From NCBI GenBank assembly GCA_903932685.1, contig CAIZGX010000004.1, positions 1-64,000 of the forward strand: a stretch of DNA of 64,000 nucleotides. Direction: 5' to 3'. Origin of the DNA: an uncultured Bacteroidota bacterium (GTDB taxonomy: Bacteria > Bacteroidota > Bacteroidia > Flavobacteriales_D > Sanyastnellaceae). Shown here in pieces: positions 1-64,000 of this stretch; the stretch's first letter is position 1; each line of letters starts with the position of its first letter. The notes under the pieces were generated by a model, which was not told the origin of the DNA, searched no databases, and saw only the letters and a program-made list of their open reading frames with translations. Position numbers and translations under genes: made by a program.

Positions 1-1
1 G

Positions 2-3000
2 AGTACAGATACTCAGGTTATTGTTATTTATGCCGTGCCAAGTGGCGCTATAACTCCATCTGGACCTTACTGTCAATCGGCACTGCCAGTAACTCTTACA
101 GCAGCAACAGCTGGCGGGATTTGGAGTGGAACAGGAATTAACAACGCGGCAACGGGAAGCTTTGGATCAACCACCCTGGCGGCTAATACGTATGCAATCA
201 CTTATACAACTTCCGGAAACTGTCCGCGAACGTTCAATCAAAATATTGTTGTTAATGCAAGTACCAATGCAACAATAACTGGGGCTGGTCCTTTTTGCTC
301 AGATGATCCTGCAGTGATTTTAAATGCCGCTCAAACAGGCGGAACATGGAGCGGCCCGGGAATAACAAGTGCTGTAACAGGTGCTTTCAATCCAGCCAAC
401 GCGAACACCGGAAATAATACAGTTACTTATGCAATAGGCGGACCTTGCCCTAGCTCAGACACACAGGTTATTGTCGTGAACTCATTGCCAGATGGAACAA
501 TAACCCCGGCGGGTCCGTTTTGTCAATCTAACTTACCTTTCACTTTGACAGCAGCAAGTGCCGGAGGCACATGGAGCGGAACAGGAATAAACAATACTTC
601 AACAGGTAGTTTCGGATCAACAACTCTTGCTGCCAATACCTACACCGTAACATACAACACAGGCGGAAACTGTCCACAAATTTTCACCGAAAATATTGTA
701 GTTAACGCGAATACCAATGCAACCATTGCGGCAGCAGGTCCTTTCTGCGCCGACGTTGCCCCAGTTGTTTTAACAGCCGCTCAAACAGCCGGAACATGGA
801 GCGGTCCGGGAATAACAAGTGCTGTAACAGGCGCTTTTAATCCAGCACTTGCGAATGTTGGAAACAATACCATTACATATTCTATCGGTGGACCATGCCC
901 GAGTACCGACACCCAAACCGTTTTGATTTATGACGTTCCAGACGGCACCATTAATCCGGCTGGACCTTACTGTCAATCGGCACTGCCAGTAACTCTTACA
1001 GCAGCAACAGCTGGTGGGACTTGGAGTGGAACAGGAATTAACAACGCGGCAACAGGAAGCTTCGGCTCAACAACACTGGCGGCTAATACGTATGCAATCA
1101 CTTATACGACTTCCGGAAACTGTCCGCGAACGTTCAACCAAAATATTGTTGTTAATGCAAGTACCAATGCAACAATAACTGCGGCAGGTCCTTTTTGCTC
1201 TGATGATCCTGCAGTGATTTTAAATGCCGCTCAAACAGGCGGAACATGGAGTGGAACGGGAATAACAAGTGGTGTAACAGGTACTTTTAATCCAGCCACC
1301 GCGAACACCGGAAATAACACAATTACTTATGCAATAGGCGGACCTTGTCCAAGCACAGACACTCAAGTTATTGTTGTGAACTCTTTGCCGGACGGCACCA
1401 TTACTCCCGCGGGACCATTTTGTCAATCCTCTCTTCCATTCACATTGACAGCAGCAAGTGCCGGAGGCACATGGAGTGGAACTGGAATTACCAATACAAC
1501 AACAGGTGTTTTTGGATCTACAACTTTAGCAGCCAATACCTACACCGTAACATACAACACAGGCGGAAACTGCCCACAAATTTTCACCGAAAATATTGTA
1601 GTTAACGCGAATACCAACGCGACTATTTCTGCAGCTGGACCATATTGTGCTGATGTTGCACCATTGGTTTTAACAGCAGCTCAGACAGGCGGAGTTTGGA
1701 CGGGGTCAGGAATTACAGACGCGGCAACAGGTGCATTCAGCCCGGCTATTGCTATTGTTGGAGACAATTTGCTTACTTATACCATTGGCGGGCCATGCCC
1801 GAGCAGCGATACTCAAACAATTGTTATCTATCCTGTTCTAGACGGAACCATTACCCCAGCCGGGCCGTTTTGTCAATCGGATCTTCCGGTAACATTAACT
1901 GCAGCCAGCACAGGCGGAACATGGAGTGGTACAGGAATAAACAATGCGTCTGCTGGTGCTTTTGGATCTTCAACTTTGGCTGCAAATACGTATACCATTA
2001 CATATAATACAGGTGGTAACTGTCCCCTCGATTTTACAGAAACGATAGTAGTCAATGCTAACGTAGATGCAACTATAACGCCTCAAGCCAATCTATGCGC
2101 AGATGCAGCTTCAATTATTTTTGTTGGGGCTGAATTAGGCGGAATTTGGGGCGGAAATGGAATAACAGATACTGCAACTGGAGCGTTTGATCCTGCATCT
2201 GTAATACCAGGTATTCAAACAATAACTTATACTATTTCTGGCGTTTGTCCGGACACCGACACTCAGACGATAGAGGTTTATCCTGTCTATGATGGAACAA
2301 TTACGCCCGCTGGACCGTTTTGTCAATCTGATCTTCCCGTATTGTTAACGGCCGCTTCAGCAGGTGGAACATGGAGCGGATCAGGATTTAATAACGTTGT
2401 AAACGGAAGTTTTGGATCAACAAATTTAGCCGGTAACACGTACACTGTAACTTACACAACGGCAGGAAACTGCCCGAGGGTTTTTAATGAAACGGTGGTC
2501 GTAAATGCCAATGTAGACGCAACCATTTCAAATGTATTGCCTCTGTGCGCTGATGTTGCTCCGTTTAATTTAACTGCTGCAGACGCTGGCGGGACTTGGA
2601 GCGGAACAGGAATAACAGATGCTGTGGCAGGAACATTTGATCCGAGTATTGCAACCGCAAACCAGACCATTACTTACACGATTCCTGGTTCTTGCCCAAG
2701 TACAGACACTCAGGACATTACGGTTTATGCGGTTTACGATGGAACCATAACTCCGGCTGGACCATTTTGTCAGGCGGATTTACCGATCACAATGACTGCC
2801 GCGACTTCAGGCGGGACATGGAGTGGAACGGGTATCAGTAGTGCTTCAGCAGGAACTTTTGGCTCTAACTCGTTAGCTGCGAATTCATACACAATCACCT
2901 ACACTACGCAAGGGAACTGTTCACAGGCGAATACAACAACGATTGTTGTAAATGAGAGTGTTGATGCAACGGTTTCGGCTGTTGCCGATGTTTGTAATGA

Positions 3001-4411
3001 TGCGCCCGCATTTAACATGACTGCTGCAGATGCAGGCGGAACATGGAGCGGCCAAGGAGTAAGCGCAACAGGGACTTTTACACCAAATTCAGTTACTCCT
3101 AACACTTACACAATTACCTATTCTATCGGAGGCGCGTGCCCGGATTCGGATACTCAGGACATTGTCGTATTGGTTGTTCCAGATGGAACTATTACTCCAG
3201 CAGGACCATTTTGTCAAGATGCATTGCCGCAAACACTTGTAGCAGCGAGTTCTGGCGGAGTTTGGAGCGGCACAGGAATTAACAATGCTGCAACAGGAGC
3301 TTTCGGAGCAGCGAATACACCTGCCGGTAACTATTCTATTACTTACACAACTCCGGGCGCATGTTCTAATTCTTTCAATCAAGTTGTGGAGGTTATTGCA
3401 AATCTAGACGCTACAATTGGAGCAGCCGGACCTTTTTGTGAAGACGCTTCACCATACAATCTCACCGCCGCAAGTGCAGGCGGGGTTTGGAGTGGAACAG
3501 GTGCAATTACAGCAGGAGGGCAAATAAACCCTGGCGTTTTAGACGTTGGAACCTATACCTTCAATTACAACATAGATAACAACGGTTGTTTAAGTAGCGA
3601 TAACGTTCAAGTTACGGTAAATGCTTTACCGCAACCAAGTTTTACCGCTAGTGTAACAGAAGGATGTTCTCCTCTATCTGTGACATTTACGAATACCTCT
3701 AATCCATTGGGAAGCAATTGTGTGTGGTATGTAGATGGCGTACCAGCAGGAAATGGGAATTCATACAGTGAGATATTTACAGGAAGTTCCTGCTCTGATA
3801 TAGGAATAATGGTTACAGATGCTGTAGGCTGCAGCCAAAATATAACAATGACTGATTTAGTGTGTGCATACCCTAATCCTTCTGCATCCTTCTCTTGGTC
3901 ACCGCTTGAACCTCTGTTGGGCGAAACGGTTTCCTTTGAAAACACCTCTATCGGAGGATTAACTTATGACTGGGACATTAATGGTCAAGGGGCTTCAGGC
4001 GAAAGCGTTACGTTTGATGTCCTTACGGTAATTGATGGAGAGTTTCAAGCGTGCTTGCAAGTTGAAGGACAAGGGGGTTGTATGGATTCTCAGTGTTACA
4101 CGATTGTATTAAGTTCAGAATCGTATATTTTCGTTCCTAATTCCTTCACTCCAGACGCTGATGGCACGAACGATGTATTCGCTCCGGTAATTGCTGGACT
4201 AACGAGCGATTACAGCTATACATTCAGAATATTTGATCGTTGGGGGGAAGTTGTTTTCGAAACGAATGACCCCAACGATGTTTGGACAGGCAATGTTCAC
4301 GGAAGAAATCATTACGCTCAACCGGATGCGTATGTCTACGAGATAACCCTGCAGCTTAGAGCCGGAGAGGTTCCGATTAGAAAAGTTGGCTCGGTTGTCT
4401 TGATTCGATAA
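2..4411 (+). CDS. Giant repetitive T9SS surface protein (CHU_C C-terminus), 5'-truncated by window edge
   Basis: The reading frame is open from base 2, so the start and signal peptide lie upstream of the window; 1469 residues are visible. The first ~1200 residues are about 75-residue modules with two alternating types. Type A begins DGTITPAGPFCQ and carries GGTWSGTGINN and GNCP. Type B begins with DATI, then FCAD, GGTWSG and GPCPS-DTQ. Each module has two conserved cysteines that could form a disulfide. After the repeats come two PKD-like segments and, from about residue 1374, a gliding-motility C-terminal (CHU_C) domain starting FVPNSFTPDADGTNDVF and ending VVLIR. This domain is the type-B signal for T9SS export and surface attachment. 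The function is probably adhesion or filament formation (inference). It is a tandem paralogue of the next gene; the last ~270 residues are very similar. A GTG at 35 is internal and not a real start. Confidence 0.9.
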   Translation, partial: STDTQVIVIYAVPSGAITPSGPYCQSALPVTLTAATAGGIWSGTGINNAATGSFGSTTLAANTYAITYTTSGNCPRTFNQNIVVNASTNATITGAGPFCSDDPAVILNAAQTGGTWSGPGITSAVTGAFNPANANTGNNTVTYAIGGPCPSSDTQVIVVNSLPDGTITPAGPFCQSNLPFTLTAASAGGTWSGTGINNTSTGSFGSTTLAANTYTVTYNTGGNCPQIFTENIVVNANTNATIAAAGPFCADVAPVVLTAAQTAGTWSGPGITSAVTGAFNPALANVGNNTITYSIGGPCPSTDTQTVLIYDVPDGTINPAGPYCQSALPVTLTAATAGGTWSGTGINNAATGSFGSTTLAANTYAITYTTSGNCPRTFNQNIVVNASTNATITAAGPFCSDDPAVILNAAQTGGTWSGTGITSGVTGTFNPATANTGNNTITYAIGGPCPSTDTQVIVVNSLPDGTITPAGPFCQSSLPFTLTAASAGGTWSGTGITNTTTGVFGSTTLAANTYTVTYNTGGNCPQIFTENIVVNANTNATISAAGPYCADVAPLVLTAAQTGGVWTGSGITDAATGAFSPAIAIVGDNLLTYTIGGPCPSSDTQTIVIYPVLDGTITPAGPFCQSDLPVTLTAASTGGTWSGTGINNASAGAFGSSTLAANTYTITYNTGGNCPLDFTETIVVNANVDATITPQANLCADAASIIFVGAELGGIWGGNGITDTATGAFDPASVIPGIQTITYTISGVCPDTDTQTIEVYPVYDGTITPAGPFCQSDLPVLLTAASAGGTWSGSGFNNVVNGSFGSTNLAGNTYTVTYTTAGNCPRVFNETVVVNANVDATISNVLPLCADVAPFNLTAADAGGTWSGTGITDAVAGTFDPSIATANQTITYTIPGSCPSTDTQDITVYAVYDGTITPAGPFCQADLPITMTAATSGGTWSGTGISSASAGTFGSNSLAANSYTITYTTQGNCSQANTTTIVVNESVDATVSAVADVCNDAPAFNMTAADAGGTWSGQGVSATGTFTPNSVTPNTYTITYSIGGACPDSDTQDIVVLVVPDGTITPAGPFCQDALPQTLVAASSGGVWSGTGINNAATGAFGAANTPAGNYSITYTTPGACSNSFNQVVEVIANLDATIGAAGPFCEDASPYNLTAASAGGVWSGTGAITAGGQINPGVLDVGTYTFNYNIDNNGCLSSDNVQVTVNALPQPSFTASVTEGCSPLSVTFTNTSNPLGSNCVWYVDGVPAGNGNSYSEIFTGSSCSDIGIMVTDAVGCSQNITMTDLVCAYPNPSASFSWSPLEPLLGETVSFENTSIGGLTYDWDINGQGASGESVTFDVLTVIDGEFQACLQVEGQGGCMDSQCYTIVLSSESYIFVPNSFTPDADGTNDVFAPVIAGLTSDYSYTFRIFDRWGEVVFETNDPNDVWTGNVHGRNHYAQPDAYVYEITLQLRAGEVPIRKVGSVVLIR
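41..3634 (+). repeat. In-gene tandem repeat: eight A/B modules, ~450 bp period
   Basis: A-type modules start (DGT or equivalent) at 41, 491, 941, 1391, 1841, 2291, 2738 and 3182. The spacing is exactly 450 bp for the first five steps, then 447 and 444. Superimposed on this is a 900-bp duplication: bases 41-940 and 941-1840 differ at only a few positions per 60-base line in the lines I compared. This indicates recent unequal crossing-over or gene conversion. Later copies are more diverged. Confidence 0.9.
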
Positions 4412-4450
4412 AAAACGACCAGATCGTATTCGAAGGCCGCAACTATTTTG

Positions 4451-4458
4451 TACTTTTG
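4451..4458 (+). promoter_or_regulatory. Probable promoter -7 box of the 1329-aa surface protein
   Basis: TACTTTTG matches the Bacteroidota -7 consensus TAnnTTTG and lies 57 bases before the start codon. No clear -33 TTG was seen at the usual distance. Confidence 0.5.
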
Positions 4459-4515
4459 TTAGTCTAGTATTCATAAGGAAGAAATTCCCTTGGAATAGAC
4501 CAAAACCTAACAGTT

Positions 4516-7500
4516 GTGAAAAAATATTTATTTATCGTTTTAGCAGTCCTCGTAGCTGTTGTTGCAAAAGCTCAGCCTGGGCCTACCACTTACACGCTTA
4601 ATCCGCAGCCCGTTAACGGACAATACTCTACCGGAACTATTGTAACCTTGTGTTACACCATGACTGGTTTTGGAGGTTGCGGAACAGCGGAATGGTTCGA
4701 AGGATTTGATTTAAACCTTGGTCCTGGATGGACAAATGTTTCGCCTGTAACTGCCCCTGCCGATTGCGGTGGAGGTGCTGGTGGCGGACAAGGATGGATT
4801 TGGTTGGTAACGAATAACACTGCTGTTGGTCCCGTTGGTCCGGGGTATTTTTATGAAGGCCCAACAGGCCCCATTGACGGAAATCCATCGAACGACTGGG
4901 GCGACGCGGGTAATTGTACTTGGAGTTTTTGCGTGAATTTAACTGTAGCGAATTCTCCCGCAGCAGGAAGTTTATCTGTTGCTGTATCTGCTGCATCCGA
5001 TGGTTTTTGGGGTAATTGGGGTGGAAACGGTTGTGACTATGCCACGCCAATTACAGTTTTGCCTCCTTCAACAAGTATTTCCGGAGTTCCTCTTTGTTCA
5101 GTTACAGCGACAAACGTTTCGACAAATGCCAACAATTGTGCAGGAGCTACAATAACCCTTAATGCATCGAATGCAACGGGTGCCACCAACTACGCTTGGA
5201 CAGGCCCAAACGGATACACCGCAACCGGTCAATCAGTGACTATTCCCGCAGCTCAAGTAACGAGTGCTGGAGTGTACACCGTTACCGCTACAGGTGCTGC
5301 TACATGTTCTGGATCTACGACAGTGGTTGTTAATCCAGTTCCTCAAGTAAACGCAACGTCTAACGGACCGGTTTGTGTTTGCAATCCGTTAACGCTTAGT
5401 TCAGGATTAACCCCAACACCGGGCCTATTGGTAGCATGGACAGGACCTGGATTTGCTTCTTTGAGCGCCAACCCTACCATCGCTTGTCCTCAAGTAACAA
5501 ATAGCGGAACATATACTTGTACTGCCTTGCAAGCGGGTTGTCAAACACAACAAACAGTTGTCGTATTGGTTAGCCCAACACCTTCAGCTGTTGTAAGTCC
5601 GGGCGGAACTTACAGTGTCTGCGCGGGAGCCACTATTCCAACACAAACAATTACCGGAACACCGGCAAACGCAGTGTTAGGATGGACGAATACTCAACCG
5701 GGAATAGGCATTGCTGCAACAGGCACCGGTACTATTCCTTCGTTTACCACAGTTAATAATACCCCCGCTTCTATTACTTCGGTAGTTACGGTAACACCGA
5801 CTTTAGGAACTTGCGTTGGAACACCAAGTACAATTACTATTACGGTTGGCCCGAGCCCGACTATTATTGAACCTGTTTCTTATCTCTATTGCGACGGTGC
5901 AACGTTTGCCGGCGTTGATTGGGGAGCGACTCCTTCAAGCACAGTTGTAAACTGGACAAATGATTACACTGCTTCTGGTCTCCCAGGATCTGGCCAAGGA
6001 AACATAGGAAGTTTTCTATTGAACAACCCAACACTGGGTCAAGCACTTTCAACTTTCACGGCCACTCCTTCTGTAGGTATGTGTATAGGAACTCCGGTTA
6101 CCTTCACGGTTACAGTGGCTGGAAACGGGGACGCAACCATTACCGATATTGGTCCATTGTGTTCAGATGTTGGCCCGCAAACGATTATTGCTGCCGATCC
6201 AACGGGGACTTGGTCTGGGGTTGGAATTGTTAGTGCTTCTGGTAACACATCTGTGTTTGACCCTATCATAGCTGGTCCTGGACAGCACGATATTTATTAC
6301 AGCATTGCTGGTCAATGTGGAGGTACAGATGGACTCCAAATTGAAGTGTTGAATGTACCAGCAGCTTTTGCTGGTCTTGATTTTAGTATTTGTGAAGGCG
6401 TTGATTCTGTAATGGTTGGATCTTTTACAAATTCAAACACCGGCACCGAACAATTTACTTGGTCACCTGCTACGAATTTGAGCAGTGCAACTATTTCTTC
6501 CCCAACATTAACTGCGACAACAACACAGACTTACACGCTTACCGTGAATTCTGGAATTTGCGCTTCAAGTGACGATATTGTTGTTACCGTTGTTCCGCAG
6601 AGCGATGCGACAATTGTAGCGTCAGGCCCTTATTGTGCTGACATAGCAGCCGTGCAGCTTTCGTCACTCGAAACAGGAGGCGCTTGGTCAGGAACAGGAA
6701 TAACAAGTGCGTCTAACGGGACGTTCGATCCAGCGGTAGCAACTCCTGGAACATATACTGTTACGCATTCTATCGGCGGTTTCTGTCCTTCAACAGATAC
6801 AGAAGACTTTGTTGTTTGGGATGTTCCAGATGGAACAATCACTCCTGCAGGCCCGTTTTGTATTGCAGAACTTCCAATTACATTATCAGCTGCTAGTGCA
6901 GGTGGTACATGGAGTGGAACAGGAATAAACAATGCGGTTTCAGGAAGTTTCGGAAGTGCAACTACAACAGCGAATTCTTATTTGATCAACTACAATACAG
7001 GTGGAAACTGTCCGCGTGATTTCACAACAACTGTTGTTGTCAATAACAACTCTGACGCAACAATTAACGCTATCGCAGATATTTGTAACGACGCTCCTGC
7101 TGTAACGTTAACGGCAGCTCAAGCTGGTGGAACTTGGTCAGGGCAAGGTGTTGCTGGTTCAAGCTTTAGTCCAGCTGGATTAATACCCGGAACATATACC
7201 GTGACTTATAATATTGGAGGCGCATGTCCAGATTCAGATACGCAAGATGTTATTGTATTGGCTGTTCCAGATGGAACAATCACTCCGGCAGGACCCTTCT
7301 GTCAAGATGCTCTTCCGCAAACACTCACGGCTGCTACAGCCGGTGGAACTTGGAGCGGAACTGGTATTAACAATGCAGCAAATGGTTCTTTCGGAAGCAC
7401 AACATTGGCTGCTAATAATTACACTGTGACTTATACCACTTCCGGAGTTTGTCCGCAAGCATTCACAGAAACTATTCAAGTCATTGGAAACCTTAACGCG

Positions 7501-8505
7501 ACTATTACAGCTGCCGGACCATTCTGCGAGAACGCTGCTGCTCAGACGCTGACCGCTGCGAACCCAGGGGGTGTTTGGTCTGCAACAGGAACAGGCGCTA
7601 TTACAGCAGGAGGACAAATTTCTCCAACCACACTTGGAGCTGGAACGTACACGTTTAATTATAATTTGAATAACTCAGGGTGTTTAAGTTCAGACAACGT
7701 TCAAGTGACTATAAACGCATTACCAATACCAAGCTTTACGGCTAGTGCAACAACGGGCTGTTCTCCTTTGTCGGTGAGTTTCACCAATACATCGAATCCT
7801 TTAGGAAGTAGCTGCGTTTGGTACCTCGATGGCGCACCTTCAGGAAGCGGAAATACGTTTAGTAATTTGTTTACGGGAAATTCATGTTCCGATATCGGAA
7901 TTATGATTACAGATGCCGCGGGTTGCAATGCAACAATAACGCAGAACGATTTAGTGTGTGCTGTTTCAAACCCATCTGCCTCGTTCTCGTGGACACCCTC
8001 AGAGCCGACATCTGGAAGCACTTTGTTTTTTGACAATGCTTCACTAGGTGGGGTATCATACATTTGGAATATCGACGGTACTGAATACACCGATGAAAAT
8101 GTAACATTCCCACTTCCAACTAGTATTGGTGAAACATTCCAAGCGTGCTTGGATGTTGTAGGTGTTGGTGGTTGCATGGATGCTCAGTGTTACACGATAA
8201 GCGTAAGCACGAGCTCGTATGTTTATGTACCGAATTCATTTACTCCGGATGGAGATGGGAAAAACGATGTTTTCGCTCCGGTAGTTACAGGCTTGTCTAG
8301 CACATCTCGCTACAGCTTTTCAGTATATAACAGATGGGGTGATTTGATTTTCGAGACCGAAGACCCGACGGATGTTTGGATTGGAGATGTAAACGATGGG
8401 TCCCACTTTGCTGAAGACGGAGCTTACGTTTATCAAATAAAAATTCAGTTTAGTTCTGGCGAAGATCCATTCGAACGAATGGGAACAGTAGTCTTGGTTC
8501 GCTAA
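4516..8505 (+). CDS. Giant repetitive T9SS surface protein with CHU_C C-terminal domain
   Basis: 1329 residues. It starts at a GTG followed by a signal peptide (KKYLFIVLAVLVAVVAKAQ). Residues ~20-200 form a unique domain with several Cys and Trp. Residues ~200-700 are Ig/PKD-like repeats, and ~700-1130 are the same two-cysteine A/B modules as in the upstream gene (GGTWSGTGINN, GPFCQDALPQTL). The CHU_C sorting domain occupies ~1233-1329 (VPNSFTPDGDGKNDVF to VVLVR). It is probably exported by T9SS and displayed on the surface; an adhesive role is inferred from the architecture only. It lies 104 bp downstream of its paralogue, with its own likely promoter. Its stop codon overlaps the stop codon of the convergent gene by two bases. 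Confidence 0.9.
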   Translation: MKKYLFIVLAVLVAVVAKAQPGPTTYTLNPQPVNGQYSTGTIVTLCYTMTGFGGCGTAEWFEGFDLNLGPGWTNVSPVTAPADCGGGAGGGQGWIWLVTNNTAVGPVGPGYFYEGPTGPIDGNPSNDWGDAGNCTWSFCVNLTVANSPAAGSLSVAVSAASDGFWGNWGGNGCDYATPITVLPPSTSISGVPLCSVTATNVSTNANNCAGATITLNASNATGATNYAWTGPNGYTATGQSVTIPAAQVTSAGVYTVTATGAATCSGSTTVVVNPVPQVNATSNGPVCVCNPLTLSSGLTPTPGLLVAWTGPGFASLSANPTIACPQVTNSGTYTCTALQAGCQTQQTVVVLVSPTPSAVVSPGGTYSVCAGATIPTQTITGTPANAVLGWTNTQPGIGIAATGTGTIPSFTTVNNTPASITSVVTVTPTLGTCVGTPSTITITVGPSPTIIEPVSYLYCDGATFAGVDWGATPSSTVVNWTNDYTASGLPGSGQGNIGSFLLNNPTLGQALSTFTATPSVGMCIGTPVTFTVTVAGNGDATITDIGPLCSDVGPQTIIAADPTGTWSGVGIVSASGNTSVFDPIIAGPGQHDIYYSIAGQCGGTDGLQIEVLNVPAAFAGLDFSICEGVDSVMVGSFTNSNTGTEQFTWSPATNLSSATISSPTLTATTTQTYTLTVNSGICASSDDIVVTVVPQSDATIVASGPYCADIAAVQLSSLETGGAWSGTGITSASNGTFDPAVATPGTYTVTHSIGGFCPSTDTEDFVVWDVPDGTITPAGPFCIAELPITLSAASAGGTWSGTGINNAVSGSFGSATTTANSYLINYNTGGNCPRDFTTTVVVNNNSDATINAIADICNDAPAVTLTAAQAGGTWSGQGVAGSSFSPAGLIPGTYTVTYNIGGACPDSDTQDVIVLAVPDGTITPAGPFCQDALPQTLTAATAGGTWSGTGINNAANGSFGSTTLAANNYTVTYTTSGVCPQAFTETIQVIGNLNATITAAGPFCENAAAQTLTAANPGGVWSATGTGAITAGGQISPTTLGAGTYTFNYNLNNSGCLSSDNVQVTINALPIPSFTASATTGCSPLSVSFTNTSNPLGSSCVWYLDGAPSGSGNTFSNLFTGNSCSDIGIMITDAAGCNATITQNDLVCAVSNPSASFSWTPSEPTSGSTLFFDNASLGGVSYIWNIDGTEYTDENVTFPLPTSIGETFQACLDVVGVGGCMDAQCYTISVSTSSYVYVPNSFTPDGDGKNDVFAPVVTGLSSTSRYSFSVYNRWGDLIFETEDPTDVWIGDVNDGSHFAEDGAYVYQIKIQFSSGEDPFERMGTVVLVR

Positions 8506-10484
8506 CGAATTAAACTTATGAAACCGCGGAATTCACGAGCTTCACCGTTCGTGAATTTTGCTTTTATGAGGTATGAATAAACACCATCAGGAGCGAAATA
8601 ACTCCCGTTTCGTGCTTCTCCCGCCCAGGGGGACTTCGGATTTTCACTTGAAAAAACAATCTCTCCCCAACGGTTGAACACCAGCGTTTCAACTTCTGTC
8701 CACCCGTTTATTTCAGGAAACCAAACATCGTTAATTGCGTCGTTATTCGGAGTGAAAGAATTCGGGATGAAGATATAGATATTACAATCGTCGAATTCCA
8801 TATTCCAGTTTCGAGAAACCGTTTCACACATGTTTGAAACCGTTACGGAATAATTTCCAGATTCAAAAAAAGAATGAGTTGAAAGTTCGGTCCCATCGAA
8901 CCAAAGAAAGTATTCAGCTGTTGGAGAAGTGGCAGTAAGTGTTACTGTGTCGCCTTGGCAATAGGTGTAATTATTTCCAATTGGAATCACAATGGGGTCT
9001 AAAAACGAGACAAGTATTGAATCGAAAACAGTGCAAACACCATCAGAGTATGACGCTGTAACCAATCCGGGTGAATTCGCGAGATAGGTTGAAGAAAGAG
9101 TGCTCCCGTTCCAAGTAACCTGTTCGCTGAAGGAAAAACTCAAACTTGCTCCTGTGCACAAGGTAGTATCAGGCCCAAGATCTATCACCGGAGGGTCAAC
9201 AAGGGCTACAAACGCACTATCAAGTATTGGACAGCCCAAATAGAAATAAGTGCCGTAAATCATCCCTGAGGAGGAAATGGGAAGGGAGTTGCTTGTAGTT
9301 CCATTTCCCCATAGAACGCTTTGACTCGTGGTGTATGAATAGGGCTGGTCTGCGCAAACTGTAACATCGGGACCAAGATTCCAGTTTGGAAGTGCTACAA
9401 TTGAAACATTCACCACATCTGTTAATGAACAGCCATTGAGTGTCGCAGTTACTTGGTAGTTACCGGAACTTTGAACGTTGTAGCTTGCCGTTGCAGGGCC
9501 GTTCAGCCATTGCACCGAAGTGAAGTTTCCCGAGGCTAATAAGCTTGCGTTCGTTCCGGGACAAATGACAGTGTCGTTCCCTGCGAAAACAGAAACCGCC
9601 AAAGGGCTTACCACAAAATCAAAAGATCCGGTGGCCGTATTTCCGCAGGCATCGTTCACATATCCAGCAAGGTCAGAGATTGACAAAGTGTAATTTCCAG
9701 CTGGAAGATTTCCTAGCGTTGGAATGAGTGTCACTGAAGGGTTCCCCGGCGAGTTAGGGGCAGGCACTTGAATGGAATTGATTGTGACGTTTCCTGCAGG
9801 GCCGGTTAATTGAAAATCTACAGGCTGAATGGAAGTGGTAACAATGTTTTCATCGAATTCAACTACAACACCAGGATTGTTGCAATCGGTGGTAACATTT
9901 ATGATTGTTGGATTGATATCGTCGAATAGAGAAGCTGTTGAATTAGAGAAATCAATGGTGTAACCGCTAGAGCTGTTCGACCAATTCATAACAACCAAGG
10001 CATAGGTTTGTCCGGCTGTAACATTTAAATCGCTGTTGAATGTGGGACCGTTTAGATCTCCAGGGCCATTGGAATTTCCGGTTCCTCCATTAGCGGTAGA
10101 AATACCCGTGGGACCTGACCCGAAAAATAGCCCGTATGAATTGCAACTTACTTCTGGCGAAGTCCCGTTCATTATTCCAGCACAGCCGTTGTCTGTGATG
10201 TTGAACATACCCCAATCATAGTCGGCATCCACATCAGAAGGATCCAAAATAAATCCCATGTTGCCCGATTGCGTAACTGTGAAAGTATACCACATTGAAC
10301 TTGTTTCAGTGCCGCTGTTACAGGCCCCTGTGGGCTCGAATACATTTCCAAAAGTAGAAGTAGCGTTGGCCTCAGTATAGACGTCTTCACACAACTGAAT
10401 AGCCCCGTTGCAATCGCTAACACTTTGCGCGCAGAGGTCTGCAGCGAAAAGGAAAACAAGAACAAGTGAAATGAATGATTTCAT
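8502..10484 (-). CDS. T9SS surface protein with CHU_C C-terminal domain
   Basis: 660 residues with an N-terminal signal peptide (MKSFISLVLVFLFAADLCAQ). The N-terminal half (~20-190) resembles the lectin/jelly-roll-like domains often found at the start of flavobacterial exported proteins (MWYTF, DVDADYDWGMF). The middle has an Ig-like segment (VVEFDENIVTTSIQP) and PKD-like repeats with motifs such as GNDTVICPG, GPDVTVCAD and GPDTTLCTG. The C-terminus (~569-660, FIPNSFTPNNDAINDVWFP to FISLIR) is the CHU_C type-B T9SS signal. It lacks the A/B modules of the two genes opposite. Its TAG stop overlaps the TAA stop of the plus-strand gene. The function is unknown beyond surface localisation. Confidence 0.88.
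   Translation of the reverse strand: MKSFISLVLVFLFAADLCAQSVSDCNGAIQLCEDVYTEANATSTFGNVFEPTGACNSGTETSSMWYTFTVTQSGNMGFILDPSDVDADYDWGMFNITDNGCAGIMNGTSPEVSCNSYGLFFGSGPTGISTANGGTGNSNGPGDLNGPTFNSDLNVTAGQTYALVVMNWSNSSSGYTIDFSNSTASLFDDINPTIINVTTDCNNPGVVVEFDENIVTTSIQPVDFQLTGPAGNVTINSIQVPAPNSPGNPSVTLIPTLGNLPAGNYTLSISDLAGYVNDACGNTATGSFDFVVSPLAVSVFAGNDTVICPGTNASLLASGNFTSVQWLNGPATASYNVQSSGNYQVTATLNGCSLTDVVNVSIVALPNWNLGPDVTVCADQPYSYTTSQSVLWGNGTTSNSLPISSSGMIYGTYFYLGCPILDSAFVALVDPPVIDLGPDTTLCTGASLSFSFSEQVTWNGSTLSSTYLANSPGLVTASYSDGVCTVFDSILVSFLDPIVIPIGNNYTYCQGDTVTLTATSPTAEYFLWFDGTELSTHSFFESGNYSVTVSNMCETVSRNWNMEFDDCNIYIFIPNSFTPNNDAINDVWFPEINGWTEVETLVFNRWGEIVFSSENPKSPWAGEARNGSYFAPDGVYSYLIKAKFTNGEAREFRGFISLIR
8530..8560 (+). 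terminator. Hairpin with T-rich tail, inside the 3' end of the convergent gene
   Basis: AATTCACGA (8530-8538) pairs with TCGTGAATT (8549-8557); the stem extends by G-T and C-G around a six-base loop and is followed by TTGCTTTTA. It lies 25 bp after the plus-strand stop codon. It sits within the last codons of the minus-strand gene, so it would terminate the plus transcript inside antisense coding sequence. Confidence 0.6.
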
Positions 10485-10549
10485 GGAAAACAGTTAAGGC
10501 GGCCATGCAATTTACTATTTTTTCCGTGCCATTTGAATAAAGATATTTT

Positions 10550-11545
10550 TTATATGGAAATGAACTCACCAATTTTTTGAATGACGAGTTGAGTTGAATC
10601 AGTTCCCTGTTGCTTTAACTCGAGCAATCTTTCCAAGGGCTCCATAACCGGCTCGTCTGATAAATCGAAACAACCGTAGTGCATGGGAATCATTTTCTTG
10701 GCTTTCATCTCTTGCGCTGCACGAAGCGCGTCCCTTGGAGAAATGTGATTTTGTTTCATAAACCATTCGGGCTGATAAGCGCCAATTCCAATGATACAAT
10801 AATCGATGTTGAAATAGTCTCCAACTTCTTTCAAATGCGTGTTATACCCAGTATCTCCGCTGAAGTATATGGTGGTGTTTTCAGACTGAATGACGAACGC
10901 TCCCCAGAGGTGTTCGTTATAGTCGAACAGCCCGCGCTTCGACCAATGTTGTGAGGGTAAAAACGATATGGAAAGATTGTTTTTCAATGTTGAAAAAACC
11001 TGATACCAGCCGGCTTCTTCGAGGTCTTTATGTCCGGTTAAATTGCGAATCAACGAACCCATTTTAAGTCCAGTTAGAATCTTCGCGTCGGCAGAATTTT
11101 TAAGAATGGCTTTCAAGCTTTTTCCACTCAAATGATCGCGGTGATTGTGACTCAACAGAATGTAATCAATGACCGGGAATTCATTTGTTTTAAATGGAAG
11201 TGAAGAATATCTTTTATGGAAAGGAGAAAGCTTTTCGAAAACCGGATCTGTAATAATATTCAAGCCATTGATACGAATGAAAAAACACGCGTGTCCCAAC
11301 CAAGCAATTCCGTCTTCATTTCCATTCAACCAATTGAAATTTTCTGCAACTTCAGGCCCCTTCATACCCATTTTTTTTTCGGTTTGAAAGGGATTTGTTG
11401 CACGTTTCCACTTCATCACATCTTTGAAAGTAGGTATGAATTGCGTATGGAAGTTTTTGAAACGGCCGGAAGGGTCTAGGGGCGTTTTTACTTCAATAAA
11501 ATCTGAGTGAATATATTGGAGTGAAGGGTTTTCAGTCTTATTCAT
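10550..11545 (-). CDS. MBL-fold metallohydrolase, NAPE-PLD/UlaG-like
   Basis: 331 residues, no signal peptide, probably cytoplasmic. The metal-binding signature HNHRDH is at residues 133-138. Further metal or active-site positions are seen in PSQHWS, SGDTGYN and PMHYGCFD. The early motif AWLGHACFFIR followed by ITDPVF is characteristic of the branch containing N-acyl-phosphatidylethanolamine phospholipase D and the L-ascorbate-6-P lactonase UlaG. Hydrolysis of a phosphodiester or lactone is expected; the substrate cannot be read from the sequence. It appears to be a single gene between two surface-protein genes. Confidence 0.85.
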   Translation of the reverse strand: MNKTENPSLQYIHSDFIEVKTPLDPSGRFKNFHTQFIPTFKDVMKWKRATNPFQTEKKMGMKGPEVAENFNWLNGNEDGIAWLGHACFFIRINGLNIITDPVFEKLSPFHKRYSSLPFKTNEFPVIDYILLSHNHRDHLSGKSLKAILKNSADAKILTGLKMGSLIRNLTGHKDLEEAGWYQVFSTLKNNLSISFLPSQHWSKRGLFDYNEHLWGAFVIQSENTTIYFSGDTGYNTHLKEVGDYFNIDYCIIGIGAYQPEWFMKQNHISPRDALRAAQEMKAKKMIPMHYGCFDLSDEPVMEPLERLLELKQQGTDSTQLVIQKIGEFISI

Positions 11546-11580
11546 AACCGGAAAACAAAGTAAAGGTAGAAACGTTCGCT

Positions 11581-11608
11581 AAAAAGAAAAGGGCCGACGA
11601 ATCGGCCC
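11581..11608 (-). terminator. Rho-independent terminator of the Asp-box protein gene
   Basis: GGGCCGA (11591-11597), loop CGAA, TCGGCCC (11602-11608). Read on the minus strand it is followed by TTTTCTTTTT. It is 23 bp downstream of the stop codon at 11632. Confidence 0.85.
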
Positions 11609-11631
11609 TCTTCAGCTTAAAAATAAAAATC

Positions 11632-13467
11632 TTAGTTCTTCACGAAACGCTGATTACTTGTTCCGTCTGCGTTTTGGTACTGCACGTCGTACACCCCGTT
11701 TGCAAGATTAGATACATCAACCTTAGCGATACCGTTGTTGAAGTTATTGAATGAACGCACCAACTGTCCATTAGCATTGAAGATACGAATAACACCATTC
11801 TCGTTAGCAGGAAGTTGAATGTTCAATTCAGTAGTTGTTGGATTTGGGAAAACGCTGAATGTAGTTTTCGCCATTGGTCCTTCTTCAACACCAACTAAAT
11901 CAAGTGTCACACAAACGTAGATTTGATCGTTGTCGGTAACAGGATCAGCAGCGTCTTCTGGTTGAACGTGAATTCCTGGTTCGAAATCGCGTTGAACGAT
12001 CAAGTGAATTTTATCTCCGTAAGCGAATGGGGCCATTGAAGCGTATACATATTCATATCCGTCTTCATCAATGTCCGGAGTAATGTCTGAAGGAGCGGTC
12101 CACGTTGCACCACCGTCATCAGATTTCACTGCGTAAATATGCCTTAGATATTCTGCACCATTGAAGTAAGCTTCGTTTACTGCTTGATAAGAGCAGAAAA
12201 TTGTTCCATCAGCTGCTTCAGCTAATTGAGGATGTGAAGCGATACCGCTGTTTCCGTATTGACCAACTTCAGTGATTGAAGCAGGAATGGTAGGGTCGTT
12301 ATCTGGAGAAACTCCAATTTCAAGAACTTCAGTAGCGGGATCAACCATAGCTTCATTCCAGTATGCAATACTACCGCCCAATGGGAAGTAGCTATATGAT
12401 GAATCGATTACACCAAGATCATCGGTATAGAACATGGTTCCGAATGCAGCGTGAGCTGTTCCACTCGCATCGATGTATACTGCACCTGCTCCGTCAGAAG
12501 AAAGAATAGTGTCTTGAAGACCATCTAATTCAATATCTGTTCCTTGGTCAATAACATAGTTATCGATTGGGAAATCCCAAATTGTGCTGCGCGTCCAAGT
12601 GCTTCCGTTGTCGTTAGAAATCCAGATGTAAGAATCTTGAAGATCACCGAAAGTAGCAATAGCAATTTTATTTCCACGTGCGTAAATAGCATATGTGTCA
12701 GCAGAGAATCCGTCAACTAAGGATGTATTTTCTTCACCTGGAAGTAATACTTCAGTTAGATCCCAAGTTGCTCCACCGTCGGTTGAACGGTTGTATAAGA
12801 TTGGACCAGTCATTCCGTTGGTATATGTACCAGCGTTAGGATCTGCCAAACAAATCATGTGAATGCTGTTTCCATCTGCACCACCGGCAGCTGCGCGTGG
12901 CCAGAACATTGCAAAGCCAGAAGGCGTAGGTACAACAGAGTTCACCCATGTTCCTGTTCCTATTGCAGGGCGAGACCATACTTTAATTCCAGCAGAACCG
13001 CTGTGGTTCATTAACACCTCAGAACCGTTTGAAGGGTGCATCAAAGATGTCCATCCCACACGCATGCTTTCAACACGCTGTGTAATATCGTCTTGCCAAG
13101 CACCCGCTGTGCGGTAGTTGTATCCTGTTCCGCGGTCAGGGTATGTGTCTGAAGAATTTGTTGCGCTGAAAGTGAAACACGCCGCAACACCAGCATCGTC
13201 GGCAATGATGCGATTTTGGATACTGTTGTTGGTTTGTAAATCGTAGATAGAAGTTCCTACATACTCTTCTACTTGAACCATGCTTTTAGCAGTTGAAACT
13301 GCGTAAGGAGCTTTAGATTTTTGAGAAACTTGCGTACCAACTGTTGTGTTGGTGTAGGGATTGAATTTAGCTGCCTTGTTTTGCGAGGCAGTCAATTTGG
13401 TTGGAATTTGCTGTGCGCTTGCGCTGAAAGCAATTCCCATAGCCAGGGTAAAGTAGAGTCTTTTCAT
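11632..13467 (-). CDS. Secreted Asp-box (sialidase-like propeller) protein with Por-type T9SS signal
   Basis: 611 residues. The signal peptide is MKRLYFTLAMGIAFSASAQQ. The body contains at least three Asp-box motifs (STDGGATW, SNDNGSTW, SDDGGATW), which mark the loops of six-bladed sialidase/BNR beta-propellers. The catalytic arginine triad of true sialidases could not be identified, so an enzymatic role is not claimed. The last ~75 residues (FSVFPNPTTTELNIQLP to RFVKN) form a type-A (Por) T9SS C-terminal sorting domain, so the protein is secreted or surface-anchored. It is divergent from cinA with a 71-bp intergenic region and has its own terminator. Confidence 0.88.
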   Translation of the reverse strand: MKRLYFTLAMGIAFSASAQQIPTKLTASQNKAAKFNPYTNTTVGTQVSQKSKAPYAVSTAKSMVQVEEYVGTSIYDLQTNNSIQNRIIADDAGVAACFTFSATNSSDTYPDRGTGYNYRTAGAWQDDITQRVESMRVGWTSLMHPSNGSEVLMNHSGSAGIKVWSRPAIGTGTWVNSVVPTPSGFAMFWPRAAAGGADGNSIHMICLADPNAGTYTNGMTGPILYNRSTDGGATWDLTEVLLPGEENTSLVDGFSADTYAIYARGNKIAIATFGDLQDSYIWISNDNGSTWTRSTIWDFPIDNYVIDQGTDIELDGLQDTILSSDGAGAVYIDASGTAHAAFGTMFYTDDLGVIDSSYSYFPLGGSIAYWNEAMVDPATEVLEIGVSPDNDPTIPASITEVGQYGNSGIASHPQLAEAADGTIFCSYQAVNEAYFNGAEYLRHIYAVKSDDGGATWTAPSDITPDIDEDGYEYVYASMAPFAYGDKIHLIVQRDFEPGIHVQPEDAADPVTDNDQIYVCVTLDLVGVEEGPMAKTTFSVFPNPTTTELNIQLPANENGVIRIFNANGQLVRSFNNFNNGIAKVDVSNLANGVYDVQYQNADGTSNQRFVKN

Positions 13468-13538
13468 AGTAGTGGTTTAGTTTAGCGAACTAATTTAGCA
13501 AAAATTGGTTTCAATCTAAGAAACAGAAAAAAAAAAGT

Positions 13539-14783
13539 ATGAAGGCGATAATTATAAATATTGGAGACGAGCTGTTGATTGGCCAAACCATTAACACGAA
13601 TGCCGCGTGGATGGGGCAATACCTCAATAGCTTTGGGATACAAGTGGAATCTTCGCTTTGCATTTCTGACAAGGGGCCTGTAATCTATAGTGAAATTGAC
13701 AACGCCTTGAAAAAGGCGGAGGTGGTTGTGGTAACAGGAGGTTTGGGACCAACGAAAGATGACATAACGAAGCATACCATGTGCGAACTTTTTCAAACAG
13801 AACTGGTCATGCACGAACCGAGTTATTTGCGTGTAAAGGCGTTTTTCGAATCGCGCGGATTGCCTTTTTTGAAAGTGAATGAACAACAAGCACTTGTTCC
13901 TGCATCGTGCACAGTGCTTGAGAATATGGTGGGTACCGCCAACGGTATGTTGTTCGAGCGTGACGGACATGTTTGTGTTTCACTTCCGGGGGTGCCTTTT
14001 GAAATGAAGTATTTGATGGAACACGAGGTTGTCCCGCGAATTCAACAAAGATTCGAACTGCCGAAAATTGTGCATAGAACGATATTAACGCAAGGTGTGG
14101 GAGAGAGTTTTATTGCAGATCTTTTAACTGACTGGGAAAATTCATTGGCCGTTGAAGACATTCATTTAGCCTATTTGCCTTCACCGGGAATGGTGAAATT
14201 GCGCATGTCTATTTATGGCGGAGCTGAAGAATCTGTTCTTCGCGAGCGTATTCAAAGGAAAGAAGCTGAATTGCATGCTGTTGTAGGTCAATTTATCTTC
14301 GGTTATGAAAAAGAGACGCTTCAAAGTGTTTTAGTAGACAAGTTGAAGGAGAAAGGAATGACAGTGAGCTTTGCAGAAAGTTGTACGGGAGGAATGATGG
14401 CGCAGAAGATTACAGATGTACCTGGAGCGAGCCAAATTTTTCATTCGGGATGGGTGGTGTACCATGAAAAATCGAAGTCAAAAGAGCTGGGTGTTGATCC
14501 GGAAATAATTTCGAAATATGGCGAGATAAGCGGTGAGGTCGCAACTGCGATGGCCGATTGTGCTCGGCTTAAATCGGGAAGTGATTTTGCATTGTCATCA
14601 ACAGGATGGGCAGGACCAGATGGCGGCGATGAAATTCATGGTGTTGGGACAATTTTCGTTGCTCTTTCGGCCGAAAAAGGAACAATTGTTAAGGAACTAA
14701 AGTTTGGAAAGAACCGCATGCGCAATCGAGAAATGGCTTCTGACGCGGCATTTATGCTTTTAATCAAAGAAATTCAGAAGTAA
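13539..14783 (+). CDS. cinA: CinA family nicotinamide-nucleotide amidohydrolase
   Basis: 414 residues, the usual full length. The N-terminal MoaB/MogA-like (COG1058) domain, ~1-170, starts with AIIINIGDELLIGQTINTN and has VVTGGLGPTKDD. The C-terminal PncC domain, ~255-414, has FAESCTGGMMAQKITDVPG and an STGWAGPDGG segment. The family deamidates nicotinamide mononucleotide and has ADP-ribose pyrophosphatase activity (NAD salvage), and the gene is historically linked to competence in some bacteria. The start is at ATG 13539 after a run of A. It is followed after 62 bp by rpmB, which has its own promoter. Confidence 0.93.
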   Translation: MKAIIINIGDELLIGQTINTNAAWMGQYLNSFGIQVESSLCISDKGPVIYSEIDNALKKAEVVVVTGGLGPTKDDITKHTMCELFQTELVMHEPSYLRVKAFFESRGLPFLKVNEQQALVPASCTVLENMVGTANGMLFERDGHVCVSLPGVPFEMKYLMEHEVVPRIQQRFELPKIVHRTILTQGVGESFIADLLTDWENSLAVEDIHLAYLPSPGMVKLRMSIYGGAEESVLRERIQRKEAELHAVVGQFIFGYEKETLQSVLVDKLKEKGMTVSFAESCTGGMMAQKITDVPGASQIFHSGWVVYHEKSKSKELGVDPEIISKYGEISGEVATAMADCARLKSGSDFALSSTGWAGPDGGDEIHGVGTIFVALSAEKGTIVKELKFGKNRMRNREMASDAAFMLLIKEIQK

Positions 14784-14786
14784 AAA

Positions 14787-14816
14787 TTGGATTTATTAAA
14801 AACTAGCGTATATTTG
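14787..14816 (+). promoter_or_regulatory. rpmB promoter
   Basis: TTG (14787-14789), a 19-bp spacer and TATATTTG (14809-14816) fit the Bacteroidota -33/-7 consensus. The following bases GCACCCCTT recur after the secDF -7 box at 15161. Confidence 0.75.
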
Positions 14817-14845
14817 CACCCCTTTATTCACAAAAACTCATTCAC

Positions 14846-15079
14846 ATGCCACGCATTTGTCAAATTACTGGAAAGAAGACAATCTCTGGAAACCGAGTTT
14901 CCCATTCTAATATCAAAACACGTAGAAAATTCTATCCAAACTTGCAGTACAAGCGTTTTTGGTTGGCGGAAGAAAGCCGTTGGGTGCAATTGCGCGTAAC
15001 GCCGAAAGGAATGAAAACCATTAATAAAATTGGTTTGGCAGCTGCTATGAAAAGAGCAAAAGAAAACGGAATCGGATAA
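14846..15079 (+). CDS. rpmB: 50S ribosomal protein L28
   Basis: 77 residues, basic and of normal length. The start [11 protein letters not shown], central [14 protein letters not shown] and the end [15 protein letters not shown] are typical of bacterial L28. L28 is a component of the large ribosomal subunit. The N-terminal zinc-ribbon cysteines of some L28 forms are not present as pairs (one Cys only). In many Bacteroidota rpmB is followed by rpmG and a small DUF4295 gene. Here a terminator and secDF follow instead, so rpmG must be elsewhere. It is transcribed alone from a strong-looking promoter. Confidence 0.95.
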
Positions 15080-15100
15080 TTATTTTTATATCGAAATTGA

Positions 15101-15127
15101 AAAAGGTTGAGTTTGCTCAACCTTTTT
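15101..15127 (+). terminator. Rho-independent terminator after rpmB
   Basis: AAAAGGTTGAG (15101-15111), loop TTTG, CTCAACCTTTTTT. A perfect 11-bp stem runs directly into a T tract. Confidence 0.92.
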
Positions 15128-15160
15128 TGTTTTACACTCTTTAATTTCTCTTAATTTTCT

Positions 15161-15168
15161 TATATTTG
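15161..15168 (+). promoter_or_regulatory. secDF promoter -7 box
   Basis: TATATTTG, followed by GCACCCCTT as at rpmB, 36 bases before the secDF start codon. No good -33 TTG was found at the normal spacing. Confidence 0.65.
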
Positions 15169-15204
15169 CACCCCTTAAAACGTGTTGAACAATATTGAAT
15201 TTAC

Positions 15205-18200
15205 ATGCAAAATAGATCGCTACTCTGGATTTTTATTATCCTTCTAACCTTATCAGTTGGCTACCTTCTGTCATTTAGCTTCATTTCGAAGAGCTACGAA
15301 AACGTGGTGTTTCAAGCTGTTGAAGAGTCTATCACAGACGAATTAGTAAAAGGTGAACTGTTGAAGAATTACGGCGACACCATGGTGGTTGCAGATTCTT
15401 TACGTGGTGCCGGATTTGAAGCTTATCGCGATAGCATCATTACTATGCGTCACGGAAGTATTGAAGGTTTCGTGAAAGCAAACTTCGACGAACAACGCGA
15501 AACGTTGTTCACTTCGAAATACAATAAAGCTCTTCGCGATAGCGCAGATGCAGTGGCCTTCCCTTTGATGGGTTACAGCTACAGCTATTTGAAATCTCAC
15601 GAGCTGGCTTTAGGTCTTGACTTAAAAGGTGGTATGAGCGTTACCCTTGAGGTAAGTATCCCTGATTTGATTCTCTCATTGAGCGATTACAGCACTGACC
15701 CTACTTTCCTTGCATCTATTGAGAACGCTAAGAAAGCGCAATTGAGCAGCACCTCTGATTTCTTAACTCTTTTTGAAGAAGAGTGGAAAAAGTCTAGCGG
15801 ACAAGGTCAGTTGTGGAGAAAGTTCAGCAACCAAACCAATAAAGACAAATTCAAATCGGATATGTCTGACGATGAGATAATCAAAGTGTTGCGTAAGGAA
15901 GCGAACGATGCAATTGACAACACGGAGAACATTATTCGTAAGCGTATTGACCAATTTGGTGTGACTTCACCAAACGTTCAAAAGCAATCGTTAACAAGCA
16001 GAATTGTAGTTGAATTACCAGGCGTTACAGACCAAGAGCGTGTTCGTAAGAACTTGAAGAGCACAGCGAATCTTGAGTTTTGGAACACCTACTTCAACGT
16101 AGAAATTGCGCAAGCAATGGTTGACTTGAACACAGCTTTAGGTAAAATTCAAGCGCCAGAGTTGTACGCACCTGTTCAAGACACAACGAAGAAAGATTCT
16201 ACCGCTACTGCTCCTGCAGTGAAGCCAGACGATCAATTAACAGATGACGAGAAGAAGCGCAAATATCCTTTGTTCTCAATCTTTGGTCCAAACATACCTA
16301 GAGACAATCAAGCTGTTCCTTCAGCTATTGCCGGTTCTGCAAGGGTTTCAGATATGGAAGCTGTAGACCGTATTTTCAACTCAGACATGGCGAAGAGCAT
16401 GTTCCCGAAAGACTTGCGTTTGATGTGGAGTGCCAAACCTGAAAAGGGAGTTGCAATTCTATACGCTATCAAAGCTGACGAATTAAACGGACGTGCACCA
16501 CTTGATGGAAAATCTATTGTTGATGCGCGTCAAGATTTCGATCCTATCAAAGGCGGTATCGTGGTTGAAATGACCATGAGTGCTGATGTAGGAGCTCCGA
16601 AGTGGAAAGAAATGACTGCGAAGAACGCAGCAGACAACAACAGAGCGGTTGCAGTTGTAATGGATAACTTGGTTTATTCAGCTCCATCTGTTAATGAAGA
16701 AATTCCAAACGGAAAATCAGTAATCACCTTTGGTTCTGGTGACAACCGTGACAAGCAAATCTTAGAAGCGAAAGACTTAGCTGGATTATTGAAAGCAGGA
16801 TCTCTTCCAGCGCCAGCGAAGATTATTGACGAAGTTGTTGTTGGTCCAAGCCTTGGAGCTGAGAACATTAATGCTGGAGTTTGGTCTTTCATTGCAGCGT
16901 TCATTGTTATTCTTCTTTACATGATGTTCTACTACGCTTGGGCGGGTTGGGCAGCAAACGTTGCATTGGTTGCTAACTTATTCTTCTTGATTGGTGCACT
17001 TGTATCATTGGGCGGAACATTGACTCTTCCTGGTATCGCTGGTATCGTGTTAACCATGGGTATGGCGGTAGATGCGAACGTATTGATTTACGAACGTGTG
17101 AAAGAGGAATTGCGCATGGGTAAGCCAGTATCTGTCGCTATGCTTGATGGATTCAAAAAAGCATTGGGTGCCATCATCGATGGTAACGCAACGACATTGA
17201 TTTCCGGATTGGTCTTGTTGTTTGTTGGAACTGGACCAATGAAAGGATTCGCAACAACTTTGATCATTGGTATTTTCACAACGTTGTTCACAGCAATTGT
17301 TATCTCTCGTTTGATTCTTTACAAGCGTCTAGACAGCAAAAAAGAAATTACCTTCTACAGCAACATTACTAAGAACTGGTTCACGAAAATGAACTACGAC
17401 TTCGTAACCAAGCGTTTCTTATACTATGGTATTTCTGCTACTATCTTAATTGCCGGTGCGGTTTCTTGGAGCACACGTGGATTCAACATGGGTGTTGACT
17501 TTGTTGGAGGAACTTCATTCAAAGTGAAGTACGAAGAGAAGATTGATCCAGAGGCAGTTCGTACCGCTCTTTCAACCTCATTGGTTGAAAACGGGAATGC
17601 TGCAGCAAGCACTGTTCAAGCGATTGGAACTTCTGGAAACGAATTGAAAATCACAACGAACTACCTAATCAACGACAACTCAAACGATGTTGCTCAACGT
17701 GTGCAAACAGACGTAGACAACGCATTAGGAAAAGTTGGAAAGCATGAAATCACAACTTCGTACAAAGTAGATGCATCGATGAGCGATGACTTTAGAGCAG
17801 AAGCTATTTGGGCTGCTATCCTAACGTTATTGTTGGTGGGTATTTATGTTGTGTTCCGCTTCCGTAAAATTGACTTTGCAATTGGTGCAACGGTAGCGTT
17901 GTTCCACGATGCATTGATGGTAATCTGCGCGTTCACGTTGTTGAACGGATTGGTTCCATTCACATTGGAAGTAAATCAGAACTTCGTCGCTGCAATCTTA
18001 ACTGTAATCGGATATTCGATCAACGATACCGTTGTAATCTTTGACCGTATTCGTGAGTACTTCCGTGAGCGTCGTAACCCAGAATTGAAGTCTACTATCA
18101 ATGATGCATTGAATAGCACACTTGGTCGTTCAATCAATACGTCTATGACGGTATTGTTGACCTTAGGTGTAATGTTCATCTTCGGTAGTGATGATATTCG

Positions 18201-18318
18201 CGGATTCGTATTCGCAATGATTATTGGAGTAATCAGCGGGGTTTACTCAACCTTGTTTATTGCAACTCCGATTGTTGTTGATATGCGTCAATTGTTTGCA
18301 AAGAAAGAAGCGAAATAA
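15205..18318 (+). CDS. secDF: Protein translocase SecDF fusion
   Basis: 1037 residues. SecD and SecF are fused, as is usual in Bacteroidota. The SecD half has TM1 at ~5-25 and a large periplasmic P1 region up to ~555 (GLDLKGGMSVTLEV, RKRIDQFGVTSPNVQ). A membrane block of ~559-710 includes GMAVDANVLIYERVKEE. The SecF half starts near 735 (RGFNMGVDFVGGTSF) and has GYSINDTVVIFDRIRE at ~935, with the conserved acidic residues. The complex uses the proton motive force to complete SecYEG export at the inner membrane, which here would feed the many exported and T9SS proteins. An acidic/Pro/Lys insertion around 330-355 (KKDSTATAPAVKPDD) is a typical low-complexity linker. It is a single gene with its own promoter and terminator. 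Confidence 0.96.
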   Translation: MQNRSLLWIFIILLTLSVGYLLSFSFISKSYENVVFQAVEESITDELVKGELLKNYGDTMVVADSLRGAGFEAYRDSIITMRHGSIEGFVKANFDEQRETLFTSKYNKALRDSADAVAFPLMGYSYSYLKSHELALGLDLKGGMSVTLEVSIPDLILSLSDYSTDPTFLASIENAKKAQLSSTSDFLTLFEEEWKKSSGQGQLWRKFSNQTNKDKFKSDMSDDEIIKVLRKEANDAIDNTENIIRKRIDQFGVTSPNVQKQSLTSRIVVELPGVTDQERVRKNLKSTANLEFWNTYFNVEIAQAMVDLNTALGKIQAPELYAPVQDTTKKDSTATAPAVKPDDQLTDDEKKRKYPLFSIFGPNIPRDNQAVPSAIAGSARVSDMEAVDRIFNSDMAKSMFPKDLRLMWSAKPEKGVAILYAIKADELNGRAPLDGKSIVDARQDFDPIKGGIVVEMTMSADVGAPKWKEMTAKNAADNNRAVAVVMDNLVYSAPSVNEEIPNGKSVITFGSGDNRDKQILEAKDLAGLLKAGSLPAPAKIIDEVVVGPSLGAENINAGVWSFIAAFIVILLYMMFYYAWAGWAANVALVANLFFLIGALVSLGGTLTLPGIAGIVLTMGMAVDANVLIYERVKEELRMGKPVSVAMLDGFKKALGAIIDGNATTLISGLVLLFVGTGPMKGFATTLIIGIFTTLFTAIVISRLILYKRLDSKKEITFYSNITKNWFTKMNYDFVTKRFLYYGISATILIAGAVSWSTRGFNMGVDFVGGTSFKVKYEEKIDPEAVRTALSTSLVENGNAAASTVQAIGTSGNELKITTNYLINDNSNDVAQRVQTDVDNALGKVGKHEITTSYKVDASMSDDFRAEAIWAAILTLLLVGIYVVFRFRKIDFAIGATVALFHDALMVICAFTLLNGLVPFTLEVNQNFVAAILTVIGYSINDTVVIFDRIREYFRERRNPELKSTINDALNSTLGRSINTSMTVLLTLGVMFIFGSDDIRGFVFAMIIGVISGVYSTLFIATPIVVDMRQLFAKKEAK

Positions 18319-18342
18319 TATCGCACGATAAAACTTTGAAAG

Positions 18343-18366
18343 TGCCGGGATTTTCCCGGCATTTTT
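18343..18366 (+). terminator. Rho-independent terminator after secDF
   Basis: TGCCGGGA, loop TTT, TCCCGGCA, then TTTTTC. It lies 25 bp past the stop codon. Confidence 0.92.
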
Positions 18367-18367
18367 C

Positions 18368-18397
18368 TTTGAATGAAGTTTAACACGCTTACCTTTG
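18368..18397 (+). promoter_or_regulatory. tatA promoter, apparently leaderless
   Basis: TTTG (18368-18371), an 18-bp spacer, TACCTTTG (18390-18397). The ATG follows after only four bases (CGGC), so the transcription start should coincide with the start codon. Confidence 0.75.
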
Positions 18398-18401
18398 CGG
18401 C

Positions 18402-18716
18402 ATGAGTACTGGCGAGATTTTCATGATTTTGTTCATCTATCTTTTGCTTTTCGGAGCGAAAGGAGTGCCGTCGATTGCGCGCACCTTGGGCAAGACCATG
18501 TATCAGTTTCGCAACGCAGCCAAAGACGTTCAAGACGAAATTTTGAAGAGTGCAGATGATATGCGTAAACAGGCTCGCGCTGAAGTTCCATTGGATCAGC
18601 TGATGAACGAAGAAGAGCCAGCACCAATTCGTCCAGTAACGCCTGTTGCACCTCCTGTTCAAGAAGAAACGAAAACAATTCCTGCAGATGATGTTCAGCC
18701 AGGAGCAACTGTATAG
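18402..18716 (+). CDS. tatA: TatA/TatE-family twin-arginine translocase subunit
   Basis: 104 residues. A short N-terminal membrane helix (GEIFMILFIYLLLFG, ~4-18) is followed by the hinge GAKGVPSIARTLGK and an amphipathic helix (MYQFRNAAKDVQDEI). The C-terminal tail is Pro/Glu-rich and disordered. This is the architecture of TatA/TatB, which form the pore or receptor for folded twin-arginine substrates in the inner membrane. TatA and TatB cannot be told apart securely here. No tatC is present in the window. The 3' end overlaps the start of the AlkB-like gene, which suggests co-transcription. Confidence 0.82.
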   Translation: MSTGEIFMILFIYLLLFGAKGVPSIARTLGKTMYQFRNAAKDVQDEILKSADDMRKQARAEVPLDQLMNEEEPAPIRPVTPVAPPVQEETKTIPADDVQPGATV

Positions 18717-19248
18717 TTCAAACGGAGAAGAGCTTATTCTTCATCACGATATTTTTCAGTCCTGTTCCATTCAAGATTTTCTTTCATTGCCTTGGCAACA
18801 GAATACCATTCGCGTATTCGGAAAAGAGCATTTGGAACCGCGCTTAACATGCTATTTCGGTCCAGCGTACACCTATTCCAACGTGCATTGGAAAGCGAAT
18901 GAACTTCCGCCGATTCTTTTCCAACTAAAACAAAAAATTGAAATTTTAGCTAAGGCAGAATTCAATGCTGTGCTCTGCAACTACTACAGAGAAGGGCAAG
19001 ACAGCATGGGATGGCACAGTGATAATGAGAAAGAAATGGATGCTGCGGTTATTGCATCGGTGTCTATTGGAGGCGAGCGCGTGATTAAATTCCGATCGCG
19101 AATCGACGAAAAGAAGTTGGCTTTCAATCTGCCCCATGGCTCGCTATTGTTGATGAATAATTTCCAAGAGCATTGGCAACATTCGATTGGGAAAGTGAAG
19201 TCTGCTTCCCCTCGAATAAACTTTACGTTTCGAAAGATGCATTGTTAG
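18688..19248 (+). CDS. AlkB-like 2-oxoglutarate/Fe(II) dioxygenase
   Basis: 186 residues from the first of two adjacent ATG codons (18688 or 18691). The frame is open further upstream (to 18646), but that part lies inside tatA and looks non-native (KKKRKQFLQ). The Fe(II) ligands appear as H-x-D in MGWHSDNEK and the distal His in EHWQHSI. The 2-oxoglutarate-binding Arg lies in SPRINFTFR. NYYREGQDSMGWHSD is a hallmark of AlkB/ALKBH2-3-type enzymes, which oxidatively demethylate alkylated DNA bases. It overlaps the tatA 3' end by 29 bases, so it is probably translated from the tatA message. Confidence 0.88.
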   Translation: MMFSQEQLYSSNGEELILHHDIFQSCSIQDFLSLPWQQNTIRVFGKEHLEPRLTCYFGPAYTYSNVHWKANELPPILFQLKQKIEILAKAEFNAVLCNYYREGQDSMGWHSDNEKEMDAAVIASVSIGGERVIKFRSRIDEKKLAFNLPHGSLLLMNNFQEHWQHSIGKVKSASPRINFTFRKMHC

Positions 19249-19292
19249 ACGGAAGAGGACATTCGCCTTCACCATGTTTTTCACTTTGTTCT

Positions 19293-19300
19293 TATCTTTG
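19293..19300 (+). promoter_or_regulatory. Promoter -7 box of the E1 dehydrogenase gene
   Basis: TATCTTTG ends six bases before ATG 19307. It lies within the alternative longer reading frame beginning at 19274, which argues that 19307 is the real start and that the mRNA is nearly leaderless. Confidence 0.7.
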
Positions 19301-19306
19301 CGCCCT

Positions 19307-21676
19307 ATGAGTTTGGCCAACAAATCGGCGGTGAATGATACCGCAAAGCAAATGTTACTCGACGACTATTTTTTGGCTTGTTTAAGCCGTGAAGCTTCGT
19401 TGTTGGGTAGAAAGGAAGTTCTTACTGGAAAAGCCAAATTTGGTATTTTCGGTGATGGAAAAGAATTGGCGCAGATTGCCATGGTCAAACAATTTCAGAA
19501 TGGCGACTGGAGATCTGGTTACTACCGCGATCAAACATTCATGATGGCCATTGGTCAATTGACCGTTCAGCAATATTTCGCGGCGTTATATGCGCATACA
19601 GATACCGAGAAGGAACCTTCTTCGGGTGGAAGACAAATGGGTGGACACTTTTCAACGCGTGCGCTAGATTCAAATGGAGATTGGAAGAACGTGATGGAGA
19701 TGAAAAATTCATCTTCAGATATTTCTCCAACAGGCGGACAAATGCCGCGTTTGTTGGGATTGGCGCAAGCTTCGAAATATTACAAAGCGAATACTGCACT
19801 TCATTCAAGGACGCAATTTTCGAATCAAGGAAATGAAGTAGCCTTCGGAACCATAGGCGATTCAAGTACTTCAGAAGGTTTGTTCTGGGAAACCATGAAC
19901 GCATCTGCGGTATTAGGGGTGCCTATGTGCATGTGTGTTTGGGACAACGGATGGGGAATTTCAGTTCCGAAAAAATATCAAACGGCGAAAGAAAGTATCT
20001 CGGAATCGTTAAGCGGAATGCAAAGCGAACCGGGTGCAGGAGGAATAAAAATATTCAAGGCGAAGGGTTGGGATTATGCGGAATTGATGCTCAAGTTTGA
20101 GCAGGCGGTTAAGCATTCTCGCACACATCATCAGCCTGTTTTAATTCATGTTGAAGAAATCACTCAGCCGCAAGGCCACAGCACGAGCGGATCTCACGAG
20201 CGTTACAAGACGAAAGAGTTGTTGGAGTGGTATGAAGAATTCGATTGCATTGTTCAGTTTGGAAAATTCTTAACAGACAAGTATGTTGCGAAGCAAGAAG
20301 AGTTAGACGAGTTACGCGCGAAAGCAAAAGCGCAAGCACGCTCCGAACAACGCACAGCATGGGACGAATTCCGCGCGCAAATTCAGGCCGACGTGAACGC
20401 GGCCATTGCTTTGCTAGATGCAGCTGGACAATCAGAAGCAGCAGCCTCTTTGAAGAACAACGGCGAAGCCATTCGCAAAGATATTTTCGAAGTCATTCGA
20501 AAAGTATTGCGCACGGTTCGTGGACAGCACTCAGCCGAAATTCAAAATATAAAAAATTGGTTAGCTGCTGCGCAAGAGCGCATGCACAAAGCATACAGCA
20601 GCGAGCTGTACAGCGACCGCAATGATTTAGACAGATCTGTTTCTATTCAGTATGCTAGCGATGCAGAGATGGTAGACGGACGTGTTGTCCTTCGCGATTT
20701 TTGGGATGCTAAATTGGCTGAAATGCCAGAGGTGTTAATCTTCGGTGAAGACGTTGGAAAGATTGGTGGAGTAAACCAAACGTGCGAAGGACTTCAAGAT
20801 AAATACGGAGAATTGCGTGTGAGCGATACCGGTATTCGCGAAGCAACAATTGTTGGACAAGCGATTGGTTTGGCTATGCGCGGACTTCGTCCGGTTGCGG
20901 AAATTCAATACTTAGATTACATCTATTACGCGCTTCAAATTATGCGCGACGATTTAGCAACGGTTCGTTATCGTTCGGCTGGAGGACAAATGGCTCCCGC
21001 AATCATAAGCACACGCGGACATCGTTTGGAAGGTATCTGGCACAGCGGAAGCCCTATGGGTGCTATCATTAGCAGTGTTCGTGGAATGGTGGTGTGTGTT
21101 CCAAGGAACATGACTCAAGCCGCGGGGATGTATAATAATTTGTTGAAAGGAAACGATCCAGCGCTTGTTGTAGAGTGCTTGAACGGATACCGCAAGAAAG
21201 AAAAAATGCCTAGCAATCTTTCTGAAATGGTTGTTCCTATTGGTGTTGCAGAGGTGGTGAAAGTGGGAAGCGACATTACTGTTGTTTCATACGGAAGTAC
21301 ATTGCACATGTGTTTGAGTGCTGCAGACGAATTGGCGAACATGGGAATTTCGGTGGAAGTGGTAGATGCGCAAACGCTTCTTCCTTTCGATACAACGGGC
21401 GTTTCAGCATCGAGTGTTCAGAAAACAAATCGCTTGGTTGTTGTAGATGAAGATGTAGAAGGTGGAGCTTCGGCTTACTTGTTAGATCAGATCATTAACA
21501 AACAAGGTGCTTTCAATTATCTAGACGCACAACCGATTACAATTACTTCAAAGCCGCATTTACCGGCCTATTCAACCGATGGCGATTACTTCAGTAAGCC
21601 TTCTGTTGACGATATCATTGAAGCTATTTACGCGGTTATGTCAGAAGGAAATCCTGAAAGATTTCCGAAGATTTAA
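19307..21676 (+). CDS. Fused 2-oxoacid dehydrogenase E1 (alpha-beta), branched-chain/pyruvate type
   Basis: 789 residues from ATG 19307 (SLANKSAVNDTAKQ). The alpha half (~1-330) carries the thiamine-diphosphate motif region GTIGDSSTSEGLFWETMN...WDNGWGISVP. A helical Ala/Glu-rich linker spans ~330-450. The beta half (~455-789) has FGEDVGKIGGVNQTCEGL, GLAMRGLRP, RGHRLEGIWHSGSP and VVDEDVEGG. The single-chain fusion is common in Bacteroidota. It decarboxylates a 2-oxoacid (branched-chain 2-oxoacids or pyruvate) and passes the acyl group to lipoyl-E2; the exact substrate is not readable. No E2 or E3 gene is adjacent. Its TAA stop overlaps the stop of the convergent small gene at 21673. Confidence 0.9.
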   Translation: MSLANKSAVNDTAKQMLLDDYFLACLSREASLLGRKEVLTGKAKFGIFGDGKELAQIAMVKQFQNGDWRSGYYRDQTFMMAIGQLTVQQYFAALYAHTDTEKEPSSGGRQMGGHFSTRALDSNGDWKNVMEMKNSSSDISPTGGQMPRLLGLAQASKYYKANTALHSRTQFSNQGNEVAFGTIGDSSTSEGLFWETMNASAVLGVPMCMCVWDNGWGISVPKKYQTAKESISESLSGMQSEPGAGGIKIFKAKGWDYAELMLKFEQAVKHSRTHHQPVLIHVEEITQPQGHSTSGSHERYKTKELLEWYEEFDCIVQFGKFLTDKYVAKQEELDELRAKAKAQARSEQRTAWDEFRAQIQADVNAAIALLDAAGQSEAAASLKNNGEAIRKDIFEVIRKVLRTVRGQHSAEIQNIKNWLAAAQERMHKAYSSELYSDRNDLDRSVSIQYASDAEMVDGRVVLRDFWDAKLAEMPEVLIFGEDVGKIGGVNQTCEGLQDKYGELRVSDTGIREATIVGQAIGLAMRGLRPVAEIQYLDYIYYALQIMRDDLATVRYRSAGGQMAPAIISTRGHRLEGIWHSGSPMGAIISSVRGMVVCVPRNMTQAAGMYNNLLKGNDPALVVECLNGYRKKEKMPSNLSEMVVPIGVAEVVKVGSDITVVSYGSTLHMCLSAADELANMGISVEVVDAQTLLPFDTTGVSASSVQKTNRLVVVDEDVEGGASAYLLDQIINKQGAFNYLDAQPITITSKPHLPAYSTDGDYFSKPSVDDIIEAIYAVMSEGNPERFPKI

Positions 21677-21849
21677 TTAATGGAAGATACCAACTTCTTT
21701 ACATCAGTATGCGTATAGAATTCTCCATTATTTACTTCAGCAACTGCAGCATCTATCTTTTCTATAATCATTAATCGCTCGATGAGCTGGTCCAAAGAAA
21801 AATCTTTCGGGAGTTCATTAATCGCAGAAAGTACCGTTGCTTTTGTCAT
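21673..21849 (-). CDS. Small antitoxin-like protein, no partner toxin
   Basis: 58 residues, starting MTKATVLSAINELPKDF and continuing LDQLIERLMIIEKID...GEFYTHTDVKKL. This helix-rich pattern, with a 'THTDVKK'-type end, is that of the small Bacteroidota antitoxins that usually sit beside RelE/ParE toxins. No toxin follows: the stop overlaps the E1 gene stop and the upstream neighbour is a TonB receptor. A -7-like box TATTTTAG lies four bases before the ATG (minus strand 21854-21861). It could be an orphan antitoxin or regulator. Family assignment is by resemblance only. Confidence 0.7.
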   Translation of the reverse strand: MTKATVLSAINELPKDFSLDQLIERLMIIEKIDAAVAEVNNGEFYTHTDVKKLVSSIN

Positions 21850-21872
21850 TAAGCTAAAATAACATTTCTTTT

Positions 21873-24293
21873 TTAGAAATCATAAATAATTCCAAAAGCA
21901 GGAATAATACTTCCATTCACATTCGGAATGAGAATAGGAATTCCGTTGCTGCCGTCTGCACGTAAAGCTTGACCGTCTGTGGTTGCGAAACCGCTGTTGT
22001 CGGCGTTGCGTTGGAATGAATACAAGTCTTGAGTGTAGCTCTTCGCGTTGGTAACGTTTTGAATGTCTAGGAAGAAATCGAGTGATGATTTCTTGAAGTT
22101 GATTTTCTTGTCGATACGAATATCTAACTGGTTGAAGACCGGCAAACGCTGACTGTTCAACTGCGTGTAATCGAACGATCCTGTTCCAAGAGTTACATAA
22201 TTCAATTGCGAAGAGGTCATGTCGTAAGGCGTGTAAGGCGCGCCACCTGCGAGTCTGTACTTCACTCCAAGTTCATATCCGTTCTTGAATTTCTTTCCGA
22301 AAATAACAGAAACCAAATGTCTGTTGTCCCATGCTGAAGGTGCGTAGGTATCATTAGAGCCTGTAAATTCACTTTTGAAGAACGTGTAGGAAGCCGTTAA
22401 GAAATACGATTTCGTGAATTTTTGTTGAAGGAACAATTCGAATCCGTAAGCACGACCTTGTCCTGTTGAAGTCACTTGTTCATTTCCAATGGCGCCGTAT
22501 ACAGAACCTTGGTTCGCCAATGAGACTCCTGTGTTGAATGAAACCGGATAGTTGCTGTAATGCTTGTAAAATCCTTCAGCCGTAATTCTCAAACTGTTTT
22601 TCGGAAGGAACTCGAATCCATAAACGTAGTGATCGCACAAGATGTAATCGCTGTTTCGATTCACAGAGTTTCCATCTTGTTTGAATCCAAGAACGGTGTA
22701 AACCGGAAGCTTCGCGTATCTTCCCACAGAAGCGTTCATGTTCCACTTCTCGTTAATAGCGAAGGATGCCGCTATACGCGGAGAGAGCGCGTTTAACGGA
22801 TTGTTTCCTGTTGTAGTGAATGTGTTCATGTCGATGCGAATTCCTCCCGTTAATGAAAGCCTTTCGCCGAACATCTTTTTGTTTATTGAAACGAATGCAC
22901 CGTAACGTGCAAAGTCGATAGCGTTATAGAATGAAAGATTAATTTGAGGAACAATAACAGCTCCTGTGCTATCTGAGATTGCTGGAGCTATTCTAGCGAA
23001 GAAGTCGTTGTTGTATTTCACATATTGTGCAGACAACCCGTAAACAACTTTCCAATCGCCGAAGAACTGATTCACTTCCCAACGCAATTTGTTTTCGATT
23101 TCCTGGCTAACGCTTTTCAATGTTCTGCGCGATTCATTTTCTACGTCGTTGTCTTCGAAACGGTCGAGTCTGTTTTCAAACATGTTTCGACTTAAACTTA
23201 AATTGTAGTAACCGTTATCTAGCGTGTGTTTCAAGGTAACGCCAACGGTGTAGTTCCATTGGTTGATATTCGGATTTGAGCGAATGATGTATTCTTTCGT
23301 TGGGTCTGAAGTCTTTGGAACGGCGAAAGAAAACTCATCTATAGCACCCAAGCCAATGGCAGTTAGCGTGTTTTTCTTGTTGAGTTGTGTGTTGATTTTG
23401 TATTGAAAATCCCAGTAGTTCGGACGAATGGGAAGATCAATGAGTTCAAAGAAATATTGCAAATAGGAACGTCGAACCGAAGCCAAGAAGGTGGTGTTCT
23501 TTCCAATAGGACCTTCTAAAGTGCCCGCCACTTCTGTGCTTGAAATTCTTCCGTTTCCTTTTACTTGCTGTGCGTTTCCGTTTCTTTGTTTGAATTGAAG
23601 AACGGAAGAAAGGGCGTTGTCGTATTTTGCGTTGAAGCTGCTGCTGTTCAGTGTAGCTGTTTCAATGAAACTCACATTGATAATTCCTTGCGGTCCGCCC
23701 GAAGATCCTTGCGTGCTGAAGTGATTGATTTGCGGAACTTCAATTCCATCTAAATAATAAACGTTCTCACTTGGCGCTCCTCCGCGAATGAGAAGATCAT
23801 TTCTTTCACCGGCTCCTGAAAGTCCGCCAACACCCGGAAGTGCTTGAATTACTTTAGAGATATCGAAGTTTCCACCTGGATTGCTTCGAATTTCTTCTGC
23901 GGTAAGGCTTTGCACGCTAAGGGGCGTTTCTGTTGCTTTTCCGTAGGTGTAACGTTTAATCTCGAGCGTATTCAATTGCTCGCTGCTTCGTTCCAATTCA
24001 ACCGAAAACGTATTTGTATTTCCGTTTGTAATAACCACGTTGAACAAATCTGTTGGAAGGAAATTCAACAACGTAATTTTTACGTTGTAGGTTCCTGGTT
24101 GAATTCGTTCAATGTAAAATTTTCCATCTACATCTGAAATAGCACCCATTGGAGTGTTCTCTAGTTTAACAGTGGCGCCGACTAGCGGAGTTTGGGTGTT
24201 TTTGTCAATGACTACACCAGAGATACTTCCGTTTTGTGCGGAAACAATTGAACAAGCAATGAATGCAATGAAAATGAGAAGAGAACGCAACAT
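21873..24293 (-). CDS. TonB-dependent outer-membrane receptor with CarboxypepD_reg-like domain
   Basis: 806 residues. Signal peptide MLRSLLIFIAFIACSIVSAQ; a CarboxypepD_reg-like beta-sandwich at ~22-105 (GSISGVVIDKNTQTPLVGAT, DVDGKFYIERIQPG). The plug domain at ~115-230 has VIQALPGVGGLSGAG, LLIRGGAPSENVYYLDGIE. The remainder is a 22-strand barrel, rich in aromatic-ended strands and ending PAFGIIYDF. Receptors of this type import a substrate across the outer membrane using TonB/ExbBD energy. No SusD partner is present, so a siderophore, metal or small peptide is more likely than a glycan (inference). A separate exbB/exbD pair lies 2 kb away on the other strand. Confidence 0.93.
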   Translation of the reverse strand: MLRSLLIFIAFIACSIVSAQNGSISGVVIDKNTQTPLVGATVKLENTPMGAISDVDGKFYIERIQPGTYNVKITLLNFLPTDLFNVVITNGNTNTFSVELERSSEQLNTLEIKRYTYGKATETPLSVQSLTAEEIRSNPGGNFDISKVIQALPGVGGLSGAGERNDLLIRGGAPSENVYYLDGIEVPQINHFSTQGSSGGPQGIINVSFIETATLNSSSFNAKYDNALSSVLQFKQRNGNAQQVKGNGRISSTEVAGTLEGPIGKNTTFLASVRRSYLQYFFELIDLPIRPNYWDFQYKINTQLNKKNTLTAIGLGAIDEFSFAVPKTSDPTKEYIIRSNPNINQWNYTVGVTLKHTLDNGYYNLSLSRNMFENRLDRFEDNDVENESRRTLKSVSQEIENKLRWEVNQFFGDWKVVYGLSAQYVKYNNDFFARIAPAISDSTGAVIVPQINLSFYNAIDFARYGAFVSINKKMFGERLSLTGGIRIDMNTFTTTGNNPLNALSPRIAASFAINEKWNMNASVGRYAKLPVYTVLGFKQDGNSVNRNSDYILCDHYVYGFEFLPKNSLRITAEGFYKHYSNYPVSFNTGVSLANQGSVYGAIGNEQVTSTGQGRAYGFELFLQQKFTKSYFLTASYTFFKSEFTGSNDTYAPSAWDNRHLVSVIFGKKFKNGYELGVKYRLAGGAPYTPYDMTSSQLNYVTLGTGSFDYTQLNSQRLPVFNQLDIRIDKKINFKKSSLDFFLDIQNVTNAKSYTQDLYSFQRNADNSGFATTDGQALRADGSNGIPILIPNVNGSIIPAFGIIYDF

Positions 24294-24338
24294 GATTTTC
24301 CTAAGTTTAATTTCAAAACAAAGGAAATGCAGAATTGT

Positions 24339-25088
24339 TTATCCGCGCACAAATAACCAACCGATGCCTTTTCCAATACCAACGAAAAGGTAACCTAACG
24401 GACCGAGTTTTTGTTTTTGATTCACGTTAACGGTGAGGGTAGAAAAGCGAACGTCGTGTTCCATCTTAATCACTTGTCCGCGTAACTGATCTATCTCTGT
24501 ATTCAAGCGCTCCAACTCTTTTTCCACCTTCAACGCTGCTTCAACATTTTCTGCTTTTGCTAATAATTCGAGGTAACGTGTGCGTGCTTTCTCGGCATTG
24601 TCGAGACGAATTTTAATGTCGGCGTAATTGTCTGAAACGTCAGTGGTAGATACGCTTTTGCGGGTGAGCTTTCCCAATTTCGAAACTTGCGCAACGGTGC
24701 CGTCTAACTTTTCAGATTCAATGCGAATGGTAATTTGATAGTTGCTTTTGCTAACCACGTAACCTTTTTGTTCTGCTGCAATGCGTGTGATTTGCGAAAT
24801 GGTAGAGTCGGAATTCTTAACGGTTATTCCGATGTTCGCATTGTACACTAACATTTTGGGTCCGCTGTATTCTTTCGTTGTAGAAAGACTGTTGAAGTCA
24901 ACCTTTGATCGGTCTTCTTCTTCTAATATATCCGCGTTGGCGTATAGGCCTTCTCTAACAGCGGGAGGTGGCGGTACCATATCGTAATTTCCGTCATATG
25001 CTGCCGATTTTTCATAAGCGCAAGATGTGAGAAAAGTCGAAGCAAATAGAACGGTTGCAAACAGGAAGGGAATACTCGTTAAACGCAT
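24339..25088 (-). CDS. DUF4349 lipoprotein
   Basis: 249 residues. A lipoprotein signal peptide ends at the lipobox LTSC (~22). The DUF4349 domain occupies ~75-245: MLVYNANIGITVKNSDST, KGYVVSKSNYQ, a coiled coil (NAEKARTRYLELLAKAENVEAALKVEKELERLN is part of a long helical heptad stretch near 165-200), then STLTVNV and a C-terminal membrane-like helix. It lies 45 bp upstream of the TonB receptor and in the same direction, so it may be co-transcribed. Function unknown; an envelope location is expected. Confidence 0.85.
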   Translation of the reverse strand: MRLTSIPFLFATVLFASTFLTSCAYEKSAAYDGNYDMVPPPPAVREGLYANADILEEEDRSKVDFNSLSTTKEYSGPKMLVYNANIGITVKNSDSTISQITRIAAEQKGYVVSKSNYQITIRIESEKLDGTVAQVSKLGKLTRKSVSTTDVSDNYADIKIRLDNAEKARTRYLELLAKAENVEAALKVEKELERLNTEIDQLRGQVIKMEHDVRFSTLTVNVNQKQKLGPLGYLFVGIGKGIGWLFVRG

Positions 25089-25097
25089 GTTTTGTGT

Positions 25098-25105
25098 TAG
25101 TTTTG
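25098..25105 (+). promoter_or_regulatory. Promoter -7 box of the dehydrogenase-exbBD-nhaD operon
   Basis: TAGTTTTG, 22 bases before the ATG at 25128. It lies in the 39-bp divergent space shared with the DUF4349 gene. Confidence 0.6.
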
Positions 25106-25127
25106 TGAAGTCTAAATTAACAAGAGA

Positions 25128-26363
25128 ATGAAGGATTTATTGTCGCAGTACGAAAATAAGAAACCAGAAGTAGTTTTTGAATGGAACGATCCGTTTACTG
25201 AAGCGCAAGGTTGGGTAGTTATAAATTCATTGCGTGGCGGTGCCGCAGGTGGTGGGACCCGCATGAGAGTTGGTTTAGATAAGCACGAGGTGTTGTCTCT
25301 AGCAAAAACAATGGAAGTGAAATTTACGGTAAGCGGCCCACAGATTGGTGGCGCGAAGAGTGGAATTAATTTCGATCCGGCTGATCCACGCAAGAAGGAA
25401 GTGTTGAAGCGTTGGTATGCTGCGGTTACTCCGTTGTTGAAACATTACTACGGAACAGGTGGAGATTTGAATGTTGACGAGATTCATGAAGTTATTCCAA
25501 TGACGGAAGATTGCGGTGTTTGGCATCCGCAAGAAGGTGTGTTTAACGGACACTTCAAGCCTACGGAAGCGCAAAAAGTAAAGCGCATTGGAAATTTGAG
25601 AAGAGGTGTTGTAAGCATCATTGAAGACGAGAAGTTTTCTCCAGATGTGAATATGAAATTCAAAGTAGCCGACATGATTACCGGTTACGGCGTTGCGGAA
25701 AGCGTTCGTCATTTTTTCGAAATATGGAAAAATGAGAAGAGCCTAGTAGGCAAGAAAGTGATTGTTCAAGGTTGGGGAAATGTAGGCGCTGCTGCTGCTT
25801 TTTACATGAGTCAAGCAGGCGCATCTGTAGTTGGAATTATCGATAGAAACGGCGGATTGATCAACGAGAACGGATATTCATTTGAAGAAATCCGCACGTT
25901 GTTTTTGAATCGCGTGAACAATACGTTGGTTGCTGAAGGAATGCTTTCGTTCGATGAAATCAATGCGAAAGTTTGGGATATTCAAGCCGATGTGTTTCTT
26001 CCGTGCGCTGCCTCGCGTTTGGTGAGTCAAGATCAGGCAGAGCGCATGCACAAGGCTGGAGTATCTGTTATTGCTTGCGGTGCGAATGTTCCGTTTGCGG
26101 ATCAGCAAATTTTTTACGGACCTATTTCAGAATGGTGCGATGCACACTTTAGTGTTGTTCCGGATTTCATTTCGAATTGCGGAATGGCGAGAGTTTTCGC
26201 TTATTTAATGAGTGATTCAGATGTTGATTTATCTGATGAAGGAATTTTCTCTGACACTTCTAAAATTATTGGTGACGCTTTGAAAAATGTTCATCAGCAA
26301 GGAAGTGAAGAGCAGTTCGTTTCGAAGCACGCGTTTGAAATTGCATTAAAAAAATTAGTTTAA
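25128..26363 (+). CDS. Glu/Leu/Phe/Val dehydrogenase
   Basis: 411 residues. The N-terminal substrate domain has GGAAGGGTRMRVG, the catalytic-lysine motif GPQIGGAKSGINFDP (~72-86) and GTGGDLNVDE. The C-terminal Rossmann domain has VQGWGNVGAAAAFYMSQAGA (~213-232) and FLPCAASRLV. The family reversibly deaminates glutamate or a branched-chain amino acid with NAD(P)+. The sequence is a divergent member, so glutamate versus leucine preference is open. It is first gene of a tight operon: exbB starts one base after the stop codon. Coupling to the E1 branched-chain enzyme nearby is possible but unproven. Confidence 0.9.
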   Translation: MKDLLSQYENKKPEVVFEWNDPFTEAQGWVVINSLRGGAAGGGTRMRVGLDKHEVLSLAKTMEVKFTVSGPQIGGAKSGINFDPADPRKKEVLKRWYAAVTPLLKHYYGTGGDLNVDEIHEVIPMTEDCGVWHPQEGVFNGHFKPTEAQKVKRIGNLRRGVVSIIEDEKFSPDVNMKFKVADMITGYGVAESVRHFFEIWKNEKSLVGKKVIVQGWGNVGAAAAFYMSQAGASVVGIIDRNGGLINENGYSFEEIRTLFLNRVNNTLVAEGMLSFDEINAKVWDIQADVFLPCAASRLVSQDQAERMHKAGVSVIACGANVPFADQQIFYGPISEWCDAHFSVVPDFISNCGMARVFAYLMSDSDVDLSDEGIFSDTSKIIGDALKNVHQQGSEEQFVSKHAFEIALKKLV

Positions 26364-26364
26364 G

Positions 26365-27021
26365 ATGATCTATTTGCAAGCCGCACCGGAAGGAGCAACC
26401 TATGAGAAATCGTTGGATTTAATTGGACTTATCTTCAAGGGAGGATGGGTTATGATTCCACTTTTGCTTCTCTCTATTTTAACGATTGTGATTGTTATTG
26501 AGCGTTACCTTTTTCTAGGGAAACAAGGTATTGGGAAGAAGAATAATTTCGAGAATTTTTTAGCGGCTTTGAAAGTTGGAAATAACACAGAAGCTGCGCG
26601 TTTGTGTGAAGAAGACAACGCAGCCTGGTCGCGCATTTTTCAATATGCAGCGCTAACCGAAATCTCTGGTGACGAGCAAGAGAAGTTAATGGAGCAAGCG
26701 GCCAATGTTGAAGTGGCTTATTTGGAAAGAAGATTGAACGTGTTGTCTATTGTTGCGGGAGTATCGCCATTATTGGGATTCATAGGAACCATTGCGGGAG
26801 TTATTACAATCTTCTTCGATATTTCAACCACAGCAGACATTAGTATCGGAGTTATTTCGGAAGGTCTTTATCAGAAGATGGTTTCTTCTGCAGGCGGATT
26901 GGTAGTTGGAATTATTGCCTTCGTGTTTTATCAGTTGCTTCAAAATTCAGTAGACAAGTTTGTTGCGCAAATGGAGGAATATTCTCTTCAACTTAAAACA
27001 TTATTCCTTCAAGGAAAATGA
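26365..27021 (+). CDS. exbB: MotA/TolQ/ExbB proton channel protein
   Basis: 218 residues. Three membrane helices are visible: ~30-52 (GGWVMIPLLLLSILTIVIVIERY), ~125-150 (VAGVSPLLGFIGTIAGVITIFF) and ~168-195 (SSAGGLVVGIIAFVFYQLL). GTIAGVI with the following helix is the conserved core. ExbB/TolQ pentamers with ExbD/TolR form the proton channel that energises TonB or Tol at the inner membrane. Start ATG 26365 follows the upstream stop with a one-base gap. The gene overlaps exbD by 4 bp. Confidence 0.92.
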   Translation: MIYLQAAPEGATYEKSLDLIGLIFKGGWVMIPLLLLSILTIVIVIERYLFLGKQGIGKKNNFENFLAALKVGNNTEAARLCEEDNAAWSRIFQYAALTEISGDEQEKLMEQAANVEVAYLERRLNVLSIVAGVSPLLGFIGTIAGVITIFFDISTTADISIGVISEGLYQKMVSSAGGLVVGIIAFVFYQLLQNSVDKFVAQMEEYSLQLKTLFLQGK

Positions 27022-27425
27022 ATATAAAAAGAAGAAAGAAAAGAGGTGCTGTTGTAAACACGCATGCGCTGAATGACATCATGTTCTTCTTGCTTTTGTT
27101 TTTTCTTATTCTTTCTACGTTGGCGAATCCAAATGTGATTAAAGTGCTTTTGCCAGAAGCAGGCGAGACACAGCAACGTGAACCGAAGAAGTCTTTGCAG
27201 TTAGCTGTTGATGAATATCACGATTATTATCTCGACGGTGAAAAAATGAGTGTTGAGCAATTGGGTCAGCGATTGGAATACATTGGAAAAACTTTTCCAG
27301 AGAGTACTTGTTCCATTTCAATGGATCGAAATTTACCTGTTCAAGATTTGGTGGAAGTGATGCAGTTAGGTGCGAAGAGCGACATACGCATGTATTTAAA
27401 AACTTCTAAAGTGGAAGGCGAATGA
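27018..27425 (+). CDS. exbD: ExbD/TolR biopolymer transport protein
   Basis: 135 residues. A basic cytoplasmic start (NIKRRKKRG) precedes a single membrane helix with the functional Asp near its start (ALNDIMFFLLLFFLILS, Asp ~20), then a periplasmic domain (KKSLQLAVDEYHDYYLDGE). Partner of ExbB in the proton-driven motor. It overlaps exbB and nhaD by 4 bp each. A tonB or tolA gene is not in the window. Confidence 0.92.
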   Translation: MNIKRRKKRGAVVNTHALNDIMFFLLLFFLILSTLANPNVIKVLLPEAGETQQREPKKSLQLAVDEYHDYYLDGEKMSVEQLGQRLEYIGKTFPESTCSISMDRNLPVQDLVEVMQLGAKSDIRMYLKTSKVEGE

Positions 27426-28726
27426 TTACCGCAATACTAATAATTTTCGTTCTTGCTTATGTGCTCATTGCCGCGGAACATGCGGTGAAAATAGATAAAG
27501 CAGCAACGGCATTAATTGCAGGTGTTTTGTGCTGGACGCTTTTAGTTCTTGCTCCAACCGGAATTTCACATGAAGTGTTGGAAGGAAGATTGGGTCATCA
27601 CATCGAAGAGATATCAGGCATCTTATTATTCTTAATGGGAGCAATGACGATTGTTGAAATCATTGATGCACACAACGGATTCTCGATTATTACGGATCGC
27701 ATTTCAACAACGAATCAAGTTAAATTACTTTGGATTATTTCATTGCTTTCGTTCTTCTTGTCTGCAGCGTTAGACAATTTAACAACTGCCATTGTTATGG
27801 TGAGTTTAGGACGAAAGTTGATTAGTGATCAAAAGTCGCGTTGGTTTTTTGCCGGCGTAATAGTTATTGCGGCTAACGCAGGTGGTGCGTGGAGTCCGAT
27901 TGGAGATGTAACGACGACGATGCTTTGGATAGGCGGACAACTCACTACGGGACCTGTCATTTCAGAACTTTTTCTTCCAAGTTTAGTAAGTCTTTTAGTG
28001 CCGGTAATTGTTTTGTCTTTCGTGTTGAAAGGAAACTTGGAGCGACCCGATTCAAACGAAACAGCGACGAGTGATTTGGCTCGTTCAAAGCAAATGATCG
28101 TGTTTGTTTTAGGCTTAGGCGGATTGTTATTCGTGCCTGTTTTCAAAACGGTAACACATCTTCCTCCCTTCATGGGAATGATGATTTCGGTGGGTGTTCT
28201 TTGGCTTGTTACAGACCTTATGAACGGAAGAAAAATGGATTCCGATAAAGCGAAATATTCGGCGTTGAGTGCATTGCGAAAAATTGATATGCCTTCGGTT
28301 CTTTTCTTCTTGGGAATTTTACTTTCAGTAAGCGCATTGCAAGAGGCTGGACACCTCACACAGCTTTCTTTTTGGTTGAAGGAACAACTCAACAACACTT
28401 ATGCGATAAACATTGCCATTGGTGTGCTATCAGCTATTGTTGACAATGTTCCTTTGGTTGCTGCAAGCATTGGAATGTATCCGGTGGAAGCAGCAGGCAC
28501 TGCTGATGTATGGGCTTCGCACTTCGTTCAAGACGGAACGTTCTGGCATTTCTTGGCCTACACTGCAGGCACCGGCGGCAGTATGCTAATCATAGGATCT
28601 GCCGCAGGTGTGGCTGCAATGGGGCTAGAGAAGATGTCGTTCACGTGGTACCTGAAGAACATCTCACTTTGGGCCATGTTAGGTTTCTTCAGTGGTGCTG
28701 GAGTTTATATTCTCATGCACCTCTAA
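27422..28726 (+). CDS. nhaD: NhaD-type Na+/H+ antiporter
   Basis: 434 residues with about 12 membrane helices. Family motifs: LSAALDNLTTAIVMVSLGRKLI (discontinuous-helix region near residue 120), NAGGAWSPIGDVTTTMLW (~155) and the second half-repeat AIVDNVPLVAA (~345), as in the ion-transporter superfamily NhaD. It exchanges Na+ (or Li+) for H+ at the inner membrane, in keeping with a marine or saline habitat (inference). It is the last gene of the operon; its TAA is directly abutted by the TAA of the convergent hydrolase gene. Confidence 0.92.
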   Translation: MITAILIIFVLAYVLIAAEHAVKIDKAATALIAGVLCWTLLVLAPTGISHEVLEGRLGHHIEEISGILLFLMGAMTIVEIIDAHNGFSIITDRISTTNQVKLLWIISLLSFFLSAALDNLTTAIVMVSLGRKLISDQKSRWFFAGVIVIAANAGGAWSPIGDVTTTMLWIGGQLTTGPVISELFLPSLVSLLVPVIVLSFVLKGNLERPDSNETATSDLARSKQMIVFVLGLGGLLFVPVFKTVTHLPPFMGMMISVGVLWLVTDLMNGRKMDSDKAKYSALSALRKIDMPSVLFFLGILLSVSALQEAGHLTQLSFWLKEQLNNTYAINIAIGVLSAIVDNVPLVAASIGMYPVEAAGTADVWASHFVQDGTFWHFLAYTAGTGGSMLIIGSAAGVAAMGLEKMSFTWYLKNISLWAMLGFFSGAGVYILMHL

Positions 28727-31700
28727 TTAGTTTTCAATTACGAATTTTTCGGTGTTAGTCTTTCCATCTTCCAATACAAATTGCAAGAAGTAAATCCCGT
28801 TTGGAAAAAGTACATCGAACGAAATCTCAGAGCACTGTTGTTCCAATCCTTCTTCAATTGCACTTCCGGAAGTCGAGAGTATTTTCCATTTTACTGTTTT
28901 GTTTTTTCTGTTGAGTTTCAATTTGAATTGACCATTATTTATGGAAGGAATAATTCTTTCCGAATGAATATCTAATTGTTTATCATCGGAAAAACAGGTG
29001 AAGAAAAAGACTTCGTGCGGACCGAGAATTTCAATTCCGAATGGAAAATTTGAATTACTCAAATTCGTGAAGATTGAATCGTTCACGTCCGAGTTTAACG
29101 CGGTCGTGTTGTTCAATTCATGGGCTGTTAGGGCTTTCCAATAGAGCAGTTCATCCAATTCTTCACCTTCGATGTTGCATGTGTTCAGCTGGTCTAGAAT
29201 AGCGTGACACAAGCTTGAATTTCCCAATGATCGGAAGAGTTGTGCTTTAGATAGTTCAATCCAGAATTGCGAGTGAAACGAAGAATCAGACACCACACTG
29301 TCGGTGCATGCATTCAAGGCATTCACATATCGTTGCACTGCAATCTCAAACGATTCTGAGTTGTTTTCAGGAAGTATTTCTCCGCGAAGAACCAGTTCTT
29401 CGATCATCTTTTTCATCATGCCAATTCCCCAATCTGACAGTGAACGGATTTCGCTGCTGTTGCGATCCAAAGGAGATGTCAGAATTTCATGGAACAGTTT
29501 TATCGAACGCTTTCCTTCGAAGAGCGAGTCTGTTGCATAGGCCAATGTTGCTGCAAGTGATAGCGCAGAGTCAAGCGGCAGCTGCCCGTATTCCGTGGTT
29601 GATATCACAGGCAAATCTGAAAGTGTTTTTTGTTGAACGCTCGCTTGTGCTAGAGACTTTGTCGGACTGAGAATTCCGATAACAGATGGACATGTTGTGG
29701 AAACAGAAACCGAAGGACTTAGCGTAATAAGACTTTGCGTTCCGTTTGCGCAGGTGCTCGAAGAATAAAGCGCAATGCCCGAACTTCCAGATGCAATGGG
29801 TAGCCATTGATTGCTTGTGCTTGCTAATCCTACAGGTGAACATCCGATAGAAGATATGGTTGCAATGTTGCCGCACAAATTGCAATCGGTGGCACCACTG
29901 AATGCGTTGAATCCTTTGTTCAACAAGGGTGTTGAGCTGTGGTAGAAATGAACGTGCTCGTCGTTTAATTCGAAAACGTTATATCCGCCAGCGCTGCTGG
30001 AAGACATATTCAGCACACATCCTTTTCCTATTTCTAAAGCTGTTCCGTTTTGCGAAAATTCAGAGCAACGAACGGTGAATACACCCCCTTTCTTTTGCGC
30101 GCCGATTGCGTTGTTGTTGAAGGCGCAAGCGGTCATTCCAATTTCAATCAAACTGTAATCGGAAACAGCAATTTCATTGTTTTCGAAAGAGGTGTTCTTG
30201 ATTCGACTTAACGATTTCAAGTGTTCTGAAAATAGATTAGCTGAATTGAAAACGCAATCTTGGAAGTTATAATTTCCATATCGAATATTCACTGAAGCAT
30301 TGTTGTTGAAGAGTGTATTCGATGCAGTGAGTTTTCCATAATTGTTTTCAATGTTGCAATGCTCCACGGAAGAGTTCAAGAAGGAAACATTATTGTAATC
30401 GACTTGACAAAGTGCATTTTCGTTGCCAGCGATATTGGTATTCTCGAATAACAATCTTTGGTAGGAAAGAAGCGTCGCATTTTCATTCAATTCAATTTTT
30501 CCGGTTTTGAATTTGATGTAGTTTGCGGTACCCGACTCGTTGAACATTGCACCTGCATGAACACGGAAGAATGTGCTGTTTTGGTTCACTCCTTCTAACA
30601 ACATGCGACTTCCGCTTGCGAAAGTCACATCGGTTTCATTCCATAAAGAATACACATCTATTGACCCTTCATTCGCTTGAAGGGTTAACGCTGCTTGGGA
30701 AATAAGTTGCAATTGTCCGCCTCTGAATTCAAGCGATGCGTTGGTGTTATTCAAGATGAATTCTCCAGACGCATAAACGATTTTACTTCCGGGCAACAAC
30801 GTAACTTTTCCTTCTACGTGAATGGTTCCGCCAAGTAAATTCAACGTGGAATTCTGTTCTAAAATCAAGGTTCCATTGGGTTGAATGAAAAGCAATCCGT
30901 TGGTGTGAAGGTTTATGGTTGTTGACGCTTGAACATGCAGTGACGCGAGAACAGCTCCAGAAGGATCGCCTATTTGAAGTGTCCCGTTTTCTTGAATATC
31001 TATACTTCCAGAACCGCAGTCGATTCCAGTTTCAATGGACACCTCATCTCCAGGAAACACAAGGCTATTTGGAGCGGACTGACTTTCGCCCAGCGCGCCG
31101 ATACTTACTACAGAATTGTTTTCAATAATTGTTGAAGGAAGAACTTGTAATCCTGTTTTTCCGAAATTGAAAGCGGCATTGTTTTCCATATTTAATCTAA
31201 AAACCGAATGTCCATTCGGTAGTTCATCGGCGAATACTTCTTTAGCAATGAACGCGAGGTTTGCGTAGTTGATTCCGGAGTGTGGTTGATTGTTTCCGGA
31301 GGGAGCATACCAGTTGTCGAATGGAATCTCATCTTCGTTAATGGCAGTGAAAGGAATATTGGCATTGCAATGCAGCGCGCTCGATGTTGGAACGAAGTTG
31401 TGATACAATTCGAATTGATCGCTATTGATTGTTCCGCAGGCGGAATTGAAAGAAGCAGTTTCGTTAATGGCGTCTACGAAGTCTTTAATCGATGAAGAGT
31501 ATCCTCCGCATGAATAATCGAATGGAAGAGCATTCACCGAAATCTTCGGACGGGAGCTGTATTGGGAAATAGAGAGACTTAGAAAATCGATGTCGATTTC
31601 TGTAAGCTTAAGGTCTGCAATAACGCGATCTGTACTCGTGTTTTCAACGTAGTCATTGGAACCAGGAATAGGAAAAAACTTCAGACGAAATTCATCTCCG

Positions 31701-33106
31701 TCAACGAGGTTTGATGCGTTGCAGGATTCTGTCAAAAGAGGTTCAGTGGTATTGGTTGAAAGCCCAATTCCATTTTTGTTTCCATTGGCTACAGCAATGT
31801 TTCTGCAATTTTGCGGAAGCCCCATGGCATTTAGTTCAGATTGAAAACTTAAAAAGTTTGCAGGTTGAAGTTGATTTGAAGCGCCCCATTGGTAAAAGAG
31901 CAATTGTTGTGCGGCCGGACGTTCGAGCTTGTCGTAAACAAAGCTATTGGCGGCCGAACTGTATGGCGCCATGAAATAGAGCGCAGATTGAAGACTCATT
32001 GGAATGTAGGCGCCTAAATGGGGCGCGTCGAGGCTTATGTAAAGACGAGTGCAATGTTGTTTGTTTTGAATTTCCATAGCACGAAGTGCATAGCGCGAGA
32101 TAAGTCCACCCATACTTGCCCCCGCAACGACAATGCTTTCATTGCTGTTCTTATGCTCGTTGCAGAGGTGAATGATTTTTTCAACCAGCGCTGCATTTTC
32201 TCGAATGTCGCGCGCGCCGTCGTAAAAATCGACAAGTACTAAATCATATCCGTGTTGTTGAAGCGTGTCAATCCAATAAGGCATCAGTTGCAGCATGGCG
32301 TATTGTCCGGTTACCGAACCAGAAGAAAATGCGTCCCATCCGAACGTGCCGTTTCGTGTTGGAAGATGATCAGTCCCGAAGTCTATTCCTTCAACAAAAA
32401 CAAAGGGCTTGTCAAATATTCCGTCTTCGCTGAGCAGTGTGTAGGCATTTCCTCTCACTAGTTTGTTTCCAACAAGTGTATCTATTTCAAATGAACTGCT
32501 CACTTGCCACGGCGCGGTGTCTGGAGTGAGTAAGCTTTTGGTTTCAACTTGAAATTTTATTCCCGTTTCTTTCATTGTTCCGTTGACTGAATATTTCACA
32601 GCCACAGAAAACCATTCGGTATTTGTTGGAACAATGGTTGAAATGGAATTGTTCGCGATGGTATTCCAAGTCGTCCCTTCATCGAAACTTATCGATTGAA
32701 TATTCACATTCGAATGATAATTCGATTGCACTGCGTTGTGTGTGTTGAAGACATTCAAACCTGGAGTGAGCATGTTGGAAGTACAGAGAATAAACTGACT
32801 CGTATCGCTGACGCTGTTTGCTGCGCGAACATATTTAATGTCCCAAACTTCGAGATAGGTAGCGTTCGCTTCATTCGGAAGACTTTCGAGATGATTGCGA
32901 TAATTCGGGAAGTAGAGGTGACTCGAATCTTTTCCACATAGAAAAAGAAATGCATCTTTTGCCGCTTGCGCTTTGGTGAAAACAAGTGAGTTGTTTTTTG
33001 AGAGGGGTTGATTGAACGCTGTTGATTTTACAACAGGAGCATACGTGTTTTGCGCATGTGTAAACAGCGCGAAAAGTGAGAATAAAAGTGAGAATTGTTT
33101 TTTCAT
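28727..33106 (-). CDS. Giant exported alpha/beta-hydrolase plus beta-helix protein with T9SS signal
   Basis: 1459 residues. The signal peptide is MKKQFSLLFSLFALFTHAQN. Residues ~230-460 look like an alpha/beta hydrolase: KPFVFVEGIDFG, DLVLVDFYDGARDI, the nucleophile elbow GASMGGLISRYAL (GxSxG, ~330) and LDAPHLGAYIP, as in PGAP1/lipase-like esterases. Residues ~690-1130 are a long run of short Asn-rich beta strands (NNVSFLNSSVEHCNIENN, SFENNEIAVSDYS), resembling a right-handed parallel beta-helix. A helical segment (~1180-1340) and a type-A Por sorting domain ending KFVIEN follow. It is therefore exported and placed on the cell surface. The substrate is unknown (lipid or ester is inferred from the fold only). 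It is likely co-transcribed with the lipoprotein gene 2 bp upstream. One ACCGAA-N6-TTCGGT palindrome lies inside. Confidence 0.85.
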   Translation of the reverse strand: MKKQFSLLFSLFALFTHAQNTYAPVVKSTAFNQPLSKNNSLVFTKAQAAKDAFLFLCGKDSSHLYFPNYRNHLESLPNEANATYLEVWDIKYVRAANSVSDTSQFILCTSNMLTPGLNVFNTHNAVQSNYHSNVNIQSISFDEGTTWNTIANNSISTIVPTNTEWFSVAVKYSVNGTMKETGIKFQVETKSLLTPDTAPWQVSSSFEIDTLVGNKLVRGNAYTLLSEDGIFDKPFVFVEGIDFGTDHLPTRNGTFGWDAFSSGSVTGQYAMLQLMPYWIDTLQQHGYDLVLVDFYDGARDIRENAALVEKIIHLCNEHKNSNESIVVAGASMGGLISRYALRAMEIQNKQHCTRLYISLDAPHLGAYIPMSLQSALYFMAPYSSAANSFVYDKLERPAAQQLLFYQWGASNQLQPANFLSFQSELNAMGLPQNCRNIAVANGNKNGIGLSTNTTEPLLTESCNASNLVDGDEFRLKFFPIPGSNDYVENTSTDRVIADLKLTEIDIDFLSLSISQYSSRPKISVNALPFDYSCGGYSSSIKDFVDAINETASFNSACGTINSDQFELYHNFVPTSSALHCNANIPFTAINEDEIPFDNWYAPSGNNQPHSGINYANLAFIAKEVFADELPNGHSVFRLNMENNAAFNFGKTGLQVLPSTIIENNSVVSIGALGESQSAPNSLVFPGDEVSIETGIDCGSGSIDIQENGTLQIGDPSGAVLASLHVQASTTINLHTNGLLFIQPNGTLILEQNSTLNLLGGTIHVEGKVTLLPGSKIVYASGEFILNNTNASLEFRGGQLQLISQAALTLQANEGSIDVYSLWNETDVTFASGSRMLLEGVNQNSTFFRVHAGAMFNESGTANYIKFKTGKIELNENATLLSYQRLLFENTNIAGNENALCQVDYNNVSFLNSSVEHCNIENNYGKLTASNTLFNNNASVNIRYGNYNFQDCVFNSANLFSEHLKSLSRIKNTSFENNEIAVSDYSLIEIGMTACAFNNNAIGAQKKGGVFTVRCSEFSQNGTALEIGKGCVLNMSSSSAGGYNVFELNDEHVHFYHSSTPLLNKGFNAFSGATDCNLCGNIATISSIGCSPVGLASTSNQWLPIASGSSGIALYSSSTCANGTQSLITLSPSVSVSTTCPSVIGILSPTKSLAQASVQQKTLSDLPVISTTEYGQLPLDSALSLAATLAYATDSLFEGKRSIKLFHEILTSPLDRNSSEIRSLSDWGIGMMKKMIEELVLRGEILPENNSESFEIAVQRYVNALNACTDSVVSDSSFHSQFWIELSKAQLFRSLGNSSLCHAILDQLNTCNIEGEELDELLYWKALTAHELNNTTALNSDVNDSIFTNLSNSNFPFGIEILGPHEVFFFTCFSDDKQLDIHSERIIPSINNGQFKLKLNRKNKTVKWKILSTSGSAIEEGLEQQCSEISFDVLFPNGIYFLQFVLEDGKTNTEKFVIEN
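31203..31220. repeat. 18-bp palindrome ACCGAA-N6-TTCGGT, copy in giant hydrolase gene
   Basis: ACCGAA-TGTCCA-TTCGGT. On the coding (minus) strand it is read as PNGHS. Confidence 0.8.
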
Positions 33107-33108
33107 TT

Positions 33109-33735
33109 TTAGTAGTATAAGGTGTATGTATTGATTTCATTGGCTTGTAAGGCATCTAGGGTTAACCACTCAGAAGAGTAATTGCCGGAAGCGTAGTGTT
33201 TCGTAATTTCAAGTTCTATGGGGAAATGGGCGCGGATATCGAAGGTGCATTCGGCGCCGTTTCCTGCTAAGTCGGCTTCTTGAGTTATGCCGCGAAAACC
33301 TTCGTTCACTTTGAAAGAAGCACCAACAATGTTGTGTTGGGTGTTGGGGTCGTCAACTAACTTCAACAAAAGGTTCGCCTTACACGAAATGGGAATATTG
33401 AACGTGGGGTTTGCAGCAGTAAACGGAACGTCGGTAAATCCAAGCTCGGAATATTGAATTTGCGATTGGGCTATTGCAAGTGCGAGATCTACGGTTGCAG
33501 TTTTCGGAATTTCGAACCGTCCGTTTTCATCCGCCACTGAAATAAGTGACGGTATGAAGTTGACTTGGCCGCCGAATCCTTCCAGCTCATACCATTGAAC
33601 GCTTGCGAAGGGAATAGGCACGTTGGAGCCTTGCTCAACAACGCGACATTGAATGTTGGGAATGGGCTTCTCTTTTTCGCACGAATAGAACACGAGCAAA
33701 AGAGAAAGTAAGAGATAGGTGCTTTTTGTTTTCAT
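33109..33735 (-). CDS. Lipoprotein with carboxypeptidase-regulatory-like fold
   Basis: 208 residues. Lipoprotein signal MKTKSTYLLLSLLLVFYSCEKE with lipid-acceptor Cys ~19. The segment IQCRVVEQGSNVPIPFASVQWY...VADENGRFEIP resembles the beta-sandwich CarboxypepD_reg/Ig-like domain seen in many Bacteroidota envelope proteins. No enzymatic motif was found. It lies 2 bp upstream of the 1459-residue hydrolase gene, so the two may function together at the envelope. Confidence 0.78.
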   Translation of the reverse strand: MKTKSTYLLLSLLLVFYSCEKEKPIPNIQCRVVEQGSNVPIPFASVQWYELEGFGGQVNFIPSLISVADENGRFEIPKTATVDLALAIAQSQIQYSELGFTDVPFTAANPTFNIPISCKANLLLKLVDDPNTQHNIVGASFKVNEGFRGITQEADLAGNGAECTFDIRAHFPIELEITKHYASGNYSSEWLTLDALQANEINTYTLYY

Positions 33736-33737
33736 GA

Positions 33738-33762
33738 CTCAATTAATTTTGAGCCAAAGGAA
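33738..33762 (-). promoter_or_regulatory. Possible promoter and operator of the lipoprotein-hydrolase operon
   Basis: On the minus strand a TTCCTTTG box (33755-33762) resembles the -7 consensus with T for A. Between it and the ATG lies a perfect inverted repeat, CTCAA-TTAATT-TTGAG (33738-33753), a candidate repressor site. Confidence 0.35.
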
Positions 33763-33826
33763 GAACCACTCGGCACGTAATGTTTATGCCAAATTCCTAT
33801 AAGTTATATGCTGTTTATTCGTCAGC

Positions 33827-33901
33827 AAGTTTCTGCGAAAGGTCTTACAGAAGTTCGACTTCGTCGAAGACGACCTTGCGAAGCACCTTGCTTAGCATCT
33901 T
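33827..33901. repeat. Dodecamer cluster 1 (3 direct + 3 inverted units)
   Basis: Forward 12-mers AAGTTTCTGCGA, AAGGTCTTACAG and AAGTTCGACTTC (33827-33862), a 3-base centre, then inverted 12-mers GAAGACGACCTT, GCGAAGCACCTT and GCTTAGCATCTT (33866-33901). The innermost pair matches 10 of 12 and could form a hairpin. It starts directly after the stop codon of the lipoprotein at 33905. Confidence 0.8.
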
Positions 33902-33904
33902 GAT

Positions 33905-34408
33905 TCACTCCGTTAAATCAAGCTTGTACTTGTCGGCAAAAGACTGTTGCGCGTTTTCGAAATCTTGTTGAGTGAATACCGATTCATTCTGAATGAACAT
34001 GCGCAGAACCCTGCAGCTATCGGTGGTTGAGAAAGATATTTGCTCTTGCGGAAGTTGGTGCAAATTACACAACGGCTTGTAGTAGGTGGTAAGAATTTCC
34101 TGAAATTTTTCTACGGTTCGAATAGCGGGATTAACAAGAAGTGTGTCTTCTCTGAAGTTTCCAATTTCCGCTAAATTCTCTTTTGCAGAGTTTAATGTAG
34201 ATTCAGTTTTCGTGTAGAATTCATTCAGGTTTTGTGGCTGACCCAGTTGCTCTTCCAACTGAAAAATAGCAACTCCACATGTTTCTAATTCAACTGTTAT
34301 TTTGTTGTTGTAGTCGCGGGCTTTCTCTTGATCAGTTGCGCACGAAACAGCGGCGAGCAATAGAGCTATTCCAGCCATTCGAGAATAAAAAAAATTCGCA
34401 CCGATCAT
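33905..34408 (-). CDS. Putative lipoprotein of unknown function
   Basis: 167 residues. An N-terminal hydrophobic stretch ends in a lipobox (LLAAVSC, Cys ~23). The rest is predominantly helical (KARDYNNKITVELETCG, TLNSAKENLAEIGNF) with a conserved-looking CRVLRMF segment. I do not recognise the family. The start at 34408 is supported by a TAAATTCG box four bases upstream; the internal Met at 34378 would also give a valid lipoprotein signal. Confidence 0.72.
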   Translation of the reverse strand: MIGANFFYSRMAGIALLLAAVSCATDQEKARDYNNKITVELETCGVAIFQLEEQLGQPQNLNEFYTKTESTLNSAKENLAEIGNFREDTLLVNPAIRTVEKFQEILTTYYKPLCNLHQLPQEQISFSTTDSCRVLRMFIQNESVFTQQDFENAQQSFADKYKLDLTE

Positions 34409-34412
34409 GATG

Positions 34413-34420
34413 CGAATTTA
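34413..34420 (-). promoter_or_regulatory. -7 box four bases before the lipoprotein ATG
   Basis: TAAATTCG read on the minus strand, then CATC, then ATG. It has the same geometry and TTCG variant as the box in front of the nucleotidyltransferase gene at 44595. Confidence 0.6.
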
Positions 34421-34446
34421 AGTTGTCTTAAAGGAGAAAAGTCAGA

Positions 34447-35211
34447 CTAACTCTTTTTCTTTCTGAAATCTAATGTTGAACTAAATCCAACTTGCAGCGT
34501 GTGGTTGTTTTCAATCTTCACCCCGTCAGATTTTACCACCAATTGATTCATGTATCCAATTTCTAATTTACCCCATTTTGGAAATTTGTATCCAAGAGCA
34601 GTGCATACGCGGTTTTGATCGAAGATGTTCATTTGAACATTTTCGCCGAAGTTTATAAAGACTTCATCGTAACATGAGAAGTAAAGTGATTTGTCTTCAA
34701 TGGTTTTTCCTTTGAATGGAACCGATAGTCTCAGGAGTATACGAGCTCTATTCGTGTACACATCGTCTCCAGGAGCGTATTCGCCTGTCGATTGTAACGC
34801 AGGTATTTTCGTGAAGCGTTGCTCCAACCGAAGTCGTGTTATCTTTTCAATTCTACCTGCTTGTGATTTGACTTGAAGTTGTTCCCAAAATCTATTTTCA
34901 GGAAAAGCGCTTTTGGCGGGGAATACACCATACGGAGAAGTTTGGACGTAGCAATATCCAGCAGTGATAAAACCGTTGGGGGCGAAGTGATAGTTAATTC
35001 CGGTTCTCACCAAATATTGCAGTGGCTTTGCAATGATGTCATTTCTTCTGACTTGAGCTTCCAAATGAATTCCCCAATTTCCCAAAAATTTATAGTCGCC
35101 GAAATACATGAACCAACCTGTGTTGTTGGATTGAATGTTTCTGATGGAAGATTGCCCGAAGCACAAGACATAGTGCGTGAGTATGAATGTTATTAGAAAT
35201 ATCTTTTTCAT
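34447..35211 (-). CDS. DUF2490 outer-membrane beta-barrel protein
   Basis: 254 residues. Signal peptide MKKIFLITFILTHYVLCFG. The DUF2490 pattern is clear: TGWFMYFGDYKF, NWGIHLEAQVRRND, YLVRTGINYHF, RLEQRF and YFSCYDEVFINFG with alternating beta strands, ending GFSSTLDFRKKKS. Proteins of this family are predicted small outer-membrane barrels without a known substrate. It starts 8 bp after the last SUF gene, so it is probably on the same transcript. Confidence 0.82.
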   Translation of the reverse strand: MKKIFLITFILTHYVLCFGQSSIRNIQSNNTGWFMYFGDYKFLGNWGIHLEAQVRRNDIIAKPLQYLVRTGINYHFAPNGFITAGYCYVQTSPYGVFPAKSAFPENRFWEQLQVKSQAGRIEKITRLRLEQRFTKIPALQSTGEYAPGDDVYTNRARILLRLSVPFKGKTIEDKSLYFSCYDEVFINFGENVQMNIFDQNRVCTALGYKFPKWGKLEIGYMNQLVVKSDGVKIENNHTLQVGFSSTLDFRKKKS

Positions 35212-35219
35212 AATTATGC

Positions 35220-35531
35220 TTACAAAAATCCAAGCTCAAGCTGAGCCTCTTGACTCATCATGGTTTTGTCCCAAGTGGGTTCCCAGGTAATTTCTACTTT
35301 ACAGTCTGAAACGCCTTCAACCGATTTGATTTTATCTTCTACATCCGGAGGTAAGGTCTCAGCAACCGGACAAGAAGGCGAGGTGAGGGTCATGGTTATT
35401 TTCACCGCAGCGTCTTCCGCAATGTCAATTCCATAGATTAATCCCAACTCATAAATATCTACCGGAATCTCCGGATCGAAAATGGTTTTTAGTTTGGCAA
35501 TAATTGCTTCTGTTAATGCGGCCTTCTCCAT
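35220..35531 (-). CDS. sufT: SufT/PaaD-like MIP18-family Fe-S assembly protein
   Basis: 103 residues. The DUF59/MIP18 fold is shown by IFDPEIPVDIYELGLIYG, KITMTLTSPSCPVAETLPPDV and a C-terminal VEITWEPTWDKTMMSQEA, which is typical of the Bacteroidota SUF-associated copy. It acts in Fe-S cluster maturation or delivery. It follows sufE with a 2-bp gap. The conserved Cys in SPSCP is present. Confidence 0.88.
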   Translation of the reverse strand: MEKAALTEAIIAKLKTIFDPEIPVDIYELGLIYGIDIAEDAAVKITMTLTSPSCPVAETLPPDVEDKIKSVEGVSDCKVEITWEPTWDKTMMSQEAQLELGFL

Positions 35532-35533
35532 AA

Positions 35534-35962
35534 TTAATTGCTTTTTTGTTGTGCTTGAAAAACTGTAGCGTACAACAAGATTTGTTTAACCATTGCTGCA
35601 AGCCCGTTGCTTCTTGTCTGACTTAAGTTCGATACCAAACCAATGTCATTCATGAAATGAATGTTGGCGTTCAATATGTCTTGTGGGGTTTCTTGATTGA
35701 ATACTGAAACAACCAAAGCCACCAATCCACGCGTAATAATGGCGTCGCTATCCGCTTCTAAATTCACAGTTCCATTTTCTTGAAGCGATGCTTTCAACCA
35801 CACCTTCGATTGACATCCAGCTACAAGCAAGTCGTCTTTTTTCTCATTATCGGTTAGGCCTTTCATTTCTTTTCCTAACTCAATAATGTGCTCGTACTTG
35901 TGCATCCACTCTTCGAAAAATGCAAATTCCTCAATGATCTCTTGTTGCTTTTGCTCTATCAT
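35534..35962 (-). CDS. sufE: Sulfur acceptor SufE
   Basis: 142 residues, normal length. The catalytic Cys (residue 50) is in DDLLVAGCQSKVWL. SufE accepts persulfide sulfur from the SufS cysteine desulfurase and passes it to SufBCD. The ATG overlaps the sufS stop by one base, indicating translational coupling. Confidence 0.93.
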   Translation of the reverse strand: MIEQKQQEIIEEFAFFEEWMHKYEHIIELGKEMKGLTDNEKKDDLLVAGCQSKVWLKASLQENGTVNLEADSDAIITRGLVALVVSVFNQETPQDILNANIHFMNDIGLVSNLSQTRSNGLAAMVKQILLYATVFQAQQKSN

Positions 35963-37194
35963 TATCTCAACATGTTTACGCTTTTGTTTAGCGCAGCAAT
36001 AAATAGTTCAACGTCTTCAACGGTATTGTAACAAGCGAAAGATGCTCTTACAGACCCCGTGGTTCCTAGCTTTTCCCAAAGAGGTTGTGTGCAATGATGC
36101 CCCGTTCTTACAGCAACACCTTGCTGATCGAGCAACGTTCCAATATCGGCAGAATGAATACCTTCTACATTAAAACTCAATACACCTACTTTGTTTGGAA
36201 GGTCTGCATAAACAAACGCTCCATCTATTTCTTTCAATCGTTCAGTTGCAGTCTTCAACAAGAAATATTCATGCGCATGCATGTTCTCTCTTCCAACTTC
36301 ATGACAGAATGAAATGGATTCGTTGAAGGCAATAACGGCTTCAATATTCGGGGTTCCCGATTCGTATTTGAAAGGCAATACATTGAAGGTGGTTCCTGTT
36401 ACAGATACTTTTTGAATCATTTCACCTCCGTATCTGTATGGAGGAAGTTTTTCAAGCAATTCTTTCTTTCCCCACAAAACACCAAGTCCAGTTGGACCGT
36501 ACATTTTGTGCGCAGAGAACAAGAAGAAATCGCAATTCAATGCTTGAACATTTACATCGAAGTGTGCTACTGCTTGCGCACCGTCGATCACTACGTAAGC
36601 ACCTGCGTTCCGTGCAAGTGCAATTAATTCTTGAATGGGATTAATGGTCCCCAGTGCGTTCGATACATAATTGAACGCGACGATTTTGGCGCGTTCTGTT
36701 ATCTCATTTTTTGCATAATCTAAATCCCATTCGCCCGAAGCGGTCATTGGGACATATCGAAAAACAGCCTTCTTCTTTTCCGCCAAAACTTGCCATGGAA
36801 CGAAGTTCGCGTGGTGTTCCATTTCAGTAACCCAAATCTCATCGCCTTCGTTCACCTCATTTTCCAAGATGGTAGAAAGCATGTTCACGCTATCAGTACT
36901 CCCTTGCGTGAAAATAATTTCTTCACGGAAATTTGCATGAAGCATTTCTGCTAAGGCGCTGCGTGTCGCTTCGAATTTTTCAGTTGAAGCATTCGCCAAG
37001 TAATGCGCGCCTCTGTGAATGTTCGCGTTCCATTTCGAATAGTATTCAGAAATGGAATCAATCACTCGCTGTGGCTTCTGCGTGGTAGCTGCGTTGTCTA
37101 AATAGACAAGTGGACGTCCGTATACCGTTTGATTCAACGCTGGGAATTGATTTCTCAATTCTTTCATTTCATGTTGAAGGGTAGGGTTATCCAT
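35962..37194 (-). CDS. sufS: Cysteine desulfurase SufS
   Basis: 410 residues. A PLP enzyme of the class-V aminotransferase fold: DNAATTQKP near the N-terminus, the PLP-lysine motif FSAHKMYGPTGLGVLWG, and the active-site Cys in VRTGHHCTQPLWEKLG, as in type-II desulfurases. It removes sulfur from cysteine for cluster assembly with SufE. An 18-bp palindrome (37203-37220) separates it from sufD. Confidence 0.95.
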   Translation of the reverse strand: MDNPTLQHEMKELRNQFPALNQTVYGRPLVYLDNAATTQKPQRVIDSISEYYSKWNANIHRGAHYLANASTEKFEATRSALAEMLHANFREEIIFTQGSTDSVNMLSTILENEVNEGDEIWVTEMEHHANFVPWQVLAEKKKAVFRYVPMTASGEWDLDYAKNEITERAKIVAFNYVSNALGTINPIQELIALARNAGAYVVIDGAQAVAHFDVNVQALNCDFFLFSAHKMYGPTGLGVLWGKKELLEKLPPYRYGGEMIQKVSVTGTTFNVLPFKYESGTPNIEAVIAFNESISFCHEVGRENMHAHEYFLLKTATERLKEIDGAFVYADLPNKVGVLSFNVEGIHSADIGTLLDQQGVAVRTGHHCTQPLWEKLGTTGSVRASFACYNTVEDVELFIAALNKSVNMLR

Positions 37195-37202
37195 ATGTTG
37201 AA

Positions 37203-37220
37203 ACCGAATGATTATTCGGT
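37203..37220. repeat. 18-bp palindrome ACCGAA-N6-TTCGGT, across the sufD stop
   Basis: ACCGAA-TGATTA-TTCGGT. It contains the sufD stop codon and the sufD-sufS spacer; arms extend to AACCGAAT/ATTCGGTT, so an RNA hairpin is possible. Confidence 0.8.
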
Positions 37221-38414
37221 TATGATTTCATTTTGAATAAGTGTTGCAAGAACATATTCCTTCCAACTTGGAATGGATATGCGATTCATTACATCTGAAG
37301 TAAATGCTGAAACCAATAGTCGTTTCGCTGATTCTTCGCTCAGTCCTCTTGCACGCAAGTAGAATAAGGCCTCTTCGTTGAATTGACCAGTTGTTGATCC
37401 GTGGCTGCACTTCACATCGTCGGCATAAATTTCCAACTCAGGCTTGGTGAACATGTTGGCGTTGTCGCTCATCATGATGTTCGCATTGCTTTGATAAGCA
37501 TTGGTTTTCTGCGCATCGATGTGCACATAAACCTTTCCGTTGAATACGCCTTTGCCGTTGTCGAACAACACGCCTTTGTATATCTCATTGCTGTAACAAT
37601 TCGCTACCTGGTGATCTACGAACGTATGATTGTCGATTAGCTGATCTTGCTTCGGGAAGTATGCTCCGCTAAGGAATGTTTCACAATGTTGTCCTTCAAT
37701 GCGAATGTTCAATTCGTTGCGCACCCATGTTCCGCTTGCTGTAACAGTCGTGATTTTAAAAACACTTTTTTCTGCTTGAGAAATAGACTCTCTCAACAAG
37801 ATACATTCGTTCTTTGAAGTGTTTTGAAGTTGGTGAATCTCAAGCTGCGCATATGCTTCAACGTGGGCATACACATTCACCAAGTGAAATGACTGCTCTG
37901 ATTCTCCTTTGAAGTCAACGGTGATTTTGGCAACAGAATTTTCTTTCGAAACAATGAATACGTATGGCGCACTCATGCACAAGTTCGAAGAGTTTCCCAA
38001 TTCAATGGCTAAAACTTCTTCAACCAATTTTCCTTTTTCTACTTCAATTAAAACAAGATCGTTCGAAGCGTTTTCGGATATCGCATCGAAGACGTCTGTT
38101 CTGTTTTCTTTCGACAATAAGGAAAGAATAGTTTCTTGCTGAGCAGCAGAAAGGTCTTTTCCCAACGTCAGTTGAATTCCAGCAATGCTCGTCGAAGGAA
38201 GGGTAATGAATCCGTTTTCAATGCGAATGGCATTTTCTAACGTGGTTGGATTTGCATTGCGTTCCGCTTGTTTCCAAGTGGTATCAATGGCTCCAACACG
38301 TGTGTATTTCCAAGACTCTACGCGGGTAGTTGGCATTGGAAAATCAGCGACCGAATGTTTGTTCGGTTTGAAGCTGAATGTGTTAGTGGGTTTTATTTCC
38401 GCTACAATACTCAT
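37212..38414 (-). CDS. sufD: Fe-S assembly scaffold subunit SufD
   Basis: 400 residues from ATG 38414. A longer frame reaches 38441, but the 38414 start forms an ATGA overlap with the sufC stop. SufD pattern: VESWKYTRV, a beta-helix middle, then [28 protein letters not shown] and SFTSD-like ends. It pairs with SufB and SufC in the SufBC2D scaffold. Palindrome copies lie in its N-terminus (coding PNKHS) and across its stop codon. Confidence 0.93.
38350..38367. repeat. 18-bp palindrome ACCGAA-N6-TTCGGT, in sufD N-terminus
   Basis: ACCGAA-TGTTTG-TTCGGT. It codes PNKHS on the minus strand, just before the conserved core of SufD. Confidence 0.8.
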
Positions 38415-39166
38415 TTTGCGTCTTCCGTTTCTTTTAACCAATCGTATCCTTTCTCTTCCAACTCCAACGCCAATTCTTTCGTTCCACTCTTCACAATTTT
38501 ACCTTTGTAGAGCACGTGTACGAAATCTGGAACAATATGATCCAAGAGTCTTTGGTAGTGTGTAATCACAACGAACGAGCGTTTCCCGTCGCGCATCGCG
38601 TTTACACCTTCAGACACAATGCGTAACGCGTCAATGTCAAGTCCGCTGTCGGTTTCATCCAATACGCACAACGATGGATCGAGCATGGCCATTTGAAATA
38701 TTTCATTGCGCTTCTTTTCTCCACCACTGAATCCTTCGTTCACTGCGCGATTCGCAAGTTGTCCGTCTAATTCAACCAATTGAGATTTTTCTTTCACCAA
38801 TTGCAAGAACTCTTTTGCGGTTAATGCTTCAAGCCCTCTGTGCTTGCGAATCTCGCCAACTGCAGCTTTCAGGAAGTTCATGTTGCTTACTCCTGGAATT
38901 TCTACCGGGTATTGAAACGCTAAGAAGAGTCCTTCTCTAGCGCGCTCCTCGGCAGCCATGTCTAATAAATCTTTTGAGTTGAATGTAACTGTTCCTTCGG
39001 TTACTTCGTAATCCTCTCTTCCTGCAAGGACAGAGGCAAGGGTACTTTTTCCAGATCCGTTCGGACCCATAATCGCGTGCACTTCGCCTTCACCAATGGT
39101 TAATGAAAGTCCTTTGAGGATCTCTTTCTCTTCAATGCGTGCGTGTAAATTTTCAATCTTTAACAT
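38411..39166 (-). CDS. sufC: Fe-S assembly ATPase SufC
   Basis: 251 residues. ABC ATPase: Walker [17 protein letters not shown] (~34-49), signature [13 protein letters not shown], Walker [14 protein letters not shown]. Unlike transporter ATPases it works with SufB/SufD in the cytoplasm to drive cluster assembly. Its TGA overlaps the sufD ATG. It follows sufB after 11 bp. Confidence 0.96.
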
Positions 39167-39177
39167 AATTATCTTTT

Positions 39178-40626
39178 TTATCCTACGCTTCCTTCCAAAG
39201 AAATGGCGAGTAATTTTTGTGCTTCAACTGCAAACTCCATAGGAAGTTTGTTCAATACATCTTTGGCATAGCCATTCACAATCATGCTTACGGCTTGCTC
39301 CTGGTCGAGACCGCGTTGCAAGCAATAGAAGATTTGATCTTCACCAATTTTTGAAGTCGTTGCTTCATGCTCCACTTTCGCGGTGCTGTTGTTCACTTCA
39401 ATGTATGGGAAGGTGTGCGCGCCACTAGTATCGGTCATTAGCAGCGAATCGCATTGCGAGAAATTTCTTGCATTGGTCGCGTTCTTTCCAATTTGAACCA
39501 ATCCTCTGTATGAATTCTGACTGTGTCCGGAAGAGATACCTTTTGAGATAATCGTGCTCTTGGTATTCTTACCAATGTGAATCATCTTCGTGCCTGTATC
39601 TGCTTGTTGGAAGTGATTCGTAACAGCTACAGAATAAAATTCACCAACGCTGTTGTCGCCCTTCAAAATACAACTTGGATATTTCCAAGTAACAGCGCTT
39701 CCTGTTTCCACTTGGGTCCATGAAATTTTAGAATTCGCTCCTTCGCACATTCCGCGCTTCGTAACGAAATTGAAGACGCCGCCTTTTCCATCTCTATCTC
39801 CTGGATACCAGTTTTGAACGGTGCTGTATTTTATTTCAGCATCGCGCATGGCAACCAATTCAACCACTGCAGCGTGCAACTGATTTTCGTCGCGTTGCGG
39901 AGCGGTGCACCCTTCCAAGTAACTCACGTAGCTTTCTTCGTCTGCAATGAGCAATGTGCGCTCGAACTGGCCTGTACCTGCTTCGTTAATGCGGAAGTAA
40001 GTGCTTAACTCCATAGGGCAACGAACGCCTTTTGGAATGTAGCAGAAAGAACCGTCTGTGAATACCGCTGAATTCAATGCGGCGTAGTAATTATCAGTTC
40101 TCGGAACAACCGTTCCAAGGTATTTCTTTATAAGTTCAGGGTGTTCTTGAACGGCATCGCTAATGCTGCAGAAGATGATTCCAAGCTCGCCTAATTTTTC
40201 TTTGAATGAAGTAGCTACAGATACAGAGTCCATCACGAAATCTACCGCAACGCCACTTAATCTTTTTTGTTCTTCAATGGAAATACCAAGCTTTTCCATG
40301 GTTTTGCGAAGCTCTGGATCCATTTCATCTAAACTGTTCAACACCTTTTTTTGCTTCGGTGCAGCATAAAAGGAGATGGCCTGAAGATTTGGTTTTTCAT
40401 ACTTCACATGCGCCCATTCCGGCTCTGTCATTTTCTGAAAAATCTTGAACGCCTCTAAACGCCAGTCTAGCAGCCATTGAGGCTCGTTCTTCTTCGATGA
40501 GATTAAGCGAATAATGTCTTCGTTCAATCCTGCCGGAGCTTTATCTGATTCTATGTTGGTTGTAAATCCGAATTCGTACTCTTTCGAGGTTACGTTTTCT
40601 AACAACTCATCGCCTTCGTAAGCCAT
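39178..40626 (-). CDS. sufB: Fe-S assembly scaffold subunit SufB
   Basis: 482 residues. Family landmarks: [68 protein letters not shown] and [12 protein letters not shown], whose Cys corresponds to the sulfur-accepting Cys of SufB. It is the core scaffold with SufC and SufD. Six bases separate it from sufA. Confidence 0.96.
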
Positions 40627-40632
40627 ATGTTT

Positions 40633-40959
40633 TTAGATTGAAAAGCTTTCACCACATCCACACGTGCGAGAGGCATTCGGATTGTTAAACACAAATCCTT
40701 TTCCGTTCAAACCACCCGTGTATTCCAATTCGGTTCCAACCAAGTACAAGAAGCTCTTGCGGTCTACAACCACGGTCACTCCATTGTCTTCAAAGGTCTG
40801 ATCACCGTCTTTCATTTCCGTGTCGAATTCCAGCTTGTACATAAGACCGCTGCATCCGCCACCATCTACGCCCACGCGAACGAATGCATGTTCAGGATGA
40901 CCCTCATCAGCGATGAGCTTTGCCACTTGTGCTTTCGCGCTTTCTGTAATTTTTATCAT
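40633..40959 (-). CDS. sufA: A-type Fe-S carrier protein SufA/IscA
   Basis: 108 residues from ATG 40959 (MIKITESAKAQVAKLI). The three cluster-binding cysteines are in GGGCSGLMY (Cys36) and TCGCGESF (Cys100, Cys102). It carries assembled clusters to target proteins. The frame stays open upstream to 41331, but that extension only translates the 36-bp repeat (RPFAEPCNASSV repeated) and the promoter; it is not part of the protein. First gene of the SUF operon. Confidence 0.95.
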   Translation of the reverse strand: MIKITESAKAQVAKLIADEGHPEHAFVRVGVDGGGCSGLMYKLEFDTEMKDGDQTFEDNGVTVVVDRKSFLYLVGTELEYTGGLNGKGFVFNNPNASRTCGCGESFSI

Positions 40960-41008
40960 GTACCTAAGTTTAACAACAATACGTTCAACTTGTTTTGCCA
41001 AAATCGAC

Positions 41009-41031
41009 CTATTTAGAAAAAATCTAAATAG
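41009..41031 (-). promoter_or_regulatory. Candidate operator: perfect inverted repeat in SUF leader
   Basis: CTATTTAGA-AAAAA-TCTAAATAG: perfect 9-bp arms with a 5-bp spacer, lying about 15-38 bp downstream of the -7 box and 50 bp before the sufA ATG. The sequence is shaped like sites of DtxR/MntR- or Fur-type metal regulators, but the regulator is unknown. It has no T tract in the minus direction, so it is unlikely to be a terminator. Confidence 0.6.
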
Positions 41032-41046
41032 AAGCCGTTCGGGCTG

Positions 41047-41079
41047 CAAAAGTAGTGCATTTAGGGTAGTTGATGCAAA
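41047..41079 (-). promoter_or_regulatory. SUF operon promoter
   Basis: On the minus strand: TTTG (41076-41079), 21-bp spacer, TACTTTTG (41047-41054). The leader to sufA is about 85 bases and contains the inverted repeat at 41009. Confidence 0.75.
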
Positions 41080-41087
41080 TGTTTTGC

Positions 41088-41243
41088 AAGGTTCTGCGAA
41101 AGGTCTTACTGAAGATGCGTTGCAAGGTTCTGCGAAAGGTCTTACTGAAGATGCGTTGCAAGGTTCTGCGAAAGGTCTTACTGAAGATGCGTTGCAAGGT
41201 TCTGCGAAAGGTCCTTCGGAAGGTGAAGCTTGCGCAGCACCTA
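41088..41243. repeat. Dodecamer cluster 2 with 36-bp higher-order repeat
   Basis: Twelve forward 12-mers followed by one inverted unit. The triplet AAGGTTCTGCGA-AAGGTCTTACTG-AAGATGCGTTGC is repeated exactly three times (41088-41195). AAGGTTCTGCGA, AAGGTCCTTCGG, AAGGTGAAGCTT and inverted GCGCAGCACCTA follow. It lies between the 3' end of the outer-membrane protein gene and the SUF -33 box. Confidence 0.92.
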
Positions 41244-41248
41244 AGTAA

Positions 41249-42103
41249 CTACTTCCTCTTCCTTTTCCTCTTAATATCCGGACCGAAGAGATCACCGCCG
41301 TCGTGTCTGCCTGGTTTGTCGGTGCTGACATCCTTTGGACCTTTGTTCACGTCGTCGCAGGTGCGATCGGGTTTGTGTTTAGCGAAGAGGAGAGAGGCTT
41401 TGAAAACAATTGGACAGTAGTGCGAATGGAAATAGTCCATGCGAATATCACCCAAAGTGTTTGGGAAGATTTGAAGGACAGGAACTTCAACTTCGAAAGT
41501 GGCGTAGAGACCATCATTAATCAACATTCCGTAACCTAAGCCGTAATACACTTGTGAACGAATTTTTTCAGAGTAGGCTCTTGGAAGGGCATAGTATTCG
41601 CCGCACGTAGAACGTTTGTAGGCGTAATCTGCGAAAATCCCGAATTCATTTTGAATCCATTTACCCTTCCCAAAAGGAGTGATATTACTGGTTGAAAAAG
41701 TGAGTCCAAATCTGTTTTCATGGAAAATGCGCTTTTCATAAATGGATTGTCCAAATACATCTTCCCCATTGAATTTCTCTGATCCGTTGAATCGAATGTA
41801 ATGAACGTTCAAGTCGAATCTGTTCAAGAAAATAAGCTTGTCTGTAACCCAGTATTTCCCAACATCAGCTGTCCAACCCACGCGAGGCCTCGCCTTGTAT
41901 GTTCCAGCTGAAAAATCGGGAGAAGCAATCGTATCCGTGGCGTTCCATCTTTTTCCATAGGCAATGGTGGGGCCAATGGAAACGATTAATCCCTTCGGCA
42001 TATACGAAGTGCGCTCATAGAAAAGCGTTTTCAAGGTCGTTCTGCGCTGTCCGAATGACAAGGCACTAACGAAAAACAATATCGCGAAGATTGAAAGTCT
42101 CAT
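41249..42103 (-). CDS. Putative outer-membrane protein of unknown function
   Basis: 284 residues from ATG 42103, which gives a clean signal peptide (MRLSIFAILFFVSALSFGQ); an ATG at 42118 adds five residues. The body has many amphipathic beta strands (GPTIAYGKRW, RFDLNVHYIRF, NRFGLTFS, EFGIFADYAYKR, VYYGLGYGM), suggesting a small beta-barrel. An unusual charged tail with CDDVNKG, two GG/GP-rich turns and the basic end KRKRKRK follows the last strand. I do not recognise the family. It is divergent from the polyprenyl synthase gene. Confidence 0.75.
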   Translation of the reverse strand: MRLSIFAILFFVSALSFGQRRTTLKTLFYERTSYMPKGLIVSIGPTIAYGKRWNATDTIASPDFSAGTYKARPRVGWTADVGKYWVTDKLIFLNRFDLNVHYIRFNGSEKFNGEDVFGQSIYEKRIFHENRFGLTFSTSNITPFGKGKWIQNEFGIFADYAYKRSTCGEYYALPRAYSEKIRSQVYYGLGYGMLINDGLYATFEVEVPVLQIFPNTLGDIRMDYFHSHYCPIVFKASLLFAKHKPDRTCDDVNKGPKDVSTDKPGRHDGGDLFGPDIKRKRKRK

Positions 42104-42175
42104 TTTACAAATCAACAAGATTTCTTCATGCTTATTTCCTTGGGAATAATTGTTTTTTAACAGGCTTTCCTTCAG

Positions 42176-42298
42176 AAGGTGCGTTGCAAGTTATTCCTTC
42201 CGAAGGACCTTTCGCAGAACCTAGCAATTCAATTTCTGCAAGACCTTTCAACGAACCTTCCTTCGGACCTTGCTTTCGGCATCTTTCGTAAGAATCTT
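42176..42298. repeat. Dodecamer cluster 3 (2 direct + 8 inverted units)
   Basis: AAGGTGCGTTGC, AAGTTATTCCTT, then inverted CCGAAGGACCTT, TCGCAGAACCTA, GCAATTCAATTT, CTGCAAGACCTT, TCAACGAACCTT, CCTTCGGACCTT, followed by 14- and 13-base variants. It ends four bases before the -7 box of the polyprenyl synthase gene. Confidence 0.85.
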
Positions 42299-42302
42299 GT
42301 TA

Positions 42303-42310
42303 TACATTTG
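42303..42310 (+). promoter_or_regulatory. -7 box of the polyprenyl synthase gene, leaderless geometry
   Basis: TACATTTG, five bases before GTG 42316. The -33 region falls within dodecamer cluster 3. Confidence 0.65.
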
Positions 42311-42315
42311 CCCTC

Positions 42316-43290
42316 GTGTCCGCACTATCCCAAATACAAGCGCCCGTTGAAGGCGAAATGAATGCGTTTGAATCGTTCTTCAAAGAACAGATGAAAAGCG
42401 AGCATCGCTTGTTGGATAAGGTTACTAATTACATCGTTAAAAGAAAAGGGAAGCAAATGCGTCCGCTCTTTGTTTTCTTATCTGCAAAGCTTTTTCAAAA
42501 ACCAGAGGAACCAACGTTCGTTGCTGCAACCATGATTGAACTGCTGCACACCGCAACGCTCGTGCACGACGACGTGGTAGATGACGCACAAATGCGTCGC
42601 GGTTTCTTCAGCATTAACGCGCTTTGGAAAAACAAAATCGCCGTTTTAGTTGGAGACTATTTGTTGTCAAGAGGTCTTTCGTTGAGCGTGAAAACACAAC
42701 AATTTCGTTTGTTGGGAATCATGAGCAAAGCCGTGAAGGACATGGCAGAGGGGGAATTGCTTCAACAAGAAAAATCAAGGAAATTAGATATTACAGAAGA
42801 TGTCTATTACGATATCATTCGTCAGAAAACCGCTTCGCTTATTTCTGCATGTTGCGAAAGCGGAGCAGCCTCTACTTCCGCTACAGATGAGCAAGTGAAG
42901 CAATTGGCGCTGTTCGGAGAATATGTTGGAATGGCCTTCCAAATTAAAGATGACTTGTTCGATTACGGAACAACCGATGCCATTGGAAAACCCGTGGGCA
43001 TTGACATTCAAGAAAGGAAGCTAACGCTTCCATTGATTCATGTTTTGGGAAAAGTCGATCGCGATACCGCGAAGAAATTGATTCGCACCGTGCGAAAATT
43101 CAATACCGATAAAGTGAAAGTAGAAGAGCTCATGGCTCAAGTTGTGCAGCTAGGTGGAATCACATACGCGACAGAAAAGATGTACGAATTCCGTGACAAG
43201 GCGTTGGATATTTTGAATCAATTCGAAGATTCTCCTGCCCGCGAATCCCTTAAATTACTGGTGAATTACACCATTGAACGTAAAAAATAG
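42316..43290 (+). CDS. ispB: Trans-polyprenyl diphosphate synthase
   Basis: 324 residues from a GTG start. The first aspartate-rich motif is HDDVVDDAQMRRG (DD at 85-86) and the second is FQIKDDLFDYG (~215). KGKQMRPLFVFL and GDYLLSRG are also family signatures. It condenses isopentenyl diphosphate onto a prenyl primer to make the C35-C45 chain used for menaquinone. The exact chain length cannot be read. The start is supported by the N-terminus SALSQIQAPVEGEM, which fits the family, and by the promoter spacing. The downstream lipoprotein gene begins 4 bp later. Confidence 0.93.
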   Translation: MSALSQIQAPVEGEMNAFESFFKEQMKSEHRLLDKVTNYIVKRKGKQMRPLFVFLSAKLFQKPEEPTFVAATMIELLHTATLVHDDVVDDAQMRRGFFSINALWKNKIAVLVGDYLLSRGLSLSVKTQQFRLLGIMSKAVKDMAEGELLQQEKSRKLDITEDVYYDIIRQKTASLISACCESGAASTSATDEQVKQLALFGEYVGMAFQIKDDLFDYGTTDAIGKPVGIDIQERKLTLPLIHVLGKVDRDTAKKLIRTVRKFNTDKVKVEELMAQVVQLGGITYATEKMYEFRDKALDILNQFEDSPARESLKLLVNYTIERKK

Positions 43291-43294
43291 AAGT

Positions 43295-43720
43295 ATGAAA
43301 AAAGCAATCTGGATGCTCACCCTTTTTGTTGTTGCGTTTGCTTCCTGCACCACTTCTTTGGAAGATGCAGATGCACGGGACATAAAAACAACTTCCGAAG
43401 GAATGCGTATTGTAGGATATTTCGAAAAAGGGACGGACAATAAAATTGGAGAACGCGCATTCTATCCGAATAGCCAACAGTGCTACATTGAAATGCGCAT
43501 GAAGGACACCAAGCGCCACGGAGAGTGTTATACCTACTATCAGAATGGAAACAAGTGGAGTTTGAATACCTATGAAAATGGGGAACTAAACGGCGACTAT
43601 AAAACTTGGTATGAAAACGGAAAACTATATGTTGAAGGGGAATACGAAAATGGAAAAGAAATCGGGGAGTGGATATTCTACAAGGAAGATGGAACCGAAA
43701 AGGAACGCAAGAAGTATTAA
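43295..43720 (+). CDS. Lipoprotein with MORN/YwqK-like repeats
   Basis: 141 residues from ATG 43295, giving a lipoprotein signal (MKKAIWMLTLFVVAFASC, Cys18). The body has repeated Y-x-NG-x motifs: YYQNGNKWSLNTYENGELNGDY is one long run near residues 85-105, then WYENGKLYVEGEYENGKEIGEW. This is the pattern of the MORN-variant repeats of the YwqK family, which often mediate protein or membrane contacts. It overlaps the start of the muramidase gene by 32 bases. Confidence 0.85.
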   Translation: MKKAIWMLTLFVVAFASCTTSLEDADARDIKTTSEGMRIVGYFEKGTDNKIGERAFYPNSQQCYIEMRMKDTKRHGECYTYYQNGNKWSLNTYENGELNGDYKTWYENGKLYVEGEYENGKEIGEWIFYKEDGTEKERKKY

Positions 43721-44567
43721 TTATTTCCTGTTTCTCATTCTCCTACTCATTCTTGCCCCTTTCTCTTCCTCTTTGGCCCAATCTCCAGAGGCCTACATCC
43801 AAAAATATTCCTCTATTGCGCAAGAGCAAATGCGCAAATACGGAATTCCTTCAAGCATCACACTCGCTCAAGGAATCCTCGAAAGCGGCAGCGGAAAGTC
43901 TAAGCTGGCCATTGAAGCCAACAATCATTTCGGAGTTAAATGCCACGACACTTGGAACGGCGCTACCATGCATTTAGATGACGACGCGCCGAATGAATGT
44001 TTCCGCAAATACAAATCAGTTGAGCAGTCGTTCGAAGATCACAGCGTATTCCTGAAAAAGCCGCGTTACGAGGAGTTGTTTACTTTGGAAATCACAGACT
44101 ACAAAGGATGGGCCCAAGGTCTGAAGAAATGCGGTTACGCAACAAGTTCAACCTACGCCAAGAACTTGATAGATTTAATTGAAAAGTATGAACTCACGCA
44201 ATTCGACACGGAACAAAAACCGAACGAACATTCGGCTATAGTTCATATCTCGAACAATCGTATTAAGTATGTTTCTGCGAAGAAAAAAGAAACGCTCAAA
44301 GAACTCTCGCAGCGCACAGGTGTTTCTGAGCATTTATTGGCGAAGTACAACGACATAGAAGATAGACATGTCTTTCAGGAAAAGGAAATAGCCTACCTAC
44401 AACCCAAGCGATTCAAGGGAAGCGTAAAAGAACACAAAGTGAAACGCGGAGAGAGCATACGTGATATCTCCCAGCAATACGGCATTCGCATTCGCAGTAT
44501 TGAACGGAAAAACGATCTTGAAAGAGGAGCAGAGTTGAAGACTGGTGTAGTGTTAAAATTGAGGTAA
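43689..44567 (+). CDS. Exported glucosaminidase/muramidase with LysM domain
   Basis: 292 residues from ATG 43689 (MEPKRNARSINYFLFL). The signal sequence has a hydrophobic core LFLILLLILAPF and ends SSLAQ. Catalytic domain ~40-195: the glucosaminidase fold signature SSITLAQGILESGSGKS (catalytic Glu), NNHFGVKCH, FRKYKSVEQSFEDHSVFL and CGYATSSTYAKNLIDLIE. A linker region contains an ACCGAA-N6-TTCGGT palindrome (KPNEHS). The C-terminus has two LysM-like segments (VSAKKKETLKELSQRTG and HKVKRGESIRDISQQYG) that bind peptidoglycan. It cleaves the glycan strand in cell-wall turnover. The upstream frame inside the lipoprotein gene is not used. Confidence 0.9.
   Translation: MEPKRNARSINYFLFLILLLILAPFSSSLAQSPEAYIQKYSSIAQEQMRKYGIPSSITLAQGILESGSGKSKLAIEANNHFGVKCHDTWNGATMHLDDDAPNECFRKYKSVEQSFEDHSVFLKKPRYEELFTLEITDYKGWAQGLKKCGYATSSTYAKNLIDLIEKYELTQFDTEQKPNEHSAIVHISNNRIKYVSAKKKETLKELSQRTGVSEHLLAKYNDIEDRHVFQEKEIAYLQPKRFKGSVKEHKVKRGESIRDISQQYGIRIRSIERKNDLERGAELKTGVVLKLR
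44219..44236 (+). repeat. 18-bp palindrome copy (one mismatch), in muramidase linker
   Basis: ACCGAA-CGAACA-TTCGGC. It codes PNEHS in the linker between the catalytic and LysM domains. Confidence 0.75.
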
Positions 44568-44590
44568 TTCTTATATATTTCTTAAATTCG
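44559..44590 (+). promoter_or_regulatory. Promoter of the MNT-HEPN pair
   Basis: TTG (44559-44561), 21-bp spacer, TAAATTCG (44583-44590), then four bases and ATG 44595. The -33 lies at the 3' end of the muramidase gene. Confidence 0.6.
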
Positions 44591-44594
44591 CGGT

Positions 44595-44909
44595 ATGGAA
44601 CCGTTAGCACCATATATAACTTCAATTCAGCATTTATGCGAAAAGCATAATGTGAAGAATTTGTATGCCTTTGGGTCTGTAACTAAAGAAACATTTTCCG
44701 ACGGAAGTGATGTGGATTTAATTGTTGATTTCGAAGAGAACAATTCTCCAAAGTCTTATTCAGACAATTATTTTGATTTGAAGTTTTCACTTGAAGATTT
44801 GCTAGGTCGAGAGGTTGATTTATTGGAAGCCAAAGAATTAAAGAATCCGTATTTGAAAGAACAGATTGTTCAAGAAAGATCATTGATTTATGGAAAAGAA
44901 TCAGAGTAG
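44595..44909 (+). CDS. mntA: MNT-domain nucleotidyltransferase antitoxin (MntA-like)
   Basis: 104 residues. The minimal nucleotidyltransferase motif is complete: YAFGSVTKETFSDGSDVDLIVDF, i.e. GS-x10-D-x-D, with a third acidic position in GREVDLLEA. In HEPN/MNT modules the MNT protein AMPylates and neutralises the HEPN RNase. It overlaps the HEPN gene by 20 bases. The pair is visibly more AT-rich than its neighbours, suggesting acquisition. Confidence 0.9.
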   Translation: MEPLAPYITSIQHLCEKHNVKNLYAFGSVTKETFSDGSDVDLIVDFEENNSPKSYSDNYFDLKFSLEDLLGREVDLLEAKELKNPYLKEQIVQERSLIYGKESE

Positions 44910-45234
44910 TCTTTTATATGATATTCTCAATGCTATCATAGAAATAGAATCCTTTTTGGACATAGAGGACATGAGTTTTAATAGATATGTTCTTGATCTT
45001 AAAACAAAAAGAGCGGTAGAACGAAATCTTGAAATTATAGGTGAAGCAATGAATAGACTAGTTAAGGGTTTTCCAGATTTTGAATTGCCGAATTCACGAA
45101 AAATAATCGATGTCAGAAATAGAATCATTCATGGATACGATTCCGTTTCTGATGATATTATTTGGACAATAATTCACGAGTCAATTCCTTCTTTGAAAAG
45201 TGAGGTTGAATTGTTATTAGGGGAAGGGAATTAG
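44890..45234 (+). CDS. hepT: HEPN-domain RNase toxin (HepT-like, DUF86)
   Basis: 114 residues. The active-site R-x4-H motif is seen in IDVRNRIIHGYDSV, with the nearby Tyr that is the AMPylation target in HepT. The helical four-bundle pattern (LEIIGEAMNRLVKGFP) is typical. Toxic RNase partner of the MNT protein upstream. Its TAG stop overlaps the TAA stop of the convergent glycosyltransferase gene. Confidence 0.9.
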   Translation: MEKNQSSLLYDILNAIIEIESFLDIEDMSFNRYVLDLKTKRAVERNLEIIGEAMNRLVKGFPDFELPNSRKIIDVRNRIIHGYDSVSDDIIWTIIHESIPSLKSEVELLLGEGN

Positions 45235-46175
45235 TTTTTAAAGAGCTGAGCAACCTCCTCCGCCGAAATCTTCAGCACAGTAGCGTCATCTACAACTCCA
45301 TCTTCCAAATAGGCCGCTCTTTCACCAATAGGCATCCATCTTCCCGGATGCATAGGACGTTGCGAAGGGTACAGTCCAATGGCACGAATTCCCAAAGCCG
45401 ACGCAATGTGCAGTGGTCCTGTGCTTGCAGCAACCAAGGTTTCGCAAGTAGAGATAAATGCGATTAATTGTGGAAGGGAAAGCTTCCCTGTTAAATCCGT
45501 AATGTGTGAATCGAATCGAAAATCTTTTCGAATACGAACCCCTTCTTCCTCAGTCCCTGTTATGTATATGTTGAAGTCTGCTGCCGGCAAAAGTGCCGCT
45601 AATTCTTGGTATTGATGCAGCGACCAATTCAAGGCACTTCCTTTGCTTAACATATGAAACACAACCGAACGTTTATTCGGTTCGAGCTGAATGGGGCTTT
45701 CCACTTGAGGTTTCAACACATGCCATTCACGAATTTCTTCGAGAGTTGGAATGTCTTTTACACCGAACGGATACAGCAAATTGAAGTTCAATTGCGATTC
45801 ATGTAAATCTGAATTCTTTCTGGAAAAGAACATACGATCATTCGCGAATTTCCAAGAGGCAATTCTACTGCCTGTGGCAATGCGATTCTTAACTCCTTGT
45901 GCCTTCACCCACTTCATGACTTCCGCATCTGGGAAGGCGAATACGCAAGCCTCTACTTTCAAACTGGATGTTGCCCGCGTATCGAAATTCAGGAATTCAT
46001 CTACAAACGGACAAGCCTCTACAATGGCCTGTGTATAGCTTCTTCCAATGAACACAATGCGCGTATTCGGCGAGTGTTTTTTAATGAAACCACACAACGG
46101 CAATGTCACAATCACATCGCCAATGCTGTCTGTTCTTGCAATGGCAAGACTACTTGGAAAGGCGAATGTGCTCAT
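45231..46175 (-). CDS. Glycosyltransferase family 9 (heptosyltransferase-like)
   Basis: 314 residues from ATG 46175. The frame extends to 46244 but that part only overlaps the upstream gene. N-terminal Rossmann start LAIARTDSIGDVIVTLPLCGFIKK and C-terminal VAASTGPLHIASALGIRAIGLYPSQRPMHPGRW are the GT9 donor- and acceptor-domain signatures. It probably transfers a heptose or other sugar in LPS core synthesis at the inner membrane face. It overlaps the GT2 gene by 26 bases. An 18-bp palindrome codes PNKRS between the two domains. Confidence 0.9.
   Translation of the reverse strand: MSTFAFPSSLAIARTDSIGDVIVTLPLCGFIKKHSPNTRIVFIGRSYTQAIVEACPFVDEFLNFDTRATSSLKVEACVFAFPDAEVMKWVKAQGVKNRIATGSRIASWKFANDRMFFSRKNSDLHESQLNFNLLYPFGVKDIPTLEEIREWHVLKPQVESPIQLEPNKRSVVFHMLSKGSALNWSLHQYQELAALLPAADFNIYITGTEEEGVRIRKDFRFDSHITDLTGKLSLPQLIAFISTCETLVAASTGPLHIASALGIRAIGLYPSQRPMHPGRWMPIGERAAYLEDGVVDDATVLKISAEEVAQLFKN
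45664..45681. repeat. 18-bp palindrome ACCGAA-N6-TTCGGT, in GT9 gene
   Basis: ACCGAA-CGTTTA-TTCGGT. It codes PNKRS on the minus strand, in the inter-domain region. Confidence 0.8.
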
Positions 46176-46902
46176 GTAGTTTTTTATATTTGAGGAACGT
46201 AGCGTAAGCCGAAATGCGCGCCACGGTGAAGCCAGCTTTTCCATCTAAAAATCCGAAACGGAAGAAATAGTCGACAGCGAATTTTGCAATGGGACTGAAC
46301 AAGCGTTTGTACCAAGGCGATTTTTTTCCATGTTGAAATAAATCCTCGGCTTGTATGGTGGTGAATTTTTCTGCTTGTGAGAAATGCTGTTCAACGGAGT
46401 AGTACGAATAATGCAAACAATCGCCTTCCAACAAAAATGTATTCTCTTTCGACAATCCACGAAGCACTTCGTGAATGGTTCCTTCCCAATTCGTTTCTTG
46501 CTTGTTGAAGAGACGAACTTTCACATCGGGATACCATCCGCCGTGCTTAATAAACGTTCCGCAATAGTTGGTCATGCGCTTGAATGACGCTGCTTGCCGA
46601 TGATTCTTCCACTTCAGAATACTTTGAATGAGCGCGTCATTCAAGACCTCGTCGGCGTCTAAACTCAATATCCAATCGAAGGAAGCTTGTGCGTTTCCGA
46701 AGTTTTTTTGTTCGGAATATCCGCTCCAAGAATTGGTTACCACCTGTGCGCCATATGCTTTGCAGACTTCTACGGTATCGTCCGTTGAGCCGGAATCTAT
46801 CACTACAATTTCATCGGCCACGGCCTTAGCGGCCTTCAAACATTTTGCAATGTGATGGCCTTCGTTGAAAGCAATGATGACAACAGACAGCCCTTGTTCC
46901 AT
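46150..46902 (-). CDS. Glycosyltransferase family 2 (WaaE/KdtX-like LPS core)
   Basis: 250 residues. GT-A start LSVVIIAFNEGHHIAKCL, VIDSGSTDDTVEVC, SWSGYSEQKNFG and the metal-binding DxD in LSLDADEVL. FIKHGGWYPDVKVRLFNK is typical of the LPS-core beta-glucosyltransferase subgroup. It forms an apparent LPS gene pair with the GT9 gene. It follows the TM2 gene after 3 bp. Confidence 0.9.
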   Translation of the reverse strand: MEQGLSVVIIAFNEGHHIAKCLKAAKAVADEIVVIDSGSTDDTVEVCKAYGAQVVTNSWSGYSEQKNFGNAQASFDWILSLDADEVLNDALIQSILKWKNHRQAASFKRMTNYCGTFIKHGGWYPDVKVRLFNKQETNWEGTIHEVLRGLSKENTFLLEGDCLHYSYYSVEQHFSQAEKFTTIQAEDLFQHGKKSPWYKRLFSPIAKFAVDYFFRFGFLDGKAGFTVARISAYATFLKYKKLHEHIRLSK

Positions 46903-46905
46903 AGT

Positions 46906-47274
46906 TTAGCGAGCAGTATTCCACATAAAAACATTCGAGTTATTCTTGAAAGGCGTGATGTCCTTCACTGCAATTAACAAACCCAAGTCTACCAACCACA
47001 GCACGCCTCCACCGCCAATGGTAGATGTATAAATAACTGGAACTTTCAAGTCTGTTCCCAAGTACATGCGATGAACGCCAAACAAACCCAAACTCACATC
47101 AAGCCCAATGGCAACGGCTCTTTGATTGTCAAGCGTGCGAAGTTTCTGAACAATTTTTCTATTGTTGAATTTTTCTGACGACGCTCCTTTTATCGAAGAA
47201 TTTCCTCCGAAAGATTCTTGTCCGAATGATGAGATTCCGAACATCAAAAAGCAAAGCAAAAAAACAGTGCGCAT
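46906..47274 (-). CDS. TM2-domain membrane protein
   Basis: 122 residues. Cleavable signal or first membrane helix MRTVFLLCFLMFGISSFG, then a soluble linker (ASSEKFNNRKIVQKLRTL). The TM2 domain (~58-110) has LGLFGVHRMYLGTDLKVP and GGGVLWLVDLGLLIAV. TM2 proteins are small membrane proteins of unclear function. The gap to fbp is one base, so it is in the same operon. Confidence 0.85.
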   Translation of the reverse strand: MRTVFLLCFLMFGISSFGQESFGGNSSIKGASSEKFNNRKIVQKLRTLDNQRAVAIGLDVSLGLFGVHRMYLGTDLKVPVIYTSTIGGGGVLWLVDLGLLIAVKDITPFKNNSNVFMWNTAR

Positions 47275-47275
47275 C

Positions 47276-48283
47276 TTACGAGTGTTGTTTAATCAGGGCT
47301 TCCACCTTTTCAACCATGTTTTTCGATCCAATGAATAGTGGAGAACGTTGGTGAAGATCGGTTGGAACAATTTCCATAATACGCCTATGTCCATCCGTAG
47401 CTTTTCCTCCAGCTTGCTCAACAATAAACGCAAGCGGATTGCATTCGTATTGCATGCGCAATTTTCCACTTTTGTTTTTCGTGGTGCTCGGATAAATATA
47501 GATTCCGCCTTTGATTAAGTTTCTATGAAAGTCTGAAACAAGTGAACCAATGTATCGCGCAGAATACGGACGATTCGTTTCCTTTTCATCTTCCTTGCAC
47601 CATGCAATGTACTCTTGCACCCCTTTTTCACACGAGTTCAAGTTTCCTTCATTCATGCTATAGATAGCGCCGTCTTCCGGAATTTTCATATTCGGATGGG
47701 AAAGGAAAAATTCTCCAATACTGGGTTGAAGAGTGAAGCCGTTCACACCGTGTCCTGTGGTATAAACCAACATGGTGCTGCTTCCATAAATAATATATCC
47801 AGCGGCTACTTGCTCATCGCCCTTCTGAAGAAAGTCGTTCACATTCGCAAGATCACCAATGCTGCTTTTCCTTCTGAAAATAGAAAAAATCGTTCCTATG
47901 CTAACGTTCACATCAATGTTCGAAGAGCCGTCTAATGGATCGAACAAGATCACATACTTGGCTTTCTTGCAACGTTCCAAATCAAAGGCGAAATACTTTT
48001 CATTCTCTTCACTTCCCGCACCCGCCACTTGTCCGCCCCAACGCATTGCACTCAACAACGTTTCATCAGAGAATACGTCCATCTTCATTTGCGTTTCGCC
48101 TTGAACATTAACATTTGCTGCTGCACCAAGAATGTCTTGAAGCCCAGCTTTGTTCACCTTGTGGTTAATGATTTTTCCTGCAATTCCAATGTCGGAAAGC
48201 AGTCGCGTTAAATCGCCTGAAGCATAAGGAAAGTCAGACTGACGCTCCATTACGAATTCACTGAGGGTTACCAATGCTGTCAT
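47276..48283 (-). CDS. fbp: Class I fructose-1,6-bisphosphatase
   Basis: 335 residues, normal length. Metal/phosphate motif [25 protein letters not shown] (DPLDGSSN core), [19 protein letters not shown], and the C-terminal [24 protein letters not shown]. It hydrolyses fructose-1,6-bisphosphate in gluconeogenesis. A TAAATTAG box lies four bases before the ATG. It could also be co-transcribed with rsmA (24 bp gap). Confidence 0.95.
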
Positions 48284-48287
48284 GGTG

Positions 48288-48295
48288 CTAATTTA
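48288..48295 (-). promoter_or_regulatory. -7-like box of fbp, leaderless geometry
   Basis: TAAATTAG on the minus strand, then CACC, then ATG. The TTAG variant departs from TTTG, but the spacing is the same four bases as at other genes here. Confidence 0.45.
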
Positions 48296-48306
48296 AGCTG
48301 AATGAG

Positions 48307-49080
48307 TTACTTGTTGGGAAATAGAATGCGAGTCAATTCAATAAATTGTTCAACCGATAATTGTTCTGGACGTTTGTTGAACAAATCATTCTCAGAAGTA
48401 ATTCCGGGCTGAAGCAACGACTTCACCGAATTGCGAATGGTTTTTCTGCGTTGATTGAACGCCAACTTCACCACTTGCTTAAATTCTTTTTGTTGGGAAG
48501 TCACCAACGGCGCAGGTCTGCGCTGCATGCGTAACACACCGCTTTTTACTTTCGGAGGAGGATTGAATACTTCCGGCTCAACGGTGAAGAGATATTTTAT
48601 TTCGTAATGTGCTTGAAGTAGCACCGACAAGATGCCGTAGTCTCTGCTTCCTGGGCCCGATGCTATGCGTTCGGCCACTTCCTTTTGAAACATGCCCACA
48701 ACTTCCGGAACGCATTCCCATTCGTCTAAAACCTTGAATAAAATCTGTGAAGAGATGTTGTAAGGAAAATTTCCAACCACACAAAAATTATCGCCAAAGC
48801 TCTCTTTCAAATTCATGCGAAGAAAGTCTTCTTCGAAAATTCTACCGCGAAGTGCCGGGTAATAAGCATTCAAATACGCAACAGACTCGTCGTCTACTTC
48901 CACCACAGAGGTCTCGTAGGGTAGCTTCATAAGAAACTGTGTAAGCGCGCCAGTGCCCGGACCCACCTCAATAATTTTCTTCGTTTCGCCCACGCCTGTA
49001 ATGGCTTCAGCAATTCTTTCGCAGATAGACAGATCCAATAGGAAATGCTGACCCAAGTGTTTTTTCGGACGTACGTTCAC
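48307..49080 (-). CDS. rsmA: 16S rRNA dimethyladenosine transferase RsmA (KsgA)
   Basis: 257 residues from GTG 49080 (M-NVRPKKHLGQHFLLD). An ATG at 49131 would add a hydrophobic leader (FNKWSLSIVFFALLC) that is foreign to this cytoplasmic family. A TTGCTTTG box ends four bases before the GTG, supporting the shorter form. SAM motif IIEVGPGTGALTQFL, catalytic NFPYNISSQI, and VVKLAFNQRRKTIRNS near the end. It dimethylates A1518 and A1519 of 16S rRNA. Confidence 0.93.
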   Translation of the reverse strand: MNVRPKKHLGQHFLLDLSICERIAEAITGVGETKKIIEVGPGTGALTQFLMKLPYETSVVEVDDESVAYLNAYYPALRGRIFEEDFLRMNLKESFGDNFCVVGNFPYNISSQILFKVLDEWECVPEVVGMFQKEVAERIASGPGSRDYGILSVLLQAHYEIKYLFTVEPEVFNPPPKVKSGVLRMQRRPAPLVTSQQKEFKQVVKLAFNQRRKTIRNSVKSLLQPGITSENDLFNKRPEQLSVEQFIELTRILFPNK

Positions 49081-49183
49081 ACTACAAAGCAAAGCGAAAA
49101 ACACGATACTTAGGCTCCATTTGTTGAACATTGTAAAGTGAAAAAGTAGTGATTTGAAAAAGGGAACGTCTAGAAAATTGATT

Positions 49184-49191
49184 TAGATTCG
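49184..49191 (+). promoter_or_regulatory. -7 box of cvpA, leaderless geometry
   Basis: TAGATTCG, then AGAA, then GTG 49196. Confidence 0.5.
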
Positions 49192-49195
49192 AGAA

Positions 49196-49699
49196 GTGGT
49201 AAGCTATCTCGATATAATTCTAGTCCTCATCGTAGTATGGGCACTATGGCGCGGGTGGATGAACGGCTTTGTTTCAGAGCTCTTCTCGTTCCTGGCTTTT
49301 TTTGTAGGCATCTACGCAGCCGTGTATTTATCTGAATCGGTATCGAAGATGATTGGTGCAACAGACGGATCAATGAGCACACGTGTAGGGGTGTTCTTAG
49401 GAATTTTTTTAGTGGTTGTCATCGGAATGTTTTTCCTAGGAAAACTCATTTCGAAAAACATAAAAGGCGGCGGCGAGAAATGGAACAAAGCCTTGGGCGC
49501 CTCGTTTTCCTTAGCGAAGTATCTTTTAGGAACGAGCTCGCTGTTTGTGATGCTGCACGCACTTGACGACAAGTTTCACATGATTCCGCAATCGCAAAAA
49601 GACGCTTCTGTAGTTTACGAACCGGTGAACGACTTTTCAAAGACTGTCATTCCTGCCATCGAAGATTTCGACAAGCGTCTTCCAGAAAAAGAAGCTTAA
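49196..49699 (+). CDS. cvpA: CvpA family membrane protein
   Basis: 167 residues from a GTG start. Four membrane helices at ~3-20, 25-45, 63-85 and 100-120, with the CvpA pattern ILVLIVVWALWRGWMNGFV, LFSFLAFFVGIYAA and WNKALGASFSLAKYLL. CvpA was named for colicin V production and is now connected with envelope homeostasis; its mechanism is unknown. The stop codon overlaps that of the convergent methyltransferase gene (TTAA). Confidence 0.88.
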   Translation: MVSYLDIILVLIVVWALWRGWMNGFVSELFSFLAFFVGIYAAVYLSESVSKMIGATDGSMSTRVGVFLGIFLVVVIGMFFLGKLISKNIKGGGEKWNKALGASFSLAKYLLGTSSLFVMLHALDDKFHMIPQSQKDASVVYEPVNDFSKTVIPAIEDFDKRLPEKEA

Positions 49700-51030
49700 G
49701 AGCGAATGCGCCACTCGTTCGGATAGTTATTGTTCAAGCGGGTTCCAACCACTTTCCCCCATCCAATGTTCTGTTGTTCGAAGGTGACTAAGACGAAGCC
49801 TGCTTCGGCTTCCACCTGAATTACTTCTTTCTTCAAATATCGAATGACATCTTCGTAAGAAAGCTCTAACTTTTTTACCGAAGCCGATTCAATGCCTGTG
49901 TTACCAATGCCTTGACCCGGAATGAATTTGTCTTTCATGAACTCGCCCACAAGCGTTCCTGCATTCGCATTCGGAAGCATAGCGCGCCAAAGATCTTTGA
50001 ATGTATGTTGAAGGGTATCGAGGAAAACCAAGCCCTTTTCATTTTTAACTAGCGCAACGTCTTCACGAATAAAGGCATTCACGGTTGCGCGTTCTTTTGC
50101 ATTCAGCGCAACAATTTTCATGTTCGGTTTGAAACGAATTTTTTCCGCGTGCCCATCAGGCTTTTTCAAAAGCGTACAGAAGAATCCTTCTCCGGGAGTA
50201 TTGTGAGGCAACATACGGTACCCTTCGCCAGCTGCGCATTTTACGACATCTACTTTCCAATCAGATTGCATTTCAATTGGAATATTTTCAAGTTGAAATT
50301 CTTCGGTTAAGTAGGAAATAATATCTTCATTTTCTTCAGGCGCGAAGGTGCAGGTGGAATACAACAAGTAACCGCCCGGCTTCAACAAGCGAAGGGCTTC
50401 TTGAAGTATTTCATGCTGACGAACAGCGCAAGTGTGAGCGAAAGATTCTTTCCATTCACCTCTGTAGTCGACTTGCTTGCGGAACAAACCTTCTCCGCTG
50501 CACGGCGCATCCACAGCAACCACATCGAAGGCATGTGTAAACGGAATTTTATTTGGATACATGCCCAAAGTGAAAACATTCGGAATGCCCCATTTGTCAA
50601 TGTTTTCACGAAGAATACTCAAGCGCTGAGGCATCACTTCATTCGCTACCAGTACACCGTTTTCACCAAGTAGAGTAGAGTAGATTAAGCTCTTTCCTCC
50701 GGGTGCAGCGCAGAGATCAAGTACGGCAGGATTTTCAATTTCTTGAATGGCTTGCTGAAACAAATGTCCAATGAGCATCGAATTCGCCTCTTGCGAGTAA
50801 TACGCTCCAGCGTGATAGTGTGGATCAAAAGTGAACTTCGGACGCTCTTCGAGCAGCAACCCTAACGTGTTCCAAGCAACGGGATTGCCTTGGATAGAAG
50901 TGCTTTGAAATTTCTTTGGATGTTTTAATACAGAAGTCTGAATCTCACGTTCGTAGGCGGGAATCATGAGTTCCCACTGATCGGGAAATTGCGTTTTCAG
51001 GCGATTGACAAAGGCTTTTGGTAGGTTCAT
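49696..51030 (-). CDS. rsmF: RsmF/NOL1-NOP2-type RNA m5C methyltransferase
   Basis: 444 residues from ATG 51030, which overlaps the AsmA-like stop as ATGA (a start at 51066 would intrude further). The SAM-binding motif is VLDLCAAPGGKSLI; catalytic cysteines are in DAPCSGEGLFRK (motif IV) and YSTCTFAPEEN (motif VI). The C-terminal ~150 residues form the extra RsmF-like domain (GQGIGNTGIES, NIGWGKVVGTRLNN). The most likely substrate is a cytosine of 16S rRNA. Confidence 0.9.
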   Translation of the reverse strand: MNLPKAFVNRLKTQFPDQWELMIPAYEREIQTSVLKHPKKFQSTSIQGNPVAWNTLGLLLEERPKFTFDPHYHAGAYYSQEANSMLIGHLFQQAIQEIENPAVLDLCAAPGGKSLIYSTLLGENGVLVANEVMPQRLSILRENIDKWGIPNVFTLGMYPNKIPFTHAFDVVAVDAPCSGEGLFRKQVDYRGEWKESFAHTCAVRQHEILQEALRLLKPGGYLLYSTCTFAPEENEDIISYLTEEFQLENIPIEMQSDWKVDVVKCAAGEGYRMLPHNTPGEGFFCTLLKKPDGHAEKIRFKPNMKIVALNAKERATVNAFIREDVALVKNEKGLVFLDTLQHTFKDLWRAMLPNANAGTLVGEFMKDKFIPGQGIGNTGIESASVKKLELSYEDVIRYLKKEVIQVEAEAGFVLVTFEQQNIGWGKVVGTRLNNNYPNEWRIRS

Positions 51031-53726
51031 TCTTCTTCCTCGTATTCTTGTTTTTCTTGAAGCCACTTCGGCGTCTTCTTCTCTTTTTCAGCTTTCGCTT
51101 CCGGAGAGACGTTGTCTTTTATGTACGGAGCAATGCGTTCTTGAATGGGCGGCTTCACAACCGAAGGTTCATTCGGTTTATCGTTTCGAAGTCCTGAGAA
51201 TAAAGGCTCACGGGCATTCTCGCGTTCTTTCCTCCATGCAAACGCATTGGAAAAAATTCGATTCAATTTTTCTTTTTCTATCAGCTTCGCTGAAACGCGA
51301 TCGCTTCGAAGTGCTTCTTTGTCCAATCCAAATTCCAAATTGTCCATGGGCCCGCGCATGTACAAATAGATCTGCCTCCCACTCTTATCTCCCGCAGTGC
51401 TAGACGCGTTCAGCATGATTTCCTTCAAGTCGAAACCTAAGCGATAGTCCAACACATTGTCGAAGGTGTGAGAACCTTCCATGGTAATTGACATGGCGCT
51501 GGATTCAATGTCCATCAGCGGAAACGTGATGATTGAATTTTCAATGTGAATGGAATTTTGAAGCGTCGAGAATTTTATATGTCGAAGTTTTTCTGCGAAG
51601 TCATCTTCTTTCACAAACGGTGCTATCCATTTGTTCCCCTTAATGTAGGTGATCATGTATTGAAAAGAAGAAACATCGTTCAACTCTCCATTTTCTATGT
51701 TCACTTGCAAATCAGATTTTATGGTGTTTGGAAGCACCAATAAATTTGGGCCGAGTGTGGTTTGAAAATCAACCAAGACGGTAGCGTTTCCTTTGATGTT
51801 GTTTCCGGTGAGGTAGGTCTGTCCAAAGTTGTCGAACAATCCAAACACTTGCTGAATGTCAATGTTACTCAACGCCCCGTCGCACGTCACTTCGAACTGA
51901 CCGTTGCTGGCGGGATACAAGCTGAAATCCGCGGCTACATTTCCACCTGCCATATTCAATTGAAGCGGTGAAATCTGCAGTTTTCCGTTCGCATAATCCA
52001 GCGTTCCCTTAATGTTCGAGGCGTTGAACGACTTGAACAAGAACTGATCAATCTGCGCCGTTAAATGCAGCTGAATAGAAGTAGGAAGGGCAAGCTGCAA
52101 GTCACTTTCATCGCTGCCTGCAGCGGTTAAGAGTTTTTCAAGGTCGAGACGATTCGAATATAGATTCGCATTAATTTTCAAGCTAGAATTATCGGTTGTG
52201 AAGTACGGAATTACCGAATAAAAATCGCCCGAAAAACTACAGTTGTTTTCGTTTCTGTTGAAGTTCAATTGCTCCACTCGCGCATCGAATCCGTTCAGCA
52301 AAAACACGCCGTTGATGTTTTTGAAAAGTCCATTCGATGTCGCCCACTGAAAACTACCGTCTGTCACTTGCGCCCTTCCATTCAGATACAATTGCGACCA
52401 GTCGAAGGTGCTATCTGCTTCTTGAAACGCAATCTTTCCGCGGATAAGAGTTTGTGCAGAAACGTGTCCATCGCACACTGCCAATGAATCCAATCCGAAG
52501 AATCCCTTCACGTCCTTGAGGTTGGTTTCCGCGCCAACCGAAAGATTCAACACAGGGTCGGTTAGATTACGAATGCTACCGCTGCAACTCAATGTCCCTG
52601 CTCCCAGTATGGATTTGAAGTTAGAAATGGTTACACTGTCGGTTCCTTCCTTCAAGACGTAATTCGCACTGAGCTCAATGGCGTGTAAATCCACCCCAGA
52701 ATTTATTTCAACCAACTCTCCGTCTTTCACTGAAAAGTTCGAAGCTATGTTCAGATTTTCAAACGGCCCGGTCATATCGAAATTGAAATGGACATCTCCC
52801 GAGGGGGCGTAGGGTTGAAGTTGAACTTGCATTGATTTAGGCAACAATTGAATTCCTTCTCTCAGATCCAAATCAGTTTCTGCAATGTGCAAGTCAATAC
52901 TCGGATGATCGCCGTAATCCAAGCTGCCCGTGACATTCAGAGGCACCTCTTCCAACAGCAACTCAGCCGTCTGAATCACAAACGTGTTGTTGTCGAGGTT
53001 CACTTGCATTTTCGAATCAAGTCCAATGTTTCGCTTGCGCAGCATCTCCGTTTCACCCGCATACAATACATTCATGCGCGCCGAGGTTTCAATGTCGAGA
53101 AGAAATTGCTTCTCAGTGAAATTGCCCGAGGCCTTGAGTTCTTTCAACCTTACATCTACAAATGTTTTTTCTTGTTCGTCTTCGTAGAGGTAAGAGATGT
53201 TCTCTCCAACAATATCTTCCAGATTTATTTTGAATTTTTCATTCGGAGTGGAAGAAGTATCGGTCTTCCACACGTCCCAGTTCCCATTGCCTTTGCGATC
53301 TACACGCATGTTGAACGAACCGTCTTTCGCCTCAATTTCATCAATGTTATATTTCCCGCTAAAGAGATCAAGGATGTCGAACGACAAGTACAATTCTTTT
53401 GCGAACAAGAGCGTGTCATGCGCTTTGGAATCTTCTTCCACATAAATGTCTTTGAAACGAATAGATACGGATGGGAAATTATTCCAAAGCGTTAAGTCGG
53501 CTTCCTTAATGCTCGACTTCGTTGTTAAATTTTCTTGTACAGATTGAAGGGCGTACTTCACAATCGCATCTTCGTACACCGTAACCGCAATGACCAACCC
53601 AGAAAATAAAAGTGCAACCAAAGCGAAAAGCCCAACCAGTATGCGTTTCAGCCATTTTCTGTTGGAAGAAATTGGTTTCTTTTCCTGTAGAACAGGTCCT
53701 CCTTCGAATTCTTTTACTTCTTCCAT
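51027..53726 (-). CDS. AsmA-like envelope protein
   Basis: 899 residues. One N-terminal membrane helix (~28-50, ILVGLFALVALLFSGLVIAV) precedes a long periplasmic region. Early AsmA signature VQENLTTKSSIKEADLTLW...SVSIRFKDIYVEED, and repeated beta-groove strands. A C-terminal segment is like AsmA_2 (GNIKGNATVLVDF-type strands, VLDYRLGFDLKEIM). Proteins of this superfamily are bridge-like and are connected with lipid transport or outer-membrane homeostasis. The last ~90 residues are a charged, probably disordered tail (EKKTPKWLQEKQEYEEEE) that carries one 18-bp palindrome. It overlaps the RsmF gene by 4 bp. Confidence 0.85.
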   Translation of the reverse strand: MEEVKEFEGGPVLQEKKPISSNRKWLKRILVGLFALVALLFSGLVIAVTVYEDAIVKYALQSVQENLTTKSSIKEADLTLWNNFPSVSIRFKDIYVEEDSKAHDTLLFAKELYLSFDILDLFSGKYNIDEIEAKDGSFNMRVDRKGNGNWDVWKTDTSSTPNEKFKINLEDIVGENISYLYEDEQEKTFVDVRLKELKASGNFTEKQFLLDIETSARMNVLYAGETEMLRKRNIGLDSKMQVNLDNNTFVIQTAELLLEEVPLNVTGSLDYGDHPSIDLHIAETDLDLREGIQLLPKSMQVQLQPYAPSGDVHFNFDMTGPFENLNIASNFSVKDGELVEINSGVDLHAIELSANYVLKEGTDSVTISNFKSILGAGTLSCSGSIRNLTDPVLNLSVGAETNLKDVKGFFGLDSLAVCDGHVSAQTLIRGKIAFQEADSTFDWSQLYLNGRAQVTDGSFQWATSNGLFKNINGVFLLNGFDARVEQLNFNRNENNCSFSGDFYSVIPYFTTDNSSLKINANLYSNRLDLEKLLTAAGSDESDLQLALPTSIQLHLTAQIDQFLFKSFNASNIKGTLDYANGKLQISPLQLNMAGGNVAADFSLYPASNGQFEVTCDGALSNIDIQQVFGLFDNFGQTYLTGNNIKGNATVLVDFQTTLGPNLLVLPNTIKSDLQVNIENGELNDVSSFQYMITYIKGNKWIAPFVKEDDFAEKLRHIKFSTLQNSIHIENSIITFPLMDIESSAMSITMEGSHTFDNVLDYRLGFDLKEIMLNASSTAGDKSGRQIYLYMRGPMDNLEFGLDKEALRSDRVSAKLIEKEKLNRIFSNAFAWRKERENAREPLFSGLRNDKPNEPSVVKPPIQERIAPYIKDNVSPEAKAEKEKKTPKWLQEKQEYEEEE
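51160..51177. repeat. 18-bp palindrome ACCGAA-N6-TTCGGT, in AsmA-like gene
   Basis: ACCGAA-GGTTCA-TTCGGT. It codes PNEPS on the minus strand, in the charged C-terminal tail. Confidence 0.8.
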
Positions 53727-53756
53727 TCTTAGTTTAAAAGTACACGGTGTATGAAC

Positions 53757-53791
53757 TACTTTTGGTAAGGAGTTGTGAAGTAACTCACAAC
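53757..53791 (+). promoter_or_regulatory. sod promoter and leader hairpin
   Basis: TACTTTTG (53757-53764) is followed by an inverted repeat in the leader, GTTGTGA (53772-53778), loop AGTAAC, TCACAAC (53785-53791). No T tract follows. It could be an operator or an RNA element. The ATG is at 53823. Confidence 0.5.
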
Positions 53792-53822
53792 CCTTTGTTC
53801 GAACGAATCAATAACGCTGACT

Positions 53823-54497
53823 ATGAAAAATTTGTTGCTTGCTGTAGGTTTTCTTTTTTGTGGAATTTTGGGTTATGCTCAGGATTGGGTTGTTCCCGAA
53901 TTACCCTATGCCTATGAAGCCTTGGAACCTGCTATTGACGCAGAAACCATGCACATACATCACGACAAGCATCACCAGGCTTATGTAACGAATTTGAATG
54001 CGGCCATGAAGGGTGAAACGAATCAGAAGTACGCGAAGTTGAACATTGAACAATTGTGCGCAGCAGTAGATCCGATGGACATGGCTATTCGCAACAACGG
54101 AGGAGGACATTTCAATCATACTTTTTTCTGGAATTGCCTATCAGCTCCAAGCACTGCCGGAGAACCAAGTGCAGCGTTAGCAAACGCTATTCAGCTCGAC
54201 TTCGGAAGCATGGAGAATTTGAAGAAAGTTATGACCGACGAAGGCAAAGCACGCTTCGGTAGCGGCTGGGTGTGGCTATGTAAAGACGATGAGGGCGGAC
54301 TATTCGTCTCTTCAACTGCAAATCAAGACAATCCTTTAATGTCGAAAGTAGTAGACAAACCAGGCACTCCCATCCTCGGCATAGACGTTTGGGAACACGC
54401 GTACTACCTGAAATATCAGAACAAGCGGGCCGATTATCTAACTGCTATATTCACGGTTGTGAATTGGAGTTTTGTTAACGAAAGATTCGCGAATTAA
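53823..54497 (+). CDS. sod: Exported Fe/Mn superoxide dismutase
   Basis: 224 residues, of which ~20 are a signal peptide (MKNLLLAVGFLFCGILGYAQ). The mature protein starts at the normal Sod sequence (LPYAYEALEPAIDAETMHIHHDKHH). Metal ligands are the His in MHIHHDKHH, the second His in GGGHFNHTFFW, and Asp and His in DVWEHAYYLKYQ. It dismutates superoxide, here outside the cytoplasm. Fe versus Mn preference cannot be decided. Dodecamer cluster 4 follows the stop by 10 bases. Confidence 0.95.
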   Translation: MKNLLLAVGFLFCGILGYAQDWVVPELPYAYEALEPAIDAETMHIHHDKHHQAYVTNLNAAMKGETNQKYAKLNIEQLCAAVDPMDMAIRNNGGGHFNHTFFWNCLSAPSTAGEPSAALANAIQLDFGSMENLKKVMTDEGKARFGSGWVWLCKDDEGGLFVSSTANQDNPLMSKVVDKPGTPILGIDVWEHAYYLKYQNKRADYLTAIFTVVNWSFVNERFAN

Positions 54498-54507
54498 GAT
54501 TTCTTTC

Positions 54508-54619
54508 AAGGTGCGGAGCAAGGTCGTTCCGAAGGTGCTTCGCAAGTGCATCACCTAGCCGTAGGCTCCTTGCATAGCACCTTTTGAAAAATCTTACATA
54601 GCACCTTGTGCAACATCTT
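54508..54619. repeat. Dodecamer cluster 4 (4 direct + 5 inverted units)
   Basis: Direct AAGGTGCGGAGC, AAGGTCGTTCCG, AAGGTGCTTCGC and AAGTGCATCACC; a short centre; inverted CGTAGGCTCCTT, GCATAGCACCTT, TTGAAAAATCTT, ACATAGCACCTT and GTGCAACATCTT. It ends 14 bases before the -7 box at 54634. Confidence 0.88.
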
Positions 54620-54633
54620 TCATCAGAATCAAG

Positions 54634-54641
54634 TACTTTTG
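54634..54641 (+). promoter_or_regulatory. -7 box of the DUF2480 gene, leaderless geometry
   Basis: TACTTTTG, then AACC, then ATG 54646. Confidence 0.65.
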
Positions 54642-54645
54642 AACC

Positions 54646-55140
54646 ATGATAGAAAACAAAGTTGCAAATAGTAAACTCATTACGCTAGATATAGCTGAAG
54701 AAGTAGAAGCGTTTGCAGGTGCGACAATAGATATTGCTCCGCAATTGTGGCAAGGCATAGCGCTGAAGGAAAAGGATTTTCGTGAATTTGTTTCTGCTTT
54801 AGATACCTCTGTTTTCGAGAATAAAATTGTAGCCATTTACTGTTCGGTAGACGCCATTATACCCGTTTGGGCCTTTATGCTGTTGGCTTTGAAACTTTCT
54901 GAAGTAAATGCAAAGTGTCATTTTTCATCTCCAGAAAATTTAGACACACTCAGAGCGCTTGCTTTCATTCAACAATTAGATCTTTCAAAATTTCAAGATA
55001 AAAATGTTGTTATCAAGGGCTGCACTTCGCTTCGTTTGACAGAAGAAGTCTACATTCAACTTTCTCAAAAACTGCAACCTGTCGCCAACCGCATCATGTA
55101 CGGAGAGCCCTGCTCCACTGTTCCCCTATTCAAGCGCTAA
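54646..55140 (+). CDS. DUF2480 family protein
   Basis: 164 residues, cytoplasmic. It matches the Bacteroidota DUF2480 pattern throughout: LITLDIAEE, LWQGIALKEKDFREFVS, AIYCSVDAIIPVWAFMLL, NVVIKGCTSL, and the C-terminal MYGEPCSTVPLFKR. Function unknown; the conserved Cys residues suggest metal or redox use (inference). It sits between two dodecamer clusters. Confidence 0.88.
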   Translation: MIENKVANSKLITLDIAEEVEAFAGATIDIAPQLWQGIALKEKDFREFVSALDTSVFENKIVAIYCSVDAIIPVWAFMLLALKLSEVNAKCHFSSPENLDTLRALAFIQQLDLSKFQDKNVVIKGCTSLRLTEEVYIQLSQKLQPVANRIMYGEPCSTVPLFKR

Positions 55141-55159
55141 ACCCAGCCGCAGTCTAATT

Positions 55160-55207
55160 GCGAAGCATCTTTCGAAGCATCTTACGAAGTATCTTGTGCA
55201 ACATCTT
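55160..55207. repeat. Dodecamer cluster 5 (4 inverted units)
   Basis: GCGAAGCATCTT, TCGAAGCATCTT, ACGAAGTATCTT, GTGCAACATCTT. The last unit and the next three bases repeat the end of cluster 4. It ends 17 bases before the neuB -7 box. Confidence 0.88.
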
Positions 55208-55224
55208 TCACTTCGTGAATCGTG

Positions 55225-55232
55225 TATATTTG
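55225..55232 (+). promoter_or_regulatory. neuB -7 box, leaderless geometry
   Basis: TATATTTG, then TAAA, then GTG 55237. An alternative start at 55222 would begin upstream of this box and cannot be used from this promoter. Confidence 0.7.
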
Positions 55233-55236
55233 TAAA

Positions 55237-56274
55237 GTGACCTACATAATCGGAGAAATAGGACAAAACCACAACGGTTCTGTTGAATTGGCGAAGCAGA
55301 TTATTGATCTGGCTGCAATGCCCGTGGTCGAAGATTATTTTCAACTTTCAATGAAACCCATGAACGCGGTGAAGTTCACGAAACGCGATTTGAACGAAGA
55401 ACTCAGTCAGTCGCAAATGAACGCGCCCTATAACAGTCCGCATTCTTTCGGGACAACCTACGGAGAACACCGCGCTTTTCTTGAGTTAAACGACGAACAA
55501 CACGAAGAGTTGTTTCACTACGCAAAAGCAAAGGGACTCGATTTTGTGGAAACACTGTGCGCTCGCGGATGCCTCTCCTTACTGAAACGATTCACGCCCG
55601 ATTACCTGAAAGTAGCCAGTCGCGACCTAACCAATTTGCCTTTGCTGGCGGCTCTTGCCGAAACAAAGATTCCCATGATTCTTTCAACCGGAATGGCCGG
55701 CAAGGAAGAGCTCGATCACGCGCTAGACGTCATCTCACAATACCATTCGAACATTAGCATTCTTCACTGCACCAGCGAATACCCTACTCAGCCGAAGAAC
55801 GTGAACCTCAATACCCTTCGTTTTTTACAAGCGAATTACCCCAACTACAACATTGGTTTCAGCGACCACACCCTCGGCATCTTCACGCCCGTGGCTGCCG
55901 TTGCCATGGGTGCAACCATCATTGAAAAACACATCACCACTGACCGTAACCTGAAGGGCACCGACCAAAAAGGTTCGCTTGGTCCCGACGGTATTCGTCG
56001 CATGGTGCGCGACATTCGTGAACTCGAATTGTCAATGGGTGAAGTGGAAATGAAAATCGAAGAGGCCGCCTCCGCTGCTCGCTTGAAGCTAGAGCGCAGC
56101 ATTGCCACGGTGAAAGATATTCCTGCGGGAAGTGTGATTGAAGAAGCCGACTTGTGCATGCTCTCTCCGGGCGACGGATTCAAGTGGGCACAACGAAATT
56201 TAGTGGTTGGAAAGCGCGTGAACACTGCCATTCCAGCCAACGAGGTTATCTACTCAACGCATTTAGAAGATTAA
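55237..56274 (+). CDS. neuB: N-acetylneuraminate synthase family protein (NeuB)
   Basis: 345 residues from GTG 55237 (M-TYIIGEIGQNHNGSVELAK), which matches the family N-terminus exactly. TIM-barrel landmarks: AVKFTKRDL, VASRDLTNLPLLAALA, STGMAGKEEL, LHCTSEYPTQPKNVNLN, GFSDHTLGIFTPVAAVAMGATIIEKHIT and GPDG. A C-terminal SAF (antifreeze-like) domain (~285-345) has ERSIATVKDIPAGSVIEEADL. It condenses phosphoenolpyruvate with an N-acyl hexosamine to make a nonulosonic acid (sialic, legionaminic or pseudaminic type). The specific acid is not readable. No epimerase or CMP-transferase of the pathway is next to it, though the IspD-like gene begins 10 bp later. Confidence 0.9.
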   Translation: MTYIIGEIGQNHNGSVELAKQIIDLAAMPVVEDYFQLSMKPMNAVKFTKRDLNEELSQSQMNAPYNSPHSFGTTYGEHRAFLELNDEQHEELFHYAKAKGLDFVETLCARGCLSLLKRFTPDYLKVASRDLTNLPLLAALAETKIPMILSTGMAGKEELDHALDVISQYHSNISILHCTSEYPTQPKNVNLNTLRFLQANYPNYNIGFSDHTLGIFTPVAAVAMGATIIEKHITTDRNLKGTDQKGSLGPDGIRRMVRDIRELELSMGEVEMKIEEAASAARLKLERSIATVKDIPAGSVIEEADLCMLSPGDGFKWAQRNLVVGKRVNTAIPANEVIYSTHLED

Positions 56275-56284
56275 TTACTGCCAC

Positions 56285-56962
56285 ATGAACACAGTGAAAC
56301 AAGCAGTTATTTTTGTCGCAGGTGGCACCGGAACCCGCATGGGAAGCCCTCTTCCGAAACAATTTCTTACACTCAACAACACGCCCATTCTCATTCATAC
56401 CCTTCGTAATTTCTATTCTTTCAATCGGAATTTCGAAATGGTTGTGGTCATGCACCACGACTATATTTCATTCTGGAAAGACTTGTGTCTTCAGTTTGAA
56501 GATGTCCCTGAACACACCGTGGTTGCTGGCGGAGAAGAACGCTTTCACAGCGTGAAAAACGGCATTGAAGCCGTCTCTTCCGACGTTAAACACATTGCAA
56601 TTCACGACGCAGTGCGTCCGCTTGTTTCGCACGAAACACTCACGCGTTGCTTCAACGCATTGAATGAACACAACGCTGTCGTACCCGCCATTCCCATCAA
56701 CGATTCCATTCGCGAAGTGCACGGCGTCCTCAATAAAAGCGTAGATCGTTCGTTGTACAAACGCATTCAAACTCCCCAATGTTTTGAATCAACCATGCTG
56801 AAAGAAGCGTACAGCAAACCTTTCAGCCCGTTGTTCACCGACGATGCTTCCGTAGTGGAAGCGAACGATCATTCGGTTTTTTTGGTGGAAGGAAATTTGG
56901 AAAACATTAAAATAACATCGCCCATTGACCTAATCGTGGGCGAATCACTAACTGCAAAATAG
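56285..56962 (+). CDS. ispD: 2-C-methyl-D-erythritol 4-phosphate cytidylyltransferase
   Basis: 225 residues. The CTP-binding start VAGGTGTRMGSPLPKQF, VVAGGEERFHSVKNGI, IAIHDAVRPLVS, YKRIQTPQCFE, FTDDASVVE and NIKITSPIDLIVGE are diagnostic of IspD rather than of CMP-sialate synthetases. It makes 4-diphosphocytidyl-methylerythritol in the MEP pathway, feeding the polyprenyl synthase encoded at 42316. It follows neuB closely, so is likely co-transcribed. A one-mismatch palindrome (56860-56877) lies near its end. Confidence 0.92.
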   Translation: MNTVKQAVIFVAGGTGTRMGSPLPKQFLTLNNTPILIHTLRNFYSFNRNFEMVVVMHHDYISFWKDLCLQFEDVPEHTVVAGGEERFHSVKNGIEAVSSDVKHIAIHDAVRPLVSHETLTRCFNALNEHNAVVPAIPINDSIREVHGVLNKSVDRSLYKRIQTPQCFESTMLKEAYSKPFSPLFTDDASVVEANDHSVFLVEGNLENIKITSPIDLIVGESLTAK

Positions 56963-56968
56963 ATCATT

Positions 56969-59044
56969 ATGAATACACCGCGTGCAAAGAAAATGGAGAA
57001 GGAATTGGTGGAACACGGACATACCCGTGTAGACAACTACTACTGGATGCGTCTTTCCGACGAGCAGAAAAACGCGGCTACGCCAGATGAGCAAACGGCC
57101 GATGTCTTGGCGTACTTGAAAGAAGAAAACGATTACTTAGACGCGGGAATGAAGCACACTGAAGAATTGCAGAAGCAGTTGTTCGAAGAAATGAAAGGAC
57201 GCATCAAAGAAGACGATTCTTCTGTTCCAGTGAAGCAAAACGGATATTGGTATTACACGCGTTTTGAAATTGGACAAGACTACGCCTTCAACTGCCGAAA
57301 GAAAGACAGCATGGAAACCGGAGAAGAAGAAATTCTCATCAACGGTCCAGAAATGGGAAAAGGAAAAGACTACTGGGCGCTAGGCGGATTAAGCATTTCA
57401 GAGAACAACCGTTTTATGGTTTACGGAATAGATGAAGTGAGCAGAAGAGTATACACGCTGCACGTTCGCGATCTTCAAACCGGAGAAATGTTCAACGAAG
57501 TCATTGAAGGAACGTCTGGTTCTGCCACGTGGGCTTCAGACAACCTTCATTTTTTCTACACGAAGAAAGATGCACAAACCCTACGCGATAGCCAGATCTG
57601 GCGTCACGAACTGGGAACAGATACGGCTTCCGATGTTTTGGTTTACGATGAAAAGGACGAAGAATTTTCGTGCTTCGTTTTCAAAACGAAAACAAAGAAA
57701 TTTTTAATGATTGGAAGTTCGCAAACCGTTTCCGACGAATACCGTGTGTTAGAATCTAACAATCCGAAAGGAGAGTTTCGTCTGTTTCAAAAACGCGAAC
57801 GCGACTTGGAATACAGCATCACGCAATACGAAGACAAGTTTTACGTCCTCACGAATTTAGAAGCGAAAAACTTCAGATTAATGTCGTGCCCCATTCATGC
57901 AACCGAAAAAGAAAGTTGGGTGGAAGTCATTCCGCATCGCGAAAACACGTTGTTGGAATCGGTTGAAATGTTCAAAGAATATTTGGTGCTGGAAGAGCGC
58001 ACCGACGGCTTGGCGCACATTCGCGTAACCCGTTGGGACAAAGCAGAAGAGCATTACCTCGAGTTTCCAGATCCGACATACAGCGCGGGAGTGGGAGCGA
58101 ATCCTGAATTCGACACCGAGACGCTTCGCTTCGGATATTCATCTATGACCACACCCGGAAGCGTGTTCGATTACAACATGAAATCGCGCACCCGCGAGTT
58201 GAAAAAACAACAGCCGGTCTTGGGTGAATTCAATGCCAGCGATTACAAGAGTGAACGCATTTTTGCCACCGCACAAGACGGCACACGCGTTCCAATTTCA
58301 TTGGTCTACAAAAAAGATTTCGAGCATAACGGAAGCGCCCCTTGTCTGTTATACGCCTACGGCAGCTACGGACACAGTATAGACGCTGGATTCAGCAGCG
58401 CAAGACTTTCGATGTTGAACAGAGGATTTGTTTTTGCCATTGCACACATTCGCGGAGGAAGCGACATGGGTCGCGGTTGGTACGATGACGGAAAATTATT
58501 GAAGAAGGTAAACACCTTCACCGACTTCATTGCGTGCGGAGAATTTTTGGTGAAGGAAGACTACACAGCAAGCAAGCACTTGTTCGCCATGGGCGGAAGC
58601 GCGGGAGGATTGTTAATGGGTGCAGTAGCCAACATGTCGCCTGCATTGTTCAACGGAATCATAAGCGCAGTGCCGTTTGTAGATGTGGTAACAACGATGT
58701 TAGACGAGAGCATTCCACTGACCACGTTTGAATTCGATGAGTGGGGAAATCCGAAAGACAAAGAATATTACGACTACATGTTAAGTTATTCTCCCATAGA
58801 TAATATTGAAGCGAAAGACTATCCGCATACCCTCGTAACCACAGGCTATTGGGACAGCCAAGTGCAATATTGGGAGCCTGCGAAATACGTGGCGAAGTTG
58901 CGCGAGATGAAGACCGATTCGAATAAATTGTTTTTCAAATGCACCATGGAAGCCGGACACGGCGGCAAGTCTGGAAGGTTTGAAGCCTTGAAGGAAGTGG
59001 CCTTGGAGTATGCCTTTTTGTTAGACCTTGCAAACAAATCATAA
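56969..59044 (+). CDS. ptrB: Oligopeptidase B (S9A prolyl oligopeptidase family)
   Basis: 691 residues, usual length, no signal peptide. N-terminal beta-propeller (~65-400: PVKQNGYWYYTRFEIGQDY, DEVSRRVYTLHVRDL, EGTSGSATWASDNLHFFYTK). The C-terminal hydrolase has LLYAYGSYGHSIDAGF, HIRGGSDMGRGWYDDGK, the nucleophile in MGGSAGGLLMGAV, Asp in YWDSQVQYWEP and His in EAGHGGKSGRFE. It cleaves small peptides after basic residues. It starts 6 bp after ispD and 9 bp before the kinase gene. Confidence 0.94.
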   Translation: MNTPRAKKMEKELVEHGHTRVDNYYWMRLSDEQKNAATPDEQTADVLAYLKEENDYLDAGMKHTEELQKQLFEEMKGRIKEDDSSVPVKQNGYWYYTRFEIGQDYAFNCRKKDSMETGEEEILINGPEMGKGKDYWALGGLSISENNRFMVYGIDEVSRRVYTLHVRDLQTGEMFNEVIEGTSGSATWASDNLHFFYTKKDAQTLRDSQIWRHELGTDTASDVLVYDEKDEEFSCFVFKTKTKKFLMIGSSQTVSDEYRVLESNNPKGEFRLFQKRERDLEYSITQYEDKFYVLTNLEAKNFRLMSCPIHATEKESWVEVIPHRENTLLESVEMFKEYLVLEERTDGLAHIRVTRWDKAEEHYLEFPDPTYSAGVGANPEFDTETLRFGYSSMTTPGSVFDYNMKSRTRELKKQQPVLGEFNASDYKSERIFATAQDGTRVPISLVYKKDFEHNGSAPCLLYAYGSYGHSIDAGFSSARLSMLNRGFVFAIAHIRGGSDMGRGWYDDGKLLKKVNTFTDFIACGEFLVKEDYTASKHLFAMGGSAGGLLMGAVANMSPALFNGIISAVPFVDVVTTMLDESIPLTTFEFDEWGNPKDKEYYDYMLSYSPIDNIEAKDYPHTLVTTGYWDSQVQYWEPAKYVAKLREMKTDSNKLFFKCTMEAGHGGKSGRFEALKEVALEYAFLLDLANKS

Positions 59045-59053
59045 GCGAAGAAC

Positions 59054-60529
59054 ATGGCTGTATTGCAGAACAAACAACGTTGGAAAGTAATCTTATTGCT
59101 CTTAGCCGCAACCATTGCGGGCGTTACGTTGTGGTACACCAACAGCATTGCGCGTCGCATTCGCGACGAAGAAAAAGCGAAGGTAGAGTTGTGGCACAGT
59201 GCTATTCGCAAGAAGGAAGAATTGGTGAAGCTCACGCAAGTGTTGTTCGACAGTTTACGTTCCGAAGAAACGCGTAAGGCAGAGATCTTGGGAAGAGCCA
59301 TGAACACCATTTCCAATCCGCAAGGAGATCTTACGTTTGCGGTAGATGTATTGGCTCAGAATAAGACCATTCCTTTTTTGGTTTGTAACACCAAGAATGA
59401 ATTTCAGTTGTCGCGTAACATCGATTCGGTGTACATCAAAGACCCTGTTCGCATAGAAGAATTACGTTTGCAATTCGAGCAAGAGTACAAGCCCATTCTC
59501 TTTCCAGATGCCGACATTGTTGTATACTACAGCAACAGTTACATGTACAAAGAGTTGAAGCAAACCATCGACGATTTGGTTTCTTCCTTTTTCAATGAAA
59601 CGGTAATCAATACGGCTTCTGTGCCGGTAATTGTCACCGACAGCACGAAGACGCATGTTGTTCAGGTTGGAAAGATAGACACGCTGAAATGCAACGTGAA
59701 TCAGGTGTTGGCGGAAATGAAGGAAGGGTACGAGCCCATCGAAATTAAAATACCTGGAAGGGCAACGCAGTATATTTTTTACGACGACTCTGCCACCATT
59801 CAGCAGTTGAAGATGTTTCCGTATCTGCAGCTTTCTTTAATCGGAGTGTTTTTAGTGGTGGCGTACGTCATGTTCTCTACGTTCAGAAGATCAGAGCAGA
59901 ATTTAGTTTGGGTGGGTATGGCGAAGGAGACAGCGCATCAGTTAGGCACACCGCTTTCTGCGCTTATGGCGTGGCGCGATTTGTTCGAGCAGCAAGGAGT
60001 ATCGAAGTCACTCATAGACGAGTTCAACAAAGACATCGAACGCCTTTCAACCATTACCGAGCGCTTCTCGAAAATTGGGTCAGAAGCAGCGCTTACTCCG
60101 GTTGGCGCAAAAGACTTGGTGGAAGAAATCTTAGACTACTTGCGCGTCCGCATTTCTTCTGAGGTAAACATAGCGGTGAAGTCAGAAGGCAATCCGAAAG
60201 TGAATGTGAACGTTGCGTTATTCAGTTGGGTCATTGAAAACCTCATCAAGAACAGCGTAGACGCCATGGACGCGAAAGGACAGTTGACAGTGTCTATTCA
60301 CGAAGCCAACGGCAAAGTCTTCATAGACATCAAAGACAGCGGCAAGGGCATCCCTAAGCGCAAATGGAAAACCATCTTCGACCCTGGCTACACCACCAAA
60401 CTCCGGGGTTGGGGTCTCGGTCTTTCCCTCGCCAAACGCATTGTGAAAAATTACCACAAAGGCGGGATTTATGTTTTGTCCAGTGCTCAGGGAGAGGGTA
60501 CGGTGTTTAGGATAGCTCTTAAGCAATAA
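59054..60529 (+). CDS. Sensor histidine kinase
   Basis: 491 residues. TM1 at ~10-30 (VILLLLAATIAGVTLWYT), an extracytoplasmic sensor region (~35-255) of unknown type, TM2 at ~257-278 (LQLSLIGVFLVVAYVMFSTF). The H box is VGMAKETAHQLGTPLSALMAWRDLF, the N box VIENLIKNSVDAMD, the G boxes KDSGKGIPKRKWKTIFDPGYTTK and GWGLGLSLAKRIV. It senses an envelope signal and phosphorylates an unknown response regulator; none is in the window. It is the last gene of the neuB-ispD-ptrB run. Confidence 0.92.
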   Translation: MAVLQNKQRWKVILLLLAATIAGVTLWYTNSIARRIRDEEKAKVELWHSAIRKKEELVKLTQVLFDSLRSEETRKAEILGRAMNTISNPQGDLTFAVDVLAQNKTIPFLVCNTKNEFQLSRNIDSVYIKDPVRIEELRLQFEQEYKPILFPDADIVVYYSNSYMYKELKQTIDDLVSSFFNETVINTASVPVIVTDSTKTHVVQVGKIDTLKCNVNQVLAEMKEGYEPIEIKIPGRATQYIFYDDSATIQQLKMFPYLQLSLIGVFLVVAYVMFSTFRRSEQNLVWVGMAKETAHQLGTPLSALMAWRDLFEQQGVSKSLIDEFNKDIERLSTITERFSKIGSEAALTPVGAKDLVEEILDYLRVRISSEVNIAVKSEGNPKVNVNVALFSWVIENLIKNSVDAMDAKGQLTVSIHEANGKVFIDIKDSGKGIPKRKWKTIFDPGYTTKLRGWGLGLSLAKRIVKNYHKGGIYVLSSAQGEGTVFRIALKQ

Positions 60530-60615
60530 GGTCTTTCAGACGAGGGCAACTAGCGTTGTGAGGTTCCTGCGGACTAGGGTTGATCACCGTTGTTGATTAA
60601 ACACATTGGGTATTA

Positions 60616-60644
60616 TTGCCCATCAGACATAATCCCTATCTTCG
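60616..60644 (+). promoter_or_regulatory. Promoter of the polysaccharide gene cluster
   Basis: TTG (60616-60618), 18-bp spacer, TATCTTCG (60637-60644), 15 bases before ATG 60660. The preceding stretch 60530-60615 holds one possible dodecamer-like unit (AAGGTCTTTCAG) and no gene. Confidence 0.55.
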
Positions 60645-60659
60645 CAATAAAATCATAAA

Positions 60660-61949
60660 ATGCTCGAAAACAAGAAAATCGCTATCATCGGATTGGGATA
60701 CGTTGGACTGCCTTTAGCGGTTGAATTTGCTAAGAAGTATGCGGTAGTTGGATTCGATATTAATGAGAATAGAATCAATCAATTGAGTGCTGGGGAAGAC
60801 ATTACCAAGGAAACAAGTAAGGGTGAGTTAATAGCGGTTCTGAAGAGCCTTTCAAATGAGGCTAAGGGACTTTACCTTTCATTTGAAAGCGCTTCTTTAG
60901 CTGAATCTAATGTTTACATTGTAACTGTTCCAACACCCATTGACGAGAGTAAAAGACCAGACTTAAGGATACTTATTGCAGCTTCGCAAATGATAGGAGG
61001 GGTATTGAAGAAAGACGATATTGTTATTTACGAAAGCACAACCTATCCTGGTTGCACGGAAGAAGATTGCGTTCCGGTTTTAGAAGAGTTTTCCGGATTG
61101 AAATTCAATGAAGATTTCTTCTGTGGCTACTCTCCAGAGCGCATTAATCCTGGAGATAAAGTAAATACTTTAACGAAAATTAAAAAGGTTACCAGTGGCA
61201 GTACGCCGGAAATAGCTGAAGTTGTAGATCAACTTTATAGTAGCATCATCGAGGCAGGCACTTTTAGAGCTTCTTCTTTGAAGGTGGCAGAGGCTTCCAA
61301 GGCCATTGAAAATGCTCAGCGAGATGTAAACATTTCTTTCGTTAATGAACTTTCGCTAATTTTTGATCGTTTAGGAATAGACACGCATGAGGTTCTAGAG
61401 GCTGCAGGAACAAAATGGAATTTTTTAAAATATAAACCGGGTTTGGTAGGCGGTCATTGTATTGGAGTAGACCCGTATTATTTAGCCTATAAGGCTGAAC
61501 AGGCAGGCTATCATCCCGCCGTAATTCTTTCAGGAAGGAGAGTTAATGATGGGATGGGTGCTTTTGTTGCTAACAAAATGATTAAGCTGCTGATATCAAA
61601 AGGTATTCAAATAAAAAATGCCCGTGTATTAATTCTTGGGATTACTTTTAAAGAGAATTGTCCCGATATTCGAAACACTAAAATTGTTGATATCCGGAAG
61701 GAACTTCTTGAATTTGGATGTATTGTAGATATATATGACCCTTGGGCGAATTCTGATGAATTGTTCCGTGAATTTGGTTTTTCTCTTATAACGGAACTGT
61801 CTAAGAAGGATCTGTTGATTTATCAAGGAATAATTTTGGGAGTTGCCCATGAACAATTTAAAGATTTGGATATAGAAAAGGTGCAAAATCAAGTGATTTT
61901 TGATGTGAAAGGGTTTTTAGAACCTGGAATTTCAGACGGTAGGCTGTAG
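60660..61949 (+). CDS. tviB: Nucleotide-sugar dehydrogenase, TviB/WbpA-like
   Basis: 429 residues. NAD-binding AIIGLGYVGLPLAVEFAKKYAV, VPTPIDESKRPDL, ESTTYPGCTEEDCVPVLE, YSPERINPGDK and the catalytic Cys motif LVGGHCIGVDPYYLAYKA. FDINENRINQLSAGED and the TKETS segment are usual in the UDP-N-acetylhexosamine dehydrogenases (TviB/WbpO) rather than UDP-glucose dehydrogenases. It oxidises UDP-GlcNAc or UDP-GalNAc to the uronic acid for O-antigen or capsule. Its base composition is more AT-rich than upstream genes, notably in the 3' half, suggesting transfer. Confidence 0.9.
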   Translation: MLENKKIAIIGLGYVGLPLAVEFAKKYAVVGFDINENRINQLSAGEDITKETSKGELIAVLKSLSNEAKGLYLSFESASLAESNVYIVTVPTPIDESKRPDLRILIAASQMIGGVLKKDDIVIYESTTYPGCTEEDCVPVLEEFSGLKFNEDFFCGYSPERINPGDKVNTLTKIKKVTSGSTPEIAEVVDQLYSSIIEAGTFRASSLKVAEASKAIENAQRDVNISFVNELSLIFDRLGIDTHEVLEAAGTKWNFLKYKPGLVGGHCIGVDPYYLAYKAEQAGYHPAVILSGRRVNDGMGAFVANKMIKLLISKGIQIKNARVLILGITFKENCPDIRNTKIVDIRKELLEFGCIVDIYDPWANSDELFREFGFSLITELSKKDLLIYQGIILGVAHEQFKDLDIEKVQNQVIFDVKGFLEPGISDGRL

Positions 61950-61977
61950 ACAAATAAGTTAATTCTGTATTGGAAAA

Positions 61978-63066
61978 ATGAACGAAACAAAAATTGCTTT
62001 AGTAACAGGTATAACGGGTCAAGACGGGTCTTTTCTTGCGGAATTATTGTTAGAGAAGGGCTATGAAGTCCATGGATTAATACGCAGAACTTCTACTTTT
62101 AATACGGGAAGAATAGAGCACCTTTATTTTAATGATTGGATTAGTGACACTAGAAAAAGCAAAAGGGTTCATTTGCATTATGGTGATTTAACAGATTCTC
62201 TGTCTGTATTAAGTGTACTAAAGAAAGTAATGCCGGATGAGGTTTACAATTTAGCAGCTCAAAGTCACGTAAAAGTTTCTTTTGAAGTGCCTGAATATAC
62301 TGCGGATGTAGATGCTATCGGAGCTTTGAGAATTTTAGAGGCCCTTAGAATTTTGAATTTAGAAAAAAAATGTAAATTTTATCAAGCTTCTTCAAGTGAG
62401 ATTTATGGTAAGGTTACAGAAATTCCTCAATCTGAGGATACCCCTTTTTATCCTCGCTCACCATATGGTGTTGCAAAATTGTATGCCTATTGGATAGTAA
62501 AGAACTATAGAGAAGCATATGGAATTTATGCAGTAAACGGAATATTGTTTAACCACGAAAGTGAAAGAAGGGGAGAGACTTTTGTAAGCAGAAAAATAAC
62601 GACTTCTGTAGCTAGAATTAAGTTAGGGACACAAAAAAAACTGTACCTGGGGAATTTGAATGCATCGAGAGATTGGGGCTATGCAAAGGATTATGTAGAT
62701 TGCATGTGGAGAATGTTACAACAACCTGTTGCAGAAGATTTTGTTATAGCAACAGGCGTGACCCATACAGTAAAGGATTTTTGTGATTTGGCTTTTAGAG
62801 AAATTGGAATAGAAATTGAGTGGCGGGGCGATGGAGTTAACGAGAAAGGCATTAACAGTAGGAATGGTGATGTAATTATTGAGGTAGACCCGCTTTACTT
62901 CCGTCCAACTGAAGTTGATTTACTCATAGGCAATCCAAAAAAAGCTGAAAAATTGCTAGGTTGGAATCCAAATAAAACACCTTTTTCGGAAATGGTGAGA
63001 ATTATGGTTTCTCATGATTTGCAAATGGCATCAGAGTTATTTCCAGGCTACTTAAAAAGCGAATAA
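61978..63066 (+). CDS. gmd: GDP-mannose 4,6-dehydratase
   Basis: 362 residues. NADP-binding [23 protein letters not shown] and [15 protein letters not shown] are specific to Gmd. Catalytic residues are in [12 protein letters not shown] and [15 protein letters not shown] (YxxxK), with [17 protein letters not shown] and [14 protein letters not shown]. It makes GDP-4-keto-6-deoxymannose, precursor of fucose, rhamnose or perosamine-type sugars. Roughly 33% GC in the lines I counted, against about 50% in rfbB following, so it was probably acquired. Confidence 0.95.
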
Positions 63067-64000
63067 TTGAATAGATTAAGTTTGTTAATCACCGGTGGTG
63101 CCGGATTCATTGGCTCACACGTGGTTCGTCATTTTTTGCGAGCGCACAATGAGCTGAACGTAGTGAATCTCGATAAGCTTACCTACGCGGGTAACTTAGA
63201 GAATATAAAAGACATAGAGCACCTTCCGAATTACACCTTCGAAAAAGGAGACATCGCAGATGCCCCATTCGTGCAAGCGCTTTTCGAGAAATACAATTTC
63301 TCTGGTGTGATTCACCTAGCTGCTGAATCGCATGTAGACCGCAGTATTTCCAATCCCATGGAATTTGTGCAAACGAATGTGGTAGGAACGGTGACATTGT
63401 TGAATGCTGCTGTGGCACAATGGAAAAACAACTTTGAAGGAAAACGATTCTATCATGTTTCTACCGACGAGGTATACGGAGAGTTGCACAACCCCGAAGA
63501 CTTCTTCACCGAAGAAACTTCGTACGATCCGCGTTCGCCGTATTCCGCTTCCAAAGCGGCTTCTGATCATTTCGTTCGGGCCTATGGCAATACCTACGGA
63601 CTTCCGATTGTGATTAGCAATTGCTCCAACAACTACGGTCCGAATCACTTTCCAGAAAAATTAATTCCACTCATCATACACAACATCATTCACCAAAAAC
63701 CACTTCCCGTTTACGGAAAAGGTGAGAACGTGCGCGATTGGTTGTATGTGGAAGATCATGCAAGAGCAATAGAGACTATTTTTCACAAAGGAAAAACGGG
63801 AGAGACCTATAACATAGGCGGATTCAATGAGTGGAAAAACATAGATGTAGTGAAGTTGATCTGCAACATTCTTGATCGGAAATTGAATCGTGCTGAAGGC
63901 GATTCTGAAAAGCTGATTCAGTTTGTCACCGATCGAGCTGGACACGATTTGCGCTACGCAATAGATTCAACCAAGATTATGAATGAATTGGGATGGAAAC
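63067..64000 (+). CDS. rfbB: dTDP-glucose 4,6-dehydratase, TTG start, 3'-truncated by window edge
   Basis: 311 codons are visible. The frame starts at TTG 63067, immediately after the gmd stop, with no ATG before the NAD-binding motif LLITGGAGFIGSHVVRHFL, so a TTG start is required. Further RmlB landmarks: VVNLDKLTYAGNLENI, IHLAAESHVDRSI, YHVSTDEVYGEL, YDPRSPYSASKAASDH (YxxxK), RDWLYVEDHARAI and FVTDRAGHDLRYAID. It converts dTDP-glucose to the 4-keto-6-deoxy sugar in dTDP-rhamnose synthesis. Composition returns to the higher GC of the core genes. Confidence 0.92.
   Translation, partial: MNRLSLLITGGAGFIGSHVVRHFLRAHNELNVVNLDKLTYAGNLENIKDIEHLPNYTFEKGDIADAPFVQALFEKYNFSGVIHLAAESHVDRSISNPMEFVQTNVVGTVTLLNAAVAQWKNNFEGKRFYHVSTDEVYGELHNPEDFFTEETSYDPRSPYSASKAASDHFVRAYGNTYGLPIVISNCSNNYGPNHFPEKLIPLIIHNIIHQKPLPVYGKGENVRDWLYVEDHARAIETIFHKGKTGETYNIGGFNEWKNIDVVKLICNILDRKLNRAEGDSEKLIQFVTDRAGHDLRYAIDSTKIMNELGWK

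Follow-up and report, generated by a model that had tools for sequence, protein, structure and literature searches.

The window, by which we mean the whole 64,000-nt stretch of DNA that was analysed, carries on its minus strand a suf operon with the gene order sufA-sufB-sufC-sufD-sufS, and a perfect inverted repeat lies upstream of its first gene (Table 1). This repeat, which the initial annotation had reported at 41009-41031, is present there letter for letter as CTATTTAGA-AAAAA-TCTAAATAG, 50-72 nt upstream of the ATG of sufA (start at 40959, minus strand). Further upstream is the sequence TTTG-N21-TACTTTTG (41079-41047, minus strand), which we take to be the -33/-7 promoter form of Bacteroidota. 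Transcription of suf would then start near 41040-41043, and the palindrome would occupy approximately +10 to +33 of the transcript, which agrees with the earlier claim that the site lies just downstream of the predicted start of transcription. Promoters of the -7/-33 type are mentioned for this group in the available part of a study of Riemerella anatipestifer (PMC5609570).

Table 1. Features of the suf locus, with positions in the 64,000-nt window.
Feature	Position	Strand	Basis
sufS, cysteine desulfurase	35962..37194	-	TIGR01979, 521 bits
sufD, start codon uncertain	37212..38411	-	TIGR01981, 247 bits
sufC, ATPase	38411..39166	-	TIGR01978, 363 bits
sufB	39178..40626	-	PRK11814, 893 bits
sufA (erpA-like A-type carrier, 108 aa), operon gene 1	40633..40959	-	TIGR00049 and PRK13623, above cut-off
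Candidate operator, perfect inverted repeat CTATTTAGA-N5-TCTAAATAG	41009..41031	-	sequence; conserved in 7/7 genus and 75/85 family leaders
Putative -7 promoter element TACTTTTG (consensus TANNTTTG)	41047..41054	-	sequence; -7-like box likewise 16 nt from the site in 6/7 genus leaders
Putative -33 promoter element TTTG, separated from the -7 element by 21 nt	41076..41079	-	sequence; Bacteroidota consensus

Perfect 9-bp inverted repeats with a spacer of 3-10 occur eight times in the window, at five distinct places, as compared with a mean of 4.1 in 12 Markov-1 simulations; bare palindrome symmetry is thus within chance expectation here and proves nothing alone. The operator sequence itself is found at ≤3 mismatches at this sole place in the window, and the 2.37-Mb assembly of the same genome (96% complete) contains a single exact copy, which is the one at suf, and no copy with one mismatch. 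At ≤3 mismatches, the 25 matches of the operator pattern in this genome are not above the 27 of the reversed control pattern. It is evolutionary conservation, and not symmetry, that shows the function of the site.

Directly upstream of the suf promoter, a 36-bp tandem repeat extends over 41074-41242 (three overlapping 72-nt copies at a spacing of 36), and a diverged inverted copy of it lies at 42177-42271, beyond the next gene. The relatives within the genus vary in this region: G002 shows a repeat-like end after masked bases, and a different repeat-like sequence is present in G004 and G008.

Conservation and placement of the palindrome at suf promoters

The identical palindrome, spacer included, is found in all seven suf leaders of the genus (n = 9) that are on a contig, and G001 keeps it although the remaining leader sequence has diverged. 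From the 114 genomes of the family, 85 sufA leaders were obtained; in the rest, the sufA start was neither among the matches listed nor on the contig. The best match in these leaders has perfect arms in 34, one mismatch in 6, two in 15, three in 20 and more in 10, so that 75/85 carry a site at ≤3 mismatches, compared with 7/1700 shuffled sequences and 0/85 for the reversed pattern, which never falls below 5 mismatches. Up to 1200 bp upstream of sufB were also scanned in 80 named suf loci, nearly all from Bacteroidota and one from Ignavibacterium. A site at ≤2 mismatches is present in 39 of them (reversed control, 2/80) and one at ≤3 mismatches in 49 (reversed control, 8/80). Winogradskyella, Algibacter, Aequorivita, Roseivirga, Lunatimonas, Algoriphagus and Chitinophaga each contribute one or more loci to the 39; a second Winogradskyella and a second Chitinophaga locus fall outside them, and the suf loci of Chryseobacterium (two) and Riemerella (one) have 5-6 mismatches. 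Conservation upstream of sufA and sufB in relatives, which had been named as a test of the site, is therefore what was found. Information is 1.0-2.0 bits per position in the arms and 0.09-0.72 bits in the spacer. At the position pair 6/16, symmetric double changes from A-T to G-C occur in 8 of 49 distinct sites and asymmetric changes in 9, and symmetric paired changes of this kind would be expected from recognition by a two-fold protein.

The position of the 75 family suf sites at ≤3 mismatches was read against a -7-like box of the relaxed form T[A/T]NNTTTG, which was not recognised in 7 of the leaders. The site begins 11-16 nt after this box in genera g1, g5, g7, g10, g11 and g12, ends 3-8 nt before it in g2, g3, g4, g9, g13, g15, g16, g17, g18 and g20, and lies 26-27 nt before it in g21. 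The palindrome thus overlaps or abuts the putative suf promoter in most of the genera read, which is the placement of a repressor operator, and a protein bound to it should get in the way of RNA polymerase. The earlier description of a two-fold symmetric, operator-like site is borne out by this placement together with the conservation, and the palindrome is almost certainly a true operator.

A chance palindrome, or mere conservation of a promoter without any regulator, would agree with the near-expected count of bare palindromes in the window and with the left arm of the suf site in g17 and g20, which seems, when read by eye, to overlap the -33 element. This explanation is refuted by the family-wide data, in which the motif is conserved at varied positions relative to the promoter and recurs at iron genes (127 sites, compared with 3 for the control; see below), and we consider it hardly credible. 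A function of the inverted repeat as a hairpin in the suf leader RNA, through stability, translation or attenuation, is likewise very improbable. The leader RNA does fold well with the 9-bp hairpin (-20.1 kcal/mol, z -2.4), but in the ten genera whose site stops 3-8 nt short of the -7 box it would be untranscribed, and many unrelated genes also have the palindrome at their start or promoter. Because it lies outside the transcript, before the -7 box, in at least 10 of 19 genera, the suf site acts as DNA.

Companion genes and the respiratory operon

At ≤1 mismatch, the pattern gives 127 sites in 80/114 family genomes and 3 sites for the reversed control. The initial annotation had proposed a search for the palindrome near iron genes, and this search, run in the 114 relatives, leads to TonB-dependent receptors, HmuY, DUF6607, DUF4856 and hemA-like genes. 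Further neighbours of the sites in relatives are NqrA, an SdhC-like gene, a ZIP transporter, small cysteine-rich proteins and a NarL-type response regulator; an ABC exporter and a T9SS-plug-like lipoprotein are neighbours without an evident link to iron, and some family sites fall within reading frames or have no gene start next to them. The small cysteine-rich proteins of g17 (L309, L317, L339, L340, L342 and L343), which possibly bind metal, are preceded by palindromes with 0-1 mismatch.

Weak sites in the genome of the window were kept only with orthologous or promoter-placed support. In front of a TonB-dependent receptor gene of this genome, a 2-mismatch site lies 7 nt from the ATG. The nuoA match of this genome, judged by eye to be about 100 nt from its -7 box, was dropped. 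A cox3-like match, located between two cox3-like genes in a gene cluster and 43 nt from a non-standard -7 box, is tentative, and so are the sdhC-like matches in the genome of the window (G000) and in G025, whose -7 box, at a distance of about 30 nt by eye, is poor.

Another 2-mismatch site in this genome precedes a gene for a 479-residue multihaem cytochrome c, which is followed by an ActB-like gene. Judged by these features, the two genes presumably form the start of an alternative-complex-III operon, and the cytochrome gene is likely to head it. A cytochrome (ActA) match was obtained in 99 genomes and 70 leaders were taken, of which that of G026 was unusable, its match starting inside the gene. 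The site is present at ≤3 mismatches in 53 of the 69 usable leaders, compared with 0/69 for the reversed control and 11/1380 shuffles. Measured to the relaxed -7 box, it lies 44-45 nt upstream in 26 of the 53 leaders and 54-56 nt upstream in 23; two others are at 46 (56 with the strict box), one is at 32 and one is without a reading. The distance class goes with the genus (44-45 in eight genera, 54-56 in nine), and the counts therefore do not represent independent events. Three g2 genomes, examined apart, have a perfect-arm cytochrome site at 45, two g3 nqrA leaders have a 1-mismatch site at 44, and no suf site was found at 44-45 or 54-56 nt from the nearest -7 box. The cytochrome site is lost in 8/8 g20, 3/3 g18 and 5/8 g17 leaders read. 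The two distance classes differ by approximately one helical turn, which is what a direct upstream activator needs, and direct activation of the respiratory operon by the same protein that acts at suf is likely.

In 41 of the 53 cytochrome leaders, the stretch from the palindrome to the -7 box matches a loose direct repeat of the TGACA/GTGAC type with a period of about 11 bp, a raw count made without a chance control; L373, L387, L388 and L422 are examples. The sites of OmpR/PhoB-type regulators resemble such direct repeats, and a second regulator may act in this part of the cytochrome leader.

Identity of the binding protein

The Fur box predicted in R. anatipestifer is ATTTAGAATTATTCTAAAT, and purified Fur shifted promoter fragments with the putative box, according to the available part of PMC5609570; Fur-box and gel-shift support for the rhuB promoter is given in the accessible text of PMC10986502, and a later paper, as far as its text was available, cites an E. 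coli-type box instead (PMC7976709). The suf operator is identical to ATTTAGAATTATTCTAAAT in 14/14 arm bases and in the N5 spacing, and only the spacer bases differ. The Riemerella Fur sites described in the available text precede TonB receptor genes and hmuR, and the motif described here is likewise present at TonB receptors.

The genome of the window contains one confident FUR match (80 bits, G000:C46:37478-37828), and a match of similar strength is found in 9/9 members of the genus. Among solved structures, this Fur is closest by sequence to 4raz, which we take to be the Fur of Magnetospirillum, and residues at what are presumably the metal ligands are invariant across 10 aligned Fur proteins. 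Autoregulation of fur through the palindrome was rejected, since 0/30 fur leaders have a site within 4 mismatches. Flavobacterium psychrophilum, which belongs to the same class, is reported, in the available part of PMC9331221, to have a single Fur-family gene, which resisted deletion.

Across the family, a site is present in 64/81 Fur-bearing and 16/33 Fur-less genomes (Fisher p 0.003, uncorrected for relatedness), and among genomes at least 90% complete in 34/42 with Fur and 4/9 without. The list of Fur-bearing genomes was made by hand, and the Fur-less class comprises 28 genomes in which FUR had no match (for 8, by elimination) and 5 with only a second, weak FUR-like group; the hand list holds 51 genomes at ≥90% completeness, compared with 50 under a count that also limits contamination. 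Within single genera the association is not evident: in g20, the site is present in 3/4 Fur-bearing and 8/13 Fur-less genomes, which is no difference, and in g17 in 5/7 and 5/15, respectively, which is not significant (p 0.17). Many g17 and g20 genomes, some of them 93-99% complete (e.g., G052, G053, G061, G068, G085 and G096), gave no match to the main Fur. G053, G061 and G067 (95-98% complete, Fur not found) keep a moderate cytochrome site, and G053 and G067 also keep a moderate suf site, whereas both sites are degraded in the Fur-bearing g17 genomes G054, G057, G058 and G069, with 4-6 mismatches before suf and 5-8 before the cytochrome gene. In R. anatipestifer under low iron, suf genes rise in the wild type and the fur mutant alike, and genes for succinate dehydrogenase, an NADH-ubiquinone oxidoreductase subunit and cytochromes fall in both, as described in the accessible part of PMC5609570; a drop of cytochrome genes in low iron is described for Riemerella strain CH-1 as well, in the part available of PMC5429918. 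The one Riemerella suf locus scanned here (R. columbipharyngis, L103) has a leader without a good site (5 mismatches). The Fur-less genomes that keep the site and the Fur-independent responses of Riemerella leave room for a second regulator. The Fur-less g17 and g20 genomes sit beside Fur-bearing relatives of the same genus, and Fur may have been lost repeatedly in this one family.

Rrf2 proteins of the IscR/SufR type are the usual suf regulators in other phyla, and Rrf2 genes are present in 42/114 genomes of the family, so that an Fe-S sensor of this type, encoded elsewhere, might be imagined to bind the site. The initial annotation was right that no Rrf2-type gene adjoins the SUF operon, and PF02082 has in fact no match anywhere in this genome or in the eight other members of the genus, which include every perfect-site leader of the genus; moreover, the targets of the motif are iron and haem uptake genes. 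Rrf2 as the binder is rejected by the family searches and largely refuted for the genus, and we give it a minimal likelihood. A DtxR/IdeR/MntR-type binder was rejected on a search of the genome of the window, in which PF02742 (the DtxR C-domain) had no match; the same search was positive in 11/14 control genomes. Of the two halves of the earlier proposal, an Fe-S or iron switch, the iron reading is favoured, since the motif coincides with a Fur box from the literature and the search for Rrf2 gave no match, and the Fe-S-sensor reading is the less supported.

A tentative alternative is that a different regulator acts at suf and the respiratory operon and that Fur serves at most the uptake genes, the lead candidate being a NarL/FixJ-type response regulator. 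Strong sites, in genera other than that of the window, are present at the gene for such a protein: at a distance of 1-18 nt upstream of the start in g3, g13, g15, g16 and g17, overlapping the called start in g4, and, in g20, 11 nt before the start (L328) or inside the called frame (L330). In the genome of the window, a weak 3-mismatch site lies 16 nt before L428:755-1438, named a response regulator by its resemblance to the L178 protein (GerE and Response_reg domains). Besides L428, response-regulator genes with the palindrome at their start are those of L176-L178, L181, L182, L189, L197, L198, L200, L208 and L328. A site at the transcription start of its own gene is what an autoregulated response regulator would show, but a promoter-placed site in this gene is also expected of a plain Fur target. 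The odd symmetry of the palindrome, which is centred on a base, suits Fur, unlike the known sites of NarL-type proteins, which are even-centred. The persistence of sites in Fur-less relatives and the Fur-independent suf and respiratory responses to iron in the available part of the Riemerella study (PMC5609570) speak for a different regulator, but the motif equals the published Fur box, and a single motif is common to uptake and suf genes. We consider it unlikely that the site belongs, in Bacteroidota, to a non-Fur regulator, possibly a self-regulated NarL-type protein, which would sense the supply of iron or of Fe-S, repress Fe-S assembly through promoter sites and directly activate the cytochrome/alternative-complex-III operon through sites one helical turn apart; if true, this would explain the Fur-free adjustment of suf and respiration to iron in Riemerella.

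Proposed iron-dependent control by a putative Fur operator

The reading that we favour, with a probability of about 0.64, is that the palindrome is a Bacteroidota-type Fur box serving as the suf operator and repressing suf when iron is plentiful; we infer all three of its components, namely Fur as the binding protein, repression as the effect and iron as the signal. When the iron supply is sufficient, an Fe-Fur dimer, probably formed by the product of G000:C46:37478-37828, would sit just downstream of the suf promoter and block transcription, and in iron shortage Fur would release the site, so that the Suf proteins would be made. By extension, Fur would activate the cytochrome/alternative-complex-III operon when iron is plentiful, from a site that precedes the -7 box by 44-45 or 54-56 nt. 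The joint effect of suf repression and cytochrome activation would be an iron-sparing response without a RyhB-like RNA.

In E. coli, the iron-sensing repressor Fur shuts off sufABCDSE through a GATAAT-type box, with IscR and OxyR as additional regulators. The arrangement proposed here likewise places an iron-sensing repressor on suf, but no Rrf2 match corresponding to E. coli IscR is present. IscR and SufR, of the Rrf2 family, act on palindromic operators at suf promoters, and the suf operator described here is similarly palindromic; it differs from those systems in the lack of an Rrf2 match and in the uptake genes that accompany it. The likeness to the Fur box of R. anatipestifer extends over the 14 arm bases and the N5 spacer (PMC5609570 and PMC10986502, as far as available). 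In the accessible text of the former paper, however, suf is outside the Fur-box table and is iron-responsive in the fur mutant too, whereas here the site is at suf itself.

Activation by Fur has a precedent in Neisseria, in which, according to the part available of PMC3788343, Fur directly activates norB, pan1 and nuoA, a promoter-overlapping site represses and an upstream site activates. The Neisseria activation sites described there are approximately 100 bp upstream of the start, as opposed to 44-45 or 54-56 nt before the -7 box here, and the target here is the cytochrome/alternative-complex-III operon instead of norB, pan1 and nuoA. Activation of an aerobic complex by Fur is no general rule, because an E. 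coli Fur study reports, in its available part, that Fur inhibits the genes of aerobic respiration and activates those of anaerobic respiration (PMC10219339). Among the matches listed in the literature search, the titles and abstract openings contain no report of Fur control of suf in Bacteroidota, nor of a directly Fur-activated alternative complex III in this phylum.

The motif may be used to annotate iron regulons across the phylum. The finding concerns how Bacteroidota without IscR, SufR or RyhB tune Fe-S assembly and respiration to iron, and one conserved site, shared by suf, the uptake genes and the respiratory operon, would provide a direct and testable answer, in which the position of the site predicts repression or activation.
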